From: Patescibacteria group bacterium
GTDB taxonomy: Bacteria; Patescibacteriota; Microgenomatia; UBA1406; GWC2-37-13
Reading direction: 5' to 3'
Length of the DNA stretch: 64,000 nt
Assembly: GCA_026415975.1 (NCBI GenBank)
Contig: JAOAFZ010000006.1
Coordinates: 1-64,000, forward strand
Below the pieces are notes generated by a model. It did no database searches and was not told where the DNA came from. It saw only the letters and a list, made by a program, of their open reading frames with translations. Of the stretch, positions 1-64,000 are shown one piece after another; position 1 is the stretch's first letter; the number at the start of each line of letters is the position of its first letter. The position numbers were made by a program, and so were the translations under genes.

Positions 1-19
1 AGATGTGTATAAGAGACAG
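1..19. other. Nextera/Tn5 mosaic-end adapter remnant
   Basis: The first 19 bases match the Tn5 mosaic-end sequence used in Nextera libraries exactly. It is library adapter left at the contig edge, not genomic DNA. Genomic sequence starts around base 20, so the first gene is cut here by the library and not by biology. Confidence 0.96.
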
Positions 20-807
20 CTGCCACTGTGTCTGATCCTGTCCGGAAGCTTACCGTTGGTATTCAAACCGATGGTGATCAAGTATTGAAGGGTGCAAATG
101 GTGGAGTAAATTACGCGACAGAGTCGATAGCAGGCAATCCGGTAGTTACACTGGACTCCGTCGGAGGGAAATCGGCGCAGCTTGACCGGGTTGCTCAACA
201 GATCGGTCAGGGTAGTGTTGTAAAACAGGCCTTTGATCTGCAACCGAACGAGTCGTATACTGTCCGGGGGGCATTCGCCGCTACAATGGTGCAGCTTTAC
301 AGCACCGAACTAGCAGTATTTCTGCTGATACTTGGAATAGGATTTATGGGCGGCTTTATTCTAATACGGATACTTACGAAACAATATGTCCGGCGTTTTT
401 TGATAACCAGGAAGAACTCCTTCCCGATTCAGAATATGCTGGTTGCTATTCTTGCTGGGTCGGGATCAGCGCTGGTAATCGTGTTATACACCGTGCTTGC
501 AGGTATTTTTTATTATCTCTTCTCCATCAATCTCTACGGTCACGCGCTCACCATGTTTCTGGGACTTTGTCTGTTTATTGTTTCTGCCGGTGTATATCTT
601 TTTTTCTTTACGGTACCCGCTCTGGTGGTCGGAATCAGAAAAGGACTATGGACAGGAGTTGTAACTGCATTCATAACGCTCTCCATTTTGGTTGGTATTT
701 CTATCATAATCCTGGTATTCACTCTTCTTTTCCGGGCTCCTCCTCAGGATTACCCGTTGTACCGGATGTCCTCTGATGAAGCTCCGGCAGTCGATATGAC
801 AAAATAG
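20..807 (+). CDS. membrane protein, C-terminal part (5' truncated)
   Basis: The frame is open from the adapter junction; a GTG at 28 is an internal codon that happens to allow a start, so the true start lies outside the window. About 90 residues of probably extracytoplasmic, polar sequence are followed by roughly four hydrophobic segments and a short acidic tail ending in AVDMTK. A basic stretch (RILTKQYVRRFLITRK) after the first segment suggests a cytoplasmic loop. I do not recognise the family and see no catalytic motif. It lies 24 bp upstream of dprA, which has its own promoter, so co-transcription is not required. Confidence 0.75.
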
Positions 808-824
808 TGATATTATTGTATAAT
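796..824 (+). promoter_or_regulatory. dprA promoter (leaderless type)
   Basis: ATGACA at 796-801, a 17-base spacer, then a perfect TATAAT at 819-824. Only seven bases separate the -10 hexamer from the dprA ATG at 832, so transcription should begin on or within a base or two of the start codon. Confidence 0.8.
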
Positions 825-831
825 AAGTATC

Positions 832-1917
832 ATGACTGTGGAAGAGTATTATCTCGGCTTTTCCTGTTCCTATTGTATCGGGCCGCGGAGGTTTGCCGTA
901 TTGCTCAGTCGGTTTGGCGATCTGGAGTCGGCCTATCATGCACCTGTCGCTGAGTTACGTACGCTGTTTGGCGCACGTATTGCAGCGCACTTCGAGCTGT
1001 TTCGCAGAAAGTTTCTTCCTTCAGAAATCCGGAAGCGCTGTGATGCTGCAGAAATACGTTCTCTTCATAGGGAGCATCCGGATTACCCTTCTTCCCTGAA
1101 ACATCTTTCCGATCCGCCGCTTGTGGTTTTTATCCGAGGTGGAGAAAGGATTCCTGCAGAAAAAGATCCTTCGATTGCAATAGTGGGCACACGGAGACCC
1201 ACCAGCTATGGTAGGTCACTTGCGACTGACTTTTCCCGGGAGCTTTCGAGGCAGGGTGTGCCAATAGTTTCGGGACTCGCCTATGGAATAGATGCTACGG
1301 CACATACTGCCGCACTGGAAAACTCCGGTGTTACCATTGCTGTGTTAGGCTCCGGTGTAGATGCCCCATACCCAAACGGCAACATCAGTCTGGCGAATAA
1401 AATAATCGAATACGGAGGAATTCTTATAAGTGAGTATCCACCGGGAACGCCGCCACGGAAATTCCACTTTGTTCAGCGAAATCGAATTATTGCGGCACTC
1501 TCCCGTGGCGTACTGGTAGTTGAAGGGACCGCATCATCGGGAGCACTTATAACGGCAGAGTTTGCTCTTCAGCTTGGTAGGGAAGTATATGTTGCGCCTA
1601 TGCCACTAAATTCAGAGCTTTCGGTAGCCCCAAACAGCCTTGCACGCAATGGCGCGACAGTAGTTTACGATCCCTCGGACATTTTGCATGACTTAGGTTG
1701 CGTAAACATTTCATCCCCCGGTGCCAAATTCACGGGAAAAGAAGGAACAGAGATGTATAGGCTCCGGAAAGTACTCTTGCGACAGCCTGCTACTCTTACC
1801 GATCTAGCGGCCGAAACCGGGTTACCTGTTTCCGGGCTGGCGGTCGTGCTTACCGAGATGGAGTTGAGCGGTGTGGTGATTCGCGGTTCGGACGGAGCAT
1901 ATCGAGCCGTGACATAG
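832..1917 (+). CDS. dprA: DNA-processing protein DprA
   Basis: DprA/Smf binds incoming single-stranded DNA and loads RecA during natural transformation. The Rossmann-like core is clear: IAIVGTRRPTSYG, then SGLAYGIDATAH, AVLGSGVDAPYP, FVQRNRIIAALS and EGTASSGALITAEFA. N-terminal helical residues (~1-80) and a C-terminal winged-helix region (~300-361) complete the usual architecture at a normal length of 361 aa. The ATG lies seven bases after a TATAAT, which fixes the start. Together with comEA/comEC (22 kb) and prepilin peptidase (40 kb) it points to a working DNA-uptake route. The next gene, tatD, starts 14 bases after the stop with its own -10 box. Confidence 0.95.
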   Translation: MTVEEYYLGFSCSYCIGPRRFAVLLSRFGDLESAYHAPVAELRTLFGARIAAHFELFRRKFLPSEIRKRCDAAEIRSLHREHPDYPSSLKHLSDPPLVVFIRGGERIPAEKDPSIAIVGTRRPTSYGRSLATDFSRELSRQGVPIVSGLAYGIDATAHTAALENSGVTIAVLGSGVDAPYPNGNISLANKIIEYGGILISEYPPGTPPRKFHFVQRNRIIAALSRGVLVVEGTASSGALITAEFALQLGREVYVAPMPLNSELSVAPNSLARNGATVVYDPSDILHDLGCVNISSPGAKFTGKEGTEMYRLRKVLLRQPATLTDLAAETGLPVSGLAVVLTEMELSGVVIRGSDGAYRAVT

Positions 1918-1931
1918 GGTACAATAGGAGG

Positions 1932-2777
1932 ATGTTTGATACTCACTGTCACCTAAATTTTAAGGCGTACCGTAAAAATCTCGCTGATGTGATTGCCCGT
2001 ACAAGGAGAGCCGGAATTAATAAAGTGGTCATTCCGGGAACGAATGTAGAGACATCTCGGGGCGCGGTACAGATCGCAAGTGCAGAGCAGGGCCTGTATG
2101 CTGCAACAGGAATACACCCCCATCACGTTTTTGAGTTATACGTTAAGCTAGAAAAAGGAGCGGGATTTGACGAAGTTGTGGGAAATGAATTGCAGGAAAT
2201 ACGGTCTTTACTGAGAGAAAAATCTGTTGTTGCTGTCGGTGAAGTCGGACTGGACAGGCACATGTATATTCAGACAAAGTACGCAGAGTATCGAGTCACG
2301 GAGGAATTTATTGATATTCAAAAAAAAGTTATGGAGCAGCACATTTTGCTTGCAATAGAACATAACCTGTCCCTTATTATTCACAACCGGGAGGCAGCTG
2401 AAGATATGCTTTCGGTACTACGGTCGGTATGGGACAGTTCTCTTCGGGGTCGTACGGTATTTCACTGTTGTGAGGCAAACTCAGATTTACTACAGTTTGC
2501 TTGTGAAAATGAGGTTTTTATCGGAGTTGACGGAGATATTACGTATTCCGACATTAAACGGGAATTTATAAGAAGAGTTCCCCGAAAACTACTGGTGCTG
2601 GAAACAGACGGCCCGTACCTTCTACCGGAGCCGCTTCGAAGCAGAAAAGAGTATCCGAACGCCCCTTATAATCTACCGGTGATAGCACAAAAGGTTGCAG
2701 AATGGCGCGAAGAACCAGTTGCAGAGGTAGAGTATTATACTGGTGAAAATGCAGACCGTCTTTTTTCTCTAACTTAG
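1932..2777 (+). CDS. tatD: TatD-family metal-dependent DNase
   Basis: TatD hydrolases are TIM-barrel metalloenzymes with 3'-5' exonuclease or DNase activity in DNA repair. Seen here: the N-terminal metal site FDTHCHLN, the GEVGLD strand with the metal-binding Glu, a central IIHNREA histidine and the C-terminal ETDGPYLLPEP aspartate. The length of 281 aa is slightly longer than the usual ~260. A TACAAT hexamer at 1920-1925 ends six bases before the ATG. The intervening AGGAGG is directly against the start codon, too close to act as a normal ribosome-binding site. Exact substrate is unknown. Confidence 0.92.
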   Translation: MFDTHCHLNFKAYRKNLADVIARTRRAGINKVVIPGTNVETSRGAVQIASAEQGLYAATGIHPHHVFELYVKLEKGAGFDEVVGNELQEIRSLLREKSVVAVGEVGLDRHMYIQTKYAEYRVTEEFIDIQKKVMEQHILLAIEHNLSLIIHNREAAEDMLSVLRSVWDSSLRGRTVFHCCEANSDLLQFACENEVFIGVDGDITYSDIKREFIRRVPRKLLVLETDGPYLLPEPLRSRKEYPNAPYNLPVIAQKVAEWREEPVAEVEYYTGENADRLFSLT

Positions 2778-2822
2778 AGGAGGTTTCAATTGAAGTTTTT
2801 TTACGGGAATTAAATAAACCGG

Positions 2823-3023
2823 TTACATGTAGAGAAAGCTTAGCGTCATGGCAATCACGAATCCGGTCTCGTAGGAGCCCATCCAGGCACCAACGGCACC
2901 TCCCAGCACAAAAGTACCGATCATCAGGAAAAAATCAAATCCCATCTCATTCTTCCCGTTGAGCGCCAGTTGGAAAAGCAGAATGTATACGGTTGAGAAG
3001 ACTGTATACGTGAGTAAATCCAT
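2823..3023 (-). CDS. small two-span membrane protein
   Basis: A 66-aa protein with two hydrophobic segments separated by a short polar loop (NGKNEMG). No family recognised. A TACAAT -10 hexamer (3034 to 3029) straddles the stop codon of the upstream glycosyltransferase gene and ends five bases before this ATG, so the gene can be expressed separately although it sits in the same operon line. AAGGA is pressed against the ATG and is unlikely to be a ribosome-binding site. Confidence 0.6.
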   Translation of the reverse strand: MDLLTYTVFSTVYILLFQLALNGKNEMGFDFFLMIGTFVLGGAVGAWMGSYETGFVIAMTLSFLYM

Positions 3024-3026
3024 TCC

Positions 3027-4088
3027 TTATTGTACCTTCCCGAACTCCGAAGCAATCTGAGAAAAATCCTTTTTAAAGGAAGTAGGAGTAAATCGCCGGA
3101 TTGAACGACGGGCTGCGGTTGCAAGCCGTTTTCTGGTCTCAGGCAGAAGTATGTGTTTTATTTGATCAGCTATGTCTACCGGATCCTCCGGATCTGCAAA
3201 TAATGCAGAATCACCGGCAACCTCACGCGAGACCGGAATATCTCCGAGAACTGACGGGCATCCTGCATGAGCTGCTTCTAGATACGGGAAGCCAAAGCCC
3301 TCGTCTCGTGATACGGCAAGACAAGCCCAAGCAGACTTGTACAACAGTGCAAGACGGTCATCGCTTACAAACCCCTCAAGGATGAATCGAGGGTCATCGT
3401 CTATTTCCTCGCTAAAGGCTGCCAGTTCTGCCAGCCAGGGGTGATGCCGCCTGCTGCGTGCAAGCGCATGTAGCCGGGGACGGCTAAAAAGGCTGCCGGC
3501 GAAGACAACAGGAACATCTGCGATTTTTGCTGCTCTGGCAATATGAACCAGATTCTTATTCCAGGTTGCGTCACCAACATAGAGGAAGAACGGTTTCCGG
3601 GGGAAGGTATCCTGTACCTCGCCGGAGGTATCCGGAGCACTTTTCAGCGCATGAAACAATGATTGCGAAATGACTGGGTAAACAACTCTAATTTTATCTT
3701 CTGGAAAGCCGAGAAAGTTCTTAATATCTGATTTACTTGCCTCCGAGTCGGTAATTATGCCGTCAAAGTTATTTAGGAGAAGCCGGTTTGTGAAGGACAT
3801 CAGCTGGCCACGTATACCAGCCGGAAAATGCCGGGGATATTTTTGCGGAATAAGATCGTGAATTACTGCAAGCTGTACCCTGGCAATCTTTCGTATTGAA
3901 AGCGGCCTCGAGAGAAAGTTATAAAAAGGAACCAAAAAGACAGCATCTTCTGGGACATTTTGTATCGAGCTAACAAACTTCGCGCCTGAAATATAGTCAC
4001 GAAGTAATGAAACGTACCTGCCAACTCCTCGAACGCTACTTGACGTGTCGGATTTTGTAGGATCATATATTACAAACGGGCGGTGCAT
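3027..4088 (-). CDS. glycosyltransferase, GT4-like
   Basis: Probably transfers a sugar from an NDP-sugar to a cell-envelope glycan. The GT-B fold is indicated by an N-terminal GVGRYV motif, a central FFLYVGDATWNKN (start of the nucleotide-binding half) and the C-terminal DEGFGFPYLEAAHAG block containing the E-x7-E-type motif of GT4 enzymes. The 353-aa length is typical. I place the start at 4088 because a TATACT hexamer (4100 to 4095) ends six bases before it; the frame could extend further upstream but with no protein similarity there. Acceptor and donor cannot be told. Confidence 0.85.
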   Translation of the reverse strand: MHRPFVIYDPTKSDTSSSVRGVGRYVSLLRDYISGAKFVSSIQNVPEDAVFLVPFYNFLSRPLSIRKIARVQLAVIHDLIPQKYPRHFPAGIRGQLMSFTNRLLLNNFDGIITDSEASKSDIKNFLGFPEDKIRVVYPVISQSLFHALKSAPDTSGEVQDTFPRKPFFLYVGDATWNKNLVHIARAAKIADVPVVFAGSLFSRPRLHALARSRRHHPWLAELAAFSEEIDDDPRFILEGFVSDDRLALLYKSAWACLAVSRDEGFGFPYLEAAHAGCPSVLGDIPVSREVAGDSALFADPEDPVDIADQIKHILLPETRKRLATAARRSIRRFTPTSFKKDFSQIASEFGKVQ

Positions 4089-4433
4089 GCTAGTAGTATA
4101 ACTTAAAATGTAGTGTACGGTGGGTTCTAAAGATAGCTTCGGTTTTTTGAGTGATGAATGTAAAATGCGTATTTGGACAGTCCTATCTGCTGTAAGTGCT
4201 TTAATTTGACACATAAAATAATTATTTGAACGAATAAACAGTTAAATATCGATAATACAAATAATTCTAATTTGGTTAGAGCGTTTTAGCTATCACAACA
4301 GCCTAAAGACTTAATAGTACTACTCGCCTTTCTTTTTCTGTAATGTTGAAGATACTCCTTTCGGGGAAAATGCGGGAATTATTTACTGAAGAAGAGAGAG
4401 TTCGACCATAAAATTGAGGGATAATATGATTAT
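4089..4433. other. AT-rich intergenic stretch, no gene seen
   Basis: The 345 bases between the glycosyltransferase start and the 3' end of folA hold the glycosyltransferase's -10 hexamer at 4095-4100. Beyond that I see no convincing gene, tRNA or hairpin. The sequence is distinctly more AT-rich than the flanking genes. Confidence 0.5.
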
Positions 4434-4946
4434 TTAGGGCTTCCTATTAGCATTATCACGGTTACGAATAATATCAACAAACCGGTAAGGCACAGGATTG
4501 CTACCTCCGTACACATCAGATATTACACGTCCGAAATTAGTATAGTCGGGGAAGTAAGTATCACCTTCGCAGTACTGGTCAATGATAGTAAGATATAGCT
4601 TGTCCAGTTGCTCCCAATAAGTTCTATACAGCTCCCCGCCCCCGATTATAAATATTTCCGATGTGTTTGTTGCGAGTGCAACCTCTAATGCAGCCTGCGG
4701 AGTGTGTGAAACTTTACATCCATTCATCTGAAATGATCTATCACGGGTTAAAATAATGTTTAGCCTGTTCGGAAGCGGTTTACCAATGGATTCAAACGTT
4801 TTTCTTCCCATAATGACTGGCTTTCCAGTAGTAAGATGTTTAAACCTTTTAAGGTCTTCCGGTATATGAAATAACAACTTATTATCTTTACCCAAGGCCC
4901 TGTTAGATGATATTGCGGCGATCGCACTCAGTTGGATATTACTCAT
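4434..4946 (-). CDS. folA: dihydrofolate reductase
   Basis: Reduces dihydrofolate to tetrahydrofolate with NADPH, regenerating the cofactor consumed by thymidylate synthase. Family hallmarks are present in order: IAAISSNRALGKDN near the N-terminus, PEDLKRFK (active-site acidic residue), VIMGRKTFESIGKPLPNR and the NADPH-binding IIGGGELY. The start at 4946 gives a standard 170-aa protein beginning MSNIQLSAI; a TACAAT lies nine bases upstream. It lies downstream of thyA on the same strand, a common pairing, and is AT-rich like the surrounding segment. Confidence 0.95.
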   Translation of the reverse strand: MSNIQLSAIAAISSNRALGKDNKLLFHIPEDLKRFKHLTTGKPVIMGRKTFESIGKPLPNRLNIILTRDRSFQMNGCKVSHTPQAALEVALATNTSEIFIIGGGELYRTYWEQLDKLYLTIIDQYCEGDTYFPDYTNFGRVISDVYGGSNPVPYRFVDIIRNRDNANRKP

Positions 4947-5118
4947 ATACGTCGAATTGTACACCCTTGCTAGATTCTTCACCAGTCGTATTATCCGGTA
5001 ATGTGCTTTTTTGATCAGTTTCTCTAAAGCTTGCTATTAAGACCCGGAAGATATTCATCTATATATGTATTATATTGAGTAATAGTATATATATTGCTAT
5101 CTAAAAAAGTTTAATTTG

Positions 5119-6060
5119 TTAGAAACCCCCAACAACGGTAACCTCTCCTTTTAATGGAGGGTGCGGATTATAATTTGTTATATGAAAATCTTCATACCTG
5201 AATTCGTCTATGCTTGTTGCATCAGTCTTAATGCTCATTTGGGGTAATGGCCTCGGTTTTCTTTTTATCTGCGTTCGCACTTGATCAAAGTGATTGCTAT
5301 ATATGTGGGCGTCGCCAAAAGTATGGATAAATTCCCCCAATTCCAATTGACACACGTGAGCGACCATTAAAGTTAATAGTGAATAGCTTGCGATATTAAA
5401 CGGAACACCCAGAAACATATCTGCACTTCTTTGATAAAGCTGAAGAGACAACTTATTATCACGAACATTAAACTGAAACATTGTGTGGCACGGAGGTAAT
5501 GCGACCGATTTTTCACGGGATGCGGCCATTTCGTAAATAAATTCCGGGTTCCAGGCTGACACAACAATCGATTTACGGTAGGGAGTGGTTTTGAGTTCAT
5601 TTATAGCCCAGCCAAGTTGATCAATTTCACGTCCGTCCGAGGTTGGCCAGCGGCGCCATTGGACACCGTAAACATTTCCAAGCTCACCCCATTTTTCGGC
5701 AAATTTACTATCATCCCGTATTTTCTCGATAAAAGCCTCCTGGGAAAGTTCCGGCTGGGTACCATCCTTTACGGCTGCAACATAATTTTTGTACGCCCAC
5801 TCATCCCAGATATGTACATTATTATCAACAAGATATTTTATGTTCGAACTGCCTTGAATGAACCAGAGCAGCTCATGAATAATTCCACGTAAGAACACTT
5901 TTTTAGTAGTAAGTAGAGGAAACCCTTTAGATAAATCAAAGCGCATCTGTCTTCCGAATACACTTCGAATAGTCATGTCTGTACCAAATACAGGCTTCTC
6001 GGTTCCGTTCTCTAAAATGTCCTTCATGAGGTTTAGGTACTGTAGCTCGGGATGATTCAT
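5119..6060 (-). CDS. thyA: thymidylate synthase
   Basis: Methylates dUMP to dTMP using methylene-tetrahydrofolate. The catalytic cysteine sits in ALPPCHTMFQF. Other conserved blocks are the N-terminal arginine loop (DMTIRSVFGRQMRFDL), WGELGNVYGVQWR, QRSADMFLGVPFNIASY and the C-terminal YNPHPPLKG. Length 313 aa, including the insert typical of longer ThyA proteins. I choose the ATG at 6060 because a TAGAAT hexamer (6072 to 6067) ends six bases before it; an in-frame ATG two codons upstream overlaps that hexamer. Divergent from the CYTH gene. Confidence 0.96.
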   Translation of the reverse strand: MNHPELQYLNLMKDILENGTEKPVFGTDMTIRSVFGRQMRFDLSKGFPLLTTKKVFLRGIIHELLWFIQGSSNIKYLVDNNVHIWDEWAYKNYVAAVKDGTQPELSQEAFIEKIRDDSKFAEKWGELGNVYGVQWRRWPTSDGREIDQLGWAINELKTTPYRKSIVVSAWNPEFIYEMAASREKSVALPPCHTMFQFNVRDNKLSLQLYQRSADMFLGVPFNIASYSLLTLMVAHVCQLELGEFIHTFGDAHIYSNHFDQVRTQIKRKPRPLPQMSIKTDATSIDEFRYEDFHITNYNPHPPLKGEVTVVGGF

Positions 6061-6139
6061 GCCCACATTCTACACCGGTGTAATACCTTCTGCAAATCAG
6101 GGAAGATTTTACGCAATACATCAGCTATAATCATATCCA

Positions 6140-6820
6140 ATGAAAACCAATCAGGTAGAAGTAGAGATCAAGACACTCGTTGGATCGAAAGAGGCTCAGG
6201 AAAGCCTTATAGCACGTATGAGAAAGATATATCCAAAACTCACGCTGAAGAAAAAAGAAAGTCAATTGAACCATTACTTCACGGATGGGAACTATGACAA
6301 GTTGTACAAGAATTTAACTCCATATATACCACAGGTAGATCAAGAACGCTTTCGGGAAATTGTTCTTCAGGGGAAGAACCATTCAGTACGAACTAGAAAA
6401 ACTGATTCTGAGGTACTGTTTATAATTAAGGCTTCCCGTGATCAGACAACAAGTGAAAATGGTACAGCTAGAACTGAGTTCGAGGTACCGGTTGAACTAG
6501 ATATCAACGAACTTGATGCGTTACTGCTGAGATCAGGATTCCAGTATCAGGCCAAATGGTCCCGGGAGCGTCAGGAGTACCAATATAAAGAATATTCAGT
6601 AAGCATCGATAAAAATGCGGGGTACGGGTACCTTGCGGAGTTTGAACGCCTGGTACCACCGGATTCGGACATTGAAGGCGTAAAACGTGAAATTAGGGCA
6701 GAAATGTCAATTTTGAGCCTTGTAGAGCTCCCTCAAGAAAGACTTGCCCGTATGTTCGAGTACTACAATAAACACTGGCCGGAATACTACGGCACTGAAA
6801 AAACGTTCGTGATTGAATAA
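6140..6820 (+). CDS. CYTH-domain phosphohydrolase/cyclase-like protein
   Basis: CYTH proteins bind triphosphates inside a beta-barrel; members include class IV adenylate cyclases, thiamine triphosphatases and inorganic triphosphatases. The diagnostic ExExK motif is at the N-terminus (VEVEIKT). Alternating charged strands follow (VRTRKT, FIIKASRD, TEFEVPVE) and a late tyrosine/glutamate strand YLAEFE. The length of 226 aa is in range. TATAAT at 6126-6131 ends eight bases before the ATG. The substrate cannot be assigned from sequence alone. Confidence 0.85.
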   Translation: MKTNQVEVEIKTLVGSKEAQESLIARMRKIYPKLTLKKKESQLNHYFTDGNYDKLYKNLTPYIPQVDQERFREIVLQGKNHSVRTRKTDSEVLFIIKASRDQTTSENGTARTEFEVPVELDINELDALLLRSGFQYQAKWSRERQEYQYKEYSVSIDKNAGYGYLAEFERLVPPDSDIEGVKREIRAEMSILSLVELPQERLARMFEYYNKHWPEYYGTEKTFVIE

Positions 6821-8299
6821 TCTATTTTCGCCTTAAGTCAGCCTGCCTCACAGTTAATGTAGACCTTGGCACTGGCAACTTTGAATGCCAGATTAAGTAC
6901 AAATTGGATCACGATAGGATTGTTGGTGTGTCTTTCAGATGAAGCGGAAGCCGCTTGAATATAAGTATATTCGGGCAATCAAGCTTAAGTAAAATCAGGC
7001 TTGAGTAAAATGAGCGGGCACTTTATTAGTTGTATATTTACAGTGTAAAGTGTATTCCAGCCAATGATGGTGTCCGGTATTTTACCATATAGATAATAAT
7101 CTACTCGACATCACTTATAAGTACACATCAATACACTACTCCGGTATACTATTTTTTGGATGTGCATACTACTTTGGTACGTGTGGATAATTTGTGTATA
7201 AATAATCAGTGTAAGGTGCGGAAAAAACGCAAATTGCCCCCCAACTTCTTGCGGGAATTTTATCGTTGAGAGTAAAAAAGTTGCTACCCGCTGCTGTACG
7301 TTACTCTCACAGCAATTCTCTGTTCAATGTTAAATCCAGTAGGTTAGCAGGTTCCGGAACGGAACGCTTAGTTGAAGTGTACCTGTCGGCCATTTCATTC
7401 AGTAATTGAAGTAGAAGTTTTCTCGAGAATGTAAAACTTTGCGGATGATTAATACAGACAGGAGCGGATGAAGTGTTGTTTAGACTGTTATAACAGTGCC
7501 TAAAGATGCAAACGGAGACTTAGCACGATGTGTGTGTATCTGCTATATATATGGCTATGCGGGTGACGAATATATCGTGCTGTTGTAGCAAGCCTTTATG
7601 TTCAATGACTACTGATATTACCGTCGAATGCCGGGTAAAACCAGTGTATCTATGGAATAACGATGGAAAAACAGAGAAAAATAAAAAATAATAATAACCC
7701 ATATAAATATTGATCTGCTGTCAAGTATTTTATAATCTATTTCTATACGTCAGAAATGTATTAGGAGAAATAACTGGAAAATATCCACATTTTTCAAAAA
7801 TAGCTTCTTCGTAACATAAACAGAGATAAGAATACTTTAGCAGTCAAAAGTATAAATTGCTATTACTAGTACGTTACTGTATCAGCAATAGCATAAAAAT
7901 TACGCACGTTCAGGTACTTGCTTGCACACCATTACGTATCTGTTACGTACGCAATAATAGCTGTATCAGTAAGAATGGTATAGTTATTTCTCTTTTACAC
8001 AGTGTGTTCCCTTCTCAAAAGAGATGATTTTTTTGCTATTGTTCTCTTTCCTGTTTCCGAAGAAATTCTGGAAAAATAAGGAAACGAGAACCGATACCAG
8101 TCAAAAAAAGTGCAAATAACTTATGTTCTTGCGGAACATATGGCTATGCAGGCTTAGACAAGCCTCAGAAACAATAATTCAATCACAAATCAACCAAATT
8201 ATAGATAATAAGTCAGTACAGCGTCAAGTAGTAAAAAAATTCAATGGAGGCTCTGTATAGAGTACTATTAAAGAACTGCACTCAGGGTGCGTCTAATCT
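6821..8299. other. 1.48-kb AT-rich non-coding region with DnaA-box-like sites
   Basis: No convincing gene on either strand; the only open frame of note (60 codons at 7520-7702, minus) has no start context. Seen instead: TGTGGATAA at 7182-7190, a perfect DnaA box in reverse orientation; TGTGTATAA at 7193-7201 and ATATCCACA at 7781-7789, each one base from consensus; a 14-base near-repeat with 16-base period at 6982-6995 and 6998-7011; and inverted repeats at 6949-6963, 7351-7365 (GTTCCG/CGGAAC), 8122-8140 (TATGTTC/GAACATA) and 8150-8165 (AGGCTT/AAGCCT). It could be a replication origin, an RNA locus or decayed DNA. Confidence 0.55.
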
Positions 8300-9232
8300 T
8301 CAGAGATATACTTTCAGAAAGGTCTGAAACGGAACCGGGTTTTTACCTTCAAGTTGTACATGAGTAATACAGCACCCGGGTTTGGTAAGGTCGAGCGCTA
8401 CTATCTTCAAACGCCGCTCCTGACCGTGTATAGGTACTTTGGTCCAGAGTCCCGGCCACCCGTACAGTGCACGATACGCGGAGCGTACAAGCTCTGCTGC
8501 ATCTCGAGAAGGCGGTGCAGGAAGGGAATTCCTGCTATACCAGTATTTCAGAGGCGCAATGTACTCGGAGGCCGAAGCATTATGCCCGCACAATGCTTTT
8601 TGTAATAGTGAATATGGTATATATCCGTCGTTTTTCTGTATCAGCCTAGTATAGGTCGCATCAGAATGATTTTGAGGCTTTGCCTGAATATGGCCGTTTC
8701 TTTTTAGTTCAAGCAGTGCTTTGAGTATGAGCCTGTTTGCAATCGCGGGTACTTTATTTTCAATATCAGCGCGAGTATCTTCTCGGGAAAATGGAAGGAA
8801 ACTGGTTTTTATTATACCGCCATGATCCAGTTCTTCATCCATCTGTATCAGAGTAACAGCACTTGAAGCATCACCCAGAAGCAGAGGAAAAGCAATAGGA
8901 GAAGCCCCGCGATAGTGAGGAAGGTGAGATGGATGAACGTTCCAGAAACCGTGCTTGGGGCTAAGTAGAGCCCATTGTGGAATAATTACTCCGAACGCGA
9001 AAAGTATCGCCAGGTCTACCGGTTTTTCTTTTAGTACACGAAGATCGAAGTATACGGGCAGTCCCAATTCTTTCGCCGTATGTGAAACCGCAGAGGGTGT
9101 GAGGATTTTTTTTCTACCAACTGGTTTATCCGGCCGGGTAATAACGTATGATACGGTGAGGTTCGTGTCTTTACTGAGAAGCCGGAGTAGCTCTCCTGCG
9201 AATACGGGCGTTCCAAGGAAAGCTATTTTCAT
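8300..9232 (-). CDS. fmt: methionyl-tRNA formyltransferase
   Basis: Formylates initiator Met-tRNA using 10-formyl-tetrahydrofolate. The N-terminal Rossmann strand MKIAFLGTPVFAG, the catalytic Asn-His pair in FWNVHPSHLPHYRGASPI and the distal Asp in MDEELDHGG are all visible. The C-terminal ~100 residues form the tRNA-binding OB-like domain. The 310-aa length is normal. The ATG overlaps the stop of the upstream gene by four bases (ATGA), so translation is probably coupled. Retention of fmt is notable because leaderless initiation in bacteria is thought to favour fMet-tRNA-loaded ribosomes. Confidence 0.94.
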   Translation of the reverse strand: MKIAFLGTPVFAGELLRLLSKDTNLTVSYVITRPDKPVGRKKILTPSAVSHTAKELGLPVYFDLRVLKEKPVDLAILFAFGVIIPQWALLSPKHGFWNVHPSHLPHYRGASPIAFPLLLGDASSAVTLIQMDEELDHGGIIKTSFLPFSREDTRADIENKVPAIANRLILKALLELKRNGHIQAKPQNHSDATYTRLIQKNDGYIPYSLLQKALCGHNASASEYIAPLKYWYSRNSLPAPPSRDAAELVRSAYRALYGWPGLWTKVPIHGQERRLKIVALDLTKPGCCITHVQLEGKNPVPFQTFLKVYL

Positions 9233-9771
9233 AGTACCTGCAGACCAACTTCCAGAAGCGGCATCAGATTTTCCGAGGCCATGACTTGTATTCTTTGTCC
9301 TGGTAAAGGTCCTGGAATGGCGAATAAGACGACGGGGCCGGATTGAGAAGATAAAAACGCTCCGGAACTTGCAGTTACCGGACGTCCTAAAATCGTTGCT
9401 GATACCGTTGCCGATGCTACCACGTCAGGTAGTATGGTAAATTCATTCCGGACGCAAGTAATTGAGAGATGCTCCCCATTACCCGAGAATCGGGCTGAAG
9501 AAGATGCTATTGACTCTGTCTTGAGAAAATTAGGGAGTGTTGCGCTTATCCCGCAGCCGGGAAGTTCTATACGAGAAAAAGTTATAGAAGGATATGGTTT
9601 TGGTGTGGTGGAGGGAGACTGTATAGGGGAGGGCACCCTGGCTGACTGAATGCGATCATTTGTACCGGCAACTGAGTTACCGTATCGGACGCCTGCAGCA
9701 AATGTCCCGATCAATGCCAAAATGCAAAGAAAAATCATCGAAGCAATATTCTTTTTCTGGCGTCGGCTCAT
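9229..9771 (-). CDS. single-span membrane-anchored protein of unknown function
   Basis: 180 aa: a short basic N-terminus (MSRRQKKN), one hydrophobic segment at ~11-29, a Ser/Thr/Pro-rich linker (~42-65) and a globular, probably extracytoplasmic C-terminal domain. I do not recognise the domain. It is co-directional with fmt and overlaps its start by four bases, so the two are likely one transcript. A possible TATTCT -10 lies about 20 bases upstream of the ATG, a weaker promoter than most here. Confidence 0.65.
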   Translation of the reverse strand: MSRRQKKNIASMIFLCILALIGTFAAGVRYGNSVAGTNDRIQSARVPSPIQSPSTTPKPYPSITFSRIELPGCGISATLPNFLKTESIASSSARFSGNGEHLSITCVRNEFTILPDVVASATVSATILGRPVTASSGAFLSSQSGPVVLFAIPGPLPGQRIQVMASENLMPLLEVGLQVL

Positions 9772-9807
9772 ATAGGGTTAGATGTGTTTCCGAGAATACG
9801 GGTTCGC

Positions 9808-9837
9808 TTGACAAATCGTGTACGTATCCTGTATAGT
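9808..9837 (+). promoter_or_regulatory. consensus sigma-70 promoter upstream of rho
   Basis: Perfect TTGACA at 9808-9813, an 18-base spacer and TATAGT at 9832-9837. Predicted start of transcription is near 9844, giving a leader of about 320 bases before rho. That is exceptional in this window, where most promoters abut the start codon. Confidence 0.8.
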
Positions 9838-9843
9838 ATATTC

Positions 9844-10165
9844 CGGATCCTTCTCGATTGCAATAAAAAACTTTTTAATCACTCTATTTCCAGGGTAAGC
9901 GCCCTATAAGTAACGGCGTAATGTGCTTGAGTTTTCCCGAGCGAAGGCCGGGAAACCGGGCGTCCCGCAGTAAAAAAACTGAAAAGTTTTTTTCTCAGGC
10001 AGCGTGAAGGATCTGTTTTGGTTATCCTCGCGAGGATACGCACTCAATGTTTTTCCCGCACTCTAACGGAAACCATACCAATGCAGGAACCGTGAAACGT
10101 ACAAACGTATATACACATATCTTGACCTTAGTTTTTTATTACCCATTCCGCATTTCATCTTTCGT
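9844..10165 (+). promoter_or_regulatory. long structured 5' leader of rho (or a separate small RNA)
   Basis: About 320 gene-free transcribed bases. Visible structure: a perfect 7-bp stem TTTCCCG (9933-9939)/CGGGAAA (9949-9955); an A/T-rich hairpin with seven A and seven T around 9972-9993; and a perfect 16-base palindrome TATCCTCGCGAGGATA at 10023-10038. I found no match to a riboswitch class I know. Rho is autoregulated through its leader in E. coli, so a similar role is plausible. A separate small RNA ending at the T-run near 9993 is the alternative. Confidence 0.5.
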
Positions 10166-11488
10166 ATGAATACTAAGTCCCCCAACGGCCAGACGTCACC
10201 CGACGAGTCTCTGGATGTTAGCACTCTTCTTGAGGGGTACGAGGAACAGCCTCGCATCAGCTCCCCTGGCAAACAACATGGACAACAGAAACAATTTCCT
10301 CCCAAGCAGGACCCCAACGGTAACGCAGAAGCTAGTCCCGACCAGATGAATGATAAATTAAGGGAGGATCTGAAGATGAGTTACGAAGCGAAAGGGATTC
10401 TGGACGTTACCTATGGTGGCTACGGTTTCCTTCGTCAGGACTATGCAATAAATCCGGACAAGGATATCTATGTATCCACGTCCCAGATCCGCCGTTTCTG
10501 GCTTCGTCGCGGAGATGAAGTTGAAGGCCTTGCACGGCCTGCAAAAGATGGCGAACGGTTTCATAGTATGTTGCTGATTAAAAAAATAAACGGGGTTGAA
10601 ATGACCGAAGAGGAAAGCCGAAATCGTGCTGATTTTGACAGGCTGACATCGCTGCATCCGAATCGCCAGATCCGCCTTGAAACCGAGCAGGACATTCTTT
10701 CGACCAGGATCATCGATCTGATTGCACCGATTGGATTCGGACAGAGAGCGTTGATTGTTTCCCAGCCGAAAGCTGGCAAGACAACCTTTCTAAAGGATAT
10801 TGCCACTGCTATCGCTAAAAATCATCCTGAGGCACATATTATGGCAATTCTTATCGGAGAGCGTCCCGAGGAAGTGACCGAAATTAAGCGGTTTATAAAA
10901 GGTGAGGTTGCCGCATCGCATTTTGATGAATCACCCCGTCAGCAGGTTAAGGTTGCAAATCTGGCACTTGATCGCGCCCGCAGGCTGGTTGAGATGGGAA
11001 AAGACGTGGTAGTTCTTCTCGATTCGATTACCCGTCTGGCTCGTGCCTTCAATCTAAGCGTCCAGAATACCGGTCGTTCGCTTTCCGGAGGAGTTGATCC
11101 GCAGGCACTGTTTCCCGCGAAAAAATTCCTTGGAGCAGCGCGAAACTGCGAGGAAGGAGGGTCACTCACTATTATCGGCACAGCGCTCGTCGGGACAGAA
11201 TCCCGTATGGACGATCTGATTTACGAGGAATTCAAGGGAACTGGAAACATGGAGGTTCACCTGAACCGTAAGTTTGCCGAAAAAAGGATCTACCCGGCCA
11301 TTGACATAGAGAAGTCGGGCACCCGCCACGAGGAGCTTCTCTTCCCGGAAGAAACGATGAAAAAGATCACCACACTGCATCGTATGCTCGGGCTCATGAA
11401 TCCCGAGGAACGATTAACAGCATTGATCGAGAAACTGTCAAAGACCAAGGATAACGCGGAGTTCCTCAAGTCGTTCGGCGGCAGGTAA
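10166..11488 (+). CDS. rho: transcription termination factor Rho
   Basis: Hexameric RNA helicase that terminates transcription. An acidic, Gln/Pro-rich N-terminal extension (~1-65) precedes the RNA-binding CSD-like domain (ILDVTYGGYGFLR) and the RecA-type motor. Walker A is SQPKAGKTTFLKD, followed by GERPEEVTE, Walker B VVVLLDSITRLARA, the Q-loop (SGGVDPQALFPAKKFLGAAR) and the R-loop region GTALVGTESRMDDL. Full length at 440 aa. The Gln before the Walker A Pro replaces the more usual Pro or Gly. It is expressed from the long leader upstream. Confidence 0.97.
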   Translation: MNTKSPNGQTSPDESLDVSTLLEGYEEQPRISSPGKQHGQQKQFPPKQDPNGNAEASPDQMNDKLREDLKMSYEAKGILDVTYGGYGFLRQDYAINPDKDIYVSTSQIRRFWLRRGDEVEGLARPAKDGERFHSMLLIKKINGVEMTEEESRNRADFDRLTSLHPNRQIRLETEQDILSTRIIDLIAPIGFGQRALIVSQPKAGKTTFLKDIATAIAKNHPEAHIMAILIGERPEEVTEIKRFIKGEVAASHFDESPRQQVKVANLALDRARRLVEMGKDVVVLLDSITRLARAFNLSVQNTGRSLSGGVDPQALFPAKKFLGAARNCEEGGSLTIIGTALVGTESRMDDLIYEEFKGTGNMEVHLNRKFAEKRIYPAIDIEKSGTRHEELLFPEETMKKITTLHRMLGLMNPEERLTALIEKLSKTKDNAEFLKSFGGR

Positions 11489-11600
11489 CGACACCGTCAG
11501 GTGGTATTTACCCGGTGAAGTAGGCTTGCAGGTGCATTACGGTTTGTTGAGGCTGGTAAAAAACCTTCCTGCCGCTATGTGTAGCATATATACTGAAAGA

Positions 11601-11831
11601 ATGGGCACTGTACAAAAACGAATCAGCAGGCTCACCGGCCAACTTCGAGGGATTCAGAAAATGATAGAAGACGAACGGGGAGTAGTAGAGATCCTCCAAC
11701 AGATTGCTGCGGTAAAAAAAGCGATTAACGGTTTGACCCGAGAAATCCTGACGAACCTCCTTGCCGAAGAATTACCGGCAAAAAAACGGAGCGAGCTGAA
11801 CGAGCTTCTTAAGAGAGCAATAGATTTGTAA
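11601..11831 (+). CDS. CsoR/RcnR-family (DUF156) regulator lacking Cys and His
   Basis: A four-helix-bundle DUF156 repressor by sequence: RISRLTGQLRGIQKMIED, then ILQQIAAVKKAINGL, are the family's helix 1 and 2 signatures. The start at 11601 gives 76 aa and lies six bases after TATACT (11589-11594). CsoR senses Cu(I), and CstR senses persulfides, through conserved Cys/His residues. From this start the protein contains no Cys or His at all, and the usual ligand positions hold Val/Gly and Leu. It may therefore sense something else or be a constitutive DNA-binding protein. It lies directly upstream of trxB. Confidence 0.82.
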   Translation: MGTVQKRISRLTGQLRGIQKMIEDERGVVEILQQIAAVKKAINGLTREILTNLLAEELPAKKRSELNELLKRAIDL

Positions 11832-11840
11832 GAGGCGCTG

Positions 11841-11869
11841 TTGCATTGCAGGAATGACTGTACTATACT
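11841..11869 (+). promoter_or_regulatory. trxB promoter
   Basis: TTGCAT at 11841-11846, 17-base spacer, TATACT at 11864-11869. The -10 ends 12 bases before the trxB ATG, predicting a leader of only about five bases. Confidence 0.65.
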
Positions 11870-11881
11870 GAGTACTCAACA

Positions 11882-12883
11882 ATGGATACTTCATCAATAA
11901 CCGAAAATGTTGTTGTAATCGGTGGCGGACCTGCAGGGTTGTCTGCGGCTCTTTATCTGGCGCGCGCCAACTTAAACCCTGTTGTATTTGCCGGCTCCCC
12001 GCCAGGCGGGCAGTTGTTACTGACAACCGAAGTAGAAAACTTTCCTGGTCAGAAAAGCATCATGGGACCGGATTTGATCCAGCTGATGCGGGAACAGGCA
12101 CAGTCGTTCGGTGCACGGCTGCTGGATCAGAATGTGAAAGAAATACGTTCGTTAAATACTCCCTTTGAAGTTGTTCCTGCATCTCCGGATATGGCGCCGG
12201 TACGCACCCGCTCAATAGTAATTGCGACAGGAGCAAAAGCACTTTGGCTCGAAATTGAATCAGAGCAACGCCTGAGGGGAAAGGGTGTTTCCGCGTGCGC
12301 TACCTGTGATGGATTCTTTTTCCGGAATAAGACAGTCGCTGTAGTGGGTGGAGGAGATACAGCAATGGAAGAGGCAATGGTACTAACCCGCTTTGCGAAG
12401 AAAGTCTACATTGTACACAGGCGTAACGAATTTAGAGCCTCGAAGATTATGCAGCAGAGGGTTCTAAACAATGCGAAGATAGAGGTGCTCTGGAACTCTG
12501 CGGTTGTAGAAGTGCTGGGTGAAGATAAAGTAACGGGCGTACTTTTAAAAGATTCTCTCACCAATAAAGAGCGACAGGTAGATCTTGATGGCGTTTTTCT
12601 TGCGATCGGTCATAAACCGGACACCGACATTTTTAAGGATAAAATTGCACTCGATGAAAAAGGCTACATATTTACGGGTCAATCGTATGCATTGCGATCA
12701 CTTGATCCATCACTTGACTTCAGTTTATCCTCTAAGTTTTCAATTCGCTTTCCCACGATGACTTCTGTACCAGGGATTTTTGCCGGTGGTGACTGTGTTG
12801 ATACCATCTATCGGCAAGCTTCAACTGCTGCAGGTCTTGGCGTAGCTGCTTCGCTTGATGCCGAGCGTTGGCTTGAAGAATAA
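11882..12883 (+). CDS. trxB: thioredoxin reductase
   Basis: FAD/NADPH flavoenzyme that reduces thioredoxin. FAD-binding GGGPAGLSAALYLARA is at the N-terminus. The redox-active pair is in CATCDG, followed by the NADPH-binding VVGGGDTAMEEA and the HRRNEFRAS motif. The C-terminal FAD contact is GIFAGGDCVD. At 333 aa it is ~20 residues longer than usual; the excess is an insert between TGQSYAL and TSVPGIFAGG, a loop rich in Ser/Phe/Leu. No thioredoxin gene is adjacent. Confidence 0.95.
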   Translation: MDTSSITENVVVIGGGPAGLSAALYLARANLNPVVFAGSPPGGQLLLTTEVENFPGQKSIMGPDLIQLMREQAQSFGARLLDQNVKEIRSLNTPFEVVPASPDMAPVRTRSIVIATGAKALWLEIESEQRLRGKGVSACATCDGFFFRNKTVAVVGGGDTAMEEAMVLTRFAKKVYIVHRRNEFRASKIMQQRVLNNAKIEVLWNSAVVEVLGEDKVTGVLLKDSLTNKERQVDLDGVFLAIGHKPDTDIFKDKIALDEKGYIFTGQSYALRSLDPSLDFSLSSKFSIRFPTMTSVPGIFAGGDCVDTIYRQASTAAGLGVAASLDAERWLEE

Positions 12884-12931
12884 CAAACCGGCAAAAGGGT
12901 CTTAACCCTCAGGATGGTATAATTGAGAGTT

Positions 12932-14008
12932 ATGAAAGATATAGGAGAATTCTCTTCCTTTCTTCGTTCTTACCTGACAAGTCGGGTTATTTATTTCGGG
13001 AAAAATTTCGAACAGTTAAAAGATATAATCGTTGCATTTCTTATTGTCAAGCGCGGGAAATACTCAAATTCATTTCTCAACTCTTCATTTTTCCTCCTCA
13101 TCGTAGCTGTGCTTATCGGAGGCCCGATTATTGCCGAGAATAATCCGTTCGCAATAAATGAAGAGGACCAGGCTTATCAGGCAACGGTAATTGCGTACAG
13201 TCCCGATCAGTTTGCCCTGGGAACGGTACTTTCAGATAAACCTCGCGATAAAGTAGAAGATTACACGGTAAAAGGGGGAGATACCCTTGAATCAATCGCA
13301 AAAAAATTCGATATCTCTGTTGACACAATTCGCTGGGCAAATACTGAAGGAATAAAAAACGATGTTATCAAACCCGGCCAGACGATTAAAATACCGCCCG
13401 TAACTGGAGTTGTTCACAAGGTTGCATCAGGAGATAATATATATACGATCGCAAAGAAATATAGTGTTGATCCACAGGCAATTGTAAATTTTCCGTTCAA
13501 CGATTTTGCAGATCTTGATACCTTCCAGCTCACTCCCGGTCAGAATCTGTTTGTTCCGGGCGGAGTAATTGAACAGGCAAAGCCGGTGAACAGAGGGTCA
13601 TTTGAGACACGTGCAACTATGGCACAGATTCAAGGAGGAGCAAAAGGAACATCAAATTTCATATGGCCTACGTCCGGATTAATTACTCAGTATCCGGTCT
13701 GGTATCATATGGCTCTGGATATAGCGAGCAACAGTCTCCCTCCAATCCAGGCTGCAGATTCTGGAACAGTTTCTTACACCGGCTGTATTGCATGGGGCTA
13801 CGGATGTCATATCATCATCGATCACGGGAATGGGTATCAGTCCTTATATGCCCATTTATCAACTATATCCGTTTCAGCAGGTCAGTCAGTATCCCAGGGA
13901 GAGCAAATCGGAATCATGGGCTCGACGGGTCGCTCAACGGGTCCACATCTCCATTTTGAGATCCGTAGTGGTGGCGGTCTCTTAAATCCTCTTAACTTTC
14001 TCCAATAG
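12932..14008 (+). CDS. LysM-domain M23-family peptidoglycan hydrolase
   Basis: A cell-wall endopeptidase of the lysostaphin/NlpD type. A membrane segment at ~50-70 anchors it. Two LysM peptidoglycan-binding repeats follow (DYTVKGGDTLESIAKKF..., then HKVASGDNIYTIAKKYSV...), then a C-terminal M23 domain with zinc ligands in YHMALDIAS (HxxxD) and HLHFEI (HxH). A TATAAT at 12918-12923 ends eight bases before the ATG at 12932, so I reject the TTG three codons earlier. 358 aa. It implies a peptidoglycan wall that must be remodelled. Confidence 0.93.
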   Translation: MKDIGEFSSFLRSYLTSRVIYFGKNFEQLKDIIVAFLIVKRGKYSNSFLNSSFFLLIVAVLIGGPIIAENNPFAINEEDQAYQATVIAYSPDQFALGTVLSDKPRDKVEDYTVKGGDTLESIAKKFDISVDTIRWANTEGIKNDVIKPGQTIKIPPVTGVVHKVASGDNIYTIAKKYSVDPQAIVNFPFNDFADLDTFQLTPGQNLFVPGGVIEQAKPVNRGSFETRATMAQIQGGAKGTSNFIWPTSGLITQYPVWYHMALDIASNSLPPIQAADSGTVSYTGCIAWGYGCHIIIDHGNGYQSLYAHLSTISVSAGQSVSQGEQIGIMGSTGRSTGPHLHFEIRSGGGLLNPLNFLQ

Positions 14009-14027
14009 TAAAGTAGCAGGAAAGTTA

Positions 14028-14042
14028 TATCCTCGCAGGATA
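14028..14042. repeat. inverted repeat TATCCT-CGC-AGGATA
   Basis: A short hairpin after the M23 gene. Its core TATCCTCGC(G)AGGATACG is almost the same as the perfect palindrome at 10023-10038 in the rho leader, including the trailing CG. No U-tract follows, so it is not a standard intrinsic terminator. Confidence 0.6.
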
Positions 14043-14146
14043 CGTTCGTTGGAATTTGATATGAAGGTCTATTACTTGGGGTGCTTGTTTCCCGAAACGG
14101 GCAGCAATTTTCCGAAAACCACGCTACCTGGACTAGGTACCGTCGC

Positions 14147-14923
14147 TTATTGCCCGGCTTGTTGAGTCTGCTGGGAAGACATTAGTATCGTCCGTATTTC
14201 TTTATAGATCTTAAATCCTTCGTATCCGATCCAGTTTGAACCTAGTAACTGGGGTGGGAGACCGGGATCCACCCGTAGCACTTCAACATATTCTCCGATA
14301 ACGCGTTGCATTTTCTGCTCACGGTCTATCCCGGCTGCGAGGGTATCGTGCCAGCCCTTAAAGAGTGCACGGTATTTCTTCTCTAGCTCCCCGATAGCCC
14401 ACACTTTCTCGATTAAAACTGAACGATCGCCGAATACATGATCTGCTTCGAATGCCTGAATATATGCTTCCTCTTCTTTATCTGCTACGAGCGCTCGAAG
14501 ATCAGGTATGATTGGATGTGGTGTAATCCAAAAAGATCGGTGCCAAGGCCCAAGCCCCCATCCCGATACTTCTCTTCGCAAGCGGTCACGAATTTCACGC
14601 TTTTTTTCCGGTATTTCGTACGATAGTATGCGCCATTTTCCATCCCATGGAGAACGAATAAAGCGACAAAATGGAAATTCAAGTGTGAGTTCCGCAAAGC
14701 CTTTATCAGTCAACGAGTATGCCTGCATTTCAGGATCACCGCCGCTGTGGTCCTGCAGTAAGCCCTCTTGTACCAGGTTCTGTAAGGTTGAGCGAGTTTT
14801 CGGGTTAAGTGAGATATCAAATATCTTCTGAATATCAGTATTAAAATCCACCGGAGCGAGGGTAAGATCGCTTATAAAAAAGAGAGCTGCAATAATTTTC
14901 GTTCGTCTTTCTTTTATTCCCAT
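14147..14923 (-). CDS. PaaX-like transcriptional regulator
   Basis: 258 aa. N-terminal winged-helix-like region (~1-80) ending YSLTDKGFAEL, then WDGKWRILSYEIPEKKREIRD, the start of the ferredoxin-like (Cas2-like) fold found in PaaX regulators, followed by LGPWHRSFWITPHP. PaaX proteins usually repress catabolic genes in response to acyl-CoA esters, but no such genes are near. TACATT (14935 to 14930) ends six bases before the ATG. The Cas2-like fold alone does not make it a CRISPR protein: no repeats or cas genes are seen. Confidence 0.72.
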   Translation of the reverse strand: MGIKERRTKIIAALFFISDLTLAPVDFNTDIQKIFDISLNPKTRSTLQNLVQEGLLQDHSGGDPEMQAYSLTDKGFAELTLEFPFCRFIRSPWDGKWRILSYEIPEKKREIRDRLRREVSGWGLGPWHRSFWITPHPIIPDLRALVADKEEEAYIQAFEADHVFGDRSVLIEKVWAIGELEKKYRALFKGWHDTLAAGIDREQKMQRVIGEYVEVLRVDPGLPPQLLGSNWIGYEGFKIYKEIRTILMSSQQTQQAGQ

Positions 14924-15421
14924 ATGCTAAATGTAACCGAGCGCAATTTAGTTGTCAACGGGAATTTGTAGATTGTCGAAACACTGTTAGTTTTAGACGC
15001 ACGTAAACACGTTTTAATAAGATAAAGGTGTCAGTGCACCGAGAAAGTGATTATAGATATTTCGTTCGCATTTGTTTTCGTCCGACATTTATATTTTATT
15101 ATTTCCTCTAATTGTACGATATTCTCTAATTTAGCATTCGAAAATAGAGATTGATAAAGCATTTATAATCAAAATCGGCTTGTAGCGCAGGTATATATCG
15201 CGTAAACGATAGCTATTAATCCCAAAATTAACTCGTCCGTCTTTGTAGTGTATATCAACCCTATAAAATATATGTAGAATTATCTGGAACAACGAATGTA
15301 TTTGTCTATATTTATACGACAGCTCTTATATAGCATTCGTAATACAAACACGAGCGTAAACATAGGAGACGTAATAGTAATATAAACATAATTAAATCTG
15401 TAGTGCCACGATTATTTTATG

Positions 15422-15440
15422 TACCCTATGCTATAGGGTA
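15422..15440. repeat. perfect 8-bp inverted repeat (operator-like)
   Basis: TACCCTAT (15422-15429), three-base loop, ATAGGGTA (15433-15440). It is AT-rich with no T-tract, so it looks more like a protein-binding site than a terminator. It is about 180 bases upstream of the recombinase-like gene. Confidence 0.55.
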
Positions 15441-15578
15441 TTTATATATATGAAGACTTTTATAGAGCCATAAAATAAATACCGATAATAAAGTAAGAAC
15501 AATTAAAATATAAAAGCTAGTTAGGATAAAGGAGGAGATCAAGCGTAACCAATATATCAAACAATACTAAAATATCTC

Positions 15579-15608
15579 TTGACAATCATCGCATTTTTCA
15601 TCTAATAT
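15579..15608 (+). promoter_or_regulatory. promoter of the recombinase-like/surface protein operon
   Basis: TTGACA at 15579-15584, an 18-base spacer and TAATAT at 15603-15608. The -10 ends eight bases before the ATG at 15617, a leaderless arrangement. Confidence 0.75.
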
Positions 15609-15616
15609 GAAGTCAT

Positions 15617-16144
15617 ATGGATGAAAGGTATAATCTACATATCCTGGAAGCCTTATTTGCGGATTATCTCGTATCGGGAAATGTTTCCCGCGTTTCAGCA
15701 AAAAATTACCGGTCAGATGTTCGGTATTATCTTTCATGGATTTCCACACAAATCCCTGAACCAATACCTGAGACATCAACTGCCCTAGATGAATTCATTT
15801 CACTATCGGGGAGAGACTGCATCGAGGCATTCAAAGAATTTCAGATCGCAAAAGGGTTGCCATATCGCACAATTAATAGAAGACTATCATCTATTAGAAA
15901 ATTTTACCTTTTTTGCTTCAGGAGAGGCATCCTGAATTTTAATCCCGCAGAAACAGTGCGCAATGTTTCACAAGGCCCCTTAAATCGCGAAATACAGGAT
16001 GCAAATAGTTTAGACGTTTCTGAAAACTTAAAGATTCAGTTCCTTGATCAGATTCAAGCCAGATTTGGTACTTATCGTCAGGACAATGTAATAGAGTCAT
16101 TCATTGAATTTCTGGGTTCGTATAATTTAAATAATAATAAATAG
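15617..16144 (+). CDS. tyrosine-recombinase-like core-binding (SAM-like) domain protein without catalytic domain
   Basis: 175 aa resembling only the N-terminal DNA-binding half of XerC/phage integrases. SAKNYRSDVRYYLSWI and PYRTINRRLSSIRKFYLFCFRRGILNFNPAE are the familiar helices (family pattern: T...R.L.aLR.Fy.fl...g....NP). The protein ends about 50 residues later; no R-HxxR-Y catalytic domain follows in any frame, since the next gene starts four bases after the stop. It could be a truncated integrase or a DNA-binding regulator made from one. The strong promoter and tight coupling to the surface-protein gene favour a maintained function. Confidence 0.75.
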   Translation: MDERYNLHILEALFADYLVSGNVSRVSAKNYRSDVRYYLSWISTQIPEPIPETSTALDEFISLSGRDCIEAFKEFQIAKGLPYRTINRRLSSIRKFYLFCFRRGILNFNPAETVRNVSQGPLNREIQDANSLDVSENLKIQFLDQIQARFGTYRQDNVIESFIEFLGSYNLNNNK

Positions 16145-16148
16145 GGCA

Positions 16149-18752
16149 ATGCAAAGCCAAAAAGAAGTAATCGATCAAATTGACTCACTCTTTACGAAGA
16201 TACAGTCAAACGATGTAAATTCACCGGAATATTTGCATGAGATTACATCGTTGGAGGTTGTACTTGATTTTGTAAAAAAGAAGCAGCTTATTGGAGAAGT
16301 TGAGTATAAGAAATATATTTCCCGACTAAAACTCCTTAAAGATGCAGTCGAGGGAAAAAAAGTGAAGAATACCACTCGTAATATAGCAGCTGGCAATGCA
16401 GATTCGTCAATTTTACAATCATTCTTAAAACGTTTTACCCTTCAACGCAAACTTATTCTATTGGCACTAGTTATTATCGTTACAAGTGCGGGTCTGCTAG
16501 CATATGTAAATAGTAAAAATGAAAATACAGGAGATGTAAAAGGTACAAACGTAGATAAAAAAGGGAAAATACTCCGTTTTAGGGGAGTTCTTCGTGATAC
16601 AAAGGGGCTTCCAGTTGATTCAAAGGTAGATGTTCTCTTTCGATTGTACGCGTCAGAAAAAGATAAGGATGCGGTTTATTCAGGAGCCTGTACCGGAGTA
16701 AACGGAATCGTACCAGATGTAAGTGGACGCTTCGAGATTGTCATCGGCTCAGATTGTGGAATGAATCCTCTCCCTGAGGAAGTGCTGCGTACGTATAATG
16801 AGCTATATCTTGGAGTTACCATAGGAAAGGATCCGGAGATGAAACCGCGTCAGCGAATATCTACTGTACAGAACGCAGCTAACAGCGAGACAGTACAGGG
16901 TCTTCCAGTAGGTGACGAGGAATCCTCTATACCATTTATTGACAGCGAAGGAGCAATGAATATCGGGGCATTTTCTCCGACACTTAGATCATCGCAAGGC
17001 ACTTTTACCCTTGAAGGACGGACAATGGTAGTACAGACCGCAGAAGGAAGTGCAGGAGTAATTGCTCTTCGTCCCGATACAGGAGGTTATGTTATCATTG
17101 ATAATGCACGTCTCGGAGTAAATACCCGTGAGCCGCGTACTGAACTCGATATTGCCGGAAATGTTGCTGTTACCGGGGACATGGAATTTGACGGACCGAT
17201 TACAACGTTCTACCAGAATTCAGGCGGATCTTTTGCTTTCTATACGTCAAGAGAAGTTACTGACCTTACGAAGCCGTCTCTAACCATTCGGGGTGAGAGC
17301 AGTCCCGGGATAGAGGTAAATGGAAACGTGGTAGCTGAAGGGATCGTTTTTAGCAGTAATAAATCCCGAATTTCAACAGCAGGAGGGACAGATATTTTGA
17401 TCGGCTCTTCGTCCAGGCCACAGATTCTTGTCCGTGGTGATTCTAAACTTGGCTTCCTGACAGATCGTAGCGTGTCGGATATTACAATAGGAGGTTCGGT
17501 AGCTCCCGATAAAGATGGAATGTACCGTCTGGGCTCTGAAACGCATAGTTGGAAGTCAATTTATACAAGTGAGCTGTTAATTGATGAAGAGGGAATTGGA
17601 GGATATTGGCAACGAAAAGGCAAAACACTATACCCGTCACGGATTACAGATGATATTCTTCTCGGCTCTGCTACAGTGTCCACAGCAACTGTGCGTTTGA
17701 ATGGGCTATCAAATGGAACGTCATACATTATGGGGAAAGGATTTGGCGTTGGCACTCGTGATCCCCGTAATACACTAAGTGTTGCAGGAGAATCATCAAC
17801 CACGGCAATAACCTCAATCGGCAACAGCATTACTACCGATGCACCTTCTGTTGTCGCTCTCCGATTACAACTAGGTACCAGCAGCACCGGTTCAAAATCA
17901 CAGTTTATAGAATTTGTAGCAGGAGCTACGACAGAGTCCCCGGGGAAAAAAGTCGGATCAATCCGCTTAAACAACGCAGGCGTAGTGTTTGAGTCTGCCG
18001 GAGCAGATTTCGCCGAGCTGATGTATATTTCCGAGGAAACTCAACCGGGTAACGTTATTGGCATATCCGAATCGGGACTGCGCAAGGCAAGGAAAGGTGA
18101 TCGACTGGTTGGTGTGGTATCCGATATTGCTGCATTTGTTGGAAACACAAACATAACAGCGCACCCGAATAATGCTACAGTCGGCCTTGTCGGTCAGGTT
18201 CCGGTATTCATTTCTACCGAAAACGGTCCCGTCAAACAAGGCTCACGGGTATCACTTTCCCGTGTGTCCGGCTGGGCAGCGATGAGAAAAGAAGCAGACG
18301 AAAACACACTGGGTGTAATCATTGCCGATTCAGCGACAATAGAAAGTTCGCTCCGTGCTGATTTGTGCCCACCTGAACTGCAAAAGAGTACCGATCCTTC
18401 AGGATATCAAGTTCGTTGCGGCAGGGTACCTGTCCTTATTTCTATCCAGGATGCAGATAGAGAAGTACGTCAGGCCCAATCGCAAACAAGCTCAACAGGA
18501 GATAACAGAATGAACCATTCAGGCAAGGCAATTATACCCCGCGGGAGTACCGGGACCACCGTTAATGCACCGGTTCAGGAGGATTCTATAATACTTATTA
18601 CGGCACTCGGGGAGAACCCGATTGCCATTAGCGTACGAAAACAGCACTCGTGCGAACAAGAGACAGGCAAAGTATGCAGACCCTGGTTCGAAGTATACAC
18701 GTCCGCTCCTGTTACAACGGACGTCCATTTTAACTGGTTGATCGTTAATTAG
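16149..18752 (+). CDS. tail-fibre-like surface protein with one membrane span
   Basis: 867 aa. A ~95-residue charged cytoplasmic N-terminus with coiled-coil character, a membrane segment at ~99-117 (LILLALVIIVTSAGLLAYV), then a long extracellular beta-rich part. Its first extracellular module (FRGVLRDTKGLPVDSKVDV ... PRQRISTVQNA) is the same type as in the 46963 protein. Repeated LGVNTREPRTELDIAGN-like units resemble phage tail-fibre trimer repeats. The C-terminal ADFAELMYISEETQPG ... LVGQVPVFIS region resembles the Peptidase_G2 auto-processing domain of tail spikes. Four bases separate it from the upstream gene. Likely an adhesin; the host target is unknown. Confidence 0.75.
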   Translation: MQSQKEVIDQIDSLFTKIQSNDVNSPEYLHEITSLEVVLDFVKKKQLIGEVEYKKYISRLKLLKDAVEGKKVKNTTRNIAAGNADSSILQSFLKRFTLQRKLILLALVIIVTSAGLLAYVNSKNENTGDVKGTNVDKKGKILRFRGVLRDTKGLPVDSKVDVLFRLYASEKDKDAVYSGACTGVNGIVPDVSGRFEIVIGSDCGMNPLPEEVLRTYNELYLGVTIGKDPEMKPRQRISTVQNAANSETVQGLPVGDEESSIPFIDSEGAMNIGAFSPTLRSSQGTFTLEGRTMVVQTAEGSAGVIALRPDTGGYVIIDNARLGVNTREPRTELDIAGNVAVTGDMEFDGPITTFYQNSGGSFAFYTSREVTDLTKPSLTIRGESSPGIEVNGNVVAEGIVFSSNKSRISTAGGTDILIGSSSRPQILVRGDSKLGFLTDRSVSDITIGGSVAPDKDGMYRLGSETHSWKSIYTSELLIDEEGIGGYWQRKGKTLYPSRITDDILLGSATVSTATVRLNGLSNGTSYIMGKGFGVGTRDPRNTLSVAGESSTTAITSIGNSITTDAPSVVALRLQLGTSSTGSKSQFIEFVAGATTESPGKKVGSIRLNNAGVVFESAGADFAELMYISEETQPGNVIGISESGLRKARKGDRLVGVVSDIAAFVGNTNITAHPNNATVGLVGQVPVFISTENGPVKQGSRVSLSRVSGWAAMRKEADENTLGVIIADSATIESSLRADLCPPELQKSTDPSGYQVRCGRVPVLISIQDADREVRQAQSQTSSTGDNRMNHSGKAIIPRGSTGTTVNAPVQEDSIILITALGENPIAISVRKQHSCEQETGKVCRPWFEVYTSAPVTTDVHFNWLIVN

Positions 18753-18782
18753 AGAGTGCAGACGGTCATATCAAATTACTAG

Positions 18783-18811
18783 TTGACATCCATCTCGCGT
18801 TTATCTAGTAT
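18783..18811 (+). promoter_or_regulatory. promoter of the O-antigen-ligase-like gene
   Basis: TTGACA at 18783-18788, 17-base spacer, TAGTAT at 18806-18811, seven bases, then ATG at 18819. This excludes the longer in-frame start at 18783, whose TTG is the first part of the -35 box. Confidence 0.82.
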
Positions 18812-18818
18812 TTTTTCC

Positions 18819-20939
18819 ATGAACACCCTCGAGTCTAAATTAACCAAGGTCACGACGTTCATAACAAACTTCGTTTTGTTATTAACGCCGTTATTCGCGC
18901 TTCCTGTGACGCGTGAATTCGTTATTATCAGCAAGCTGTACTTCTTCATTTATGCAGTCGTCGGCCTACTCCTTGTAACCCTGGTTTATGTTCTGGCTAC
19001 CCGTAAGGTGGTATGGCAGAAAGACTCGATGGTGAACGGTTTGCTTCTCCTGTTGATAGCAGCAGCTCTTTCTATATTCATAATGACCCCGAACCGGATG
19101 CACGCGCTGTTTCTGCCCTACGGCGGCTTTATGACGTTTCTTACCCTCTCAATATTCTACATCTTCCTCGTGAAGAGTATACGGGCGAACGATAAAAATG
19201 TGCTGTTTTACATCGGGCTATCGGGACTCGTCTCGAGTATTATCTCGATCATTGCATTTGTACAGCCGTTTCGTGCGCTTGAGCTTCCTGCAGAAATCGC
19301 ATTCCTGAACAGCCCGATATTTAATACGGTCGGTTCACAGTTCGACTATATTCTTTATACGGTCTTTGCACTAGTATCAACGGTCGTATACTTTATGTCG
19401 CTAAAGGGTGCGGCGGCAGTGCAGCATGCACACACAGGTCATGTGACTCGGAAGTCTCCAGTGAAGACCATACTTTATGTGATTTTTACGGTAACGTTGA
19501 TCAGCCTGGTTCTTCAGATATTCCAGATAGTTCGTGCAGTTTTCTTTGAGGGGCAGAATATCTTGCTTCCCCCGTTCTCGATCTCCTGGTTTGCTGCAAT
19601 CGAAATCCTGAAGAATCCATTTACAGCACTGTTTGGGGTCGGTCTCGGTAACTTTGCGGCAATTTATACCCAGGTCAAAGATGTCGCGTACAATGCCACG
19701 AGTCTCTGGCAAATTAGTTCCTTTAATGTTGCACGTTCGGCTTTAATGCAGATCTTTACCGAGATGGGCATTGTCGGACTTCTGGCAATTGGCTTTATCG
19801 CTCAGGCAGTCGTGAAGAATCTGAAAGCAGTCCCCCGGAGTGCGGTAATTATGATAACCTTCGGCGCCCTTACGCTTCTGCTTATGCCGCCTTCGTTTAT
19901 CGTTTATTTTGTGATCTTCGTATGTCTTGCATTCTTTTCGGCACACATACGCCGTGAAAACGAGACCTACGTAGCTGATCTGTCTCGGATTATGCCGGTC
20001 TTCGTTATAACGGTGGTACTGTTTATCGCCTTCATTGCCGGTGTAACGTATTTCACCAGCATTACGTTCGCATCGGAGATCGTCTTCAAGCGGGCCCTTG
20101 ACGCTGTTTCCAGGAACGATGTGCGAGCACTCTACGAGAATCAGCGAAACTCGATCATCGTCTATCCGTATAACGAGGATTTCCGGCGGAGCTTCTCGCA
20201 GACAAACCTGTTGATCGCAAATAATATTGCTTCGAAAAAGCCGGAAGAGATCACTGATGAAGACCGGCAGACGATCACTCAGGCAATTCAGGCATCCATT
20301 GCCGAGGCCAAGGCAGCAGTCGCCCTGAATCCGCGGAAGGTTACCAATTGGCAGTATTTGGCGACTGTCTACCGCAACATCATTAACGTTGCTCAAGGTG
20401 CTGAACTCTGGACAATTGCCAGCTATCAGCGGGCAATCCTTTTGGACCCGCAGAATCCGGTCTACCGGCTTGAGCTTGGCGGGGTGTACTTCCTGCTTCA
20501 GGCTTACGACGACGCTCAACGGCTCTTCGAGCAGGCTGTTGCTCTGAAACCAGACTGGGCCAACGCACATTATAACCTTGCCTGGACGTTGTACCGGCAG
20601 GAAAAGTATGCTGCTGCAGCCCGGCAGATGCAGAGGGTGATCTCGCTGATAGACCGCAACACCAACAAGTCTGATTTCGAGCAGGCACAGAAAGATCTGG
20701 CTGAGTTCCAGAAAAAGGTGGCGGAAGTTCGTGGTTCAACTCCAAGCGGGGAACAGACCCAAGGTCAGCCGAAACCACAAGATGACCGTTTGAACCTGCC
20801 GACACCTCCTGTCGCAACATTTGAACCCCGGATTGAGCTTGATCAGAATGCCTCTCCCGAGGCTGGCCTGAACATTGAAGGCACAGGAACAGGTTTCGGA
20901 CAGGCAGCCCCCGTCGCCCCGGTACTTCAGAGAAACTAA
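18819..20939 (+). CDS. O-antigen-ligase-like membrane protein with C-terminal TPR repeats
   Basis: 706 aa. About a dozen hydrophobic segments fill residues 1-410. A large periplasmic-type loop contains GVGLGNFAAIY and the ARSALMQIFTEMGIVGLL segment, both typical of Wzy_C/WaaL-type glycan polymerases or ligases. Residues ~500-630 contain TPR units (NPVYRLELGGVYFLLQAYDDA, DWANAHYNLAWTLYRQEKYAAA), then a Pro/Gln-rich tail. Such Wzy-TPR proteins often transfer glycans to proteins or join cell-surface polysaccharide. Base composition is more GC-rich than the gene upstream. It converges on the MBL gene with only two bases between stops. Confidence 0.82.
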   Translation: MNTLESKLTKVTTFITNFVLLLTPLFALPVTREFVIISKLYFFIYAVVGLLLVTLVYVLATRKVVWQKDSMVNGLLLLLIAAALSIFIMTPNRMHALFLPYGGFMTFLTLSIFYIFLVKSIRANDKNVLFYIGLSGLVSSIISIIAFVQPFRALELPAEIAFLNSPIFNTVGSQFDYILYTVFALVSTVVYFMSLKGAAAVQHAHTGHVTRKSPVKTILYVIFTVTLISLVLQIFQIVRAVFFEGQNILLPPFSISWFAAIEILKNPFTALFGVGLGNFAAIYTQVKDVAYNATSLWQISSFNVARSALMQIFTEMGIVGLLAIGFIAQAVVKNLKAVPRSAVIMITFGALTLLLMPPSFIVYFVIFVCLAFFSAHIRRENETYVADLSRIMPVFVITVVLFIAFIAGVTYFTSITFASEIVFKRALDAVSRNDVRALYENQRNSIIVYPYNEDFRRSFSQTNLLIANNIASKKPEEITDEDRQTITQAIQASIAEAKAAVALNPRKVTNWQYLATVYRNIINVAQGAELWTIASYQRAILLDPQNPVYRLELGGVYFLLQAYDDAQRLFEQAVALKPDWANAHYNLAWTLYRQEKYAAAARQMQRVISLIDRNTNKSDFEQAQKDLAEFQKKVAEVRGSTPSGEQTQGQPKPQDDRLNLPTPPVATFEPRIELDQNASPEAGLNIEGTGTGFGQAAPVAPVLQRN

Positions 20940-20941
20940 TC

Positions 20942-21781
20942 TCATTTCGCCTGCCCCGGAGACCGGGGCAGGCGAAAAATAATTGCACCTTGTGAATCGG
21001 TCCTGTACACTGTACGCCCCTGCAGCATCCGGATGATACTTTCGTCCGGATGTTTGTAGGGGTTTTTTTTGCCAACGCTGATTACTGCCGATTGCGGGTT
21101 TAACTTGGATACCAGCTGAGGTGATAGTCCACCAGCAGATCCATGATGTGGTACTTTTATAACTTCTAACGACTGCACATTATTTAATAGGATCCGATTA
21201 AGTTGTTTCCGGGTTACATCGCCGGTAAACAGTACATCAAAATCTTGGTAGGAAAATAAATGAACGTACGAGCATGAATTGCGATCGTGTAGACATTGAG
21301 AATGTTTGGTTTCTCTGCCCGGCCAGAGAAACCTGAAAACCGCGCTTCCGAACCTGAGTGAATCACCTAACTGTGGCGGCGGCATGACTGCTGAGTGCGA
21401 TGCAACAAGAGCCCGAAATTCTGCATAGGAAGCATCGGAGCTTCCAGCTGACGGTAGGATAGTATACCGGACCGGAAACCGCCGGTACACGTTAATAAGA
21501 CCGGCGTAGTGGTCGCTATCGGCATGAGTCACGATGACCAAGTCGATTGACGAGTCGTCCGGATATCGGTATTGATCCAGGCAGGACACCATTCTTCCGT
21601 CGCGGCCACCATCTATCACCGCATCAAAACCGTCTTCCATTCGAATATACGCTCCATCACCCTGTCCAACATCACAAAATACAAGCAACGGCATTCGTTG
21701 GGGACGGACACTACCCGCGGCGATAGTAATCACAGCGCCGATGGCGATTGCAAATGTACAAAGAACGGTAGGTATATTCAT
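20942..21781 (-). CDS. ComEC-type metallo-beta-lactamase domain as a separate protein
   Basis: 279 aa with an N-terminal membrane segment or signal (~1-22). The metal site is THADSDHYAGL, with further ligand regions in FTGDVTR and VPHHGSAGG. The N-terminal CDVGQGDGAYI is the ComEC/Rec2 signature. In most bacteria this domain is the C-terminus of ComEC, where it is proposed to degrade the non-transported DNA strand. Here it is its own gene, overlapping the stop of the membrane-channel gene by four bases (ATGA), so the two are surely co-translated. Its last codons form a 15-bp hairpin. Confidence 0.9.
   Translation of the reverse strand: MNIPTVLCTFAIAIGAVITIAAGSVRPQRMPLLVFCDVGQGDGAYIRMEDGFDAVIDGGRDGRMVSCLDQYRYPDDSSIDLVIVTHADSDHYAGLINVYRRFPVRYTILPSAGSSDASYAEFRALVASHSAVMPPPQLGDSLRFGSAVFRFLWPGRETKHSQCLHDRNSCSYVHLFSYQDFDVLFTGDVTRKQLNRILLNNVQSLEVIKVPHHGSAGGLSPQLVSKLNPQSAVISVGKKNPYKHPDESIIRMLQGRTVYRTDSQGAIIFRLPRSPGQAK
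20945..20977. terminator. 15-bp perfect hairpin between convergent genes
   Basis: TTTCGCCTGCCCCGG (20945-20959), loop AGA, CCGGGGCAGGCGAAA (20963-20977). It lies at the meeting point of two convergent genes, inside the final codons of the MBL gene. Neither strand has a clear U-tract after the stem, so termination efficiency is uncertain; it may also protect 3' ends. Confidence 0.6.
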
Positions 21782-22560
21782 GCGAAGGTATAGCCAATGG
21801 TAATTATGAAGTTCAAAATAATACGGAGTGGCACTGCAAGAAACAATCCAAACGATCGTGATATTTCATTAAGACAGATCGTAATAAAGCCTAAGATAGT
21901 AACTGGTACGATCGTCCAGGATATGAAAGTTGTGCTGAGTATCGAGTGCAATTGTATCCGTCCGAAGAAATACCATATCAGAGGAGCTGTTCCAAGAGTT
22001 GCTAACAGCGATGTCTTCAGTTCGCGGAGCAACACAAAAAAGACTGACACAACAGGACTTCTGCTATGCGATACCCCTGTTTTTAGCTTTCCGCTAAGAA
22101 CTAACGCAGCTGATGCAGCATATGTCAGTGCGAAAGAGAGACTGCTAGCCCATTCCGGATGCATGAGTAAAGAAATGGCGGCAGTAAGCGCCAGAGTGTA
22201 GACTCCTGATACTGGACGTCCGGCCAGTGAACCGATTCCGCTTATAAGAGCAGCCGTAACTGCGCGAAAGATCGGAGGTTCAGGACCAACCCAAATACAA
22301 AAAAGTACGGTCGTAATAAGAGTAATTACTACCCTGAATTTTTTCTCAAAGGGCATAAGGATTGCAGAAATACTGTTGTGGATGAGCGAGACATTTGTTC
22401 CGGACAGGACTACGATATGAATAAGTCCTGCGCTTAATAGAGCTTCGTAAAGCAAAGTTCCCTTTTCAAGATCAATGCCCAGAAGCAATCCGGACGCAAG
22501 AGAGGCATGTGGTTCCGGCAAGAGAGTCTGTAACCGCTCACGAATGTCCCCGGGAGTCAC
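21778..22560 (-). CDS. comEC: ComEC competence channel, membrane domain only
   Basis: 260 aa matching the Competence domain of ComEC, the channel that carries single-stranded DNA across the membrane. SGLLLGIDLEKGTLLYEALLSA is followed by GLIHIVVLSGTNVSLI, the family's best conserved block, and PIFRAVTAALISGI, with about six to seven hydrophobic segments. The usual N-terminal OB-fold domain is absent and the C-terminal nuclease domain is the next gene. It overlaps comEA by four bases upstream and the MBL gene by four bases downstream. Confidence 0.92.
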   Translation of the reverse strand: MTPGDIRERLQTLLPEPHASLASGLLLGIDLEKGTLLYEALLSAGLIHIVVLSGTNVSLIHNSISAILMPFEKKFRVVITLITTVLFCIWVGPEPPIFRAVTAALISGIGSLAGRPVSGVYTLALTAAISLLMHPEWASSLSFALTYAASAALVLSGKLKTGVSHSRSPVVSVFFVLLRELKTSLLATLGTAPLIWYFFGRIQLHSILSTTFISWTIVPVTILGFITICLNEISRSFGLFLAVPLRIILNFIITIGYTFA

Positions 22561-23213
22561 GGAAGGGAAATGCCGAGTGAGGGCAGAACTGCTTCATATG
22601 TCCTGGCAGAGAGTATCTTCTCTTCACGGAGCGTCTCTATACGATCATACGGCCGGTTCTCGATAATAGCCTGAGCAGTTTTCGGCCCGATGCCAGGAAG
22701 TGCTTCCAGTTCTGCTGCCGTTGCGGTATTGATGTCAACGACAGATAGTACAGGTTCATCGACCGAGGCCTTTTCGGGCAAATCAGGGGACGACGGTTCA
22801 ACACGGACTGGTGCCTGGCCATATTCCGGAATAAAGAGTTTTTCCTGATCGATTACTGTACGGGCCCGGTTCAGATCCCGCTCAATGTACAGCTTGTCCG
22901 CACGTGCTGATAATCCACCGGCTTTTTCGATCGCATCTGCTATACGACTGCCTTCCGGGAGCAGATACACACCCGGTGATGCAACTGCTCCGGAAACATC
23001 CACGGCGAGAGCCTGTTTCAGCCTGACCCGAGCTTCGGTCGTGAATACCGGATTATTTTTCACCGTTATCTCTGTCTCGGGCACTGCTCCGGGAGAAGAA
23101 GACCGGAATAAAAGAACCGCTGATGAAATGAGTAACACTACAGCAATACCAAATCCGGCGACTTCTCCCGGATACCGTTTCCAGAGGGTTGAAATACTTT
23201 CTAGGAATATCAT
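22557..23213 (-). CDS. comEA: ComEA-type DNA-binding protein (SLBB + helix-hairpin-helix)
   Basis: Membrane-anchored receptor that binds double-stranded DNA for uptake. 218 aa from the chosen start: a membrane segment at ~20-40, an SLBB domain (VDVSGAVASPGVYLLPEGSR), a linker, then the helix-hairpin-helix DNA-binding domain VDINTATAAELEALPGIGPKTAQAIIENR (shown only to identify the family: key GIGPKTA hairpin). I use the ATG at 23213; the upstream in-frame TTG overlaps the TATAAT. First gene of a comEA-comEC-MBL operon. Confidence 0.93.
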   Translation of the reverse strand: MIFLESISTLWKRYPGEVAGFGIAVVLLISSAVLLFRSSSPGAVPETEITVKNNPVFTTEARVRLKQALAVDVSGAVASPGVYLLPEGSRIADAIEKAGGLSARADKLYIERDLNRARTVIDQEKLFIPEYGQAPVRVEPSSPDLPEKASVDEPVLSVVDINTATAAELEALPGIGPKTAQAIIENRPYDRIETLREEKILSARTYEAVLPSLGISLP

Positions 23214-23222
23214 AGTTGTGTA

Positions 23223-23250
23223 ATTATACAACTATTATTTAAAAGGTCAA
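23223..23250 (-). promoter_or_regulatory. com operon promoter with inverted repeat
   Basis: Reading the minus strand: TTGACC (23250 to 23245), 16-base spacer, TATAAT (23228 to 23223), nine bases, ATG. The -10 box is flanked by AGTTGT and ACAACT arms (on the plus strand AGTTGT-gtaattat-ACAACT). This inverted repeat is centred on the -10 box and would suit a repressor controlling competence. Confidence 0.7.
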
Positions 23251-23371
23251 GTATTACCGGGAGCGGGATGCCGGAAACGGTGAGTTGCGGTATGCCAGTG
23301 AAAGCAGTGCGGGAAAGTCACCCTATTTCTCTCTTGTTGGTACTATGCACAGTAAAATACAATGAGGTACG

Positions 23372-24493
23372 TTACTTTTTCAAACCGCTCTTACGTGAAT
23401 GAATGTATTTCCGGTACCAGCGCAGGAGCAGATACGTTGAAATTCCAAGAGTAAGCAGGAAAAAACCGGTAATAAAAAAAAGTAACCAATATGGCACAAC
23501 AAATAGGTAGTCCCGGGAGTAAAGGCGGGGCGCAGTATCACCACCGAATCGCAGGCTGGCGGAGATATCGTATATCCCCATCGGGAAACCTTCGTGTACA
23601 TAGCTGAGATCTTCCCGACACAGTTTGCGATCATGGTTTTTCAGACAATCCGCAAAGGAAAAATTCGGCACTGCGATTACCCGGTCGGCACCGGGAAAAA
23701 CAAGAGAAGGTCGCAGAGCTACGGTTTTTCTGGTGCCACTGCGGTCACTAAAAACAAGCTCACCCGATGCCTGAATAGAGTATTTGCCCAGGTTTGTCAC
23801 GACAAGCCGCAGCGGAACTGGAGTGCCGGTGTTCGTAAATCGCAGGGAACCTCCGGGAATCGGTATTGACATATCAGTGATAGCGCGAAACAGTACCGAC
23901 CGCACGGCTTTCGTTTCAAATCCATCCCGAGTTACTCTAATAAGAACCAGGGAAGCATTCGCCTGAGAGATAAGTGCACTGACAGTCCCCGGTGCAGGTA
24001 TCCCCGGTCTGGATTCCATTGCTACTGCGAATGCATATTCGCCGTCAGGAGTTTCAGAAGGAACCGTTATCCGGACCGGGATCCGTTTTTTCTGACGGGA
24101 AAGAATCAGAATCGAATTTCCTTCGGATAGTTCCCGTTCCCGTGTCGAGATTTTTATAGGCGAGGGGCTAGACGGGAGAGGTCGAAAATTTCCCATCAGA
24201 TCAGGCTCTCCGAGGGGAATCACTAAAAAAGTGAATGATTGTGGATCGCCAGAGTTAGTTAATTCATAATTAATGTTAAAACTTTTTCCGGGACGCGTGG
24301 TTATATTTTGAATTGAGGGCGACAGTACGGTCTCTACCTCTTGTGCACCAGCATTTTTCGGAGCTGCGGCACCCAGGATTATACAGAGTACGCATATAAT
24401 TATCGCATTCCATGCCCGGACATTCTCGTTTTCTCTCCGGAACAGGCTATACGGAATAGGAGGATTCAGGGAGGAGTGGCCAGAAAAATTCAT
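23372..24493 (-). CDS. DUF916-like membrane-anchored surface protein (module 1)
   Basis: 373 aa: hydrophobic signal (~26-45), two Ig-like extracellular beta domains rich in phrases such as PGKSFNINYELTNSG and RLVVTNLGKYSIQ, a C-terminal membrane segment (WLLFFITGFFLLTLGIS) and a basic cytoplasmic tail (RKYIHSRKSGLKK). This plan matches the WxL-interacting (formerly DUF916) proteins of Firmicutes and three other genes in this window. The ATG at 24493 overlaps the stop of its partner gene by four bases. The frame extends 84 codons further upstream, but only as a shadow of that partner. Confidence 0.72.
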   Translation of the reverse strand: MNFSGHSSLNPPIPYSLFRRENENVRAWNAIIICVLCIILGAAAPKNAGAQEVETVLSPSIQNITTRPGKSFNINYELTNSGDPQSFTFLVIPLGEPDLMGNFRPLPSSPSPIKISTRERELSEGNSILILSRQKKRIPVRITVPSETPDGEYAFAVAMESRPGIPAPGTVSALISQANASLVLIRVTRDGFETKAVRSVLFRAITDMSIPIPGGSLRFTNTGTPVPLRLVVTNLGKYSIQASGELVFSDRSGTRKTVALRPSLVFPGADRVIAVPNFSFADCLKNHDRKLCREDLSYVHEGFPMGIYDISASLRFGGDTAPRLYSRDYLFVVPYWLLFFITGFFLLTLGISTYLLLRWYRKYIHSRKSGLKK

Positions 24494-25236
24494 AATCGTG
24501 GTAAGGCAAGAATCGTAACGGTAGCAAAATAGGTGTTTTCCTGAAAATCCGGAGGGACGTTCAGCCGGAACCGCATAACGGAACGGCGTTCTCCGCGAAC
24601 GAATGAAGCACCGAGAACCGGTACTGCCCGTTCCCCGGCTGAGGAAAGGGGGAAGGGACGGTACGTATCTGGAGCAAGAAAATCTATGGGTGCATCCTGA
24701 CTTTCCATGCGATACCCAAATCCGTACCCCCCCGAACGACGCCACTCACGGGCATAGGTTGGTGAGCACGGGATCGGTCGCCTGTCGCAGCCGGTGACGG
24801 GGATTGTCAGGGAGCCGGAGTTTTTGAGAGGGTTGTCCTGAATTGCAAGAACCTGATATCCGAACCATCCGTCCGCATTAGTGGAGATGGTAACACTTTG
24901 CTCCTGGGGTTTATCCGGGCGGGGTTCCAGGAACTCGATCCTTGTGTCCGATATCCCGAAGCCAAGGGAAACCGGCGAGTCGTCGAATGGGAATGTGTTG
25001 CTGACTACAAATCCCTCCCTTTCAAAACGCATCAGTTCTTCACCATAAAGAAGCGTATCCCGTGCCGGCTCAGGTGTAGGCACTGCTGTCGGCTCAGGAT
25101 CTCCGGGGAGTTCTTCAAATTTCAGGAAGAATTGTGGTGAGGGAGCGGCAGCCCGTGCATATACGGAGCGACCCGGCAGGAAAATTACGCACCAGAGCGC
25201 CGTGGCGATACCGATGGCTATTGCGGGGGAGCGCAT
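24490..25236 (-). CDS. secreted partner protein of a DUF916-like anchor (module 1)
   Basis: 248 aa with a signal peptide (~5-28). The C-terminal ~150 residues align by eye with the C-terminal domains of the 42444 and 44595 proteins: a [ST]TNAxxGYxIxxxxxxPL strand near the start, an aromatic/GFGY strand in the middle and a final hydrophobic strand ending in -PRL (VTILALPRL). The start at 25236 is set by TATAAT ending six bases upstream. Role inferred: an extracellular protein held at the surface by its neighbour. The domain recalls WxL proteins in placement, but I see no true WxL motif. Confidence 0.68.
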   Translation of the reverse strand: MRSPAIAIGIATALWCVIFLPGRSVYARAAAPSPQFFLKFEELPGDPEPTAVPTPEPARDTLLYGEELMRFEREGFVVSNTFPFDDSPVSLGFGISDTRIEFLEPRPDKPQEQSVTISTNADGWFGYQVLAIQDNPLKNSGSLTIPVTGCDRRPIPCSPTYAREWRRSGGYGFGYRMESQDAPIDFLAPDTYRPFPLSSAGERAVPVLGASFVRGERRSVMRFRLNVPPDFQENTYFATVTILALPRL

Positions 25237-25242
25237 ATCTGC

Positions 25243-25250
25243 ATTATAAT
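25243..25250. promoter_or_regulatory. shared -10 element driving two divergent leaderless genes
   Basis: The palindrome TATTATAATA (25242-25251 region) contains TATAAT on both strands: plus 25245-25250 and minus 25248-25243. The plus copy ends seven bases before the secE ATG (25258). The minus copy ends six bases before the ATG at 25236. The two start codons are only 21 bases apart. A plus-strand TTGCGG at 25221-25226 (18-base spacer) could be the -35 for secE. Confidence 0.75.
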
Positions 25251-25257
25251 ACCTTCT

Positions 25258-25461
25258 ATGTCGCAACCGACTGCAAAAACCGAGGGACCGCGGGCACTTG
25301 TCACCGATATAGTAGAGGAGCTTCGTAAGGTGACCTGGCCCACGCGAAAAGATACAATCAACCTTACGATAGTAGTTATTGTAATCTCCTTGCTTATCGG
25401 TGCATATATAGGTATAATTGATGTCCTGTTAACCTGGGGTCTTGAGTTGTTGACAAAATAA
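25258..25461 (+). CDS. secE: SecE preprotein translocase subunit
   Basis: Essential SecYEG subunit. 67 aa with a cytoplasmic amphipathic helix containing the family signature EELRKVTWPTRKDTI, then one membrane span (TIVVIVISLLIGAYIGIIDV). Single-span form as in Gram-positives. It starts seven bases after TATAAT and precedes nusG, the universal order. Confidence 0.95.
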   Translation: MSQPTAKTEGPRALVTDIVEELRKVTWPTRKDTINLTIVVIVISLLIGAYIGIIDVLLTWGLELLTK

Positions 25462-25494
25462 TTCATTTTCCCCTATGCCCCTACAATCCTAAGA

Positions 25495-26166
25495 ATGTCC
25501 GAAGAACAGAAAAATCAAACCCAGGATGAGTTGAATGCACACGCAGAGGAATCTGCTGGTGCGAACGCAGTCACTGAACAGGCGGATACACAGCCTGCTG
25601 AGGGCTCGAGCCCGGAAGCGGTTCTGAAAAAAGCTGCCGAGGCGAATGCCAAGTGGTTCGTGATACATTCGCAGACCGGTCATGAGTCCCGTGTCAAGAA
25701 TGCGCTTGAGCAGCGTATCATCTCTCTTGGTATGGAAAACAAGATCTTTCAGGTGGTTATTCCTACCAGGGAAATCGTTGTCGTCAAGAAAGGAAAAAAA
25801 TCCCGGCAGAAGGAACGTGTTTTTCCCGGATATATTCTGGTTAAAATGATTATGGACGACGATTCTTGGCTTGTTGTACGCACAACAGAGGGCGTAACCG
25901 GGTTTATCGGGGCCGGGCTCAAACCTTCACCGATCTCCGAAAAGGAAGTAAACGCGATCATGCGATTCGTTGAGCAGGAACAGCCGAAGTTCAAGGCAAA
26001 GTTCTCCGTCGGTGAGGCAGTCAAGATTACTGACGGTCCATTTTCTGATTTTCTCGGTACCATCGAGGGTATCGATGAAGAAAAAGGCAAAGTACGTGTT
26101 CTTGTTTCGATCTTCGACCGGGAAACACCCGTCGAGTTGGATTTCCTCCAGGTGGCGAAGCTCTAA
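25495..26166 (+). CDS. nusG: transcription antitermination/pausing factor NusG
   Basis: 223 aa. An acidic, low-complexity N-terminal extension (~1-50: many Glu, Ala, Gln) precedes the NGN domain (WFVIHSQTGHESRVKNAL ... RVFPGYILVKM) and the C-terminal KOW domain (VGEAVKITDGPFSDFLGTIE). The extension is longer than in most bacteria. TACAAT at 25482-25487 ends seven bases before the ATG. NusG couples RNA polymerase with ribosomes and Rho; rho is also in this window. Confidence 0.96.
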   Translation: MSEEQKNQTQDELNAHAEESAGANAVTEQADTQPAEGSSPEAVLKKAAEANAKWFVIHSQTGHESRVKNALEQRIISLGMENKIFQVVIPTREIVVVKKGKKSRQKERVFPGYILVKMIMDDDSWLVVRTTEGVTGFIGAGLKPSPISEKEVNAIMRFVEQEQPKFKAKFSVGEAVKITDGPFSDFLGTIEGIDEEKGKVRVLVSIFDRETPVELDFLQVAKL

Positions 26167-26215
26167 ATCTGTTGCAAGAACAGCGAGTTTGTAGTATCAT
26201 TACAGCTCTTACCCT

Positions 26216-26641
26216 ATGGCAAAGAAAATCAAGGCGTTCATAAAGTTGAATTTACCTGCCGGCACGGCAACGCCGGCTCCTCCAGTTGGTCCGGCTCTCG
26301 GGCAGCATGGTGTGCCGATCATGGATTTTATTAAAGAATACAATGCCCGAACCGCAGATAAAAAGGGGCAGATTATTCCGGCAGTAATAACCGTTTATGA
26401 AGATCGTTCCTTTACTTTTATTACAAAACTTCCGCCGGTAGCGGAGATGATCAAGAAGGCAGTAAAGGCACAGAAGGGTTCCGGTGTGCCGAATAAGGAG
26501 AAAATCGGAAAGCTCTCAAAGGCTGATCTTGAGTCTATTGCAAAGGAAAAAATGGAAGATCTCAATGCAAACGATATTGCTGCTGCAATGAAGATAGTTG
26601 CCGGGACTGCTCGCAGCATGGGCGTAGATGTCGAGGCATAA
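26216..26641 (+). CDS. rplK: ribosomal protein L11
   Basis: 141 aa, full length. N-terminal domain with [26 protein letters not shown] (signature GPALGQHG) and the C-terminal rRNA-binding domain ending [12 protein letters not shown]. Binds the GTPase-associated centre of 23S rRNA. The ATG follows CCCT, a pattern seen at several starts here; a TAGTAT lies about 25 bases upstream, so this gene may have a short leader. Confidence 0.97.
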
Positions 26642-26671
26642 ACACAATCATAATTCACACTATAGAAACAC

Positions 26672-27427
26672 ATGGCTAAAGAACGCGAACGTATTCTAGG
26701 ACTGAAAGATATTGACCGCTCCGCAGTTGTAGAGCAGCCTGATCCTGCCGAAGAACCCGAAGTGCAACCCGTTGCTCCCAAAAAGAAGGCAGAACCAGTC
26801 CGGAAATTTAACCCAAAAAAGGGGAAGTCGCATAAACGCGGTAAAAAATACCTGACTGTAGCAAAACAGTTGAAAAAGGATGACGTGTACGATGTCGCAG
26901 AAGCTGTTAAGAAGATCAGAAATCTATCGTATGTAAACTTCACCGAGAGTGTAGAGCTGCATGTAAATGTGGATAAACAGGGTTTGAAAGGAGAAGTTGA
27001 ACTTCCACACAGTACCGGAAAGACTGTGCGGGTAAAGATTCTTGATGACGAAACTTTGAATCAGATTTCAGCAGGGAAACTTGATTTTGATGTGCTGGTG
27101 GCACATCCTTCCTTTATGCCCAAGCTTGCTAAGTTTGCCAAGATTCTCGGTCCCAAAGGACTAATGCCAAATCCGAAGGCCGGAACGGTATCGCCAAATC
27201 CTGAAGAGGTTGTCAAGAAATTTGAAAAAGGAACACTTCAGTGGCGTACCGAACCAAAACAGGCAGTAATTCATCAGATGGTGGGGAAGGCCTCTGATGA
27301 TGACATAGCACTCATAGAAAATATCACCACGTTCCTGTCTTCTGTCGGAAAGTCGCACATACGATCCGCGTTTCTCAAAACTACAATGTCGCCTTCTGTA
27401 CAGCTTGACCTTTCAAAGCTTGCCTGA
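26672..27427 (+). CDS. rplA: ribosomal protein L1 with basic N-terminal extension
   Basis: Forms the mobile L1 stalk of the 50S subunit. The L1 core is evident (VELHVNVDKQGLKGEVELP; KILGPKGLMPNPKAGTV). At 251 aa it has about 25-30 residues beyond the usual ~230: an acidic/Pro-rich piece followed by a Lys/Arg-rich stretch (KFNPKKGKSHKRGKKY). TATAGA ends five bases before the ATG. rplJ and rplL, which normally follow, are not here. Confidence 0.96.
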   Translation: MAKERERILGLKDIDRSAVVEQPDPAEEPEVQPVAPKKKAEPVRKFNPKKGKSHKRGKKYLTVAKQLKKDDVYDVAEAVKKIRNLSYVNFTESVELHVNVDKQGLKGEVELPHSTGKTVRVKILDDETLNQISAGKLDFDVLVAHPSFMPKLAKFAKILGPKGLMPNPKAGTVSPNPEEVVKKFEKGTLQWRTEPKQAVIHQMVGKASDDDIALIENITTFLSSVGKSHIRSAFLKTTMSPSVQLDLSKLA

Positions 27428-27518
27428 AAGACCCGGGCACAGGTAACAAAAGACAGTTGGAGAGTCAGCAATCCCAAAAAACAGGCCTTCTCTTGCGTGT
27501 ATAAGTTATACTACTGGT

Positions 27519-27980
27519 ATGGAGATACAAAACTTTGTGAGCAGGAAATTCTGTTCCGGACCGGAAGATACAGCAGTGTACGATATTCTGAAACAATGGA
27601 TTCATAAAAAGACTAATTTTTTTCTGGTAACCGGTTACGAAAGTGAAATCATTGGTGTAGTTACTTTATATGATGTGCTGAAAAGACTTCTTCCTTTTTT
27701 TCTTCAGCTCGACGATATTCTGGCAGAGTTTGTTACTGACGATTTACTTTCTCCCGCAAAGATTAAGGAGTGCCTCCGTTTGACTGCCGGAGAGATAATG
27801 ACCAAGGAGGTCGTCTCGATCAAACCGGAGGACAATTTTCTAAAGGCTGCCACAATAATATTCAGCATGGATTATGACTTTCTGCCGGTGATTGATGATA
27901 AAGGCAAGTGCCATGGTATTGTTAGCAGAACTTCACTTGAGGAAGCCATGTTAGAAACGGTTGACACTCACTTGGACTAG
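27519..27980 (+). CDS. CBS-domain pair protein
   Basis: 153 aa consisting of two CBS motifs: residues ~15-55 (VYDILKQW ... EIIGVVTLYDVLKRL) and ~90-150 (AGEIMTKEVVSIKPED ... DFLPVIDDKGKCHGIVSRTSLEEAM). Such stand-alone pairs usually bind adenosyl nucleotides and act as energy-state sensors. TATACT at 27507-27512 ends six bases before the ATG. The HEPN-like gene starts four bases after the stop, suggesting that the two work together. Confidence 0.88.
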   Translation: MEIQNFVSRKFCSGPEDTAVYDILKQWIHKKTNFFLVTGYESEIIGVVTLYDVLKRLLPFFLQLDDILAEFVTDDLLSPAKIKECLRLTAGEIMTKEVVSIKPEDNFLKAATIIFSMDYDFLPVIDDKGKCHGIVSRTSLEEAMLETVDTHLD

Positions 27981-27984
27981 CTGT

Positions 27985-28551
27985 ATGAACACGCCAAAAC
28001 CATATACCGAGGACTTCTGGAATTATCTCTCCATACCCCAGCAGGACCTGATAATAGAAGGTAATTACCTTAAGGATCAGATTATCAATGATGCAGAATA
28101 TTCCTTTAAGGATTACTCGTTTCTCGTGTTCCCTTTTTCAAAGGCGTACGAAGGTTACCTGAAACAGATCTTTCTGGATGTGGGCTTTATCTCGCATCTT
28201 GACTATGTTTCAGACCATTTCAGGGTCGGGAAGATGCTTTCACCAAACCTCAGGGAAAAGAACGGTGAGCGGTCGATTTATACACAAATTGAGCGGTCGA
28301 TTTCTGCTGAATTCGCTGATGAAGTATGGTCAACCTGGAAGTTGCATCGTAATGAGATACTTCACTATTACCCGCACAACCTGAAGGCGATAACGTTTCA
28401 AACTGCTGATTATGTGGCAAAAAAGATCCTGCAAACTATGCAAAACGCCTACAAGCGTTTATTGTTGCCACTTCGACCGAATCCACCATTTCGCGGGCTA
28501 AAAACCAAGTCAGTTCCCGGTGAGGGTAACGATCAATGGAAATATGAGTAG
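27985..28551 (+). CDS. HEPN-like domain protein (possible RNase toxin)
   Basis: 188 aa, mostly alpha-helical. It carries R122-N-E-I-L-H127, an Rx4H motif with Asn after Arg, which is the catalytic signature of HEPN ribonucleases (RnlA, RNase LS-like and others). Upstream helices contain FPFSKAYEGYLKQIFLDVG. The C-terminus is basic and Pro-rich. Start chosen at ATG 27985, four bases after the CBS stop. The pairing with a nucleotide-sensing CBS protein could be a toxin-regulator unit; no classical antitoxin is seen. Function inferred from the motif only. Confidence 0.6.
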   Translation: MNTPKPYTEDFWNYLSIPQQDLIIEGNYLKDQIINDAEYSFKDYSFLVFPFSKAYEGYLKQIFLDVGFISHLDYVSDHFRVGKMLSPNLREKNGERSIYTQIERSISAEFADEVWSTWKLHRNEILHYYPHNLKAITFQTADYVAKKILQTMQNAYKRLLLPLRPNPPFRGLKTKSVPGEGNDQWKYE

Positions 28552-28557
28552 GTTGTG

Positions 28558-30408
28558 TTATCTCTGAGCTGTCCGAACAGTCTTTACAATGGCAGCTGCA
28601 TCGATCTCTTCATAAGCCAGTAATTCGGCTGGGCTGCCGGAACGGGGAGTTTTTTTTACAGCCAGATGATCGATACGTATCGCCATTCCTTTGAGAGCTG
28701 CAATTACCGCCTCGCCCAACCCACCGTACGGGTAGTGATCCTCAACAATGACCACATGCCCAGTTTTTTCTGCAAGGGCACGAATCGTGGCTTCGTCCAG
28801 TGGCTTGACGCTGTAGGCATCCAGCACTGCAATCGTGATTCCCTCGCTCTGCAGGGTATTGTGTGCTGCGAGCGCCTGGTGAAGCGTAATTCCTGCTGCA
28901 ATCACGACCGCTGCATCACTACTGGAGTGACGAACCAGTTTTGATCCTCCAATAGGAAATTCTTCGTCCATATTGTAGAGTACCGGGGTCTTTTCGCGGG
29001 TCAACCGGAGATAATTCATCGAAGGGTGGTTATGCATTTCAATAACCATTTTGACTGTTGAGACAGCATCAGACGGATAGAGAACAACACTATCGCGGAT
29101 ACTTCGCATGATCGCAATATCTTCCAGGCCCATCTGTGACGAACCGTCCTGACCAATTGAGACTCCGGCATGGGAGCCGACAAGATTGAGAGCACCATCT
29201 GCGTACTGTGCCATACGGATCTGATCAAAAGCGCGGGCAAAGAAGGCGGCAAATGTGGAAGCATAGACATCGTAACCGACCTTCGAGAGTCCGAGGCCTG
29301 CGGTGACCATATTCTGTTCGGCAATAAACATTTCAATAAATTGTTCGGGACGGGATTTGCGAACAGTCTCGGCAAATGTTGAGTTTGAAGTTTCGGCATC
29401 TATCACAAGGACGTTCCCGTCGTGACGGGCAAGAGCATCTATTGCAACTCCATATGCCTCACGGGTTGCTATTGTTTGGCCGGTTTCAAATGCAAACTCA
29501 ACCTCTTCTGGTTCATGCGGAGGATAGGTGTAAGAAATATTCGGCTTGACAACCGGATACGTACGGGAGGTATCTACCTTTCCCAGGCCGGATAATGCCT
29601 CTTCGAGTTTATCCGCGGGCACGGCTTTCCCATGCCACCCATCGCGATTCTCAAGTAGGGGGATCCCAGCGCCTTTTATCGTCCTGGCGACAATCATGAC
29701 CGGCACACCTTCAGTGTTCCGGTTCACCATATCGAATGCGGAACGAATAGATTCGAGGTCATGCCCATCTTCAAGTACGATGGTCTTCCAGCCGAACGAA
29801 GTGAACTTTGCGCCAATTGACTTGACGTTCCAGCCTTCCATGGTTTCTCCGCGTTGTCCAAGGCGGTTGACATCGACGATACCGACTAAATTATCGAGTT
29901 TGTAGTGGGCCGCCAATTGTGCAGCTTCCCATATTTGACCTTCGGCGATTTCCGAGTCACCCATGAGCACGAACACATGAGGAATACGCTTGTTTGCGTC
30001 CGTAAAGCGTTTCTTGAATCCGAGTGCCATGCCCATCCCCGCCGAGAGTCCCTGCCCCAGCGAGCCGGTAGCAACCTCGACCGGCTCAAAGCGCGGGGTG
30101 GGGTGACCCTCCAGCACGGAATCGAACTTGCGGAGCGTGAGCAGCTCATCGTAGGATAGATACCCGGCAGCGTGGTAGAGCGAATACAGCAGAGGTGCAG
30201 AGTGCCCTTTTGAGAATATCACCCGGTCGTTCGTGAGTGCTTTCGGATCATCGAGATCCATCCTGAGTGTTCCTCCAAACCAGAGTTCCGCCATCAGTTC
30301 AACTGCAGAAAGTGATGAAGTCGGATGACCGGATCCGGCAGCGGTCGTCTGGGTGAGAATAGTGTACCGGATAAGATTGCAAATGTCTTTTATTTTTTGT
30401 GTAGTCAT
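28558..30408 (-). CDS. tkt: transketolase
   Basis: Thiamine-diphosphate enzyme of the non-oxidative pentose phosphate pathway, moving two-carbon units between sugar phosphates. N-terminal TPP domain: SKGHSAPLLYSLYHAAGYL, GSLGQGLSAGMGMA and the GDSEIAEGQIWEAAQLA metal-binding motif. The pyrimidine domain starts near residue 310 (EAYGVAIDALARHDGNV, IEMFIAEQNMVTAGLGLS). The C-terminal domain has DAYSVKPLD. At 616 aa it is a one-chain form, slightly shorter than E. coli TktA. ATG at 30408 follows TATACT by six bases; the upstream ATG abuts the hexamer. It converges with the HEPN gene seven bases apart. Confidence 0.96.
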   Translation of the reverse strand: MTTQKIKDICNLIRYTILTQTTAAGSGHPTSSLSAVELMAELWFGGTLRMDLDDPKALTNDRVIFSKGHSAPLLYSLYHAAGYLSYDELLTLRKFDSVLEGHPTPRFEPVEVATGSLGQGLSAGMGMALGFKKRFTDANKRIPHVFVLMGDSEIAEGQIWEAAQLAAHYKLDNLVGIVDVNRLGQRGETMEGWNVKSIGAKFTSFGWKTIVLEDGHDLESIRSAFDMVNRNTEGVPVMIVARTIKGAGIPLLENRDGWHGKAVPADKLEEALSGLGKVDTSRTYPVVKPNISYTYPPHEPEEVEFAFETGQTIATREAYGVAIDALARHDGNVLVIDAETSNSTFAETVRKSRPEQFIEMFIAEQNMVTAGLGLSKVGYDVYASTFAAFFARAFDQIRMAQYADGALNLVGSHAGVSIGQDGSSQMGLEDIAIMRSIRDSVVLYPSDAVSTVKMVIEMHNHPSMNYLRLTREKTPVLYNMDEEFPIGGSKLVRHSSSDAAVVIAAGITLHQALAAHNTLQSEGITIAVLDAYSVKPLDEATIRALAEKTGHVVIVEDHYPYGGLGEAVIAALKGMAIRIDHLAVKKTPRSGSPAELLAYEEIDAAAIVKTVRTAQR

Positions 30409-30419
30409 TGGCATAGTAT

Positions 30420-30443
30420 ACCGTATAATGCTCCCTATACGGT
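30420..30443. promoter_or_regulatory. 8-bp inverted repeat between tkt and tyrS (operator-like)
   Basis: ACCGTATA (30420-30427), eight-base spacer, TATACGGT (30436-30443): perfect arms. Its left arm touches the tkt -10 hexamer (30415-30420), so a bound protein would block tkt transcription. No T-tract accompanies it. Confidence 0.6.
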
Positions 30444-30544
30444 GAGTTTTACCCTATGTGAAAATCCTGGCACATCTACACAGATAAACAGTCTTGTCTT
30501 CCTCACGAGCGCCATGCCTGCGTACCGAATGGTATACTACCCCT

Positions 30545-31756
30545 ATGAACGCCTTTGTCGAGGAACTCCATGCCCGCGGTCTGATCTACCAGAACAGTCC
30601 CGGTATCGAAGCGGCTTTCGAAGCCGGTAGCACCATGTACCTTGGCTATGATCCTACCGGTCCGGACCTGCATATCGGCCATTTGCTGGGCATTACGTTT
30701 TTGAAACGTGCACTGCAGTACGGGCAGCGGGTAATCGTGTTGGTCGGTGGCGGCACTGCCATGATCGGCGATCCGGGCGGGAAAGATGCCGAGCGCCCGA
30801 TTTTGCCGCGCGAGGTGATAGAGGAAAACAAGTCGAAGCTCAAAGAGCAGTTTTCCCGGTTCTTCGAGTTCGATGACGACCGGGTGCGCATGGTGGATAA
30901 CGCAGATTGGCTTGAGCAAGTCCGGCTTATCGATTTCCTGCGCGAAGCAGGCAAATATATGTCGATAAACTCAATGCTGGACAAAGATTCGGTGAGCTCG
31001 CGCATTACTCGTGAAGAGGGAATCTCGTATGCCGAGTTCTCCTACCAGCTCCTACAATCATACGACTTCATGGAGCTGTATAAACGGTATGGATGTACTG
31101 TACAGGTCGGTGGTTCCGATCAGTGGGGAAATATTATCCAGGGCGTGGAGCTGATCCGCAAACGGCTGGGAACACAGGTGTATGCGCTATCGTTCCCCCT
31201 TATAGTAAACCCAAAAACAGGACGGAAGTACGGCAAAACCGAGAGCGGAGAGGGAATCTGGTTGAATGCCGAAAAGACGCACCCGTATGCCCTCTACCAG
31301 TTCCTATTGAATGCCGAGGACGAGATTGCCCCGCTTCTTATGAAGTTTTATTCGTTCAAGCCCGTTACCGAAATCGAAGAATGTATCGGACGCTGGTCCG
31401 GAGCAAAGCACGAACGTTTGCTACAGAAAGAGCTGGCACACGAAGTTACGGCGCTGGTACACGGAGAGGGCGCCGCCCGGCAGGCTGCCGAAGTGGCTTC
31501 CCTCCTGTTTGCCCGCCGCGGTGCAGAGCTGACGGCAGAGAATGTAGAGTTTATTCGCACGGCACTTCCACATGCCCGGCTTTCTGCGGGAGAACCATTT
31601 AATCCGGCTCAGGCGCTGGTAGCCACCGGTCTTGCCGCTTCCATGGGCGAGGCCCGCCGGCTGGTACAGCAAAACGGCATTACCGTAGAGGAACTCCATG
31701 ATGCCTATCTGATCCGGAAGGGGAAAAAAGACTACGCGCTCGTAACCCGGGACTAA
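30545..31756 (+). CDS. tyrS: tyrosyl-tRNA synthetase
   Basis: Class I synthetase. HIGH motif in YDPTGPDLHIGHLLG, the tyrosine-binding QVGGSDQWGNI, the KMSKS counterpart KYGKTESGEGIWLN and a C-terminal S4-like RNA-binding domain (LAASMGEARRLVQQNGITVEE). 403 aa, normal. Start at ATG 30545 is set by TATACT ending six bases upstream; the frame is open for 17 further codons upstream without similarity. Markedly GC-richer than the 4-8 kb region. Confidence 0.96.
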   Translation: MNAFVEELHARGLIYQNSPGIEAAFEAGSTMYLGYDPTGPDLHIGHLLGITFLKRALQYGQRVIVLVGGGTAMIGDPGGKDAERPILPREVIEENKSKLKEQFSRFFEFDDDRVRMVDNADWLEQVRLIDFLREAGKYMSINSMLDKDSVSSRITREEGISYAEFSYQLLQSYDFMELYKRYGCTVQVGGSDQWGNIIQGVELIRKRLGTQVYALSFPLIVNPKTGRKYGKTESGEGIWLNAEKTHPYALYQFLLNAEDEIAPLLMKFYSFKPVTEIEECIGRWSGAKHERLLQKELAHEVTALVHGEGAARQAAEVASLLFARRGAELTAENVEFIRTALPHARLSAGEPFNPAQALVATGLAASMGEARRLVQQNGITVEELHDAYLIRKGKKDYALVTRD

Positions 31757-31767
31757 GCGTAACGAAC

Positions 31768-31796
31768 TTGCAACAGGTTTCTTCTCTTGGTAAGAT
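31768..31796 (+). promoter_or_regulatory. promoter of the amidinotransferase gene
   Basis: TTGCAA at 31768-31773, 17-base spacer, TAAGAT at 31791-31796. This predicts a leader of about 75 bases before the ATG at 31879, one of the few long leaders in the window. Confidence 0.5.
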
Positions 31797-31878
31797 AGAG
31801 CGCAACAGAACCGGGCACCGTCGCCCGCCTCGCATCCGTTGCACCGGCGCATACGGAAATTAACCGTTCGCACTATTT

Positions 31879-32673
31879 ATGAAAAGAGTATTACTGTGCC
31901 CGCCGACGAAATTCGATGTTGTTTACGAAATCAATCCCTGGATGCACGTGGAGATCAAACCGGAACGCGCTAGTGCGATGGAAGCCTACCGGCAGCTCTG
32001 TGAACACTACAAGGCGCTCGGATTTGAGATTTACGAGTTAGAACCCCAGGACGGCTTACCCGATCAGGTATACACGGCCAATGTGGGAAACGTGAAGAAC
32101 AGTACCTTTATCCGAGCGAACTTCAAGTACGATCAGCGGCGACGAGAATCGGATTTCGCGGAGGATTTTTTCGAAACAAAGTTCGACATGGATGCGTATG
32201 CACTTCCGGAGGATGTGTTTTTCGAGGGACAGGGCGATCTTTTATCGGATGGCGAGCGGTATTTCTTCGGATGGGGAAAGCGCTCCGACCGAGCGGCAAT
32301 CCCGTATCTGGAGCACGTGTTAAACACCCGGGTCATCGATTTCGAGCTCATTGATCCGTATTATTACCATCTGGATACCTGTTTTGCGCCCTTGTCTACG
32401 GATGTGGTGGTCATCAACCCGCGATCGTTTACCCCGGAAGGACGGAAGCGGATTGCCCGAGAATTTTCTACTGTCATCGAGGCAAATGAAGCCGATAACC
32501 GGGTACTTGCCTGCAATCTGGTATGTGCTGGAAAAGAGATCGTGCTTGGGAAGGGAATCACCGAAGAACTCCGGGAAAAGCTTGCGAAATTTGGGTATAA
32601 TACGCATGAAATCGACATGTGCGAATACCTCAAAGGAGGAGGCAGCGTTAAATGTTGCACATTCGAGTTCTGA
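31879..32673 (+). CDS. amidinotransferase/DDAH-like guanidino-modifying enzyme
   Basis: 264 aa of the pentein fold. N-terminal KRVLLCPPTKFDVVYEINPWM, central substrate loop PDQVYTANVG, the EGQGDLLSDG acidic motif, the catalytic His in YYYHLDTCF and the nucleophile Cys in GGGSVKCCTFEF at the very C-terminus, all in family order. Members include dimethylarginine hydrolases, arginine deiminases and glycine amidinotransferases; the exact substrate cannot be chosen. The next gene begins one base after the stop, suggesting translational coupling. Confidence 0.85.
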   Translation: MKRVLLCPPTKFDVVYEINPWMHVEIKPERASAMEAYRQLCEHYKALGFEIYELEPQDGLPDQVYTANVGNVKNSTFIRANFKYDQRRRESDFAEDFFETKFDMDAYALPEDVFFEGQGDLLSDGERYFFGWGKRSDRAAIPYLEHVLNTRVIDFELIDPYYYHLDTCFAPLSTDVVVINPRSFTPEGRKRIAREFSTVIEANEADNRVLACNLVCAGKEIVLGKGITEELREKLAKFGYNTHEIDMCEYLKGGGSVKCCTFEF

Positions 32674-32674
32674 T

Positions 32675-33418
32675 ATGTCCGCAAAAATCTATGTAGGGAA
32701 CCTGCCCTACGAATGCACCGACCAGGATCTTCAGGGACTGTTTGCCCAGTTCGGGCAAGTGGTGAGTGCCGAAATTGTACGCTACAAGAAATCACGCCGG
32801 TCAAAAGGCTTCGGGTACGTACGTATGGCCGATGCTGCTCAGGCGGAGGCTGCAATTACCGCACTCAACGGCCAGGAATTCCAGGGCCGTCGCCTTATGT
32901 TGGCTCCTGCCCGCGCCGGTGATCCGCCCGCCGAGGTTCAGGAAGAACTCGCCAAACAGCGTGAGGATATAAAGCGCAATCCGCCCCCTGCCCGCAAACC
33001 GCGCGAAGAGCGTGATCGCTCCGGCACCGGAGCATCAGCTGTCGGTGTTCCGTCTGCCACTGCTGCCGCCGGGGCCGCCGGAGGGTTTCCACCAGGTGAA
33101 ACAGCTGGTACAGTTGCAGGCTATACCCCGATCGTGCAGGAGCCGACAGTACGCGAGGCCGCACCTGCCGATGGATACACGTTTCAGCCGGAACCTTATG
33201 ATCACGAGCTTCCCGCCGGCGGCGAGCACCTGATGGGAGCTGGGGCAGCACCGGAGGCGGAAGTCGCCCCCGCGCCGGTCGAAGCTGCCTCTTCAGCTCC
33301 CGAGGCTACAGCCGACGAAACACCGTCCGGGGACACCCCCAAAAAAGGCGGCGGTATCCACGAGGCTATGCGCGCGTTCGGCACGATCTTTTCGGGAGGC
33401 CGGAAAGATGACAAGTAA
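32675..33418 (+). CDS. RRM-domain RNA-binding protein with disordered Ala/Pro-rich tail
   Basis: 247 aa. Residues 1-80 are a single RNA recognition motif: RNP2 is KIYVGNLPY and RNP1 is SKGFGYVRM. The remainder is low-complexity, rich in Ala, Pro, Glu and Gly, with a terminal GGRKDDK. Stand-alone RRM proteins occur in cyanobacteria and scattered bacteria and may act in RNA folding or turnover. The ATG at 32675 is one base after the previous stop; a longer frame starting at 32351 overlaps the enzyme gene and is rejected. Confidence 0.9.
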   Translation: MSAKIYVGNLPYECTDQDLQGLFAQFGQVVSAEIVRYKKSRRSKGFGYVRMADAAQAEAAITALNGQEFQGRRLMLAPARAGDPPAEVQEELAKQREDIKRNPPPARKPREERDRSGTGASAVGVPSATAAAGAAGGFPPGETAGTVAGYTPIVQEPTVREAAPADGYTFQPEPYDHELPAGGEHLMGAGAAPEAEVAPAPVEAASSAPEATADETPSGDTPKKGGGIHEAMRAFGTIFSGGRKDDK

Positions 33419-33439
33419 CGAACCAGGTTATTTCGGAAG

Positions 33440-33464
33440 AGCCCGCCCGCGTAGCAGGCTTTTT
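33440..33464 (+). terminator. intrinsic terminator after the RRM gene
   Basis: AGCCCGC and GCAGGCT arms (one mismatch) around a short loop, followed by TTTTTC. It ends the amidinotransferase-RRM transcription unit, facing the convergent tgt gene. Confidence 0.6.
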
Positions 33465-33499
33465 CGTGGGGGTTACCGGGAGCCGTGGGGGATAGGTAG

Positions 33500-34684
33500 T
33501 CAGTATACCGTTAGGTAACGCTTCTTCAGCTCGGCAAAGGTTCCATGCGCTATGGCGGTGCGGATCTCCTTCATCATCTCCGTAAAGAAGAATATATTGT
33601 GCAGTGTGGCGTATTCGTGCGCGCGGGGATCGTGAGCCTGGAACCACAGCGCAAGCTGTCGCCAGGTGACGCCCGCTTTAGCGGTTGGCGAGCCGGGACG
33701 GGAATCGATAATCTCGTCTGTGGCGCGGCCGATGCGGACTTGTTTTCTGCCTCCAACCGTATAAAGTACGCGGTGCCGGGCCTCGCGGGTGGGGATGACG
33801 CAGTCGAAGAGATCTATACCGCGCTCCACGCCTTCGAAGACATCGCGGACGTTACCGATGCCCAGCAGATGTCGCGGCCGGTTATCGGGCAGGAGGGGGA
33901 GAGTCCACTCGAGGATCGCGTGCATATCTTCCTTGGTCTTTCCCAGCGAGCCGCCGATACCGTAGCCGGGGACGTCCTTTGCGGCCATGAACGCAGCTGA
34001 ACGTTCCCGCAGATCGCGATATACACCGCCCTGGACCACCGGAAACAGTGCCTGACGGTTGCGGTGTGCCTCGTGAGCGGCAATGCAGCGGTCCAGCCAC
34101 CGGTGGGTGCGTTCCAGGGATTGCGCGGTGTATTCCTTCGTATTTAAAGATGATGTGCACTCGTCAAAAGCGAATATGATGTCTGCGCCGATACGGTGCT
34201 GGAGGTCAATGGAAAGCTCCGGAGTTAAGGTGATGGGTTTTCCGTCGTAGGTGAATGTGGCTCCTTCTTCGGTAATGTTCACCGGGTTGTCGTCGTTGGA
34301 TTCTGCACGCCCGGTGCCTGGGAATATGGCAGTGCCGTTCCCGCCTCCCAGCTTATTCACACTATGCGTTTTGCCGAACCCCAGTGAAAACACCTGGAAT
34401 CCCCCAGAATCGGTTGCCAGGACGCGCCGATAGTTCATAAATTCGTGAATCCCACCTGTGGCCTCGATCTTATCCACATTCCCGTTGACGAGCAAGTGGA
34501 AGGTATTGGCGATTGCATAGCGGATAGGGGTGGAGGGTATATTGTCAGGATTTAGTCCTCTAAATGCCGCATTCGTACCGACGATGGCCAATTCGGGGGT
34601 TTCAAGGATCCCGTGCGGGGTTTCAAAGACGCCTGAGCGTGCGCGGGAGCGCGGATCCTGGTGAAGAATGGAGAATGAAAACAT
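33500..34684 (-). CDS. tgt: tRNA-guanine (queuine) transglycosylase
   Basis: Exchanges guanine-34 for preQ1 in tRNAs with GUN anticodons. The active-site blocks are LATDSGGFQVFSLGFGK (catalytic Asp), DIIFAFDECTS, the VVQGGVYRDLR loop, GYGIGGSLGKTKEDM and HLLGIGNV; the nucleophile Asp is in FDCVIPTREARH. 394 aa, typical. A zinc site (CxCxxC) is not obvious near the C-terminus, where one would expect it. TATACT (34695 to 34690) ends five bases before the ATG at 34684. The queuosine precursor genes are not in the window. Confidence 0.94.
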   Translation of the reverse strand: MFSFSILHQDPRSRARSGVFETPHGILETPELAIVGTNAAFRGLNPDNIPSTPIRYAIANTFHLLVNGNVDKIEATGGIHEFMNYRRVLATDSGGFQVFSLGFGKTHSVNKLGGGNGTAIFPGTGRAESNDDNPVNITEEGATFTYDGKPITLTPELSIDLQHRIGADIIFAFDECTSSLNTKEYTAQSLERTHRWLDRCIAAHEAHRNRQALFPVVQGGVYRDLRERSAAFMAAKDVPGYGIGGSLGKTKEDMHAILEWTLPLLPDNRPRHLLGIGNVRDVFEGVERGIDLFDCVIPTREARHRVLYTVGGRKQVRIGRATDEIIDSRPGSPTAKAGVTWRQLALWFQAHDPRAHEYATLHNIFFFTEMMKEIRTAIAHGTFAELKKRYLTVY

Positions 34685-34692
34685 GTCGTAGT

Positions 34693-34708
34693 ATACCAGA
34701 TCTGGTAT
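34693..34708. promoter_or_regulatory. perfect 16-bp palindrome in the tgt/CoA-gene divergent promoter
   Basis: ATACCAGATCTGGTAT. It overlaps the tgt -10 hexamer and sits just upstream of a plus-strand TACACT, so a single dimeric regulator could control both divergent genes. Confidence 0.65.
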
Positions 34709-34730
34709 GGTACACTCATAGCATTGCCCT

Positions 34731-35750
34731 ATGAACCGCCACGCCGCCGTTGCCGGCACGTTTGACCGCTTCCATGCCGGACATCGTACGTTACTTACTA
34801 CCGCTGCCGCTTCTGCTGAGCGGCTCTCGATCGGCATCACTCATCCGTCCATGACTGTCGGCAAAGTATATTCGCAACAGATTCAGACTTTGGAAGAACG
34901 GACCGCCGCAGTACATTCGTTTGTTACCGGACAAGGCTGGCAGGATCGGGCGGCGTACTTCGTGTTGCAGGATATTTACGGGCCGGCACGCGATGATGCT
35001 TCAATGGACACGCTGGTGATTACCGCCTCTTCGCGGGAAAACGCCAGGCGCGTTAACGAGGCGCGCCGTGCCTCGGGTATGCCGGAGCTGGAACTGATTA
35101 CGGTTCCCCTTGTAAGAGCAGAGGATGGAAAACCCGTCAGCTCGACCCGGATCCGCACCGGCGAAATCGACCGCGAAGGCCGGGTGTACGATCTGCTTTT
35201 TGCAGGCCATTCACGGTTCCGGGCTACCCGAGAGGCGCGGGAACAGCTCCGGGTTCCCCAGGGAACCGTATACAAAGGACCGGAGGAAAAACCCGCCGTA
35301 GCCGGTGCTGCTGTGGCTGCTGTTTTGCGGGATACGGCGCCCCCAATGATCATTGCCGTCGGTGATATTGTTACCGCGACTCTACAGGAGCAGGGGATCG
35401 AGCCGGATTTAAGCATTGTGGATTACCGCACCCGCCGGCGGGAGCTACCCGATATTTCCCACACCGCACCCCGGCAGTATGGTCCGCTCCCGAATGAAGC
35501 CGGCACCGTGGATGCCGGAACCGCTCTATTCCTTTCCCGCCTGATCCGCGAATCCGTCTGGCAGCGCGAGCACTTCCAGATAATTATCCGCGGAGAAGAA
35601 GACCTGTTGGCGCTCCCTGCCATCATGGTTGCACCGCCGGGTGCGGCAGTACTCTATGGCCAGTTCGACCAGGGGATCGTGGTGGTATTGGCTACCGAAG
35701 AACAGAAAAAACGGGCGCGTACCATGCTCGAGGAGTTTAAACCAGAATAA
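34731..35750 (+). CDS. fused archaeal-type phosphopantetheine adenylyltransferase and GTP-dependent dephospho-CoA kinase (DUF359)
   Basis: 339 aa with two domains. Residues 1-~150 are a nucleotidyltransferase of the archaeal/eukaryotic PPAT type: AVAGTFDRFHAGHRTLL (HxGH motif) and PVSSTRIRTGEI. Residues ~165-339 match DUF359, shown in Thermococcus to be a GTP-dependent dephospho-CoA kinase: IIAVGDIVTATLQEQGIEPD, SIVDYRTRRRE, NEAGTVDAGTA, RGEEDLLALPAI and GAAVLYGQFDQGIVV. Together they would perform the last two steps of coenzyme A synthesis, by the archaeal and not the bacterial CoaD/CoaE enzymes. A TACACT lies 14 bases before the ATG. GC-rich. Confidence 0.87.
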   Translation: MNRHAAVAGTFDRFHAGHRTLLTTAAASAERLSIGITHPSMTVGKVYSQQIQTLEERTAAVHSFVTGQGWQDRAAYFVLQDIYGPARDDASMDTLVITASSRENARRVNEARRASGMPELELITVPLVRAEDGKPVSSTRIRTGEIDREGRVYDLLFAGHSRFRATREAREQLRVPQGTVYKGPEEKPAVAGAAVAAVLRDTAPPMIIAVGDIVTATLQEQGIEPDLSIVDYRTRRRELPDISHTAPRQYGPLPNEAGTVDAGTALFLSRLIRESVWQREHFQIIIRGEEDLLALPAIMVAPPGAAVLYGQFDQGIVVVLATEEQKKRARTMLEEFKPE

Positions 35751-35760
35751 CCCTTCCTGT

Positions 35761-36039
35761 TCAAGCAATTGGTGCAGAGATAACTTGATACACTTTGTTA
35801 TTGAGCGTACACCCGACAGTCCTAACCTCTCCATCCATCGGCCATGCTTCAATCAGGTATTCTTTAAAACGAGTGGGATGGACCACCACCTCCAGATAGG
35901 CATCACCAAAAATCTCATCGTTCGGATCGTATTTATTGCGGAACAGATGGAGTATTTGCCCATTAGTCAGGTTGGTACCTGTAGAATTACCTTCGGGGGA
36001 ATACCTGTTGCTCGGGTAATTATTCCACTCAGTTGGCAT
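35761..36039 (-). CDS. small hypothetical protein
   Basis: 92 aa, no family recognised, no membrane segment, acidic and aromatic-rich. Coding is supported by an isolated open frame, a GATAAT nine bases before the ATG and no overlap with neighbours. It converges on the CoA gene with 10 bases between ends. Confidence 0.5.
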   Translation of the reverse strand: MPTEWNNYPSNRYSPEGNSTGTNLTNGQILHLFRNKYDPNDEIFGDAYLEVVVHPTRFKEYLIEAWPMDGEVRTVGCTLNNKVYQVISAPIA

Positions 36040-36163
36040 ATGCGGAAAATTATCCTATGCGTATATGATATGTAAATACAATAGAATGTAAAGAGTTCAT
36101 AAGAAGGGATATTCTTTGCATTTCCGGCTTCTGCGCGCTGGAAAATCCGTTATACTATACCCT

Positions 36164-38608
36164 ATGGCACAGCCTAAATATATTCCCGCCGCGTTCGAGC
36201 AGAAATGGGCCGAACAGTGGGAGAAAGACCAGATCTATAAGACCCCGGATCCGAAGTCCGCAGAGAAAAAGGCATATGTGCTAGACATGTTCCCGTATCC
36301 CTCCGGTGCCGGGCTGCATGTAGGACACGTGGAGGGGTACACTGCCACCGACATCTACTCGCGGTATCTGCGCATGAACGGCTACGCAGTACTGCACCCG
36401 ATGGGCTGGGACGCCTTCGGCCTGCCTGCCGAAAACTACGCAATAAAAACGAACGTTCACCCGGAGATTACGACGAACAATGCCATCAAGACGTTTATTG
36501 CGCAGATTAAGCGTACCGGTCTTTCCTATGACTGGTCGCGCGAGCTTGGCACTCACCGTGCGGACTACTACAAATGGACGCAATGGCTGTTCCTCTTGCT
36601 GTATAAAAAGGGGCTGGCGTACCGCAAGGAAGCACTCGTGAACTGGGATCCGGTTGATCAGACGGTGCTCGCCAACGAGCAGGTGCTGCCCGACGGCACC
36701 GCGGAACGCTCCGGTGCTAAGGTGGAGCAGCGAATGCTCACGCAGTGGTTTTTTAAGATCACCGACTACGCCGAGCGACTCCTGCAGGACCTGGATAAAC
36801 TTGACTGGCCCGAGAGCACCAAGCAAGGCCAGCGAAACTGGATCGGGAAATCTACGGGAATTAACATAACGTATCAGGTTGATGGCATGGATGCACCCAT
36901 CACCGTGTTCACCACACGGCCTGATACTAACTTCGGTGCCACGTTTATCGTATTGGCACCGGAGAGTGAATATGTGCGTTCGCATATCGAATCGTTCCCC
37001 AAGAAGGACGAGGTGAAGATATACCTGGAACAGGCCAAGTTGCGTACGGAACTGGAGCGCATCTCGAATAAGTCCAAGACGGGTGTTTTTACCGGTCTTT
37101 ACGCGATCAACAACCTCAACGGGAAAAAACTCCCTGTGTATGTGGGCGACTTTGTACTGGCCACCGTGGGAACCGGCGCCCTGGTAGGCGTGCCCGGCCA
37201 CGACATGCGTGACTTCGAGTTTGCACAGGCAATGGGGCTCCCGGTCATCCGCGTGGTGATTGGTCCTGACGGCGACACCGGGCCGATTACGACTGCCGAG
37301 CAGGTGCAGGAAGGAGAGGGAACTATGGTTAACTCGGAATTCCTCGATGGTATGGACACCATAGCCGCCAAGGAGAAGATTATGGACTACCTGGAAGAGA
37401 AAGGCTGGGGCAAGCGGGTAACCAACTACCGCCTACGCGACTGGCTCATCTCCCGACAGCGCTTCTGGGGTGCACCCATCCCGATCGTCTACGACAAAGA
37501 CGGAAAAGACCATCCCGTAGATCAAGCCGAGCTGCCTGTTATTCTTCCGATGGACGTGGAATTCAAACCCACGGGCGTCTCTCCGCTGAAAGACCACGCT
37601 GGTTTCCAGGCTGTGGATACGACAAAGTATGGCGAAGGTGCGTACCGCGAGGCGGATACAATGGACACCTTCGTGGATTCGTCCTGGTACTTTTTGCGCT
37701 TCTGCGATCCGCACAACGAGACAGAGTTCGCAAGCCGCGAAGCAATGAACAAGTGGGGTCCCGTTGACTTGTATGTGGGCGGTGCGGAGCATACCGTTCT
37801 GCATCTCCTGTACGCGCGTTTCTTTACTAAGGTGCTCTTCGACGAGGGCTACATTACCTTTGATGAGCCGTTTCTTAAGCTACGCCACCAGGGCACAATT
37901 CTGGGCCCGGACAACCGCAAGATGAGCAAGCGGTACGGCAATGTGATCAATCCGCTGGAGGTCGCCGATCAGTTCGGTGCCGATACGCTGCGTATGTACG
38001 AGATGTTCATGGGGCCGTTTTCGGATATGAAGGCGTGGAATACGCAGAATATTCAGGGAATCTATCGGTTCCTGACGCGGATCTGGAATGTGTTCCATAC
38101 CGAAGCAAGCTTTGCAACTGCTGCCACCGGCCGGGATGCCGATCCCGCGGTTGTTTCCCGGCTTCAGAAGACCATCGCGAAGGTGGGAAGTGATATTCTG
38201 GAGATGAAATTCAACACCGCCATCTCTTCCATGATGGAGTTTATGAATGCTTGGGAAGGGAAGGCAATTTCCCGCGAGGATGCGCAGAAGTTCCTGCTGA
38301 TCCTTGCCCCGTTCGCGCCGTTTATAACCGAAGAGCTCTGGCACACCGTGATGGGGCAGACGACCTCGATTCATACGCAGCGCTGGCCAGAAGTAGATAC
38401 GAGTAAGATTCTTGCAGAGACGATCGAGCTGCCGGTACAGGTGAATGGGAAAGTGCGCAGTAAGATTACGATCGAGTCCGCGGACGTTCCCGAGGAAGAA
38501 ATCCGGAAGCTGGTTATGGCCGATCCCCGGGTACTGCAGTTTACCGGTGGCAAGGTAGCCAAGTTTATCTATGTTCCGGGCCGGATTGTAAATATCATCG
38601 CGAAGTAA
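36164..38608 (+). CDS. leuS: leucyl-tRNA synthetase
   Basis: Class Ia synthetase. HIGH motif in PYPSGAGLHVGHVEGYTATD; the KMSKS loop is KMSKRYGNVINP. An inserted editing domain (~220-400, TTRPDTNFGATFIVLAPE) and the LRDWLISRQRFWGAPIPI block are present, as is the C-terminal VQVNGKVRSKI. 814 aa is at the short end for bacterial LeuRS. I place the ATG at 36164, seven bases after TATACT. tRNA-Lys lies 62 bases downstream. Confidence 0.96.
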   Translation: MAQPKYIPAAFEQKWAEQWEKDQIYKTPDPKSAEKKAYVLDMFPYPSGAGLHVGHVEGYTATDIYSRYLRMNGYAVLHPMGWDAFGLPAENYAIKTNVHPEITTNNAIKTFIAQIKRTGLSYDWSRELGTHRADYYKWTQWLFLLLYKKGLAYRKEALVNWDPVDQTVLANEQVLPDGTAERSGAKVEQRMLTQWFFKITDYAERLLQDLDKLDWPESTKQGQRNWIGKSTGINITYQVDGMDAPITVFTTRPDTNFGATFIVLAPESEYVRSHIESFPKKDEVKIYLEQAKLRTELERISNKSKTGVFTGLYAINNLNGKKLPVYVGDFVLATVGTGALVGVPGHDMRDFEFAQAMGLPVIRVVIGPDGDTGPITTAEQVQEGEGTMVNSEFLDGMDTIAAKEKIMDYLEEKGWGKRVTNYRLRDWLISRQRFWGAPIPIVYDKDGKDHPVDQAELPVILPMDVEFKPTGVSPLKDHAGFQAVDTTKYGEGAYREADTMDTFVDSSWYFLRFCDPHNETEFASREAMNKWGPVDLYVGGAEHTVLHLLYARFFTKVLFDEGYITFDEPFLKLRHQGTILGPDNRKMSKRYGNVINPLEVADQFGADTLRMYEMFMGPFSDMKAWNTQNIQGIYRFLTRIWNVFHTEASFATAATGRDADPAVVSRLQKTIAKVGSDILEMKFNTAISSMMEFMNAWEGKAISREDAQKFLLILAPFAPFITEELWHTVMGQTTSIHTQRWPEVDTSKILAETIELPVQVNGKVRSKITIESADVPEEEIRKLVMADPRVLQFTGGKVAKFIYVPGRIVNIIAK

Positions 38609-38670
38609 TTCCCATATTTGGTATAATAAGCGCTTCCCGGCCGTATCAGCCACTGGTGCTGTGTACCTAC

Positions 38671-38743
38671 GGGTCCGTAGCTCAATGGTTAGAGCAGTAG
38701 CCTTTTAAGCTATTGGTTCTGGGTTCGAGTCCCAGCGGACTCA
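38671..38743 (+). tRNA. tRNA-Lys (TTT anticodon)
   Basis: Complete cloverleaf by eye: acceptor GGGTCCG/CGGACTC, D-arm GCTC/GAGC, anticodon stem GTAGC/GCTAT with loop CTTTTAA (anticodon TTT), T-arm CTGGG/CCCAG with TTCGAGT loop, discriminator A at 38743. The CCA end is not encoded. A T-run follows at about 38748. Confidence 0.95.
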
Positions 38744-38893
38744 CAGATTTTTTTCTTGCCCCCGTCTCTCTTCTGTGGGATATTTTAGATTGCGGCGGGT
38801 ATGCCCTAACGGAATACGTCAAACTAAGCCTAAAACCAAGCCTATTATGCTTTATACCTCCTGTTGCCGGTTTCCTTTGGTAGAATGATCCCT

Positions 38894-40177
38894 ATGAATA
38901 TCAAGAAGTCTACCTTGCCCAATAATCTCACTGTTCTTTTTGTTGAAACGGAGTCATTCCCTTCATTTACGGCGCTCTTACTGGTAGGTGCCGGATCCCG
39001 CTACGAGACCAGCGCCAACAACGGGACAGCTCATTTCTTGGAACATATGGCGTTTAAGGGAAGCGAACAGTATCCTGATTCTCTTACAATCGCTTCTACA
39101 ATAGAGGGCATGGGTGGCGTGTTTAATGCATTTACCGATAAGGACCATACTGGCTACTGGATCAAGGCACCGGTAGCTCAGTACGACACCGTAATGAATG
39201 TACTCTCTGATATGCTCTTGCATTCTCGGCTGGATCCCGAGGAAATAAACCGGGAAAAAGGCGTTATTATCGAAGAGATGAATATGTATGAAGATACTCC
39301 CTATCGAAAAGTAGGAGACGTCTTCGAAGAGCTTCTGTACGGTGGCACCCCGCTGGGTTTTGAGATAATCGGCACCAGAAAAAACGTGCTCTCGTTTACC
39401 CGGGACACGTTTATAGAGTATATGAATGCCTATTACCGGCCCTCAAATGCGGTGCTGGTTGTTGCGGGCGGCTTCCGTGGATCAGCATTCGAAGAAAGCT
39501 GGATGACGGTTATCGAAGACAAATTCGGCGGATGGCAGGATGCGAACACACCCCTTCCGGTTCCCTACACAGGTCAACAGAAGAAACCCGCTATCCGGGT
39601 ACGGCATAAAAAGACCGAGCAGGCACATTTTTGCCTGGGATTTCGTACCTTTAGCCTCACAGACAGCCGGCGATACGATCTTTCTGTCCTGACTACCATC
39701 CTGGGAGGTGGAATGTCGTCACGTCTCTTTATCGAGGTACGGGAACGTCGTGGACTTTGCTATTATATATCAACGGGACGGGAGTTTTACACCGATACCG
39801 GAAACCTGGTAACGCAAGCGGGAGTTACAAACAGTGTAGAAAAAGTCCGAGAAGCGCTGGACGTTACTGTTGCTCAACACCGGGAGATTGCCAACGGTTC
39901 TTTCTCCGATGCGGAGCTTACCCGTGCAAAAGAAATGATGAAGGGGCGAATGCTTCTGTCGCTTGAGAATTCTCACTCTATTGCCTCATTCATCGGGACG
40001 CGGCAGCTCATGGAGAAAAAATATGCCACCCCTGCCGAGGTTATCGAGAAAATAGATGCAGTGACCAAGGAATCTGTTGTCGAAGTAGCCCGCACCTGCT
40101 TTACCCCGGAGAGGATGAATCTCGCGGTGATTGGACCGTTCAGTGAATCAGATTTTCCATTGGACTATACCCTGTAA
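38894..40177 (+). CDS. M16-family zinc metallopeptidase
   Basis: A processing-peptidase-like enzyme (M16B). The inverted zinc motif HxxEH is in TAHFLEHMAFKG, with the distal Glu in EKGVIIEEMNMYED. The C-terminal half contains LGGGMSSRLFIEVRERRGLCYYI, the paired domain's RGL-Y block. 427 aa. A TAGAAT at 38881-38886 ends seven bases before the ATG at 38894. Substrates of bacterial M16B enzymes are mostly unknown; clearance of peptides or processing of exported proteins is possible given the neighbouring prepilin peptidase. Confidence 0.93.
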   Translation: MNIKKSTLPNNLTVLFVETESFPSFTALLLVGAGSRYETSANNGTAHFLEHMAFKGSEQYPDSLTIASTIEGMGGVFNAFTDKDHTGYWIKAPVAQYDTVMNVLSDMLLHSRLDPEEINREKGVIIEEMNMYEDTPYRKVGDVFEELLYGGTPLGFEIIGTRKNVLSFTRDTFIEYMNAYYRPSNAVLVVAGGFRGSAFEESWMTVIEDKFGGWQDANTPLPVPYTGQQKKPAIRVRHKKTEQAHFCLGFRTFSLTDSRRYDLSVLTTILGGGMSSRLFIEVRERRGLCYYISTGREFYTDTGNLVTQAGVTNSVEKVREALDVTVAQHREIANGSFSDAELTRAKEMMKGRMLLSLENSHSIASFIGTRQLMEKKYATPAEVIEKIDAVTKESVVEVARTCFTPERMNLAVIGPFSESDFPLDYTL

Positions 40178-40201
40178 TTACTTTCAGCTAGAATGATGAG
40201 T

Positions 40202-41053
40202 ATGGATCCAGTATTACCGTTGCTTTTTGTGATCGGAGTCTGTGTCGGTTCTTTTCTCAATGTACTTATTGACCGATTACCGGTAAATGAGACAATCCTG
40301 GGCCGATCTCATTGCGATCATTGCAAACGATCACTTCAGTGGTACGAGCTTATACCGGTGGTATCGTTTTTTATTCTGAGCGCCCGGTGCCGTACCTGTA
40401 AGACAAAACTATCGTACTTCTACCCGTTTATAGAGGTTCTCACCGGGGCTGTATTTGTACTTGGGTGGGTGTTTTTTCCAGTCGATTTTCTGGCCTTTGC
40501 TTATCCGAACCTGAAGGCTGTGCTTGTAGACCACAATTCTTATTCGATCTCTGTTTTTCTTGCTAAGGCAGCATTTCTGGGAATTCTATGTACGATTATA
40601 GTCATGTTTTTTGCAGATCTAAAATATTACATCATCCCCGACTGGATGCAGCTTGCATTTGCCTATTTCGCACTAATGCTGTTTTTCATTAGAGAGATTG
40701 ATTTCGAGCGTATTGTGTACCGGATGGGGGCAGGAATTGTTCTTCTCCTGCCGCTTCTTGCCATATATTTGTATACAAAGGGGAGGGGAATCGGGTTCGG
40801 TGATGTAAAGCTCGCTTGGAATCTAGGGTTTTTTATGGGGATAATATATGGAATGTCAGCATTATATCTGGCCTTTATTGGCGGTGCAGTTGTCGGCGGT
40901 GTCCTGATCCTCCTGCGCCGCAAAAAGATGAAAAGCAAGGTGCCGTTTGGCCCATTTATACTGGCTGGTGTCTTAATCACGATCTTTGCGTTTCCCTGGG
41001 TAAACTACTTGATGTATCTCTTTTACGGCGTAGAGCTACTGTTTCCCCTATAA
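40202..41053 (+). CDS. pilD: type IV prepilin peptidase
   Basis: Membrane aspartyl protease that cleaves and often methylates prepilins. N-terminal GVCVGSFLNVLIDRLP is the family start signature, followed by the zinc-type tetracysteine (HCDHC ... ARCRTCK). Catalytic aspartates are in FFADLKYYIIPDWM and the GFGDVKLAWNLG (GxGD) motif. About seven hydrophobic segments, 283 aa. The ATG at 40202 follows TAGAAT by seven bases; the preceding ATG lies inside that gap. It implies type IV pili or pseudopili, encoded elsewhere. Confidence 0.94.
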   Translation: MDPVLPLLFVIGVCVGSFLNVLIDRLPVNETILGRSHCDHCKRSLQWYELIPVVSFFILSARCRTCKTKLSYFYPFIEVLTGAVFVLGWVFFPVDFLAFAYPNLKAVLVDHNSYSISVFLAKAAFLGILCTIIVMFFADLKYYIIPDWMQLAFAYFALMLFFIREIDFERIVYRMGAGIVLLLPLLAIYLYTKGRGIGFGDVKLAWNLGFFMGIIYGMSALYLAFIGGAVVGGVLILLRRKKMKSKVPFGPFILAGVLITIFAFPWVNYLMYLFYGVELLFPL

Positions 41054-41055
41054 TG

Positions 41056-41475
41056 CTACTTTACGGTGATTTTCAGCACAGCACGAGGATTCTCACGGTT
41101 CGTAACCGTAAAGGAGCCCGGTTCGCTAAGTGTTGTCTTCACCCGCTCACCGAGAGCATAGGGCCGTACTGTTGACAGCTGTGTGCGCGGTGAATCAAGA
41201 TGCATCCGTTCTTCGGTGTCACGGTTGGTAATAGCAATATAGTTTCCTCGCTTTATTTCTACTGATGCCGGTCGGAATCGACCGTTTTCATAATTGACGT
41301 ACGTAATAAAATCATTCCGTTCATCTTCGTACGTTGAATCTACAAGCACGCTTTGTACTGCTTTTTGCGCTTCGCTCAGGTCGCCGTCAACGAAGAGGTA
41401 GGGGAAAAAGAGAGCATGAAAGAAGAATCCCGCGACAAAGAAAAGCGTTGCGACGATAATCAGTCGCACTTTCAT
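41056..41475 (-). CDS. membrane-anchored cupredoxin-like domain protein without copper ligands
   Basis: 139 aa: N-terminal membrane segment (~5-23), then a small beta-sandwich. FRPASVEIKRGNYIAITNRD and the terminal EPGSFTVTNRENPRAVLKITVK-type strands follow the plastocyanin pattern. The canonical Cys ligand is missing (the mature domain has no Cys), so copper binding is unlikely. It starts immediately after the DUF916-like gene and probably belongs to surface module 3. Confidence 0.62.
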   Translation of the reverse strand: MKVRLIIVATLFFVAGFFFHALFFPYLFVDGDLSEAQKAVQSVLVDSTYEDERNDFITYVNYENGRFRPASVEIKRGNYIAITNRDTEERMHLDSPRTQLSTVRPYALGERVKTTLSEPGSFTVTNRENPRAVLKITVK

Positions 41476-41476
41476 A

Positions 41477-42388
41477 TTACTTAAAAATTGCCTTTAAAGC
41501 TTTGCGTACTCGTTTGCGACCTTTCCAGAGGATAAATCCTACTATCGCTGCTACCGCAAGCAAGCGGTATGGTATCACCGTGAACGACGCCTGGGCATTT
41601 ATTGCTTGCTGGGTATCGGTTCCGTATTGTATTGCTGCAGTGGCGGTATACGAACCCACGAGGAACCGTTTATCAAGATTGACGGTAATAGTGCGGGTGG
41701 CTCCCGGAAAGATATTAGTCGGCGGGACAACAATATCGGCTACTTTCTGGCCGAACATATCGGTTACGTTTACCAGACCATACGGTTTGCTGTGTACATT
41801 TCCTGTATTTTTAAAGCTAAGTTTCATGGCAATCGGCCCTGACTCGGAGAATCCAGGCACGGCAAAGCTAGTGATGGTAAGCTTCTCTGTTGCCTGACCG
41901 CCTACCCGGAGGAGAAACAGCGATGCTACTTCCTGTGAAATACCGGTCATCGTGTTTTCGACATTTTTCTGTTCTGCATCTACGCTGAATACGATCGCGC
42001 CGTATTTTCCGCCCACTGCATCCTTCGGCACCGCAATCGTTGCCGTAACCTCTCGGGATGCACCGGCGTCAAGTTTAAATGATTCCGGTTCAACAGTAGT
42101 GAAAACAGAAACGGAGCCGGCCCCTGCTTCCATAAGAGCAACCTGTCCTTCTTCTCCCTCAGCGACGAAGTCATCAACCCGTACCGTGATAGGAACGGGA
42201 TAAGTGCCTTTGTTACGAATGGTAGTAGTAATAGTTTTTACCTCTCCTGGTTCTGCCGAAATTTCCGATACGGGAGGGGACACCTCGAGTGATTGATCAG
42301 TTGCAGCCTCCTGGGAAGTTACGATACCGGCTGCCAGAATCCCCGCTGCTAAAAGTACAGACAATCCCGCAAGAAATCGAATAGTCAT
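41477..42388 (-). CDS. DUF916-like membrane-anchored surface protein (module 3)
   Basis: 303 aa: signal segment (~5-25), two Ig-like extracellular domains (VSPPVSEISAEPGEVKTITT; LSFKNTGNVHSKPYGLVNVT), a C-terminal membrane span (LLAVAAIVGFILW) and a basic tail (KGRKRVRKALKAIFK). GKYGAIVFSVDAEQ and the FKNTGNVH strand are classic for this family. TACACT (42400 to 42395) ends six bases before the ATG. Likely anchors or orders surface proteins; partner encoded directly upstream. Confidence 0.75.
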   Translation of the reverse strand: MTIRFLAGLSVLLAAGILAAGIVTSQEAATDQSLEVSPPVSEISAEPGEVKTITTTIRNKGTYPVPITVRVDDFVAEGEEGQVALMEAGAGSVSVFTTVEPESFKLDAGASREVTATIAVPKDAVGGKYGAIVFSVDAEQKNVENTMTGISQEVASLFLLRVGGQATEKLTITSFAVPGFSESGPIAMKLSFKNTGNVHSKPYGLVNVTDMFGQKVADIVVPPTNIFPGATRTITVNLDKRFLVGSYTATAAIQYGTDTQQAINAQASFTVIPYRLLAVAAIVGFILWKGRKRVRKALKAIFK

Positions 42389-42443
42389 TCAATAAGTGTA
42401 ACTGCCACTCGCCTGCAATGCAAGCGAACGTGTAAAACCCGAA

Positions 42444-43544
42444 TTAATAAGTCGGGGTTGCAACCAGAACCACGGTTCCTGAATATGCGCCTGCCGGCTG
42501 TAAACCGTTTACTTCTGCCCGCCATCCGATACGAGTGGTTTCTGTAGTCACACCTGTGGGACTATATGCAACCTCGGCGGCAGTAGTTGTAGTACCAGCC
42601 CAGTTCGGCCCGGAATTGGTAAAGCGATTTGCGGTTCCAGTTCCCAGCGTTGAGTCGTTCGTTGTGTAGCCGAAATATCCGGTGTTCACACTTGCTGTCG
42701 TGCCGCTCGGTGCAGACCAGTTTACCGGAGAGGCATTTGTGCCGGTAAACTCATCAATGTTCTCCGACCCCGCCTGAAGAACAGGTGCTGTGAGTCCCCG
42801 GACAGTAATTGTGTACCCGTTTACAGCGTTCGTTACCACGGTAAGATCGTGTGCGGCGATACTCGGATCACCCGACGACAATGTGCCGAAGGGGACCGTA
42901 GTAGCCGTCGTTGTTACATCTGTGGTTGCTCCGTTAACCGTACTGCCCGAGCTAACACCGGTAACAGTAAAAGTAAGTGTAGGGTCGACAGAAGCTGTAA
43001 CCGCGATCGAGGTCGTATCCAGGATGGCAAACGCGACGGTGCTGGTGTCAATAACTGTGGTCCCGGCGTCGGAAAAACTGGTAATCCGGGCAAAGTACGT
43101 GGTATTGATGGTGGTCGGGTTGGTTATTCCGGTCAGGGTAACACCGGTCTGTCCTGTTTCTGAGACGCTATTTCCTACGATGTTAATGATAACTGTACCA
43201 TTTGTCGTAAAATCGGTAGTCGGCGTAGCACCTTCGATTGTGTCCGCAGAGAGTGCGGCACCGGTGGTGTTTAGGCCGCTTGGTACAGTACATGACCCCG
43301 ACGCGGTAGTACAGAAGTCTATCCTATACCGCTGAATAGGAGTACTCGCCGACGGAGTACCATCGGTGGTGTAGGTAACTCCCGACGCTCCTGCTCGGGA
43401 ATCACTTACCGTCAGAGAAGCAGCTGAAAAGGCGGCATGTGCTGTAGGTATAAGCATCTGTCCAATCGGTGTCAACAGATACATGAAGATAGTCAATAAG
43501 GGGAATGCTGCGCGAGACAGTTTGGCGAGAGATACCTTTTCCAT
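42444..43544 (-). CDS. secreted partner protein of a DUF916-like anchor (module 3)
   Basis: 366 aa. Signal peptide ending near AHAAF (~34). Thr/Ser-rich Ig-like middle region with FCTTASGSCTVPSG. The C-terminal ~150 residues share a domain with the 24490 and 44595 proteins: VTNAVNGYTITVRGLTAPVL, GYFGYTTNDSTLGTGTANRF, and a last strand YSGTVVLVATPTY. The start at 43544 is set by TTGACA-17-TACAGT ending seven bases upstream; the frame runs 14 codons further through that promoter. Very low Lys and charge, as in many surface-layer-like proteins. Confidence 0.7.
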   Translation of the reverse strand: MEKVSLAKLSRAAFPLLTIFMYLLTPIGQMLIPTAHAAFSAASLTVSDSRAGASGVTYTTDGTPSASTPIQRYRIDFCTTASGSCTVPSGLNTTGAALSADTIEGATPTTDFTTNGTVIINIVGNSVSETGQTGVTLTGITNPTTINTTYFARITSFSDAGTTVIDTSTVAFAILDTTSIAVTASVDPTLTFTVTGVSSGSTVNGATTDVTTTATTVPFGTLSSGDPSIAAHDLTVVTNAVNGYTITVRGLTAPVLQAGSENIDEFTGTNASPVNWSAPSGTTASVNTGYFGYTTNDSTLGTGTANRFTNSGPNWAGTTTTAAEVAYSPTGVTTETTRIGWRAEVNGLQPAGAYSGTVVLVATPTY

Positions 43545-43551
43545 AAGTATA

Positions 43552-43580
43552 ACTGTAAAAACTTTTTTTACCGTTGTCAA
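43552..43580 (-). promoter_or_regulatory. promoter of surface module 3
   Basis: Minus strand: TTGACA (43580 to 43575), 17-base spacer, TACAGT (43557 to 43552), seven bases, ATG at 43544. Confidence 0.75.
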
Positions 43581-43587
43581 CTTCAAG

Positions 43588-44589
43588 TTATGAGCTTCCT
43601 TTCAAAATAAGAAAAACCCTTTTCAGTCGTTTCCTGCGGTACCAGAGGAATAGGGCAACACAAACAATCACAGCTCCCGTAGCAATCGGAATAAACGGTA
43701 ATGAAACAATGGTTGTGGAAGCCTGGATGGTTTCGCCGTTTCCGACAGAAACAATTGCTGTTGCCGAATAGATTCCGTACGAAAACTGTGCCATGTCTAC
43801 TGTGGATTTCCATACCCTCGATTTTCCGGGAAAGACAACACGTTCGTCGAGTACAATTGTGTTGGGCTCTCCAAGCCATTGCTGCAGTAAAATGCGCGGA
43901 GTACCGGTAAAGTGGTTTAGGCCGGAATTACGCAGTCGAAGGGTAAAGGCAACTTTTTGACGGTCTCCAACAGCATCAGGAGTTGACCAGTCGGTGATAG
44001 ATGCCTTCCGCTGTGTTTCTCCGACACTGATATTGGTTAGAATGGGAATTCCTACTTTCCCGGAGACCTGAGACCCCGGCCCGGAGCTACGGAAGAGTGG
44101 TTCTACGAAGAGAACTCCATAATAGCCTCCAAGTGCAACTGTATCCGGAATCTGTACCGTTACTCTGACTGTTCTGCGACCCCCGGCATCGATGATCAGT
44201 GAGTCGGGGGTGACCTCCGACCATGAGAGTAACGGAGAAACAGGGCCATCCAGACGAATATCGCCGGACTCATCATCGGTATCAATTGAATCAAACGAAA
44301 GCTTAACAGGAAGTGGTTGATCGGTTAAGTTATCGAGCGTAATATCATAGGTATATTTTTTCCCGGGATCGAGACGCAGGTTCAGCAAAACCGGTGAAAC
44401 ACGAAGTTGACCGGTACCTTCAGGAGTAGGAGTAGCGGCAGCTATTGCGGCATTGCTCGCAACATTCACTTCTACAGGAGTAACTGCTGACTTAGGACCG
44501 GTAGCCTGGACAGGCGAGTACCAAAGCAGGAAAGCGAACAATGCCACCACTGCCGCCCGGAACACCGCGGAATTGATTACAGTATCCAT
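43588..44589 (-). CDS. DUF916-like membrane-anchored surface protein (module 2)
   Basis: 333 aa: signal (~10-30), linker, extracellular Ig-like domains (LRVSPVLLNLRLDPGKKYTYD; GGYYGVLFVEPLF; FTLRLRNSGLNHFTG), C-terminal membrane span (IPIATGAVIVCVALFLW) and a basic tail (YRRKRLKRVFLILKGSS). Same plan as the 23372, 41477 and 56603 proteins. Five bases separate it from its upstream partner and no clear -10 lies between, so it is co-transcribed with that gene. Confidence 0.74.
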   Translation of the reverse strand: MDTVINSAVFRAAVVALFAFLLWYSPVQATGPKSAVTPVEVNVASNAAIAAATPTPEGTGQLRVSPVLLNLRLDPGKKYTYDITLDNLTDQPLPVKLSFDSIDTDDESGDIRLDGPVSPLLSWSEVTPDSLIIDAGGRRTVRVTVQIPDTVALGGYYGVLFVEPLFRSSGPGSQVSGKVGIPILTNISVGETQRKASITDWSTPDAVGDRQKVAFTLRLRNSGLNHFTGTPRILLQQWLGEPNTIVLDERVVFPGKSRVWKSTVDMAQFSYGIYSATAIVSVGNGETIQASTTIVSLPFIPIATGAVIVCVALFLWYRRKRLKRVFLILKGSS

Positions 44590-44594
44590 ACCGG

Positions 44595-45764
44595 TTAAAA
44601 CGTCGGAACTACAATATAAACAATCGTACTCCGGTAATCACCTGCCACCTGATTTGCATTCGTAGTAACCCGGTAGCTCACGGTAAACTCCTCATCGATG
44701 ACCGGAGTAAGAATCGGACCCGCGTTGTCGGCGACCGGGTCTCCCGGCGAGGAGGTCGAAAATCCTGCATACCGGGGACCACCGGAAGTAAAGCGGTCGG
44801 CAGTCCCCCCCGTCAGGGAGGAATCAGAGGTAGTGTAGCCGAAACCTGTTCCTGACCACAAAGTCGGGGAGGCATTTCCGGAGGCATAGTTTGCGATTGT
44901 GTATGATCCGAAGGTCAAAGGTTGGGTAACCCGCCCGTAAATTATATACCCGTTGTATGCGTTTGTTGAGGTGGTGAGTACGGTGTTTTTGCTGGAATCG
45001 GTATATGAATTTTCCGCGTTCAAATTAGAGAATACTACTGAGTTTGCACTCACTCCGAATGTCAGGGTAGGAAGAACTGTTGCAGCAGTTGCATCTGGTC
45101 CCCATCCTGACTCTGTAAAGTTACCCTGATTTGCCTTAACCCGAATCCGGTACGTTGTGTCCTGACTCAGCCCGGTTACAAATTCGCCTGCTGCTCCACC
45201 CCAGTCTGCATATGTTTGCCAGTCTTCTGGACCCAATGTACTCCCGACCGTTCCGTCATCCTGAATATAACGTGCTGTCGCGTACGCGTCAGCACTTGAA
45301 CGGATCTCGATGGCATATTCAGTGTCGGCAGGATTTGATCCCGTATTTACGATAAACTGCAGCCGGTCGTAATGGTTCCCCGGATTTGTAAAGCTTGGAG
45401 CAGGTGGTACATTTGCCATGTTGGTAAAAATTAACCCGCTTCCCACAGTAGTAGTTCCGTTTCCCGCAGGATCAGCGGCAACTTCTCCGATTATTCCCTG
45501 TAACCCGTACGTTCCATTACTTGAGTTCTCCGTGCCTCCTGCTCCAAATCCATATTCCTGCAGTGTATAGATGCCATTGCTGGGTCCGGCCTGGGCCCTC
45601 ACCTGTGGTACAGTGGAAAAAAGGATTAAAGACAAGCTCACAATGATAGCTAAACCGGTAGCGCCTCCGCTCCAGTGTAAAAAAAAGATGCTATTTCTTG
45701 CTTTACACATAACCAGAGAGCTACCACACTCGGATTCGGCTATGCTCGATGCACTGTCTTTCAT
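44595..45764 (-). CDS. secreted partner protein of a DUF916-like anchor (module 2)
   Basis: 389 aa from ATG 45764 (TACAAT ends 11 bases upstream). Signal/anchor at ~38-57, then a fibronectin-III-like domain (PPAPSFTNPGNHYDRLQF ... DTTYRIRVKANQG). The C-terminal family domain is shared with the 24490 and 42444 proteins: TSTNAYNGYIIYGRVTQPL, GFGYTTSDSSLTGGTADRF, final RSTIVYIVVPTF. The frame extends 64 codons upstream into the Fic-like gene, which I discount. Probably a surface adhesin held by the DUF916-like protein downstream. Confidence 0.7.
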   Translation of the reverse strand: MKDSASSIAESECGSSLVMCKARNSIFFLHWSGGATGLAIIVSLSLILFSTVPQVRAQAGPSNGIYTLQEYGFGAGGTENSSNGTYGLQGIIGEVAADPAGNGTTTVGSGLIFTNMANVPPAPSFTNPGNHYDRLQFIVNTGSNPADTEYAIEIRSSADAYATARYIQDDGTVGSTLGPEDWQTYADWGGAAGEFVTGLSQDTTYRIRVKANQGNFTESGWGPDATAATVLPTLTFGVSANSVVFSNLNAENSYTDSSKNTVLTTSTNAYNGYIIYGRVTQPLTFGSYTIANYASGNASPTLWSGTGFGYTTSDSSLTGGTADRFTSGGPRYAGFSTSSPGDPVADNAGPILTPVIDEEFTVSYRVTTNANQVAGDYRSTIVYIVVPTF

Positions 45765-45841
45765 ACACTTTATTAATTGTAATATACGGAACAGAGCAGG
45801 CAGATACAGGGAGTTGTGTGCGGGTGTCTCTACAGGATAAG

Positions 45842-46789
45842 CTAAATGTGAGTGCGGATATAGATTGTAGAACGACCTTTCCCGCTCGGGAACAGTAAAC
45901 CTAACTCGACCAGCTTTGCAAGCTCTCTGGATGCTGTTATCTGAGAAACACCGCACAATTGTTGTACTTTTTTATTCGAAATTACTGATTGAGGCTCTTC
46001 AAGAAGCAAAAGTATTTTTTTCTGACGATCTGTAAGGTGAAAAAAAGAAGCTGGTCTGCCTTCCGGAGATGCGACTATTGTGTACTGTGCGTAAAGATTC
46101 TCTATGACAGGGATGAATCCAGCTGTGGCGTATTCCAGCCAGCCGGTTGCTGATTTACTCTCAATTGACTTTTGAAGTTGCTTTTTGTAGTAGACGCGTT
46201 CACGATGAAAAAACTCTTCGAAAACAACAATACCACGGAAATTCCATCCACTGCGGACGAGTATTAGATAAAAAACCAGATGAGCATATGGCAAGATTGA
46301 CTTGGTGACAATATGATACTGGTACATAAAAAGAAAAAGGAGTAATGCAAGTACTACCGGATCCCGCTCCCGTTCTTCAAGGAACAATACCGCTTCCAGA
46401 AACTCTTTCCTGGAAACAGGAAACGCCTCCGGCCAGATGCCTTTGTACAGTTCTTCAAAATCATCGTAGTCCAGTTTCCGATTTGAGGCGTACCAGTCGT
46501 ATTCTACGCGTAGGAGAGCCTGCCTGTACCGAAGCAGAACGTTGGCCGGAGTCGTTCCGGTAAAGGTGTAATTCTTGCTCAGATAGCTGATTACTTTATT
46601 TCTCTGAAGTGACAGATCATACAAAGAAAATGCGTAAAAGGTTCGCAACGAATGGGCATCCCATCGTAGCTGGAGCTCCGTTTGCCGGGGAAGAATAAGC
46701 GCGTGAATATCTTTCCGGAGGACTTCAAGCCTGGCAAGATTTTCTATCAGATATGGAGTGCGTGTAATGGTAATTATCGGTATATTCAT
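45842..46789 (-). CDS. degenerate Fic-fold protein with C-terminal winged helix (regulator)
   Basis: 315 aa. Residues ~145-235 follow the Fic fold: a helix ending ILPY where Fic has IHPF, then directly AHLVFYLILVRSGW (Fic: RLLxxLILxxxG), then EEFFHRERVYYKKQLQKSIES and TGWLEYATAGFIPVIENLY. The catalytic DGNGR segment is missing, so AMP transfer is unlikely. Residues ~250-315 are a winged helix (RQKKILLLLEE ... QLCGVSQITASRELAKLVE ... GKGRSTIYI). TACGAT ends seven bases before the ATG. It sits between two surface-protein operons and may regulate them. Confidence 0.72.
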   Translation of the reverse strand: MNIPIITITRTPYLIENLARLEVLRKDIHALILPRQTELQLRWDAHSLRTFYAFSLYDLSLQRNKVISYLSKNYTFTGTTPANVLLRYRQALLRVEYDWYASNRKLDYDDFEELYKGIWPEAFPVSRKEFLEAVLFLEERERDPVVLALLLFLFMYQYHIVTKSILPYAHLVFYLILVRSGWNFRGIVVFEEFFHRERVYYKKQLQKSIESKSATGWLEYATAGFIPVIENLYAQYTIVASPEGRPASFFHLTDRQKKILLLLEEPQSVISNKKVQQLCGVSQITASRELAKLVELGLLFPSGKGRSTIYIRTHI

Positions 46790-46862
46790 ACGAATAATCG
46801 TAACATATTCGCACCATATATTGCATATAAAACTGTCACAAAAGTTAGATGTAAATTAACAG

Positions 46863-46874
46863 TTCTGTACAGAA
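46863..46874. promoter_or_regulatory. 12-bp palindrome TTCTGTACAGAA upstream of surface genes
   Basis: A perfect palindrome in the 173-base divergent region between the Fic-like regulator and the 46963 gene. A TTGACA lies 30 bases further on at 46905-46910. It is a candidate operator, possibly for the adjacent winged-helix protein. Confidence 0.5.
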
Positions 46875-46962
46875 TTATGGAAAAATTGAGAAGAAATCTT
46901 CAGCTTGACAGCGCACCCAGTTTCGTGCAAGATAGTCTCAGATAAATGTAAAAAAGAGCGGC

Positions 46963-49617
46963 ATGAAGCCTCAAACAAAAAACCAGATACGTGAATTATT
47001 TAACGGTGCCTTATGGCTTCTAGTATTTATATATGGGTTTTTTTCTATTTCTCCCGTTCAAGCGACTCCCGGAATATATGACCGAATAAGCTTTCAAGGG
47101 AAGTTGGTGAACAATGATGGAACGAACGTGACGAATGGAAGTTACACCTTCACATTTACTCTGTACAATGCCGCGTCTGGAGGAACTAGTCTATGGACTG
47201 AGGATCAGTCAATTACCGTGACTGATGGTATATTCCGCGCGGAACTGGGAGCCGCAACCTCGTTTCCGGCAAATTTATTCGATGATGACCAGTTGTTTCT
47301 GGCGATCCAGATTAATGGAGGATCTGCCCTGACACCGCGAATACGCTTTGCAGCTGTACCGTATGCCTTCAACGCTGAAAAGGTAAACGGTTTGAACGTG
47401 TCAAATACAACCGGCACGATAACTGTACCAAGTGGCGAGACTATCGATTTCGGTGCCAACAGTCTCACGCTCGTAACAAGTGGAGACTCCACCCTTACAC
47501 TCCCGACGACGGGCACTCTAGCAACAATTGCCGGGGTAGAGACATTCACCAACAAAACTATAGGATCAACAGGTTTAGTGTTTAGCGGGGCCGGTATCGA
47601 TATCAGTTCTGCCGTGTCCGAGGGAATTGTGATAGAAGGGGATGCCGATTCAGCATTTCGCACCCTTACCGGTGGACTGACTTTTGAAGCAGCGGGCACA
47701 GGAACAACCGGACGTATTCAGATAGGTGTCGGTGGAGCTGGCAACTCCGCGCCGGACTTTCTTGCATTGTCGATACGCTCTACAACAGGCGATCCCTCCG
47801 GAGGACAGGAGGGAGATATGTACTATAACACCGCTGACAACGCTTTTCGCTGTTATCAGGATACCGGTTGGACGAACTGCATTACGAACAGCTTATCAAT
47901 AAACTCGCTGAGCGATGCAACAGGAACACGGACACTGGCAAATGCGGACTATACCCAGACCTGGAACTGGAGTTCACTGACCACTCAGACCGGCCTGGTT
48001 ATTGGCGGCGGTACCGCCATGACTTCCGGATCAACCATTGCAACGAATGGCACGTATGTTCACACAACAGTAAACTCCCAGGGTGCACTGGTGCAGGTAT
48101 CATTCACCGATGCTTCCACAAATGTCAATAACGGGGGAGTAACAAGCGGCTTATCAATCAGTGCAACGGTAAACACTTCCGGAGCAGGCAGCAAAACCAT
48201 AAACGGAATGCGAGTTGCTCCACCGACACTGACAGCATGTTCGGGAGGCTCATGTGCGGTGAATGCTCTTGAAGTCAATGCTCAGGCATCGTCTAATTCC
48301 TTGATTACCCAGGTGGGGTTACAGGTAAACGCGGCAAGCATAACGTCCGGTGCACAGTATGGAATTCGAATCGGAGACGTATCTGCATCCGGTGGAGCTA
48401 CCGAAGTAGCACTACGGATCGGGGACGGATGGGACATCGGCCTGGAGATTGAAAGTAGAATTTTGTTGACCGATAACAGCACAACAGCGCTTCAGGTAGT
48501 TTCATCAAGCTCCACCAACACAGTATTTCTGGTAGACGCTTCCAATGAACGTGTGGGAATCGGAGTCGCCACAGCAGATTATGTTCTGGACGTTAACGGT
48601 CCCGCACGATTACGCCCCCTGGGATCAGCACCATCTGCCGCGCAAGGGGTTATGTACTTTGATGCAGGGGCGAGTAAATTCCGGTGCAGCGAGAACGGGT
48701 CATCGTTTGTCGACTGTATCACAGCAGGATTGACTGTACGTGAAACCGATGCTTCTCCATCGGTTGCAAGTACGACCACACTTGAATTTGGCCCGGTTAC
48801 CTCGTCCTCAGATGAATTTGAGATAACAGACCAGACTGGTGGTGTGGTTCGAGTTAGGCTTGGTACGAAGGCAGTGCTGACCGATGGTTCGCAAACACTA
48901 ACAAACAAGACAATTGGTAGTAGCGGGCTTACTTTTTCGGGAGCTACTACCTCAATCACCACCACTGGAAGTGAGAACTTCACCATCGGTCCCGGAGGCA
49001 CGGGTGATGTCGTAATCGGTAGTGGCGGGAACACCTTTACCTTCGATCCGCAGTCCGGACCGTCTTTTGCGGGAACAGCACGTCCAACGAAGGTGCTAAC
49101 ACTCTCACCTGAGTACTCTGGGGCTGTGCTCTCTACCTTTTACGGTGCCGGAACTGACGTGAATATCAGCGGTAGCATGACCTCGGATACGGATTCTTCC
49201 GCCAACCTGTTACGAAACTACTACCAGTGGTCCAGCTCCCAGTCTTCTCTCAATTACTATACTGTGGCTGTTCGAATCCGTCTACCGAGGGATTTCTCGG
49301 AATGGGCACCGAGTAATGCGTTCCAGGTAGATATTTTAACCCAAACAACCGCTATGGCTAATAATGTAGTTGATATTCGTATTTACAATGGTGACGACAC
49401 CCCCGGAACAGTGGTGGCAACGAGTGCAGGAAATGTTTCCAGTAGCGCGAATTCTTGGACCACCGTAACCATTGATGATTCAGCGCTCGTGAACGGAGGA
49501 GCACCCGAATGGGACGCTGCCGATGAAAGTGCAGTTATTTACTTGCGTGTCGGCTCAAGAAATAATAATATCGTCAGGCTGGGCGATATCCGGTTAACTT
49601 ATTTAGCCGCATTTTAA
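46963..49617 (+). CDS. large secreted tail-fibre-like surface protein
   Basis: 884 aa with a signal/anchor (~15-33). The first extracellular module (YDRISFQGKLVNNDGTNV ... PRIRFAAVPYAFNAEKVNGL) is homologous to that in the 16149 protein. Duplicated segments follow: TNKTIGSTGLVFSGAG and TNKTIGSSGLTFSGAT; GDMYYNTADNAFRCYQDTGW and GVMYFDAGASKFRCSENGS. The C-terminal ~170 residues form a separate beta-domain. A TTGACA at 46905 has only a degenerate -10 (GATAGT, 20-base spacer), and a leader of some 25 bases remains, so this gene differs from the leaderless norm. First gene of a likely three-gene operon. Confidence 0.76.
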   Translation: MKPQTKNQIRELFNGALWLLVFIYGFFSISPVQATPGIYDRISFQGKLVNNDGTNVTNGSYTFTFTLYNAASGGTSLWTEDQSITVTDGIFRAELGAATSFPANLFDDDQLFLAIQINGGSALTPRIRFAAVPYAFNAEKVNGLNVSNTTGTITVPSGETIDFGANSLTLVTSGDSTLTLPTTGTLATIAGVETFTNKTIGSTGLVFSGAGIDISSAVSEGIVIEGDADSAFRTLTGGLTFEAAGTGTTGRIQIGVGGAGNSAPDFLALSIRSTTGDPSGGQEGDMYYNTADNAFRCYQDTGWTNCITNSLSINSLSDATGTRTLANADYTQTWNWSSLTTQTGLVIGGGTAMTSGSTIATNGTYVHTTVNSQGALVQVSFTDASTNVNNGGVTSGLSISATVNTSGAGSKTINGMRVAPPTLTACSGGSCAVNALEVNAQASSNSLITQVGLQVNAASITSGAQYGIRIGDVSASGGATEVALRIGDGWDIGLEIESRILLTDNSTTALQVVSSSSTNTVFLVDASNERVGIGVATADYVLDVNGPARLRPLGSAPSAAQGVMYFDAGASKFRCSENGSSFVDCITAGLTVRETDASPSVASTTTLEFGPVTSSSDEFEITDQTGGVVRVRLGTKAVLTDGSQTLTNKTIGSSGLTFSGATTSITTTGSENFTIGPGGTGDVVIGSGGNTFTFDPQSGPSFAGTARPTKVLTLSPEYSGAVLSTFYGAGTDVNISGSMTSDTDSSANLLRNYYQWSSSQSSLNYYTVAVRIRLPRDFSEWAPSNAFQVDILTQTTAMANNVVDIRIYNGDDTPGTVVATSAGNVSSSANSWTTVTIDDSALVNGGAPEWDAADESAVIYLRVGSRNNNIVRLGDIRLTYLAAF

Positions 49618-49621
49618 ACAT

Positions 49622-50362
49622 ATGAACACGGACAAAATGCCGGGTAAGGTTGCTTTTGCAGCTACACTTGCCTGGATATGTGCAACGCTAGTATTTCCAA
49701 TGGTCAACGCATCAGAGCGGGAACTTGTACTTGTAGAGGGTTTGACCGGAACGCCGGTGCCAACGGTTGTGGTTACCCCGACCCCGGTCACTTTGTTTCT
49801 TGACACACAGGTTCAACCGGATCGATCCACTCCAACACCCGATCCGACTCCGTTGATGATCGGGACACAGTTGCCAGAAACTCTCTCTGCAACAGCTTCC
49901 GCCACACCAAAGCCAGAAGTACTCGAGTCCACATCTGAGGGAACTCTCCAGGAGGAAATTGCACGGGAGCTAGGTCTGGAAATAGATCCTGAGGATGTTT
50001 TGGAGGCTACTGTTTCCGGGGCGATTAAGATTGATCCTGATGCTACGCACCGGTGCTTTGCCGAAGAGTTCAGCAAAGAAGCGAGTCGGGGGGCAGCTCT
50101 TCGCTTCATGATTGGCACCCGTACAGAGCGACCACTTGCAATAGTGAAGAATACACTTTCCCTTGGCGAGTTGCCTGTTGGTGTAGAGGGTATGCTCAAG
50201 GCTGCTCCCAGCAAACTTGGTCAAGAGCGTTATGCTGCCGATCTTACGATTCACGAGTATGCTCAGCGAGGTTCGTTTAACATATCGGTCTTCTACGAAG
50301 AGACCGATAACGCGTCACGTTCCAGCGCAACATTCTGTCAATTCAATCTCGTTGTCCGCTAA
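49622..50362 (+). CDS. secreted protein with Thr/Pro linker, unknown function
   Basis: 246 aa: signal peptide (~10-30), a Thr/Pro-rich linker (~42-95), an acidic region (LQEEIARELGLEIDPEDVLE) and a C-terminal beta-rich domain with two Cys (HRCFAEEF; ATFCQFNLVVR) that may pair. No family recognised. Four bases after the preceding gene and two bases before the next, without a Shine-Dalgarno, suggesting one co-translated operon. Confidence 0.7.
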   Translation: MNTDKMPGKVAFAATLAWICATLVFPMVNASERELVLVEGLTGTPVPTVVVTPTPVTLFLDTQVQPDRSTPTPDPTPLMIGTQLPETLSATASATPKPEVLESTSEGTLQEEIARELGLEIDPEDVLEATVSGAIKIDPDATHRCFAEEFSKEASRGAALRFMIGTRTERPLAIVKNTLSLGELPVGVEGMLKAAPSKLGQERYAADLTIHEYAQRGSFNISVFYEETDNASRSSATFCQFNLVVR

Positions 50363-50364
50363 CA

Positions 50365-53300
50365 ATGAAACGAAGAAAACGCACCGGTAATGCGAAGGAA
50401 CATAGCCTGTGGAGGGGAATGCAGGTATTGCGGAATGGGATGGGAAAGTCCTTCCGTTTACTAACCGGACGGGGGAGAACATTCTTTCTAGCTGCAATTC
50501 TCATCACAACACTCGCTGTCTGGCAGCTTGTTACCTGGCGCAATACCGTGCTTGCCGTCTTGGTAACGATAGACGACACCGTCTCGACCACGACCACAGA
50601 ACATCTTCACACAGGGCATAATGTGGTGTTTATTGACGACCAGAACGGGTATCTGTTCTATGTGGATTCCGATGGCCGGTGCAAATACTCAAAAACAACG
50701 GACGGAGGCAATACTTGGGGTACGGCTCGAACTGTTGACAACCAGACCGACTGTCAGCACCCTACGGTATGGTACGATCGCTGGACACCGGAGGATACGA
50801 CCGGTACGTATATCTATATTCTTACCCAGGATGTCGGTGCGGATGATCTCTGGTTCAACCGCTTGGATACTACTACCGATACTCTGTGGCTGGGTACTGC
50901 ACCGATATCTATTTCGACCGATAAAACCAACACGTTAACCAACAACGGCGCTGCTAATCTCCCTTCGATTACCAAAGGCACTGATGGTGACCTGTATATG
51001 GGCATGTTCGACGGGGGTACTACCGGCGATACCAGCTGGGTAAAAAAGTGTTCGTCATCCTGTGGTAGCGCCGCTAACTGGATCGATCCGGCAAGCTTTA
51101 CGGTAACCAACGATCCGGACGATGATATGATTCTTGTGCCGCTTGCCGGCGGTAATATCATGATGATCCGCAACAACGACACCGATAACGATATGGAGTA
51201 TGCGATCTTTAACGATGCCTCGAACACCTGGTCGTCGTTTACGGATATCGATGCAAACGCACCCGACAACCTCACCTACGACGGGCATATGTCGGCAATT
51301 GTCCTGAAATCCAATAACGATATATACCTCGCCTACGTGGCCGATAACGATACTCTCGGTACGAACGATGATATCCGGACCTGGATATATGATGGTTCAA
51401 CCTGGACGGCTGGTGCCGATGTGCTTACTAACTCGTCGTTGGGGGTTACCGGTGTCCGGCTTACCTATAATCAGAATAACGGAGATGTGTATGCGATCTA
51501 CTCTGCGCGAACCACTGCAGCGACAGCGTCAACCGGCCGGGTCTACTATAAACTCTCGACGGATAATATGGCTAGCTGGGGAACGCAGACCGGGCCGCTG
51601 AATACCACGGCTGAGGACATCTACGGACTGGCGGCAAACCATATGTCAGATCAGCGTATGTATGCCGCCTGGTATGGTGCAGGACTCGACGATTACTGGG
51701 GGGAAACGGTCGAGGATATTGCACCGGCGGCCAGTGCGTATGAGCAGTCAGCATACCGGTTTTTTGTTAACACCAACTCTACCGATGTGGGCAGTCCGCT
51801 GGCCGCTGCCAATTCTCCGGCCACACTCACAACCAAAGGGGATCAGTTCCGGCTCCGTATGCTAATTCACATTACCGGTGCCAATCTGGCAGTCAGTGGG
51901 CAGAACCTTCGGTTGCAGTTTGCGGAGCGGGGCGGCGGGAGCTGTTCCAGCCCGGCCGGAGCCTGGACAACCGTAGGCGCCACCACCGACATAGCCTGGT
52001 ATGACAACACGACACCGGCAGATGGAGCCGGGCTTACCGCTAACGCCAACGATCCTACCAATGCCGGATTTACCATCGTCAACCAAAGCTATACTGAATC
52101 ATCTCCTTTTACCAATAACCAGTCTGCAATCAATATTGATCAGGACGGGAAATGGGACTTTTCGTTACGGGATTACGGCGCAACCGGTAGTGGTACCTAC
52201 TGTTTCCGGATTACCCAGGCATCGGGAACACTGCTCGACACGTATACGGTGTATCCCGAGATTACCATTGCAGCCTCGCCGACCTATACCCAGTCTGATC
52301 ACCGTTTCTATGCTAATACCGATACGACAGATGTCGGCACGCCGCTTGCCGCGGAAAACACCTCGTTTGTAGCTGCGTTCGGTCAGGCCTTTCGCATGCG
52401 TATGCTCATGAACATCGACACCGCGTCGCTTGCGCAGTTCGGGCGCTCGTTCAATCTGGAGTACGCACTCAAGGGTTCAGGTACCTGTGATGCGCCCGAG
52501 GAATCGTATACAGCAATAACCACTACCACGGAAATCGCCTGGAACGATAATGCTACTCCGGCAGATGACGCGGCCCTGACTCCGAATGCAAACGATCCCG
52601 ATAATGGCCGTACGGTACAGAACCAGACCTACGTTGAGTCGAACCCCTTTGATAACGGACTCAGTTTGCTTACATCCGGTAATGCGGCTTTGTGGGACTT
52701 TTCTCTTACCGATTTTGATATGCGCGGCAGTCAGACGTACTGTCTCCGTCTGGTCCGCTCAGGAGGCACCCCGCTGGACAGCTATGCCAGTTATGCCGAA
52801 GTAGAAGCATCACCGGGTCGCATTGATCTTACCCCCAGCACCGTACAGACGAATCAGTTTGGAACGGGTTCTACCGTGGTTTTCACTACGGATCAGGTGG
52901 GGTATGTGTTTTATACGGATAGCACCGGTCAGGCAGTGTACCGGAAAACAAACGACGGTGGTATAAGCTGGAATCTTCCCGTGGTGGTAGACGCACAAAC
53001 GGATGTGACAGGTATTCAGGTATGGTACGACCGCTGGACACCGGGCGATACGACGGGGAACTACATCCATATAATTACGCTGGACAGCAGCGCTGACGAC
53101 ATCTGGTATAACCGGCTGGATACCGCCAGCGATGTGCTGCTGATGGGAAACTCACCGGTGAGCGCGGTCTCGAACTCTGGTCAGGCAGGGAGTTTAACCT
53201 CCGGACAAAATCTTTCCAGTATTACTCGGGCAACAAACGGCACCCTGTATGCCGGTTTAATTGACGACTCGGACAACTACGTGGTTCGTTGCAGTGCAAA

Positions 53301-54057
53301 CTGCAACCTGGCAACCAGCTGGACGGAAGCAGGTACGGCTCCGTTTGCCAACAGTAACGATAATCTAATCCTACTGCCGCAGCCATCGGATAATATCCTC
53401 GCAATCCGCTGGAATAAAGCAAATAATCGACTCGAGTCGCGCCGGTGGATTAACGCCACTTCCACCTGGGAAACAGCCATTATTTTTGATGCATCGTCGG
53501 CAGAAAACACAACGTATACCGCTGCGATGGGAGCAGTGGTAGAAGAAAGTTTCGATGTTCATCTGGTTGCAGTTCAGGATCACGCAACACTTGGGGGAAA
53601 TAACGACGATATTGTGACGTACCAGTACGATCCAACATCCGCGACCTGGAGTTCCCGGGCGGATGTTCTGACCAATGATTCCCGGGGTATTACCGACGCC
53701 AAGATTTTCTGGGACCCGACAACCGGGGACTACTACGTGGTGTATGCTGTTCAGGAGACACCGGGAGTTGGCAGCACCGGTAATATCTACTGGAAGCGAT
53801 CCATCAATAATACTAATTCATGGGGGCCGGAGCAGGGGCCATTAACTCCAACACAGAGTGATATTTATGGCCTCCAAACAAACATTACCAGTTCGGAACG
53901 CGTCTATTACACGTACTTTGAAAACGGTGCTGATGATTTTCTGGGAGGAACTCTTCTCGACCTGAATTCGAGCTCGATGACGCCCGGCAATGACCAGTTG
54001 CGCCGGCACGGGGACTTCTTCGATGTGTACGAAATACGGCGGAAGTTTACCTTCTGA
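50365..54057 (+). CDS. giant surface protein with duplicated Asp-box (sialidase-like propeller) domains
   Basis: 1230 aa. Basic N-terminus, membrane span (~40-58), then two copies of a beta-propeller-like region flanking two copies of another module. The propeller halves (~70-455 and ~860-1200) repeat nearly word for word: TTDGGNTWG/TNDGGISWN (Asp boxes), VWYDRWTPEDTTGTYIYI and VWYDRWTPGDTTGNYIHI, RLDTTTDTLWLG and RLDTASDVLLMG. The middle modules start AYRFFVNTNSTDVGSPLAA and DHRFYANTDTTDVGTPLAA. Asp boxes occur in sialidases and in non-enzymatic adhesins; catalytic Arg triads are not apparent, so a binding role is more likely. GC-richer codon use than upstream genes. Confidence 0.78.
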   Translation: MKRRKRTGNAKEHSLWRGMQVLRNGMGKSFRLLTGRGRTFFLAAILITTLAVWQLVTWRNTVLAVLVTIDDTVSTTTTEHLHTGHNVVFIDDQNGYLFYVDSDGRCKYSKTTDGGNTWGTARTVDNQTDCQHPTVWYDRWTPEDTTGTYIYILTQDVGADDLWFNRLDTTTDTLWLGTAPISISTDKTNTLTNNGAANLPSITKGTDGDLYMGMFDGGTTGDTSWVKKCSSSCGSAANWIDPASFTVTNDPDDDMILVPLAGGNIMMIRNNDTDNDMEYAIFNDASNTWSSFTDIDANAPDNLTYDGHMSAIVLKSNNDIYLAYVADNDTLGTNDDIRTWIYDGSTWTAGADVLTNSSLGVTGVRLTYNQNNGDVYAIYSARTTAATASTGRVYYKLSTDNMASWGTQTGPLNTTAEDIYGLAANHMSDQRMYAAWYGAGLDDYWGETVEDIAPAASAYEQSAYRFFVNTNSTDVGSPLAAANSPATLTTKGDQFRLRMLIHITGANLAVSGQNLRLQFAERGGGSCSSPAGAWTTVGATTDIAWYDNTTPADGAGLTANANDPTNAGFTIVNQSYTESSPFTNNQSAINIDQDGKWDFSLRDYGATGSGTYCFRITQASGTLLDTYTVYPEITIAASPTYTQSDHRFYANTDTTDVGTPLAAENTSFVAAFGQAFRMRMLMNIDTASLAQFGRSFNLEYALKGSGTCDAPEESYTAITTTTEIAWNDNATPADDAALTPNANDPDNGRTVQNQTYVESNPFDNGLSLLTSGNAALWDFSLTDFDMRGSQTYCLRLVRSGGTPLDSYASYAEVEASPGRIDLTPSTVQTNQFGTGSTVVFTTDQVGYVFYTDSTGQAVYRKTNDGGISWNLPVVVDAQTDVTGIQVWYDRWTPGDTTGNYIHIITLDSSADDIWYNRLDTASDVLLMGNSPVSAVSNSGQAGSLTSGQNLSSITRATNGTLYAGLIDDSDNYVVRCSANCNLATSWTEAGTAPFANSNDNLILLPQPSDNILAIRWNKANNRLESRRWINATSTWETAIIFDASSAENTTYTAAMGAVVEESFDVHLVAVQDHATLGGNNDDIVTYQYDPTSATWSSRADVLTNDSRGITDAKIFWDPTTGDYYVVYAVQETPGVGSTGNIYWKRSINNTNSWGPEQGPLTPTQSDIYGLQTNITSSERVYYTYFENGADDFLGGTLLDLNSSSMTPGNDQLRRHGDFFDVYEIRRKFTF

Positions 54058-54069
54058 TAGAATAAAGGC

Positions 54070-54783
54070 ATGACTCCCTTTCGTGTACCGCTTTTCGTAA
54101 TAATTCCGGTAAGCGTAGTATTAGTCATCTCATTGGTTGTGTCCGGATACTTTGCATGGCATGCATATGAATTTAAACAATCCAGGCTTGATCCGGATAG
54201 AGCCGCAAAACTACAGGCCGAAAGAATTGTATCCAGAGTCTCGCGTCTTATGGATATGCCTTCTACCGAGCGAGCATCTGTAGCTGTACTGGGTGCAAGG
54301 AGCGATGAACAGTATAGGGATTTTTTTTCACAAGCTATTCCCGGTGATGCGGTGATAATATTTCCTCAAGCACGACGGGCAATACTCTATCGTGACTCAA
54401 TTGATCGGATTATTGATATAGTTACTCTCGCATCTGCTGAAAGAGTTTCACCCCCCTCAGGAGCTCAAGAAAAATCTGTAGTACGCTATCCGCTTCGAAT
54501 GGCAATTCTCAATGGCGGTGCACCGGCAGGATCTGAGCAGCTGGCGGGAGAGATAATCCAGGATGCTATTGCAGGTCTTATTCCCGAGTATGCCGGAGCT
54601 GCAAAAGCCAACAATTATACAAGGACGATAGTTATTAATCTAAGTGGAGTCCCGGAAACGGTCCTGGAAGATGTAGCCCGCGCCATCGGTGGCACGATAA
54701 CAACATTGCCATCATATGAAACAGCTCCTGACACCGACTTTCTGGTAATCCTCGGAGCTGACTTTAGCATGGCATCGCGCTAA
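54070..54783 (+). CDS. membrane-anchored LytR_C-like domain protein, paralogue A
   Basis: 237 aa: short N-terminus, membrane span (~10-30), a conserved ~100-residue middle region, then a C-terminal domain that resembles LytR_C (MAILNGGAPAGSEQLAGEII ... DTDFLVILG). First of three tandem paralogues. TAGAAT at 54058-54063 ends six bases before the ATG. LytR_C domains are often found with cell-wall polymer ligases, but no LCP catalytic domain is present here. More diverged than B and C. Confidence 0.7.
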   Translation: MTPFRVPLFVIIPVSVVLVISLVVSGYFAWHAYEFKQSRLDPDRAAKLQAERIVSRVSRLMDMPSTERASVAVLGARSDEQYRDFFSQAIPGDAVIIFPQARRAILYRDSIDRIIDIVTLASAERVSPPSGAQEKSVVRYPLRMAILNGGAPAGSEQLAGEIIQDAIAGLIPEYAGAAKANNYTRTIVINLSGVPETVLEDVARAIGGTITTLPSYETAPDTDFLVILGADFSMASR

Positions 54784-54800
54784 CTATAAATAGCCCCACC

Positions 54801-54830
54801 TTGACACCCGAGCGGTATGTTCCGTACAAT
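54801..54830 (+). promoter_or_regulatory. promoter of LytR_C-like paralogue B
   Basis: TTGACA at 54801-54806, 18-base spacer, TACAAT at 54825-54830, GAGGCG, then ATG at 54837. Near-identical to the promoter of paralogue C. Confidence 0.85.
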
Positions 54831-54836
54831 GAGGCG

Positions 54837-55652
54837 ATGACCGAAGATCCGGAAGTCCCTCAACCTTTACCGCCGCTTCCTGAGCTGAAACCGGACCGTA
54901 AGCCGGTATTTGTGGCGATAGGTGTAATTCTGAGTACTCTCATACTGGCAGGGCTGCCGGTATGGTACTTCTATTCAGAGTACTCCCGTGAGCAGCAACA
55001 GGTGCTTGATCCGAACAGGGAAGAACGAGTAGTCCTGGCAGAAACACTTGAACGGGTCGGGAAGTTGATATTACTTCCTGAAAATGAGCAGCCTACCTTT
55101 GCTACAGTTACCCGTGTGGAGGACTTACGCGGTCAGCCTTTTTTTGAGAACGCACGCAACGGTGATATTGTATTGGCTTATAACCAAGCTAATAAAGCGA
55201 TTCTTTACCGTCCGTCTACTGGAAAAATAATTGATGCATCTCCTATACGGCCTAATGAAGGAGTGGTTGCCGGCACGGCAAATAACGCACCTGCCTTGCA
55301 GTCTCAAGTGAATCCGACCACTCCGCCAGCGGCACCGCCCATGGTACGGGTTGCAGTGTATAATGGCACCGCCGCGATTGGTCTTGCGGCGCGTATCAAG
55401 CAGCGACTCCGTGAAAAAGTTGCAAATCTTGAAGTAATTTCCACTAAAAATGCAATAAATCGTGATTATACGCAGACTCTGGTGATAGATCTAACCGGGA
55501 ATGGCTCATCCGCAGCCCAGCAGATGGCTACAATCGTAGGCGGCGTTGTTGCTCAGCTACCCGAGGGAGAGGACAGACCAGATGCGGACTTTCTCGTAAT
55601 TGGCGGGCAAGACGTAATTCCGGAGTATCCCGCTCTTCAGCCGAATGAATAG
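54837..55652 (+). CDS. membrane-anchored LytR_C-like domain protein, paralogue B
   Basis: 271 aa. Cytoplasmic Pro-rich N-terminus, membrane span (~25-47) ending PVWYFYSEYSREQQ, conserved middle region (RVGKLILLPENEQPTFATV, GQPFFENARNGDIVLAYN), a linker and the LytR_C-like domain (VRVAVYNGTAAIGLAARI ... DADFLVIGGQD). The start follows from its promoter; the longer frame from 54801 begins inside the -35 box. Clear tandem duplicate of paralogue C. Confidence 0.75.
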   Translation: MTEDPEVPQPLPPLPELKPDRKPVFVAIGVILSTLILAGLPVWYFYSEYSREQQQVLDPNREERVVLAETLERVGKLILLPENEQPTFATVTRVEDLRGQPFFENARNGDIVLAYNQANKAILYRPSTGKIIDASPIRPNEGVVAGTANNAPALQSQVNPTTPPAAPPMVRVAVYNGTAAIGLAARIKQRLREKVANLEVISTKNAINRDYTQTLVIDLTGNGSSAAQQMATIVGGVVAQLPEGEDRPDADFLVIGGQDVIPEYPALQPNE

Positions 55653-55664
55653 TATGAACCCGTG

Positions 55665-55694
55665 TTGACAGAAATGCTCACGTTTCCGTACAAT
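55665..55694 (+). promoter_or_regulatory. promoter of LytR_C-like paralogue C
   Basis: TTGACA at 55665-55670, 18-base spacer, TACAAT at 55689-55694, GAGGGG, then ATG at 55701. The block TTCCGTACAATGAGG is shared base for base with the promoter of paralogue B, so the promoter was duplicated with the gene. Confidence 0.85.
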
Positions 55695-55700
55695 GAGGGG

Positions 55701-56543
55701 ATGACGGATTCATCTGCGCACGATGCCGATCCCGCCACTTACAGCTCTGTCGCCGGAATCGTGAAGCGGAAGGTAAATCTTCCTCTGCGTGTACTTGCGG
55801 TTTCGTTCGGAGCGCTTGGGTTAGCTGCGATAGCGGCAGCTCCCTCGTACTACTATTATTCTGAGTATCAAAAGGCACAACTTCTTTTAAAAAATCCTAC
55901 GAAAGCTGCAGAAGTCGAGCTTGAAAATACTATCCGGGCGGTTGGAAAACTCATTGTACTCCCGTCTCAGGAAAAGCCGACACTTGCAACTGTGGCGGAT
56001 GTTGAAAAGCTTCGTGACCAACCATTTTTCCGCACAGCCCGAAACGGCGATAAAGTCCTCATTTACACAGATGCAAAAAAAGCATTTTTGTACCGACCCG
56101 AGTCTAATATTCTGGTTGAGGTGGCACCACTGAATGTTTCCGAACCGGAAGTTGCAGGGGCTGCTACAGTTGCCACCGGTGAGGCTCAGATGACTACTTC
56201 TTCACCGTCTGCAGCCTTTAAGATTTTGTCTCCTACTCCTTTGCGACTTACCACTCCCACACCCAAGCCTGTCCGGGTTGCGATCTACAATGGAACAGCC
56301 AAAACAGGTCTGGCTGGCACGATCGAGCAGATTATCCAATCACGTATTCCGAATGTTGTTATAACGGAAAAGGGGAATGCGCGGTCCGCCTTATACAGTT
56401 CCTCATTGGTGGTAGATATCACCGGAACTCAGCGTTCCATCACAGAACAGATTGCTTCTGCCATCGGTGGTTCGGTACGTTCGCTTCCTGCAGGTGAACC
56501 GCTCCCTGATGCGGATATTCTCGTTATAGCCGGGCAGAAATAG
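55701..56543 (+). CDS. membrane-anchored LytR_C-like domain protein, paralogue C
   Basis: 280 aa with the same plan as B: membrane span (~35-55) ending YYYYSEYQKAQ, middle region AVGKLIVLPSQEKPTLATV and DQPFFRTARNGDKVLIYTD, a Pro/Thr-rich linker and the LytR_C-like domain (VRVAIYNGTAKTGLAGTIEQ ... DADILVIAGQK). 48 bases after paralogue B, with its own promoter. Function unknown; an envelope role is inferred from topology and neighbours. Confidence 0.75.
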   Translation: MTDSSAHDADPATYSSVAGIVKRKVNLPLRVLAVSFGALGLAAIAAAPSYYYYSEYQKAQLLLKNPTKAAEVELENTIRAVGKLIVLPSQEKPTLATVADVEKLRDQPFFRTARNGDKVLIYTDAKKAFLYRPESNILVEVAPLNVSEPEVAGAATVATGEAQMTTSSPSAAFKILSPTPLRLTTPTPKPVRVAIYNGTAKTGLAGTIEQIIQSRIPNVVITEKGNARSALYSSSLVVDITGTQRSITEQIASAIGGSVRSLPAGEPLPDADILVIAGQK

Positions 56544-56602
56544 TTTATCTCACTTCTCATGAGCGCTTTGCTCCAGTCTGGCGATGTGGTACAGTTAATA
56601 GT

Positions 56603-57469
56603 ATGTGGGAAACACCCATCCGCTTGTTCTGTGGCTCTATCACGGCACTTATTCTATTTTTTTCAGCGATCCCGGTTCAGGCTCAGTCAGGGCCTGTATT
56701 CCTGGTAAAACCAGAGAGGTTCTCTGTTGCTCTTTCGCGTGGGGGATCACAGGAGCATATTATTCTTATACGGAATGAAAGTGACCATGAGCTTCCATTT
56801 ACGCTATCCGTGGTTCCCGTAGAGCTTGAGGACGATTCCGCTCCACCAAGAATTGGACGCGACTCAAGATCTGCAATCCGCCCGGAGTGGATTACTGTTG
56901 ATTCACGGTCTTTTGTGCTGAATCCCAGGGATTCTCGTACCATAAACTTCCGGATTTCACTCCCTGAATCCGCACCGGCAACTGATTATGTTGGTGGTCT
57001 GATATTCCGTACGGAGTCAGGGTCTTTGATCTTCGAAGAAGGAGCTACGATATTACTGGATGTCTTTGAGAACGGGGAAGAACAAATTCATATCAGCCGA
57101 TTTCATCCTGATTTTCAGCTGGCAATCGGGAATAAAACACAATTCCGGTATGAAATAAAAAATACAGGCGTGATATTTGCGAAACCATTCGGCCATATGC
57201 GAATACTCGATTATCGTGGGAAGGAAATACGCACAATTCCTATTGGCACCGAAACGATTTTGCCGGGAACCAGTATAGAACGTGAAGTTCAGGCAGACCT
57301 CCCATTCGGGGTATATACGGCACAGCTGGTACTCCGGTACGCGAACGATACCCGCCAGGCAACTGCAGAATCCGGTATATCGGTGCTATCAAGGCCGGTA
57401 CTTTTTGTCCTCGTGCTGATAATTATCAGTGTTATTGTTCCACTACGCAAATGGCGCAGAACGAAGTAG
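56603..57469 (+). CDS. DUF916-like membrane-anchored surface protein (module 4)
   Basis: 288 aa: signal peptide ending near VQAQSG (~27), Ig-like extracellular domains ([53 protein letters not shown]), C-terminal span ([14 protein letters not shown]) and a short basic tail (PLRKWRRTK). Fourth member of this family in the window, but on the plus strand and with a different partner: the dockerin/cohesin-like gene, whose start overlaps its 3' end by 19 bases. TACAGT at 56590-56595 ends seven bases before the ATG. Confidence 0.74.
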
Positions 57470-59301
57470 TCAGGAGGGTATGTGGAACAGTTTTTGCAAT
57501 CCTGTTTGCCGGAATTATCGGAGTAAGTGCACTGTGGGTAAAGGCTGAAACACTGACTGTGACAGCCAGAGTCGTAGACGGGCAACTAATTGTTTCCGGG
57601 AGCACATCTTCAAATGCGGTGGTGTACCTGACTGATACCGTGGGAAATGTTGTAATTGCATCAGGGATTAGCAGCCCGGATGGATCCTTCGTCTTTGATA
57701 TTACTCCATTCAGCCCGGGATACTATGAACTTGCGGTCACAAGTTTCGATCCAAACCTGGAAGAAACGCAACCATATACTTTTTCCTTTACAATCGGTGC
57801 TAAAGAAGTCCGATCCTTTACCGGCATCCGGTTGCCTCCGACTGTCCGGACAAACAAAGCGGTATACAGTCATAACGAAGAGATTCAAATCGAAGTATTC
57901 GGTACGCCGAGAGAAACAGTTCTGCTGGAAATAAATGGCACGAACCCCTTTAGCGGGAGTTACGAATTAGGACCTACTGGTCAGTATACTATTGCATTAC
58001 CGGCACTTCAGTTTGCCGGGGGTGTACACACACTAATTGCGTACTTTGATGAGGCATATCCCTCGACGGAAAAAACATTTACGGTACTGGCTATGCCCAC
58101 GAATACCCCCACACCCACCCTCACTCCTACGACAACTCTAACCCCGACTGCGACCCCTACCCACAGTCCAACGCCCACCCTTACGCCTTCGCTCACGCCA
58201 ACTCCCAGTATTACCAATACACCCACACCTGGGCCAAGTGCAACCCCGGCACCTGGACCCACCGATACACCCACACCAACTCCAACACTCACTCCAGTAC
58301 CATTTGTTCCATCACCCACACCTTCCTGCCTGGAGGAATTTGGAAGACTTTGTCAGTTTGATCGTGATGCATCCCGTAACATAGATAGTCCGGAAGAACT
58401 AATTGGATTTGTATCCGGGTTTGAGAGATTACTTTACGATCCGAAAGCCACAGACCTTGCACGTAAATTTGACATAAACGAAGACCAGGAAGTGAATGCT
58501 CTTGATCTTGCACTTTTTCTCAGCTCTATATCAAGACAAATGGATGGATATCTCGGGATAATCCGGGTTCGTGCCCGCACAATCGATCTTGATTCCTATG
58601 CACCTCAATGTACCAATGTCTGCAGGGAAATAAGGAAAGCGATAGCTGCAGACTTTGATGAAGTTGCTTTTATTGAACGTCATGCCGGAATATTTACGGT
58701 CTTTTCATTGTTGTTTGTCCTGCCTTTTTTCCGGCTTTACAGATATCGGTTATCGAAAATCCGCATATACAGCAGTCAGGGGTTTGCCTGGATTACAGCT
58801 CTATACTATCTGCTTATTGTCGCTACTGCCGGTGGAGTGTTATACCGTGAATACCGGCTTGCGCAGCCCGGATACCGAGACCGTGCAGCCAGTACCACAT
58901 ACGCAACCGAGACCGATACAGTATCATATCGAATACGAGTTACTGTTAACCGCCCTCTCTCTACGCTCGAATTGTTTCTTAAGTACGATGAGAAATCACT
59001 ACAGATTGAAAAAGTCAACACTGAATCAAGTTTTGCCAATGTGATTACTCATGTTCGCACCTCTCAGAAAAATGGAGCAATATATGTGCTTGGTGGTGTA
59101 ACCTCTAATCGCTTCACACCGGATGATGATCTTTTTCTGGAGGTTACATTTACAAAAGGGGATGGATACACCGGTGATACCGAGCTGATAATTCTTCCCG
59201 GAACAGTTGCGTACCCACCAGATGCCCGGTCAACCGATGATTCATTTCTGCCGGAGATTCGTATAGAACGCATTCCTGATACGGAATTTCCCGTCCGGTA
59301 A
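57451..59301 (+). CDS. two-span membrane protein carrying dockerin-like and cohesin-like domains
   Basis: 616 aa. Signal or anchor (~10-30); two Ig-like domains to ~212; a long Thr/Pro repeat linker (~214-291); a dockerin-like pair of calcium loops at 304-315 ([12 protein letters not shown]) and 341-352 ([12 protein letters not shown]); membrane segments at ~413-430 and ~445-464; and a C-terminal beta-sandwich (~485-600: [40 protein letters not shown]) resembling cohesins. Dockerin and cohesin normally bind each other on separate proteins, so self-assembly into chains is possible. It overlaps the upstream DUF916-like gene, indicating co-translation. Confidence 0.72.
58094..58325 (+). repeat. 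Thr/Pro low-complexity coding repeat
   Basis: Irregular repeats of ACN-CCN codons encode a (TPTxTP)n-type linker inside the dockerin/cohesin-like gene. Such linkers are common in secreted modular proteins, and this DNA is prone to slippage and assembly error. Confidence 0.8.
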
Positions 59302-59414
59302 TGCGCCACCAGTGAGCGGAGGTTGAGAAGCGGACGCATCGCTACTGCTGGTATTACTTCCGTTTATCTGGTATCATGTGGTTTAACGATAGATTACCAT
59401 TTCAACCTAAACCT

Positions 59415-60014
59415 ATGAAGCACGATCCCGCAAAAGAACAAACGCTGGTCGTTCTCAAACCCGATGCCGTTCTGCGTGGCGTATCCGGCGAAATTATTAC
59501 CCGTTTCGAAAAGGTTGGTCTCAAGATCGTTGCCATGCGAATGCTTGATGTCACCAAGGAGCTTGCAGAAAAGCACTACCCCGTGTCCCGCGAAGAGTGG
59601 GTCCGGATGATGGGGGAGAAGACGCTCGAAAATTATGAAAAATATGGCATCTCTGCAAAAGAACGTCATGGTACAGAAGACACTCTCGAGCTGGGTAAAA
59701 TGATCCGTGAATGGCTTATCGAGTACATGCAGGAGTCCCCGGTAATAGCAATGGTCCTTGAAGGTCCGCATGCTTGTGAGCTTGTCCGTAAAATGCTGGG
59801 GCATACATTGCCGCTTCTTGCGGCCCCGGGTACAATCCGCGGCGATTATGCTTATGATAGTTCGTATCTTGCCAACAAATCCGCACGTGCTATCAAGAAT
59901 CTGGTGCATGCTTCGGGAACCGTCGAAGAAGCCATGTATGAGATCCCGCTCTGGTTCGATAAATCGCACATCTTTTCGTATACCCGTGTGGAAGAGAAAG
60001 TTATGCAGGAATGA
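59415..60014 (+). CDS. ndk: nucleoside diphosphate kinase
   Basis: Transfers phosphate from ATP to other NDPs through a phosphohistidine. TLVVLKPDAVLRG is the N-terminal signature; GPHACELVRKMLG and AAPGTIRGDY are the central blocks; the active-site His is in NLVHASGTVEEA (family NxxHxSD; Asp is replaced by Gly). At 199 aa it is ~50 residues longer than the usual ~140-150; the extra lies after the KHY motif (EEWVRMMGEKTLENYEKYGI ... LIEYM). I choose the ATG at 59415, as homology begins there. Confidence 0.93.
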   Translation: MKHDPAKEQTLVVLKPDAVLRGVSGEIITRFEKVGLKIVAMRMLDVTKELAEKHYPVSREEWVRMMGEKTLENYEKYGISAKERHGTEDTLELGKMIREWLIEYMQESPVIAMVLEGPHACELVRKMLGHTLPLLAAPGTIRGDYAYDSSYLANKSARAIKNLVHASGTVEEAMYEIPLWFDKSHIFSYTRVEEKVMQE

Positions 60015-60063
60015 ATTAGTCTGACCAGGTTGCGGGAATTCCCGCCCGGTTAGCCTCGAAAAG

Positions 60064-60084
60064 TCCCCGCGCTTGCGGGGATTT
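60064..60084. terminator. bidirectional intrinsic terminator
   Basis: TCCCCGC-GCTT-GCGGGGA stem-loop, followed by TTT on the plus strand and by a short T-run on the minus strand as well. It lies between the convergent ndk and LamG genes and could serve both. Confidence 0.75.
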
Positions 60085-60134
60085 CTCGTATGGTGAAAAT
60101 TGATAAATCAGTCAATTCGCTATGCCGGACTATA

Positions 60135-63100
60135 TTACTGGGGTCCGAACCGGAGTGCGGATCCTTCGTTCATAATTATTTCCACTTGTCGTGGCGTGAG
60201 AGCATAACTATAAACTCGCACATCGTCCAGAATGGAGGTACTATAGCTGTCGGAACTTGAGGCACCCATCCGAATGGTAGTCGAAGGCGCGGTATCCGCG
60301 ACTGCTGTTTCCGCAGTTGTTGACGATCCGTCCAGTTTTCCGTTCACGTATATTGCGTGTTGATCATTAATCGAGTCGAAAACGCCTACCACATGGTACC
60401 ACTGGCCGGTTACTGGAGTCGTAACGGTTCCGGGGACATCGCGACGCGAAGAACTCCCGTCTCCGGTACGGAACAAAAACCCAAACTTCAGTCCGGATGC
60501 GCCATACGAGTTGTTTAGTGCAAATATACCTGCGCGAGTAAAACCATTGTCATTGACTGCTTCAAAATAATATTGATGAGCATTGCCCGATGTGGGTAGC
60601 GATAATGGCTTCACCCAAAGTGAAATACTGTACTGACTCAAGCCACGCACACTCGCCGTCACCGGTGCACTAATTGTCATGCCTGGCCCGTCGTATGCGA
60701 TCGCAGCACCGAATTTTCCGGCTGCTCCCGCATATCGAGCATGAGCTGCGTTGCCGGATGTGCAGGTACCAGAGCTGGTATAATCGGCTCCACCCGAATA
60801 ACTGAGTGTGCCGTTATGGCTATTGCCTGACGCATCGTAGATCGTGTCCCCCGTGCATTCATCAAATTTCCAGTGGGCAAACGGGGCCCCTCGGTTGTAG
60901 TCCCAAGCGATCTGTGCCGGGGTGCGGGCGTAGTTGAATATCGTAACCTGATCTATAATACCTGCGAAGTATGAATTTACAGTACCACTCAGATCGTCAT
61001 ACGCGCCGATGATTGAATAACCGTTCAGTGGAGAATTCAGGTCGCTATACGTACCGGTAGAAACCGGTTTCCCGTTCATATACATGGTGTAATTACCGGA
61101 ATTCCATGACATACCGACATACGACCAGGTATTGGTGGGTATATTTACGCCCGTATCGGTAGAAGCGAGTGAGCCGAGTCGCAGTGCGAGGTTGCCTGTC
61201 GTTTGCTTGCGGAGGAGGTAGATACGGTTGGTATCCCGATTCCCCATTACGATCATTTCATCGGTACTCGGCGAAGAAACCGTCGGATAAACCCATGCCG
61301 AAATAGTTCCTGTAGTATTGGATAACCCGGTCATTGTACTAACCCGTAAATACGCATTTGTTCCGTTTAGTGATAGTCCCGAACCGAACTTGCCACGCAC
61401 CCAGGTCGGGGAATTCTGGAATGTGGCGGTATTATTGTTCCCCGTGGTATCCGCGACAGATGTCCCGGTGTTCTCGTCAAATTTCCATTCAGCGACGGGA
61501 GGTGTACAACTCGACGTATCCCCGGGAATACAATACGCCCGGTTCTGGTTGAACGAAGGCGTTTTTCCGTCCGACTCTGTAGAAACCGCACCGTAGACCG
61601 CAGTGGAGCTCTGGTTATAAAGAAGCGCAATCTGATCCGCAGTCAAGACGCTGTTGAACACTTTCACTTCGTCGATCGTGCCGGCAAAGGTGCGGTCCCC
61701 GGCGGTGCGGTTGCCGATATTCAGGTTATTTGCTGCATCGGAGTTCACGCTTCCGCTTCCCATGGTCTGGTCGATATAGCTTGCCACTTCTTTCCCGTTC
61801 AGGTACAGCCGGACGATATTATTTGTCGTATCGATGATTCCCGCAACGTGTTGCCAGGTATTCAGCGTAATACTGCCTGAAGCGGCAGTTGCCTGGACCG
61901 GACTAGTTGCGCGTTCGCGGTAAATCCGGAAGGTATTCTGGCCAGTGTTGTTTACGAGAGTAAATCCGAAGACTGTTGAGGTATTTTCCTTTGAAACTAT
62001 GTGCCCGAAGTTTCCCTCCCCCCATCCAGTCGGGTAAATCCATGCGGATACCGTGATAGGGTTGAGGTTATCTATGGTCGAATCTGAGCCGAGGTTGACG
62101 ATGTCATTATTCCCGTCGAAGATAAGCGCGCTGCCGATTTTGCCGGAGCGCGTCCAGCCGGATGTCGAGGTGGCCGGTAATGCGAAGTTGCTCATCGTTC
62201 CGTTCAGGATGCTCCCGGAGTTACCAGCGTTAAAAGCGGTAGTGCCTTGGTTCTCATCGAGTTTCCAGTGCCCCATGGCGGAACTGATAGGAGAGCCCGG
62301 TGCAGGATGTCCCGCGTTATAGTCCTCAATAATTTGCGCTGCAGAGCGGGCGTAATTGTAGAATTTTACATCGTCAATGGGGCCGTTAAAGTATGCGGTT
62401 CCATCAGCGGCTCCGATCATGAAGTCATCCGGATTATTTATGGTCGGCCAGCTTCCGTTGGATGACGATGTTGAGGGCAGAAGCTTACCATCCATGTACA
62501 GGTTCACCGTGTTTGCGGCCCGGTCTGCTACAACGGCGTAATGGTGCCAGTTTCCGTCCGCAATGTCTCCGGTTGAAATTGCTCTGCGATCGCTGGTCCC
62601 GGATGATTGTATACCCCTTGCCACCAATAATTGCCCCGAGGTATTACAGGAGATATCGCCGCAGACTGCCAGACTGTATTGTTCATAGGGAGTGTTGAGT
62701 TGAACTTTTCCAGCGAGAATACTATTCTGGTTTGTATTTGCCGGACGGGCCCACAACATCAGCGACCAGCTGCCCGATTCCGGGTTAAGTACAGCATTAT
62801 CCGGAATGGTCACCGATTCGTTCGTGCCATTGAACTGAAGCGCTCCGCCGAACTTGCCGAGAATCCAGTCGGGGGTGCCATCGAAGGTTCCTGTCAGGCT
62901 ATTGCCACCAATGTCAAATACCGAGGTTCCGATGTTTTCGTCGAATTTCCAGTATGCAGCAGGTTGAGGAGCCCAGGTATACAGTGAAATAATTTCCTGT
63001 TGCGAGAGAGCCCGATTATACACCCTCAGTTCGTCGAGTTGACCGGCATAGTCACCGCCAAGTGATGACGATCCGATGCGGATTCCATCGGTGTTATCTA

Positions 63101-64000
63101 CCACCGGCCACGCGCCGTCGCTGACTGTGGAACCGGCACTTAAAAGTACCCCGTCCCGGTAGGCCAGAATCTGCTGGGATACGGGATCGATAACGACCGT
63201 GAACATGTGCCAGTTCCCGTCCGCAATATCCGCACTCGATAGGAATCGGCGCTCAATGCTTTCGCTTTGCCGGAAGGAAACATAGAGGTTCTGCCCGGTA
63301 CTGGCGCAGTCGATCGCACCGCACATCCCGATTGTTATCTGTTCGGTATCACCGCTACTTTGTGCTTTGGAGAAAAAGTAGTCGGTTTGATTGCTGTCGG
63401 GAGGATTTGCCCAGAAGGAAACAGTATAGGGGCCGCTTCCGGGCCGGAGTACAGCGGAATCGGCAATCGCAATATAGTCTCCTGTTCCGTCGTAGGTGGT
63501 TCCCAGTCCATACCGGGCGATGCCGGTGCTGCCCGCATTCCCTGTCCACGCGCCGTCGAAGCCGTTCCCGGACTGGTCGCAGGTATCGTTGGTACCTCCG
63601 GCACATGTGTTGGCGGATACCTCGTTCATGGGACAGTACACAAGTTGACCGTTACTGATACCACCGAATGATTGAGTCGCTACCTTACTACCCGCCGAGA
63701 CCGCAGTGCCGGCATCTGATCCCGGGACCATTTGGGCATAGATTTGTGCAGTATTCAAAGAGTAATTGAAGAATTTGGTCTCATCTATAAATCCGGTCCA
63801 GCTGTTAAGTTCAGGTCCGCCACCACCGGCGGAACCGCCAACCGAAAACGCTGGGCTCGTTCCGGATAGCGAACCGGTAGCGCTAAGCGACGTATCTTCC
63901 GCTGTCAGTGTGCCGTCTACATATAAACGTATAGCTGATGTACCTTCCTTTACCGCGGTAATATGATGCCACCGGTTGTCGAGATACGTTGCCGTCGTGC
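60135..64000 (-). CDS. giant LamG-repeat surface protein (5' end beyond window)
   Basis: At least 1287 codons; the frame stays open to the window edge, so the N-terminus is missing. It is an array of LamG/concanavalin-like beta-sandwich domains: one partial (reaching YLDNRWHHITAV at the edge) and five complete, each starting with phrases like AYWKFDENIGTS, GHWKLDENQGTT, AEWKFDENTGTS or AHWKFDECTGDT and ending FNYARTPAQIAWDYN. Such arrays bind carbohydrates or proteins and are common in adhesins. It ends NEGSALRFGPQ. The TTG at 63758 is not the start. Confidence 0.85.
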   Translation of the reverse strand, partial: TTATYLDNRWHHITAVKEGTSAIRLYVDGTLTAEDTSLSATGSLSGTSPAFSVGGSAGGGGPELNSWTGFIDETKFFNYSLNTAQIYAQMVPGSDAGTAVSAGSKVATQSFGGISNGQLVYCPMNEVSANTCAGGTNDTCDQSGNGFDGAWTGNAGSTGIARYGLGTTYDGTGDYIAIADSAVLRPGSGPYTVSFWANPPDSNQTDYFFSKAQSSGDTEQITIGMCGAIDCASTGQNLYVSFRQSESIERRFLSSADIADGNWHMFTVVIDPVSQQILAYRDGVLLSAGSTVSDGAWPVVDNTDGIRIGSSSLGGDYAGQLDELRVYNRALSQQEIISLYTWAPQPAAYWKFDENIGTSVFDIGGNSLTGTFDGTPDWILGKFGGALQFNGTNESVTIPDNAVLNPESGSWSLMLWARPANTNQNSILAGKVQLNTPYEQYSLAVCGDISCNTSGQLLVARGIQSSGTSDRRAISTGDIADGNWHHYAVVADRAANTVNLYMDGKLLPSTSSSNGSWPTINNPDDFMIGAADGTAYFNGPIDDVKFYNYARSAAQIIEDYNAGHPAPGSPISSAMGHWKLDENQGTTAFNAGNSGSILNGTMSNFALPATSTSGWTRSGKIGSALIFDGNNDIVNLGSDSTIDNLNPITVSAWIYPTGWGEGNFGHIVSKENTSTVFGFTLVNNTGQNTFRIYRERATSPVQATAASGSITLNTWQHVAGIIDTTNNIVRLYLNGKEVASYIDQTMGSGSVNSDAANNLNIGNRTAGDRTFAGTIDEVKVFNSVLTADQIALLYNQSSTAVYGAVSTESDGKTPSFNQNRAYCIPGDTSSCTPPVAEWKFDENTGTSVADTTGNNNTATFQNSPTWVRGKFGSGLSLNGTNAYLRVSTMTGLSNTTGTISAWVYPTVSSPSTDEMIVMGNRDTNRIYLLRKQTTGNLALRLGSLASTDTGVNIPTNTWSYVGMSWNSGNYTMYMNGKPVSTGTYSDLNSPLNGYSIIGAYDDLSGTVNSYFAGIIDQVTIFNYARTPAQIAWDYNRGAPFAHWKFDECTGDTIYDASGNSHNGTLSYSGGADYTSSGTCTSGNAAHARYAGAAGKFGAAIAYDGPGMTISAPVTASVRGLSQYSISLWVKPLSLPTSGNAHQYYFEAVNDNGFTRAGIFALNNSYGASGLKFGFLFRTGDGSSSRRDVPGTVTTPVTGQWYHVVGVFDSINDQHAIYVNGKLDGSSTTAETAVADTAPSTTIRMGASSSDSYSTSILDDVRVYSYALTPRQVEIIMNEGSALRFGPQ

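What the first reader, a model, noticed from the sequence alone, without database searches (positions are those of the whole stretch)
34731..35750. Archaeal-type coenzyme A enzymes fused in one bacterial gene
An archaeal/eukaryotic-type phosphopantetheine adenylyltransferase is fused to DUF359, the GTP-dependent dephospho-CoA kinase family of archaea. Bacteria normally use unrelated CoaD and CoaE. The fusion would carry out the last two steps in one protein and suggests gene exchange with archaea or an ancient alternative pathway in this lineage.
Basis: partly seen in the sequence, partly recalled or inferred. Interest (0 to 1): 0.75.

Follow-up and report, generated by a model that had tools for sequence, protein, structure and literature searches.

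The report
Archaeal-type CoA synthase in Microgenomates bacteria
A tiny-genome uncultured bacterium makes coenzyme A with a two-in-one enzyme built from the archaeal, not the bacterial, versions of the last two pathway enzymes, and about a third of its bacterial class does the same.

Summary
Window 34731-35750 (+) encodes one 339-aa protein: an archaeal/eukaryotic-type phosphopantetheine adenylyltransferase (PPAT, aa 3-153) joined to DUF359, the archaeal GTP-dependent dephospho-CoA kinase (DPCK, aa ~163-336). The model (pLDDT 95) matches solved archaeal DPCK (8jvc) and PPAT (3do8); the three DPCK aspartates are invariant. The genome (1.31 Mb, 96.6% complete) has no bacterial CoaD or CoaE, and no CoaBC. 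It is a Roizmanbacteria-like Microgenomates (CPR) genome. In its class 69 of 187 sampled genomes carry the gene, always fused; 5 others carry a different fusion, bacterial CoaD-CoaE, and none has both. On a tree of both domains the bacterial fusions form one clade that follows taxonomic family, so the gene is old there, not a recent import. In some lineages of the window's family an archaeal-type NMN adenylyltransferase is fused in front, giving a predicted trifunctional protein. The same PPAT-DPCK architecture was already reported in uncultured archaea (2019); its use by a bacterial lineage was not found in the papers searched. GTP use, bifunctionality and the source of 4'-phosphopantetheine are inferred. 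New member of a known kind, moderately interesting.

The parts
34731..35750 (+). Bifunctional PPAT-DPCK (CoA synthase) gene, 339 aa
34731..35195 (+). PPAT domain, archaeal/eukaryotic type (aa ~1-155), with GTFDRFHAGH (aa 9-18) and SSTRIRTGEIDREG motifs
   Evidence: NF001985 130 bits; 3do8 Foldseek TMt 0.80-0.85; G9 T10 F11 D12 H15 G17 H18 R142 invariant in 36 fused homologues
35217..35738 (+). DUF359 / arCOG04076-type GTP-dependent dephospho-CoA kinase domain (aa ~163-336); D212, D231, D291 align with TK1697 D48, D67, D125
   Evidence: PF04019 95.5 bits; 8jvc phmmer 1.1e-22 and Foldseek TMt 0.85; residue mapping; invariance
36116..38608 (+). leuS (leucyl-tRNA synthetase), conserved neighbour of the fusion in the window's family; not part of the mechanism
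   Evidence: LeuRS beside the fusion in L013, L019, L025, L027, L034, L038, L040, L041, L148
34693..34708 (.). Perfect 16-bp palindrome ATACCAGATCTGGTAT between divergent tgt and the fusion; possible regulatory site, function unknown

Best explanation
The gene encodes a bifunctional CoA synthase. The N-terminal domain (nucleotidyltransferase fold with HxGH) adenylylates 4'-phosphopantetheine with ATP to give dephospho-CoA. The C-terminal domain (a thiamine-pyrophosphokinase-like derived Rossmann fold, unrelated to the P-loop CoaE) phosphorylates the 3'-OH of dephospho-CoA, most likely with GTP, to give CoA. It replaces bacterial CoaD and CoaE in this Microgenomates genome and in about a third of its class. 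Shown here: domain identity, fold, intact catalytic residues, absence of CoaD/CoaE, exclusive distribution, old family-level inheritance. Inferred: both activities, GTP as donor, origin by transfer from archaea, and that this genome starts from salvaged 4'-phosphopantetheine because CoaBC is missing.
For: Domain hits. Model pLDDT 95.0, pTM 0.91; Foldseek top hits are archaeal DPCK 8jvc (E 2.5e-17, TMt 0.85) and archaeal PPAT 3do8 (TMt 0.80). D212/D231/D291 match TK1697 D48/D67/D125; in PMC6650551 D48A and D67A dramatically reduced function in vivo; all three are invariant in 36 homologues. No CoaE, no CoaD (the only other PF01467 gene is RfaE-like). Class survey: 69/187 with DUF359, in every case fused to archaeal PPAT; archaeal PPAT over cut-off never without DUF359; 5/187 with CoaE, none overlapping; CoaBC present in 24 of 69 DUF359+ genomes against 1 of 118 others (p 4e-11 by Fisher, not corrected for relatedness). 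Own genome has a CoA-using ADP-forming acetyl-CoA synthetase-type gene. Concatenated tree: 56 bacterial fusions one clade, 95/96; family labels need 13 changes against 29.5 shuffled.
Against: No biochemistry on any bacterial member. Donor specificity cannot be read from sequence here. 45 of 69 DUF359+ genomes, this one included, lack CoaBC, so the substrate supply is unexplained. CoA-user ACD does not correlate with the fusion across the class (Fisher p 1.0), so many relatives use CoA without any recognisable PPAT/DPCK. Single-domain trees are poorly resolved, and the trees have no outgroup.
Confidence: 0.88

Rival explanations
1. The fused gene was taken up whole from archaea that already had the fusion (Poseidoniales-like), so there was one fusion event in all.
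For: Same domain order in marine group II/III archaea (PMC6650551) and in an uncultured archaeon (L046). A tree with all fusions held together is not rejected (lnL difference 5.75, p-AU 0.41).
Against: In the free tree the Poseidoniales fusions (100/100) and the CPR fusions (95/96) are separate clades with standalone archaeal genes between them. Asgard genomes show a further fusion with a diverged PPAT-like domain, so fusion recurs.
Confidence: 0.25
2. Only one of the two domains is active in this genome; the other is structural or regulatory.
For: Asgard proteins L176/L180 carry a DUF359 domain with a diverged PPAT-like domain beside a separate intact PPAT.
Against: Both motif sets are intact and invariant in 36 homologues, and no other PPAT or DPCK was found in the genome.
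Confidence: 0.06
3. The contig is archaeal or chimeric, so the gene is not bacterial.
For: The protein family is archaeal.
Against: Same gene in 69 of 187 class members from many genera and in NCBI-named Roizmanbacteria and Levybacteria; beside LeuRS in nine other loci, window LeuRS about 48-58% identical to theirs; 0% contamination estimate.
Confidence: 0.01

Closest known systems
Archaeal GTP-dependent dephospho-CoA kinase, arCOG04076/DUF359 (TK1697 of Thermococcus kodakarensis; PDB 8jvc/8jvf/8jvg)
   Same: Fold, length, three catalytic aspartates, 31% identity over 178 aligned columns
   Different: Standalone in Thermococcus; here fused behind PPAT, in a bacterium; donor untested
PPAT-arCOG04076 fusions of group II/III Euryarchaeota (e.g. 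AIF21550.1, PMC6650551; L042-L060 here)
   Same: Same two domains in the same order
   Different: A separate clade in the tree (single origin not excluded); archaeal hosts
Eukaryotic CoA synthase (COASY)
   Same: PPAT-DPCK order; archaeal/eukaryotic-type PPAT (established knowledge)
   Different: The COASY kinase domain is CoaE-type P-loop and ATP-using; this one is DUF359
Bacterial CoaD-CoaE fusion in the same class (L118, L119)
   Same: Also joins the last two steps in one protein
   Different: Built from the unrelated bacterial enzymes TIGR01510 + TIGR00152; never in the same genome as the DUF359 fusion

Membership tests
Archaeal GTP-dependent dephospho-CoA kinase (DUF359, PF04019) | Profile match above curated cut-off | tested here: met
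   95.5 bits against 25
Archaeal GTP-dependent dephospho-CoA kinase (DUF359, PF04019) | Conserved Asp48, Asp67, Asp125 of TK1697 | tested here: met
   D212, D231, D291 align and are invariant
Archaeal GTP-dependent dephospho-CoA kinase (DUF359, PF04019) | Fold of solved archaeal DPCK | tested here: met
   8jvc Foldseek prob 1.00, TMt 0.85
Archaeal GTP-dependent dephospho-CoA kinase (DUF359, PF04019) | GTP-dependent phosphorylation of dephospho-CoA | not testable with these tools
   Needs enzyme assay
Archaeal/eukaryotic-type PPAT (NF001985/PRK00777) | Score over the curated cut-off and far above bacterial CoaD | tested here: met
   130 bits (cut-off 104) against 13 for TIGR01510
Archaeal/eukaryotic-type PPAT (NF001985/PRK00777) | HxGH nucleotidyltransferase motif and SSTRIR-type motif | tested here: met
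   GTFDRFHAGH and SSTRIRTGEIDREG present; key residues invariant
Bifunctional CoA synthase (PPAT-DPCK) | Both domains in one polypeptide, kept in relatives | tested here: met
   339-aa ORF; 69 of 69 class members fused, counting one split by contig ends and two cut by a contig start
Bifunctional CoA synthase (PPAT-DPCK) | Catalyses both steps | not testable with these tools
   Needs enzyme assay
COASY (eukaryotic CoA synthase) | CoaE-type P-loop kinase domain | tested here: not met
   No PF01121 match in the protein or genome
Bacterial CoaD / CoaE | TIGR01510 / PF01121 match | tested here: not met

The most novel reading that the evidence does not exclude
An archaeal-type, GTP-dependent CoA synthase was fixed early in Microgenomates and is the standard route to CoA there. 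It later gained an archaeal-type NMN adenylyltransferase in front in some Roizmanbacteria-like lineages, giving a trifunctional NAD/CoA enzyme, while one family uses a convergent CoaD-CoaE fusion instead.
Probability: 0.55. Interest if true: 0.62.

Novelty: new member of a known kind. Interest (0 to 1): 0.5.

Why it matters
CoaD and CoaE are treated as the universal bacterial route to CoA. Here a bacterial class mostly uses, where it has any recognisable PPAT/DPCK at all, the unrelated archaeal kinase. Standard bacterial pathway annotation (CoaD/CoaE profiles) would call these genomes CoA auxotrophs when they can probably finish the pathway. Two unrelated fusions for the same two steps in one class, plus a fusion with NMN adenylyltransferase, make a natural experiment on why the last CoA steps get joined. 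The patchy CoaBC also bears on what these small, probably host-dependent cells take from others.

Tried and rejected
A single-protein scan of genome contigs found nothing; the profile scan worked. Single-domain trees were too poorly resolved to place the bacterial clade, so both domains were concatenated using paired archaeal genomes. ADP-forming acetyl-CoA synthetase was tried as a CoA-demand marker and did not correlate with the fusion. The second PF01467 gene of the genome was considered as CoaD and rejected as RfaE-like. Weak CoaE hits (about 20 bits) in the class were set aside as likely other P-loop kinases. Contamination and chimera were rejected by synteny. Paper searches for CPR plus CoA biosynthesis gave no report of this; subscription papers were not searchable. 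A plasmid search found only haloarchaeal PPATs.

Full report
OBSERVATION. Window 34731-35750 (+) is one ORF of 339 aa starting at ATG. Pfam finds CTP_transf_like at aa 8-143 and DUF359 at 214-336. NCBIfam assigns the first half to the archaeal PPAT subfamily NF001985 (130 bits, cut-off 104) with bacterial CoaD at only 13 bits, and finds the GTP-dependent DPCK model over aa 163-335, below that model's Thermococcales-specific cut-off. phmmer to PDB finds archaeal DPCK 8jvc (1.1e-22) and archaeal PPAT 3do8 (1.6e-15).

STRUCTURE AND ACTIVE SITES. AlphaFold2 on 36 fused homologues gives pLDDT 95.0, pTM 0.91. Foldseek against PDB ranks 8jvc first (E 2.5e-17, TMt 0.85), then 3do8 (TMt 0.80), then bacterial PPATs. 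D48, D67 and D125 of TK1697 were proposed as catalytic, and D48A and D67A dramatically reduced function in vivo (PMC6650551). They align with D212, D231 and D291 here, which are invariant in the 36 homologues, as are the GTFD..H.GH residues of the PPAT domain.

GENOME CONTEXT. The window lies in a 1.31 Mb, 10-contig, 96.6% complete genome. Searches find no CoaE, no CoaB/CoaBC, no bacterial CoaD, and one other CTP_transf_like gene, which is RfaE-like. A CoA-using ADP-forming acetyl-CoA synthetase-type gene is present (PF13607, 1.7e-49). So the genome can be expected to make CoA from 4'-phosphopantetheine but not from pantothenate by known enzymes. Nine of twelve DUF359+ genomes of the window's family also lack strong CoaBC, so the absence is probably real rather than an assembly gap. 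PanK was not tested.

DISTRIBUTION. DUF359 occurs in 9 of 287 genomes sampled across the phylum and in 69 of 187 of the class. Named relatives are Candidatus Roizmanbacteria and Levybacteria, i.e. Microgenomates (CPR/Patescibacteria). All 69 are fused, counting one split by contig ends and two cut by a contig start, and archaeal PPAT over cut-off never occurs without DUF359. Strong CoaE occurs in five genomes of one family only; the two read in full are bacterial CoaD-CoaE fusions of about 375 aa and the other three have CoaD and CoaE matches in one frame of the same length. None of the five is DUF359+. Bacterial CoaD over cut-off occurs in those five plus one other. Three other members of that family have the DUF359 fusion instead (G406, G416, G436). 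CoaBC is found in 24 DUF359+ genomes and one DUF359- genome, which ties the gene to CoA synthesis. About 60% of the class has neither DPCK type.

SYNTENY. In the window's family the fusion sits next to leuS in nine other loci, sometimes with a GNAT acetyltransferase beside it. In Levybacteria it lies a few genes from tdh/kbl-like genes, a CoA-using threonine route. In L041 (identical to G413) and L040 the ORF (about 500 aa) has an extra N-terminal archaeal-type NMN adenylyltransferase (NF002243 127.1 bits, cut-off 127, for L041), next to NAD synthase in L040; in L038 the NMN adenylyltransferase gene overlaps the start of the fusion gene. The window protein does not have this extra domain.

PHYLOGENY. 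Single-domain trees are weak. A tree of both domains (95 rows, 332 columns) puts 56 CPR fusions in one clade (95/96) and 13 Poseidoniales fusions in another (100/100). Within CPR the tree follows family: 13 changes for 13 family labels (least possible 12), shuffled mean 29.5. A single origin of all fusions is not rejected (p-AU 0.41). No outgroup was available, so transfer from archaea is inferred from breadth (near-universal in archaea, rare in bacteria), not from rooting.

KNOWN. The 2019 paper that found archaeal DPCK did so because it is fused to PPAT in many uncultured archaea (PMC6650551). The architecture is therefore known; the passages read there do not mention bacterial members, and no paper found in the library describes it in CPR. 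The library lacks most subscription papers, so prior notice elsewhere cannot be excluded.

VERDICT. Both activities and GTP use need an assay.

Noticed in passing
L040:4413-5972, L041:4482-6038 (= L128), G356:C2 (486-aa frame): Predicted trifunctional ORF: archaeal-type NMN adenylyltransferase + PPAT + DUF359 DPCK, beside NAD synthase in L040; L038 has the NMN adenylyltransferase as an overlapping upstream gene.
   Followed up: partly
L118:1018-2148, L119:1414-2529: Bacterial CoaD-CoaE fusion (about 375 aa) in one family of the same class, in L118 right behind an ADP-forming acetyl-CoA synthetase-like gene: a convergent CoA synthase.
   Followed up: partly
window 34693-34708: Perfect 16-bp palindrome ATACCAGATCTGGTAT in the short gap between the divergent tgt and the fusion gene; a 2-mismatch copy at 60766-60781. 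3 matches at up to 3 mismatches against 0.31 expected.
   Followed up: partly
L176:859-1878, L180:841-1863 (Asgard archaea): DUF359 fused behind a diverged PPAT-like domain (not recognised by Pfam in L176), in genomes that also hold a separate intact PPAT.
   Followed up: partly
L194:754-1995 (G449): Bacterial CoaD at the end of a longer ORF whose N-terminal half resembles an HD-type hydrolase by eye; no CoaE or DUF359 found in that genome.
   Followed up: no
L110 (Candidatus Eisenbacteria): Archaeal-type standalone PPAT grouping with Thermoplasmata in the tree, and no DUF359 in that genome: separate transfer or misbinned contig.
   Followed up: no
class-wide, e.g. G415, G306, G324: Many Microgenomates encode ADP-forming acetyl-CoA synthetase but no recognisable PPAT or DPCK of either type, suggesting direct CoA uptake or an unknown enzyme.
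   Followed up: no
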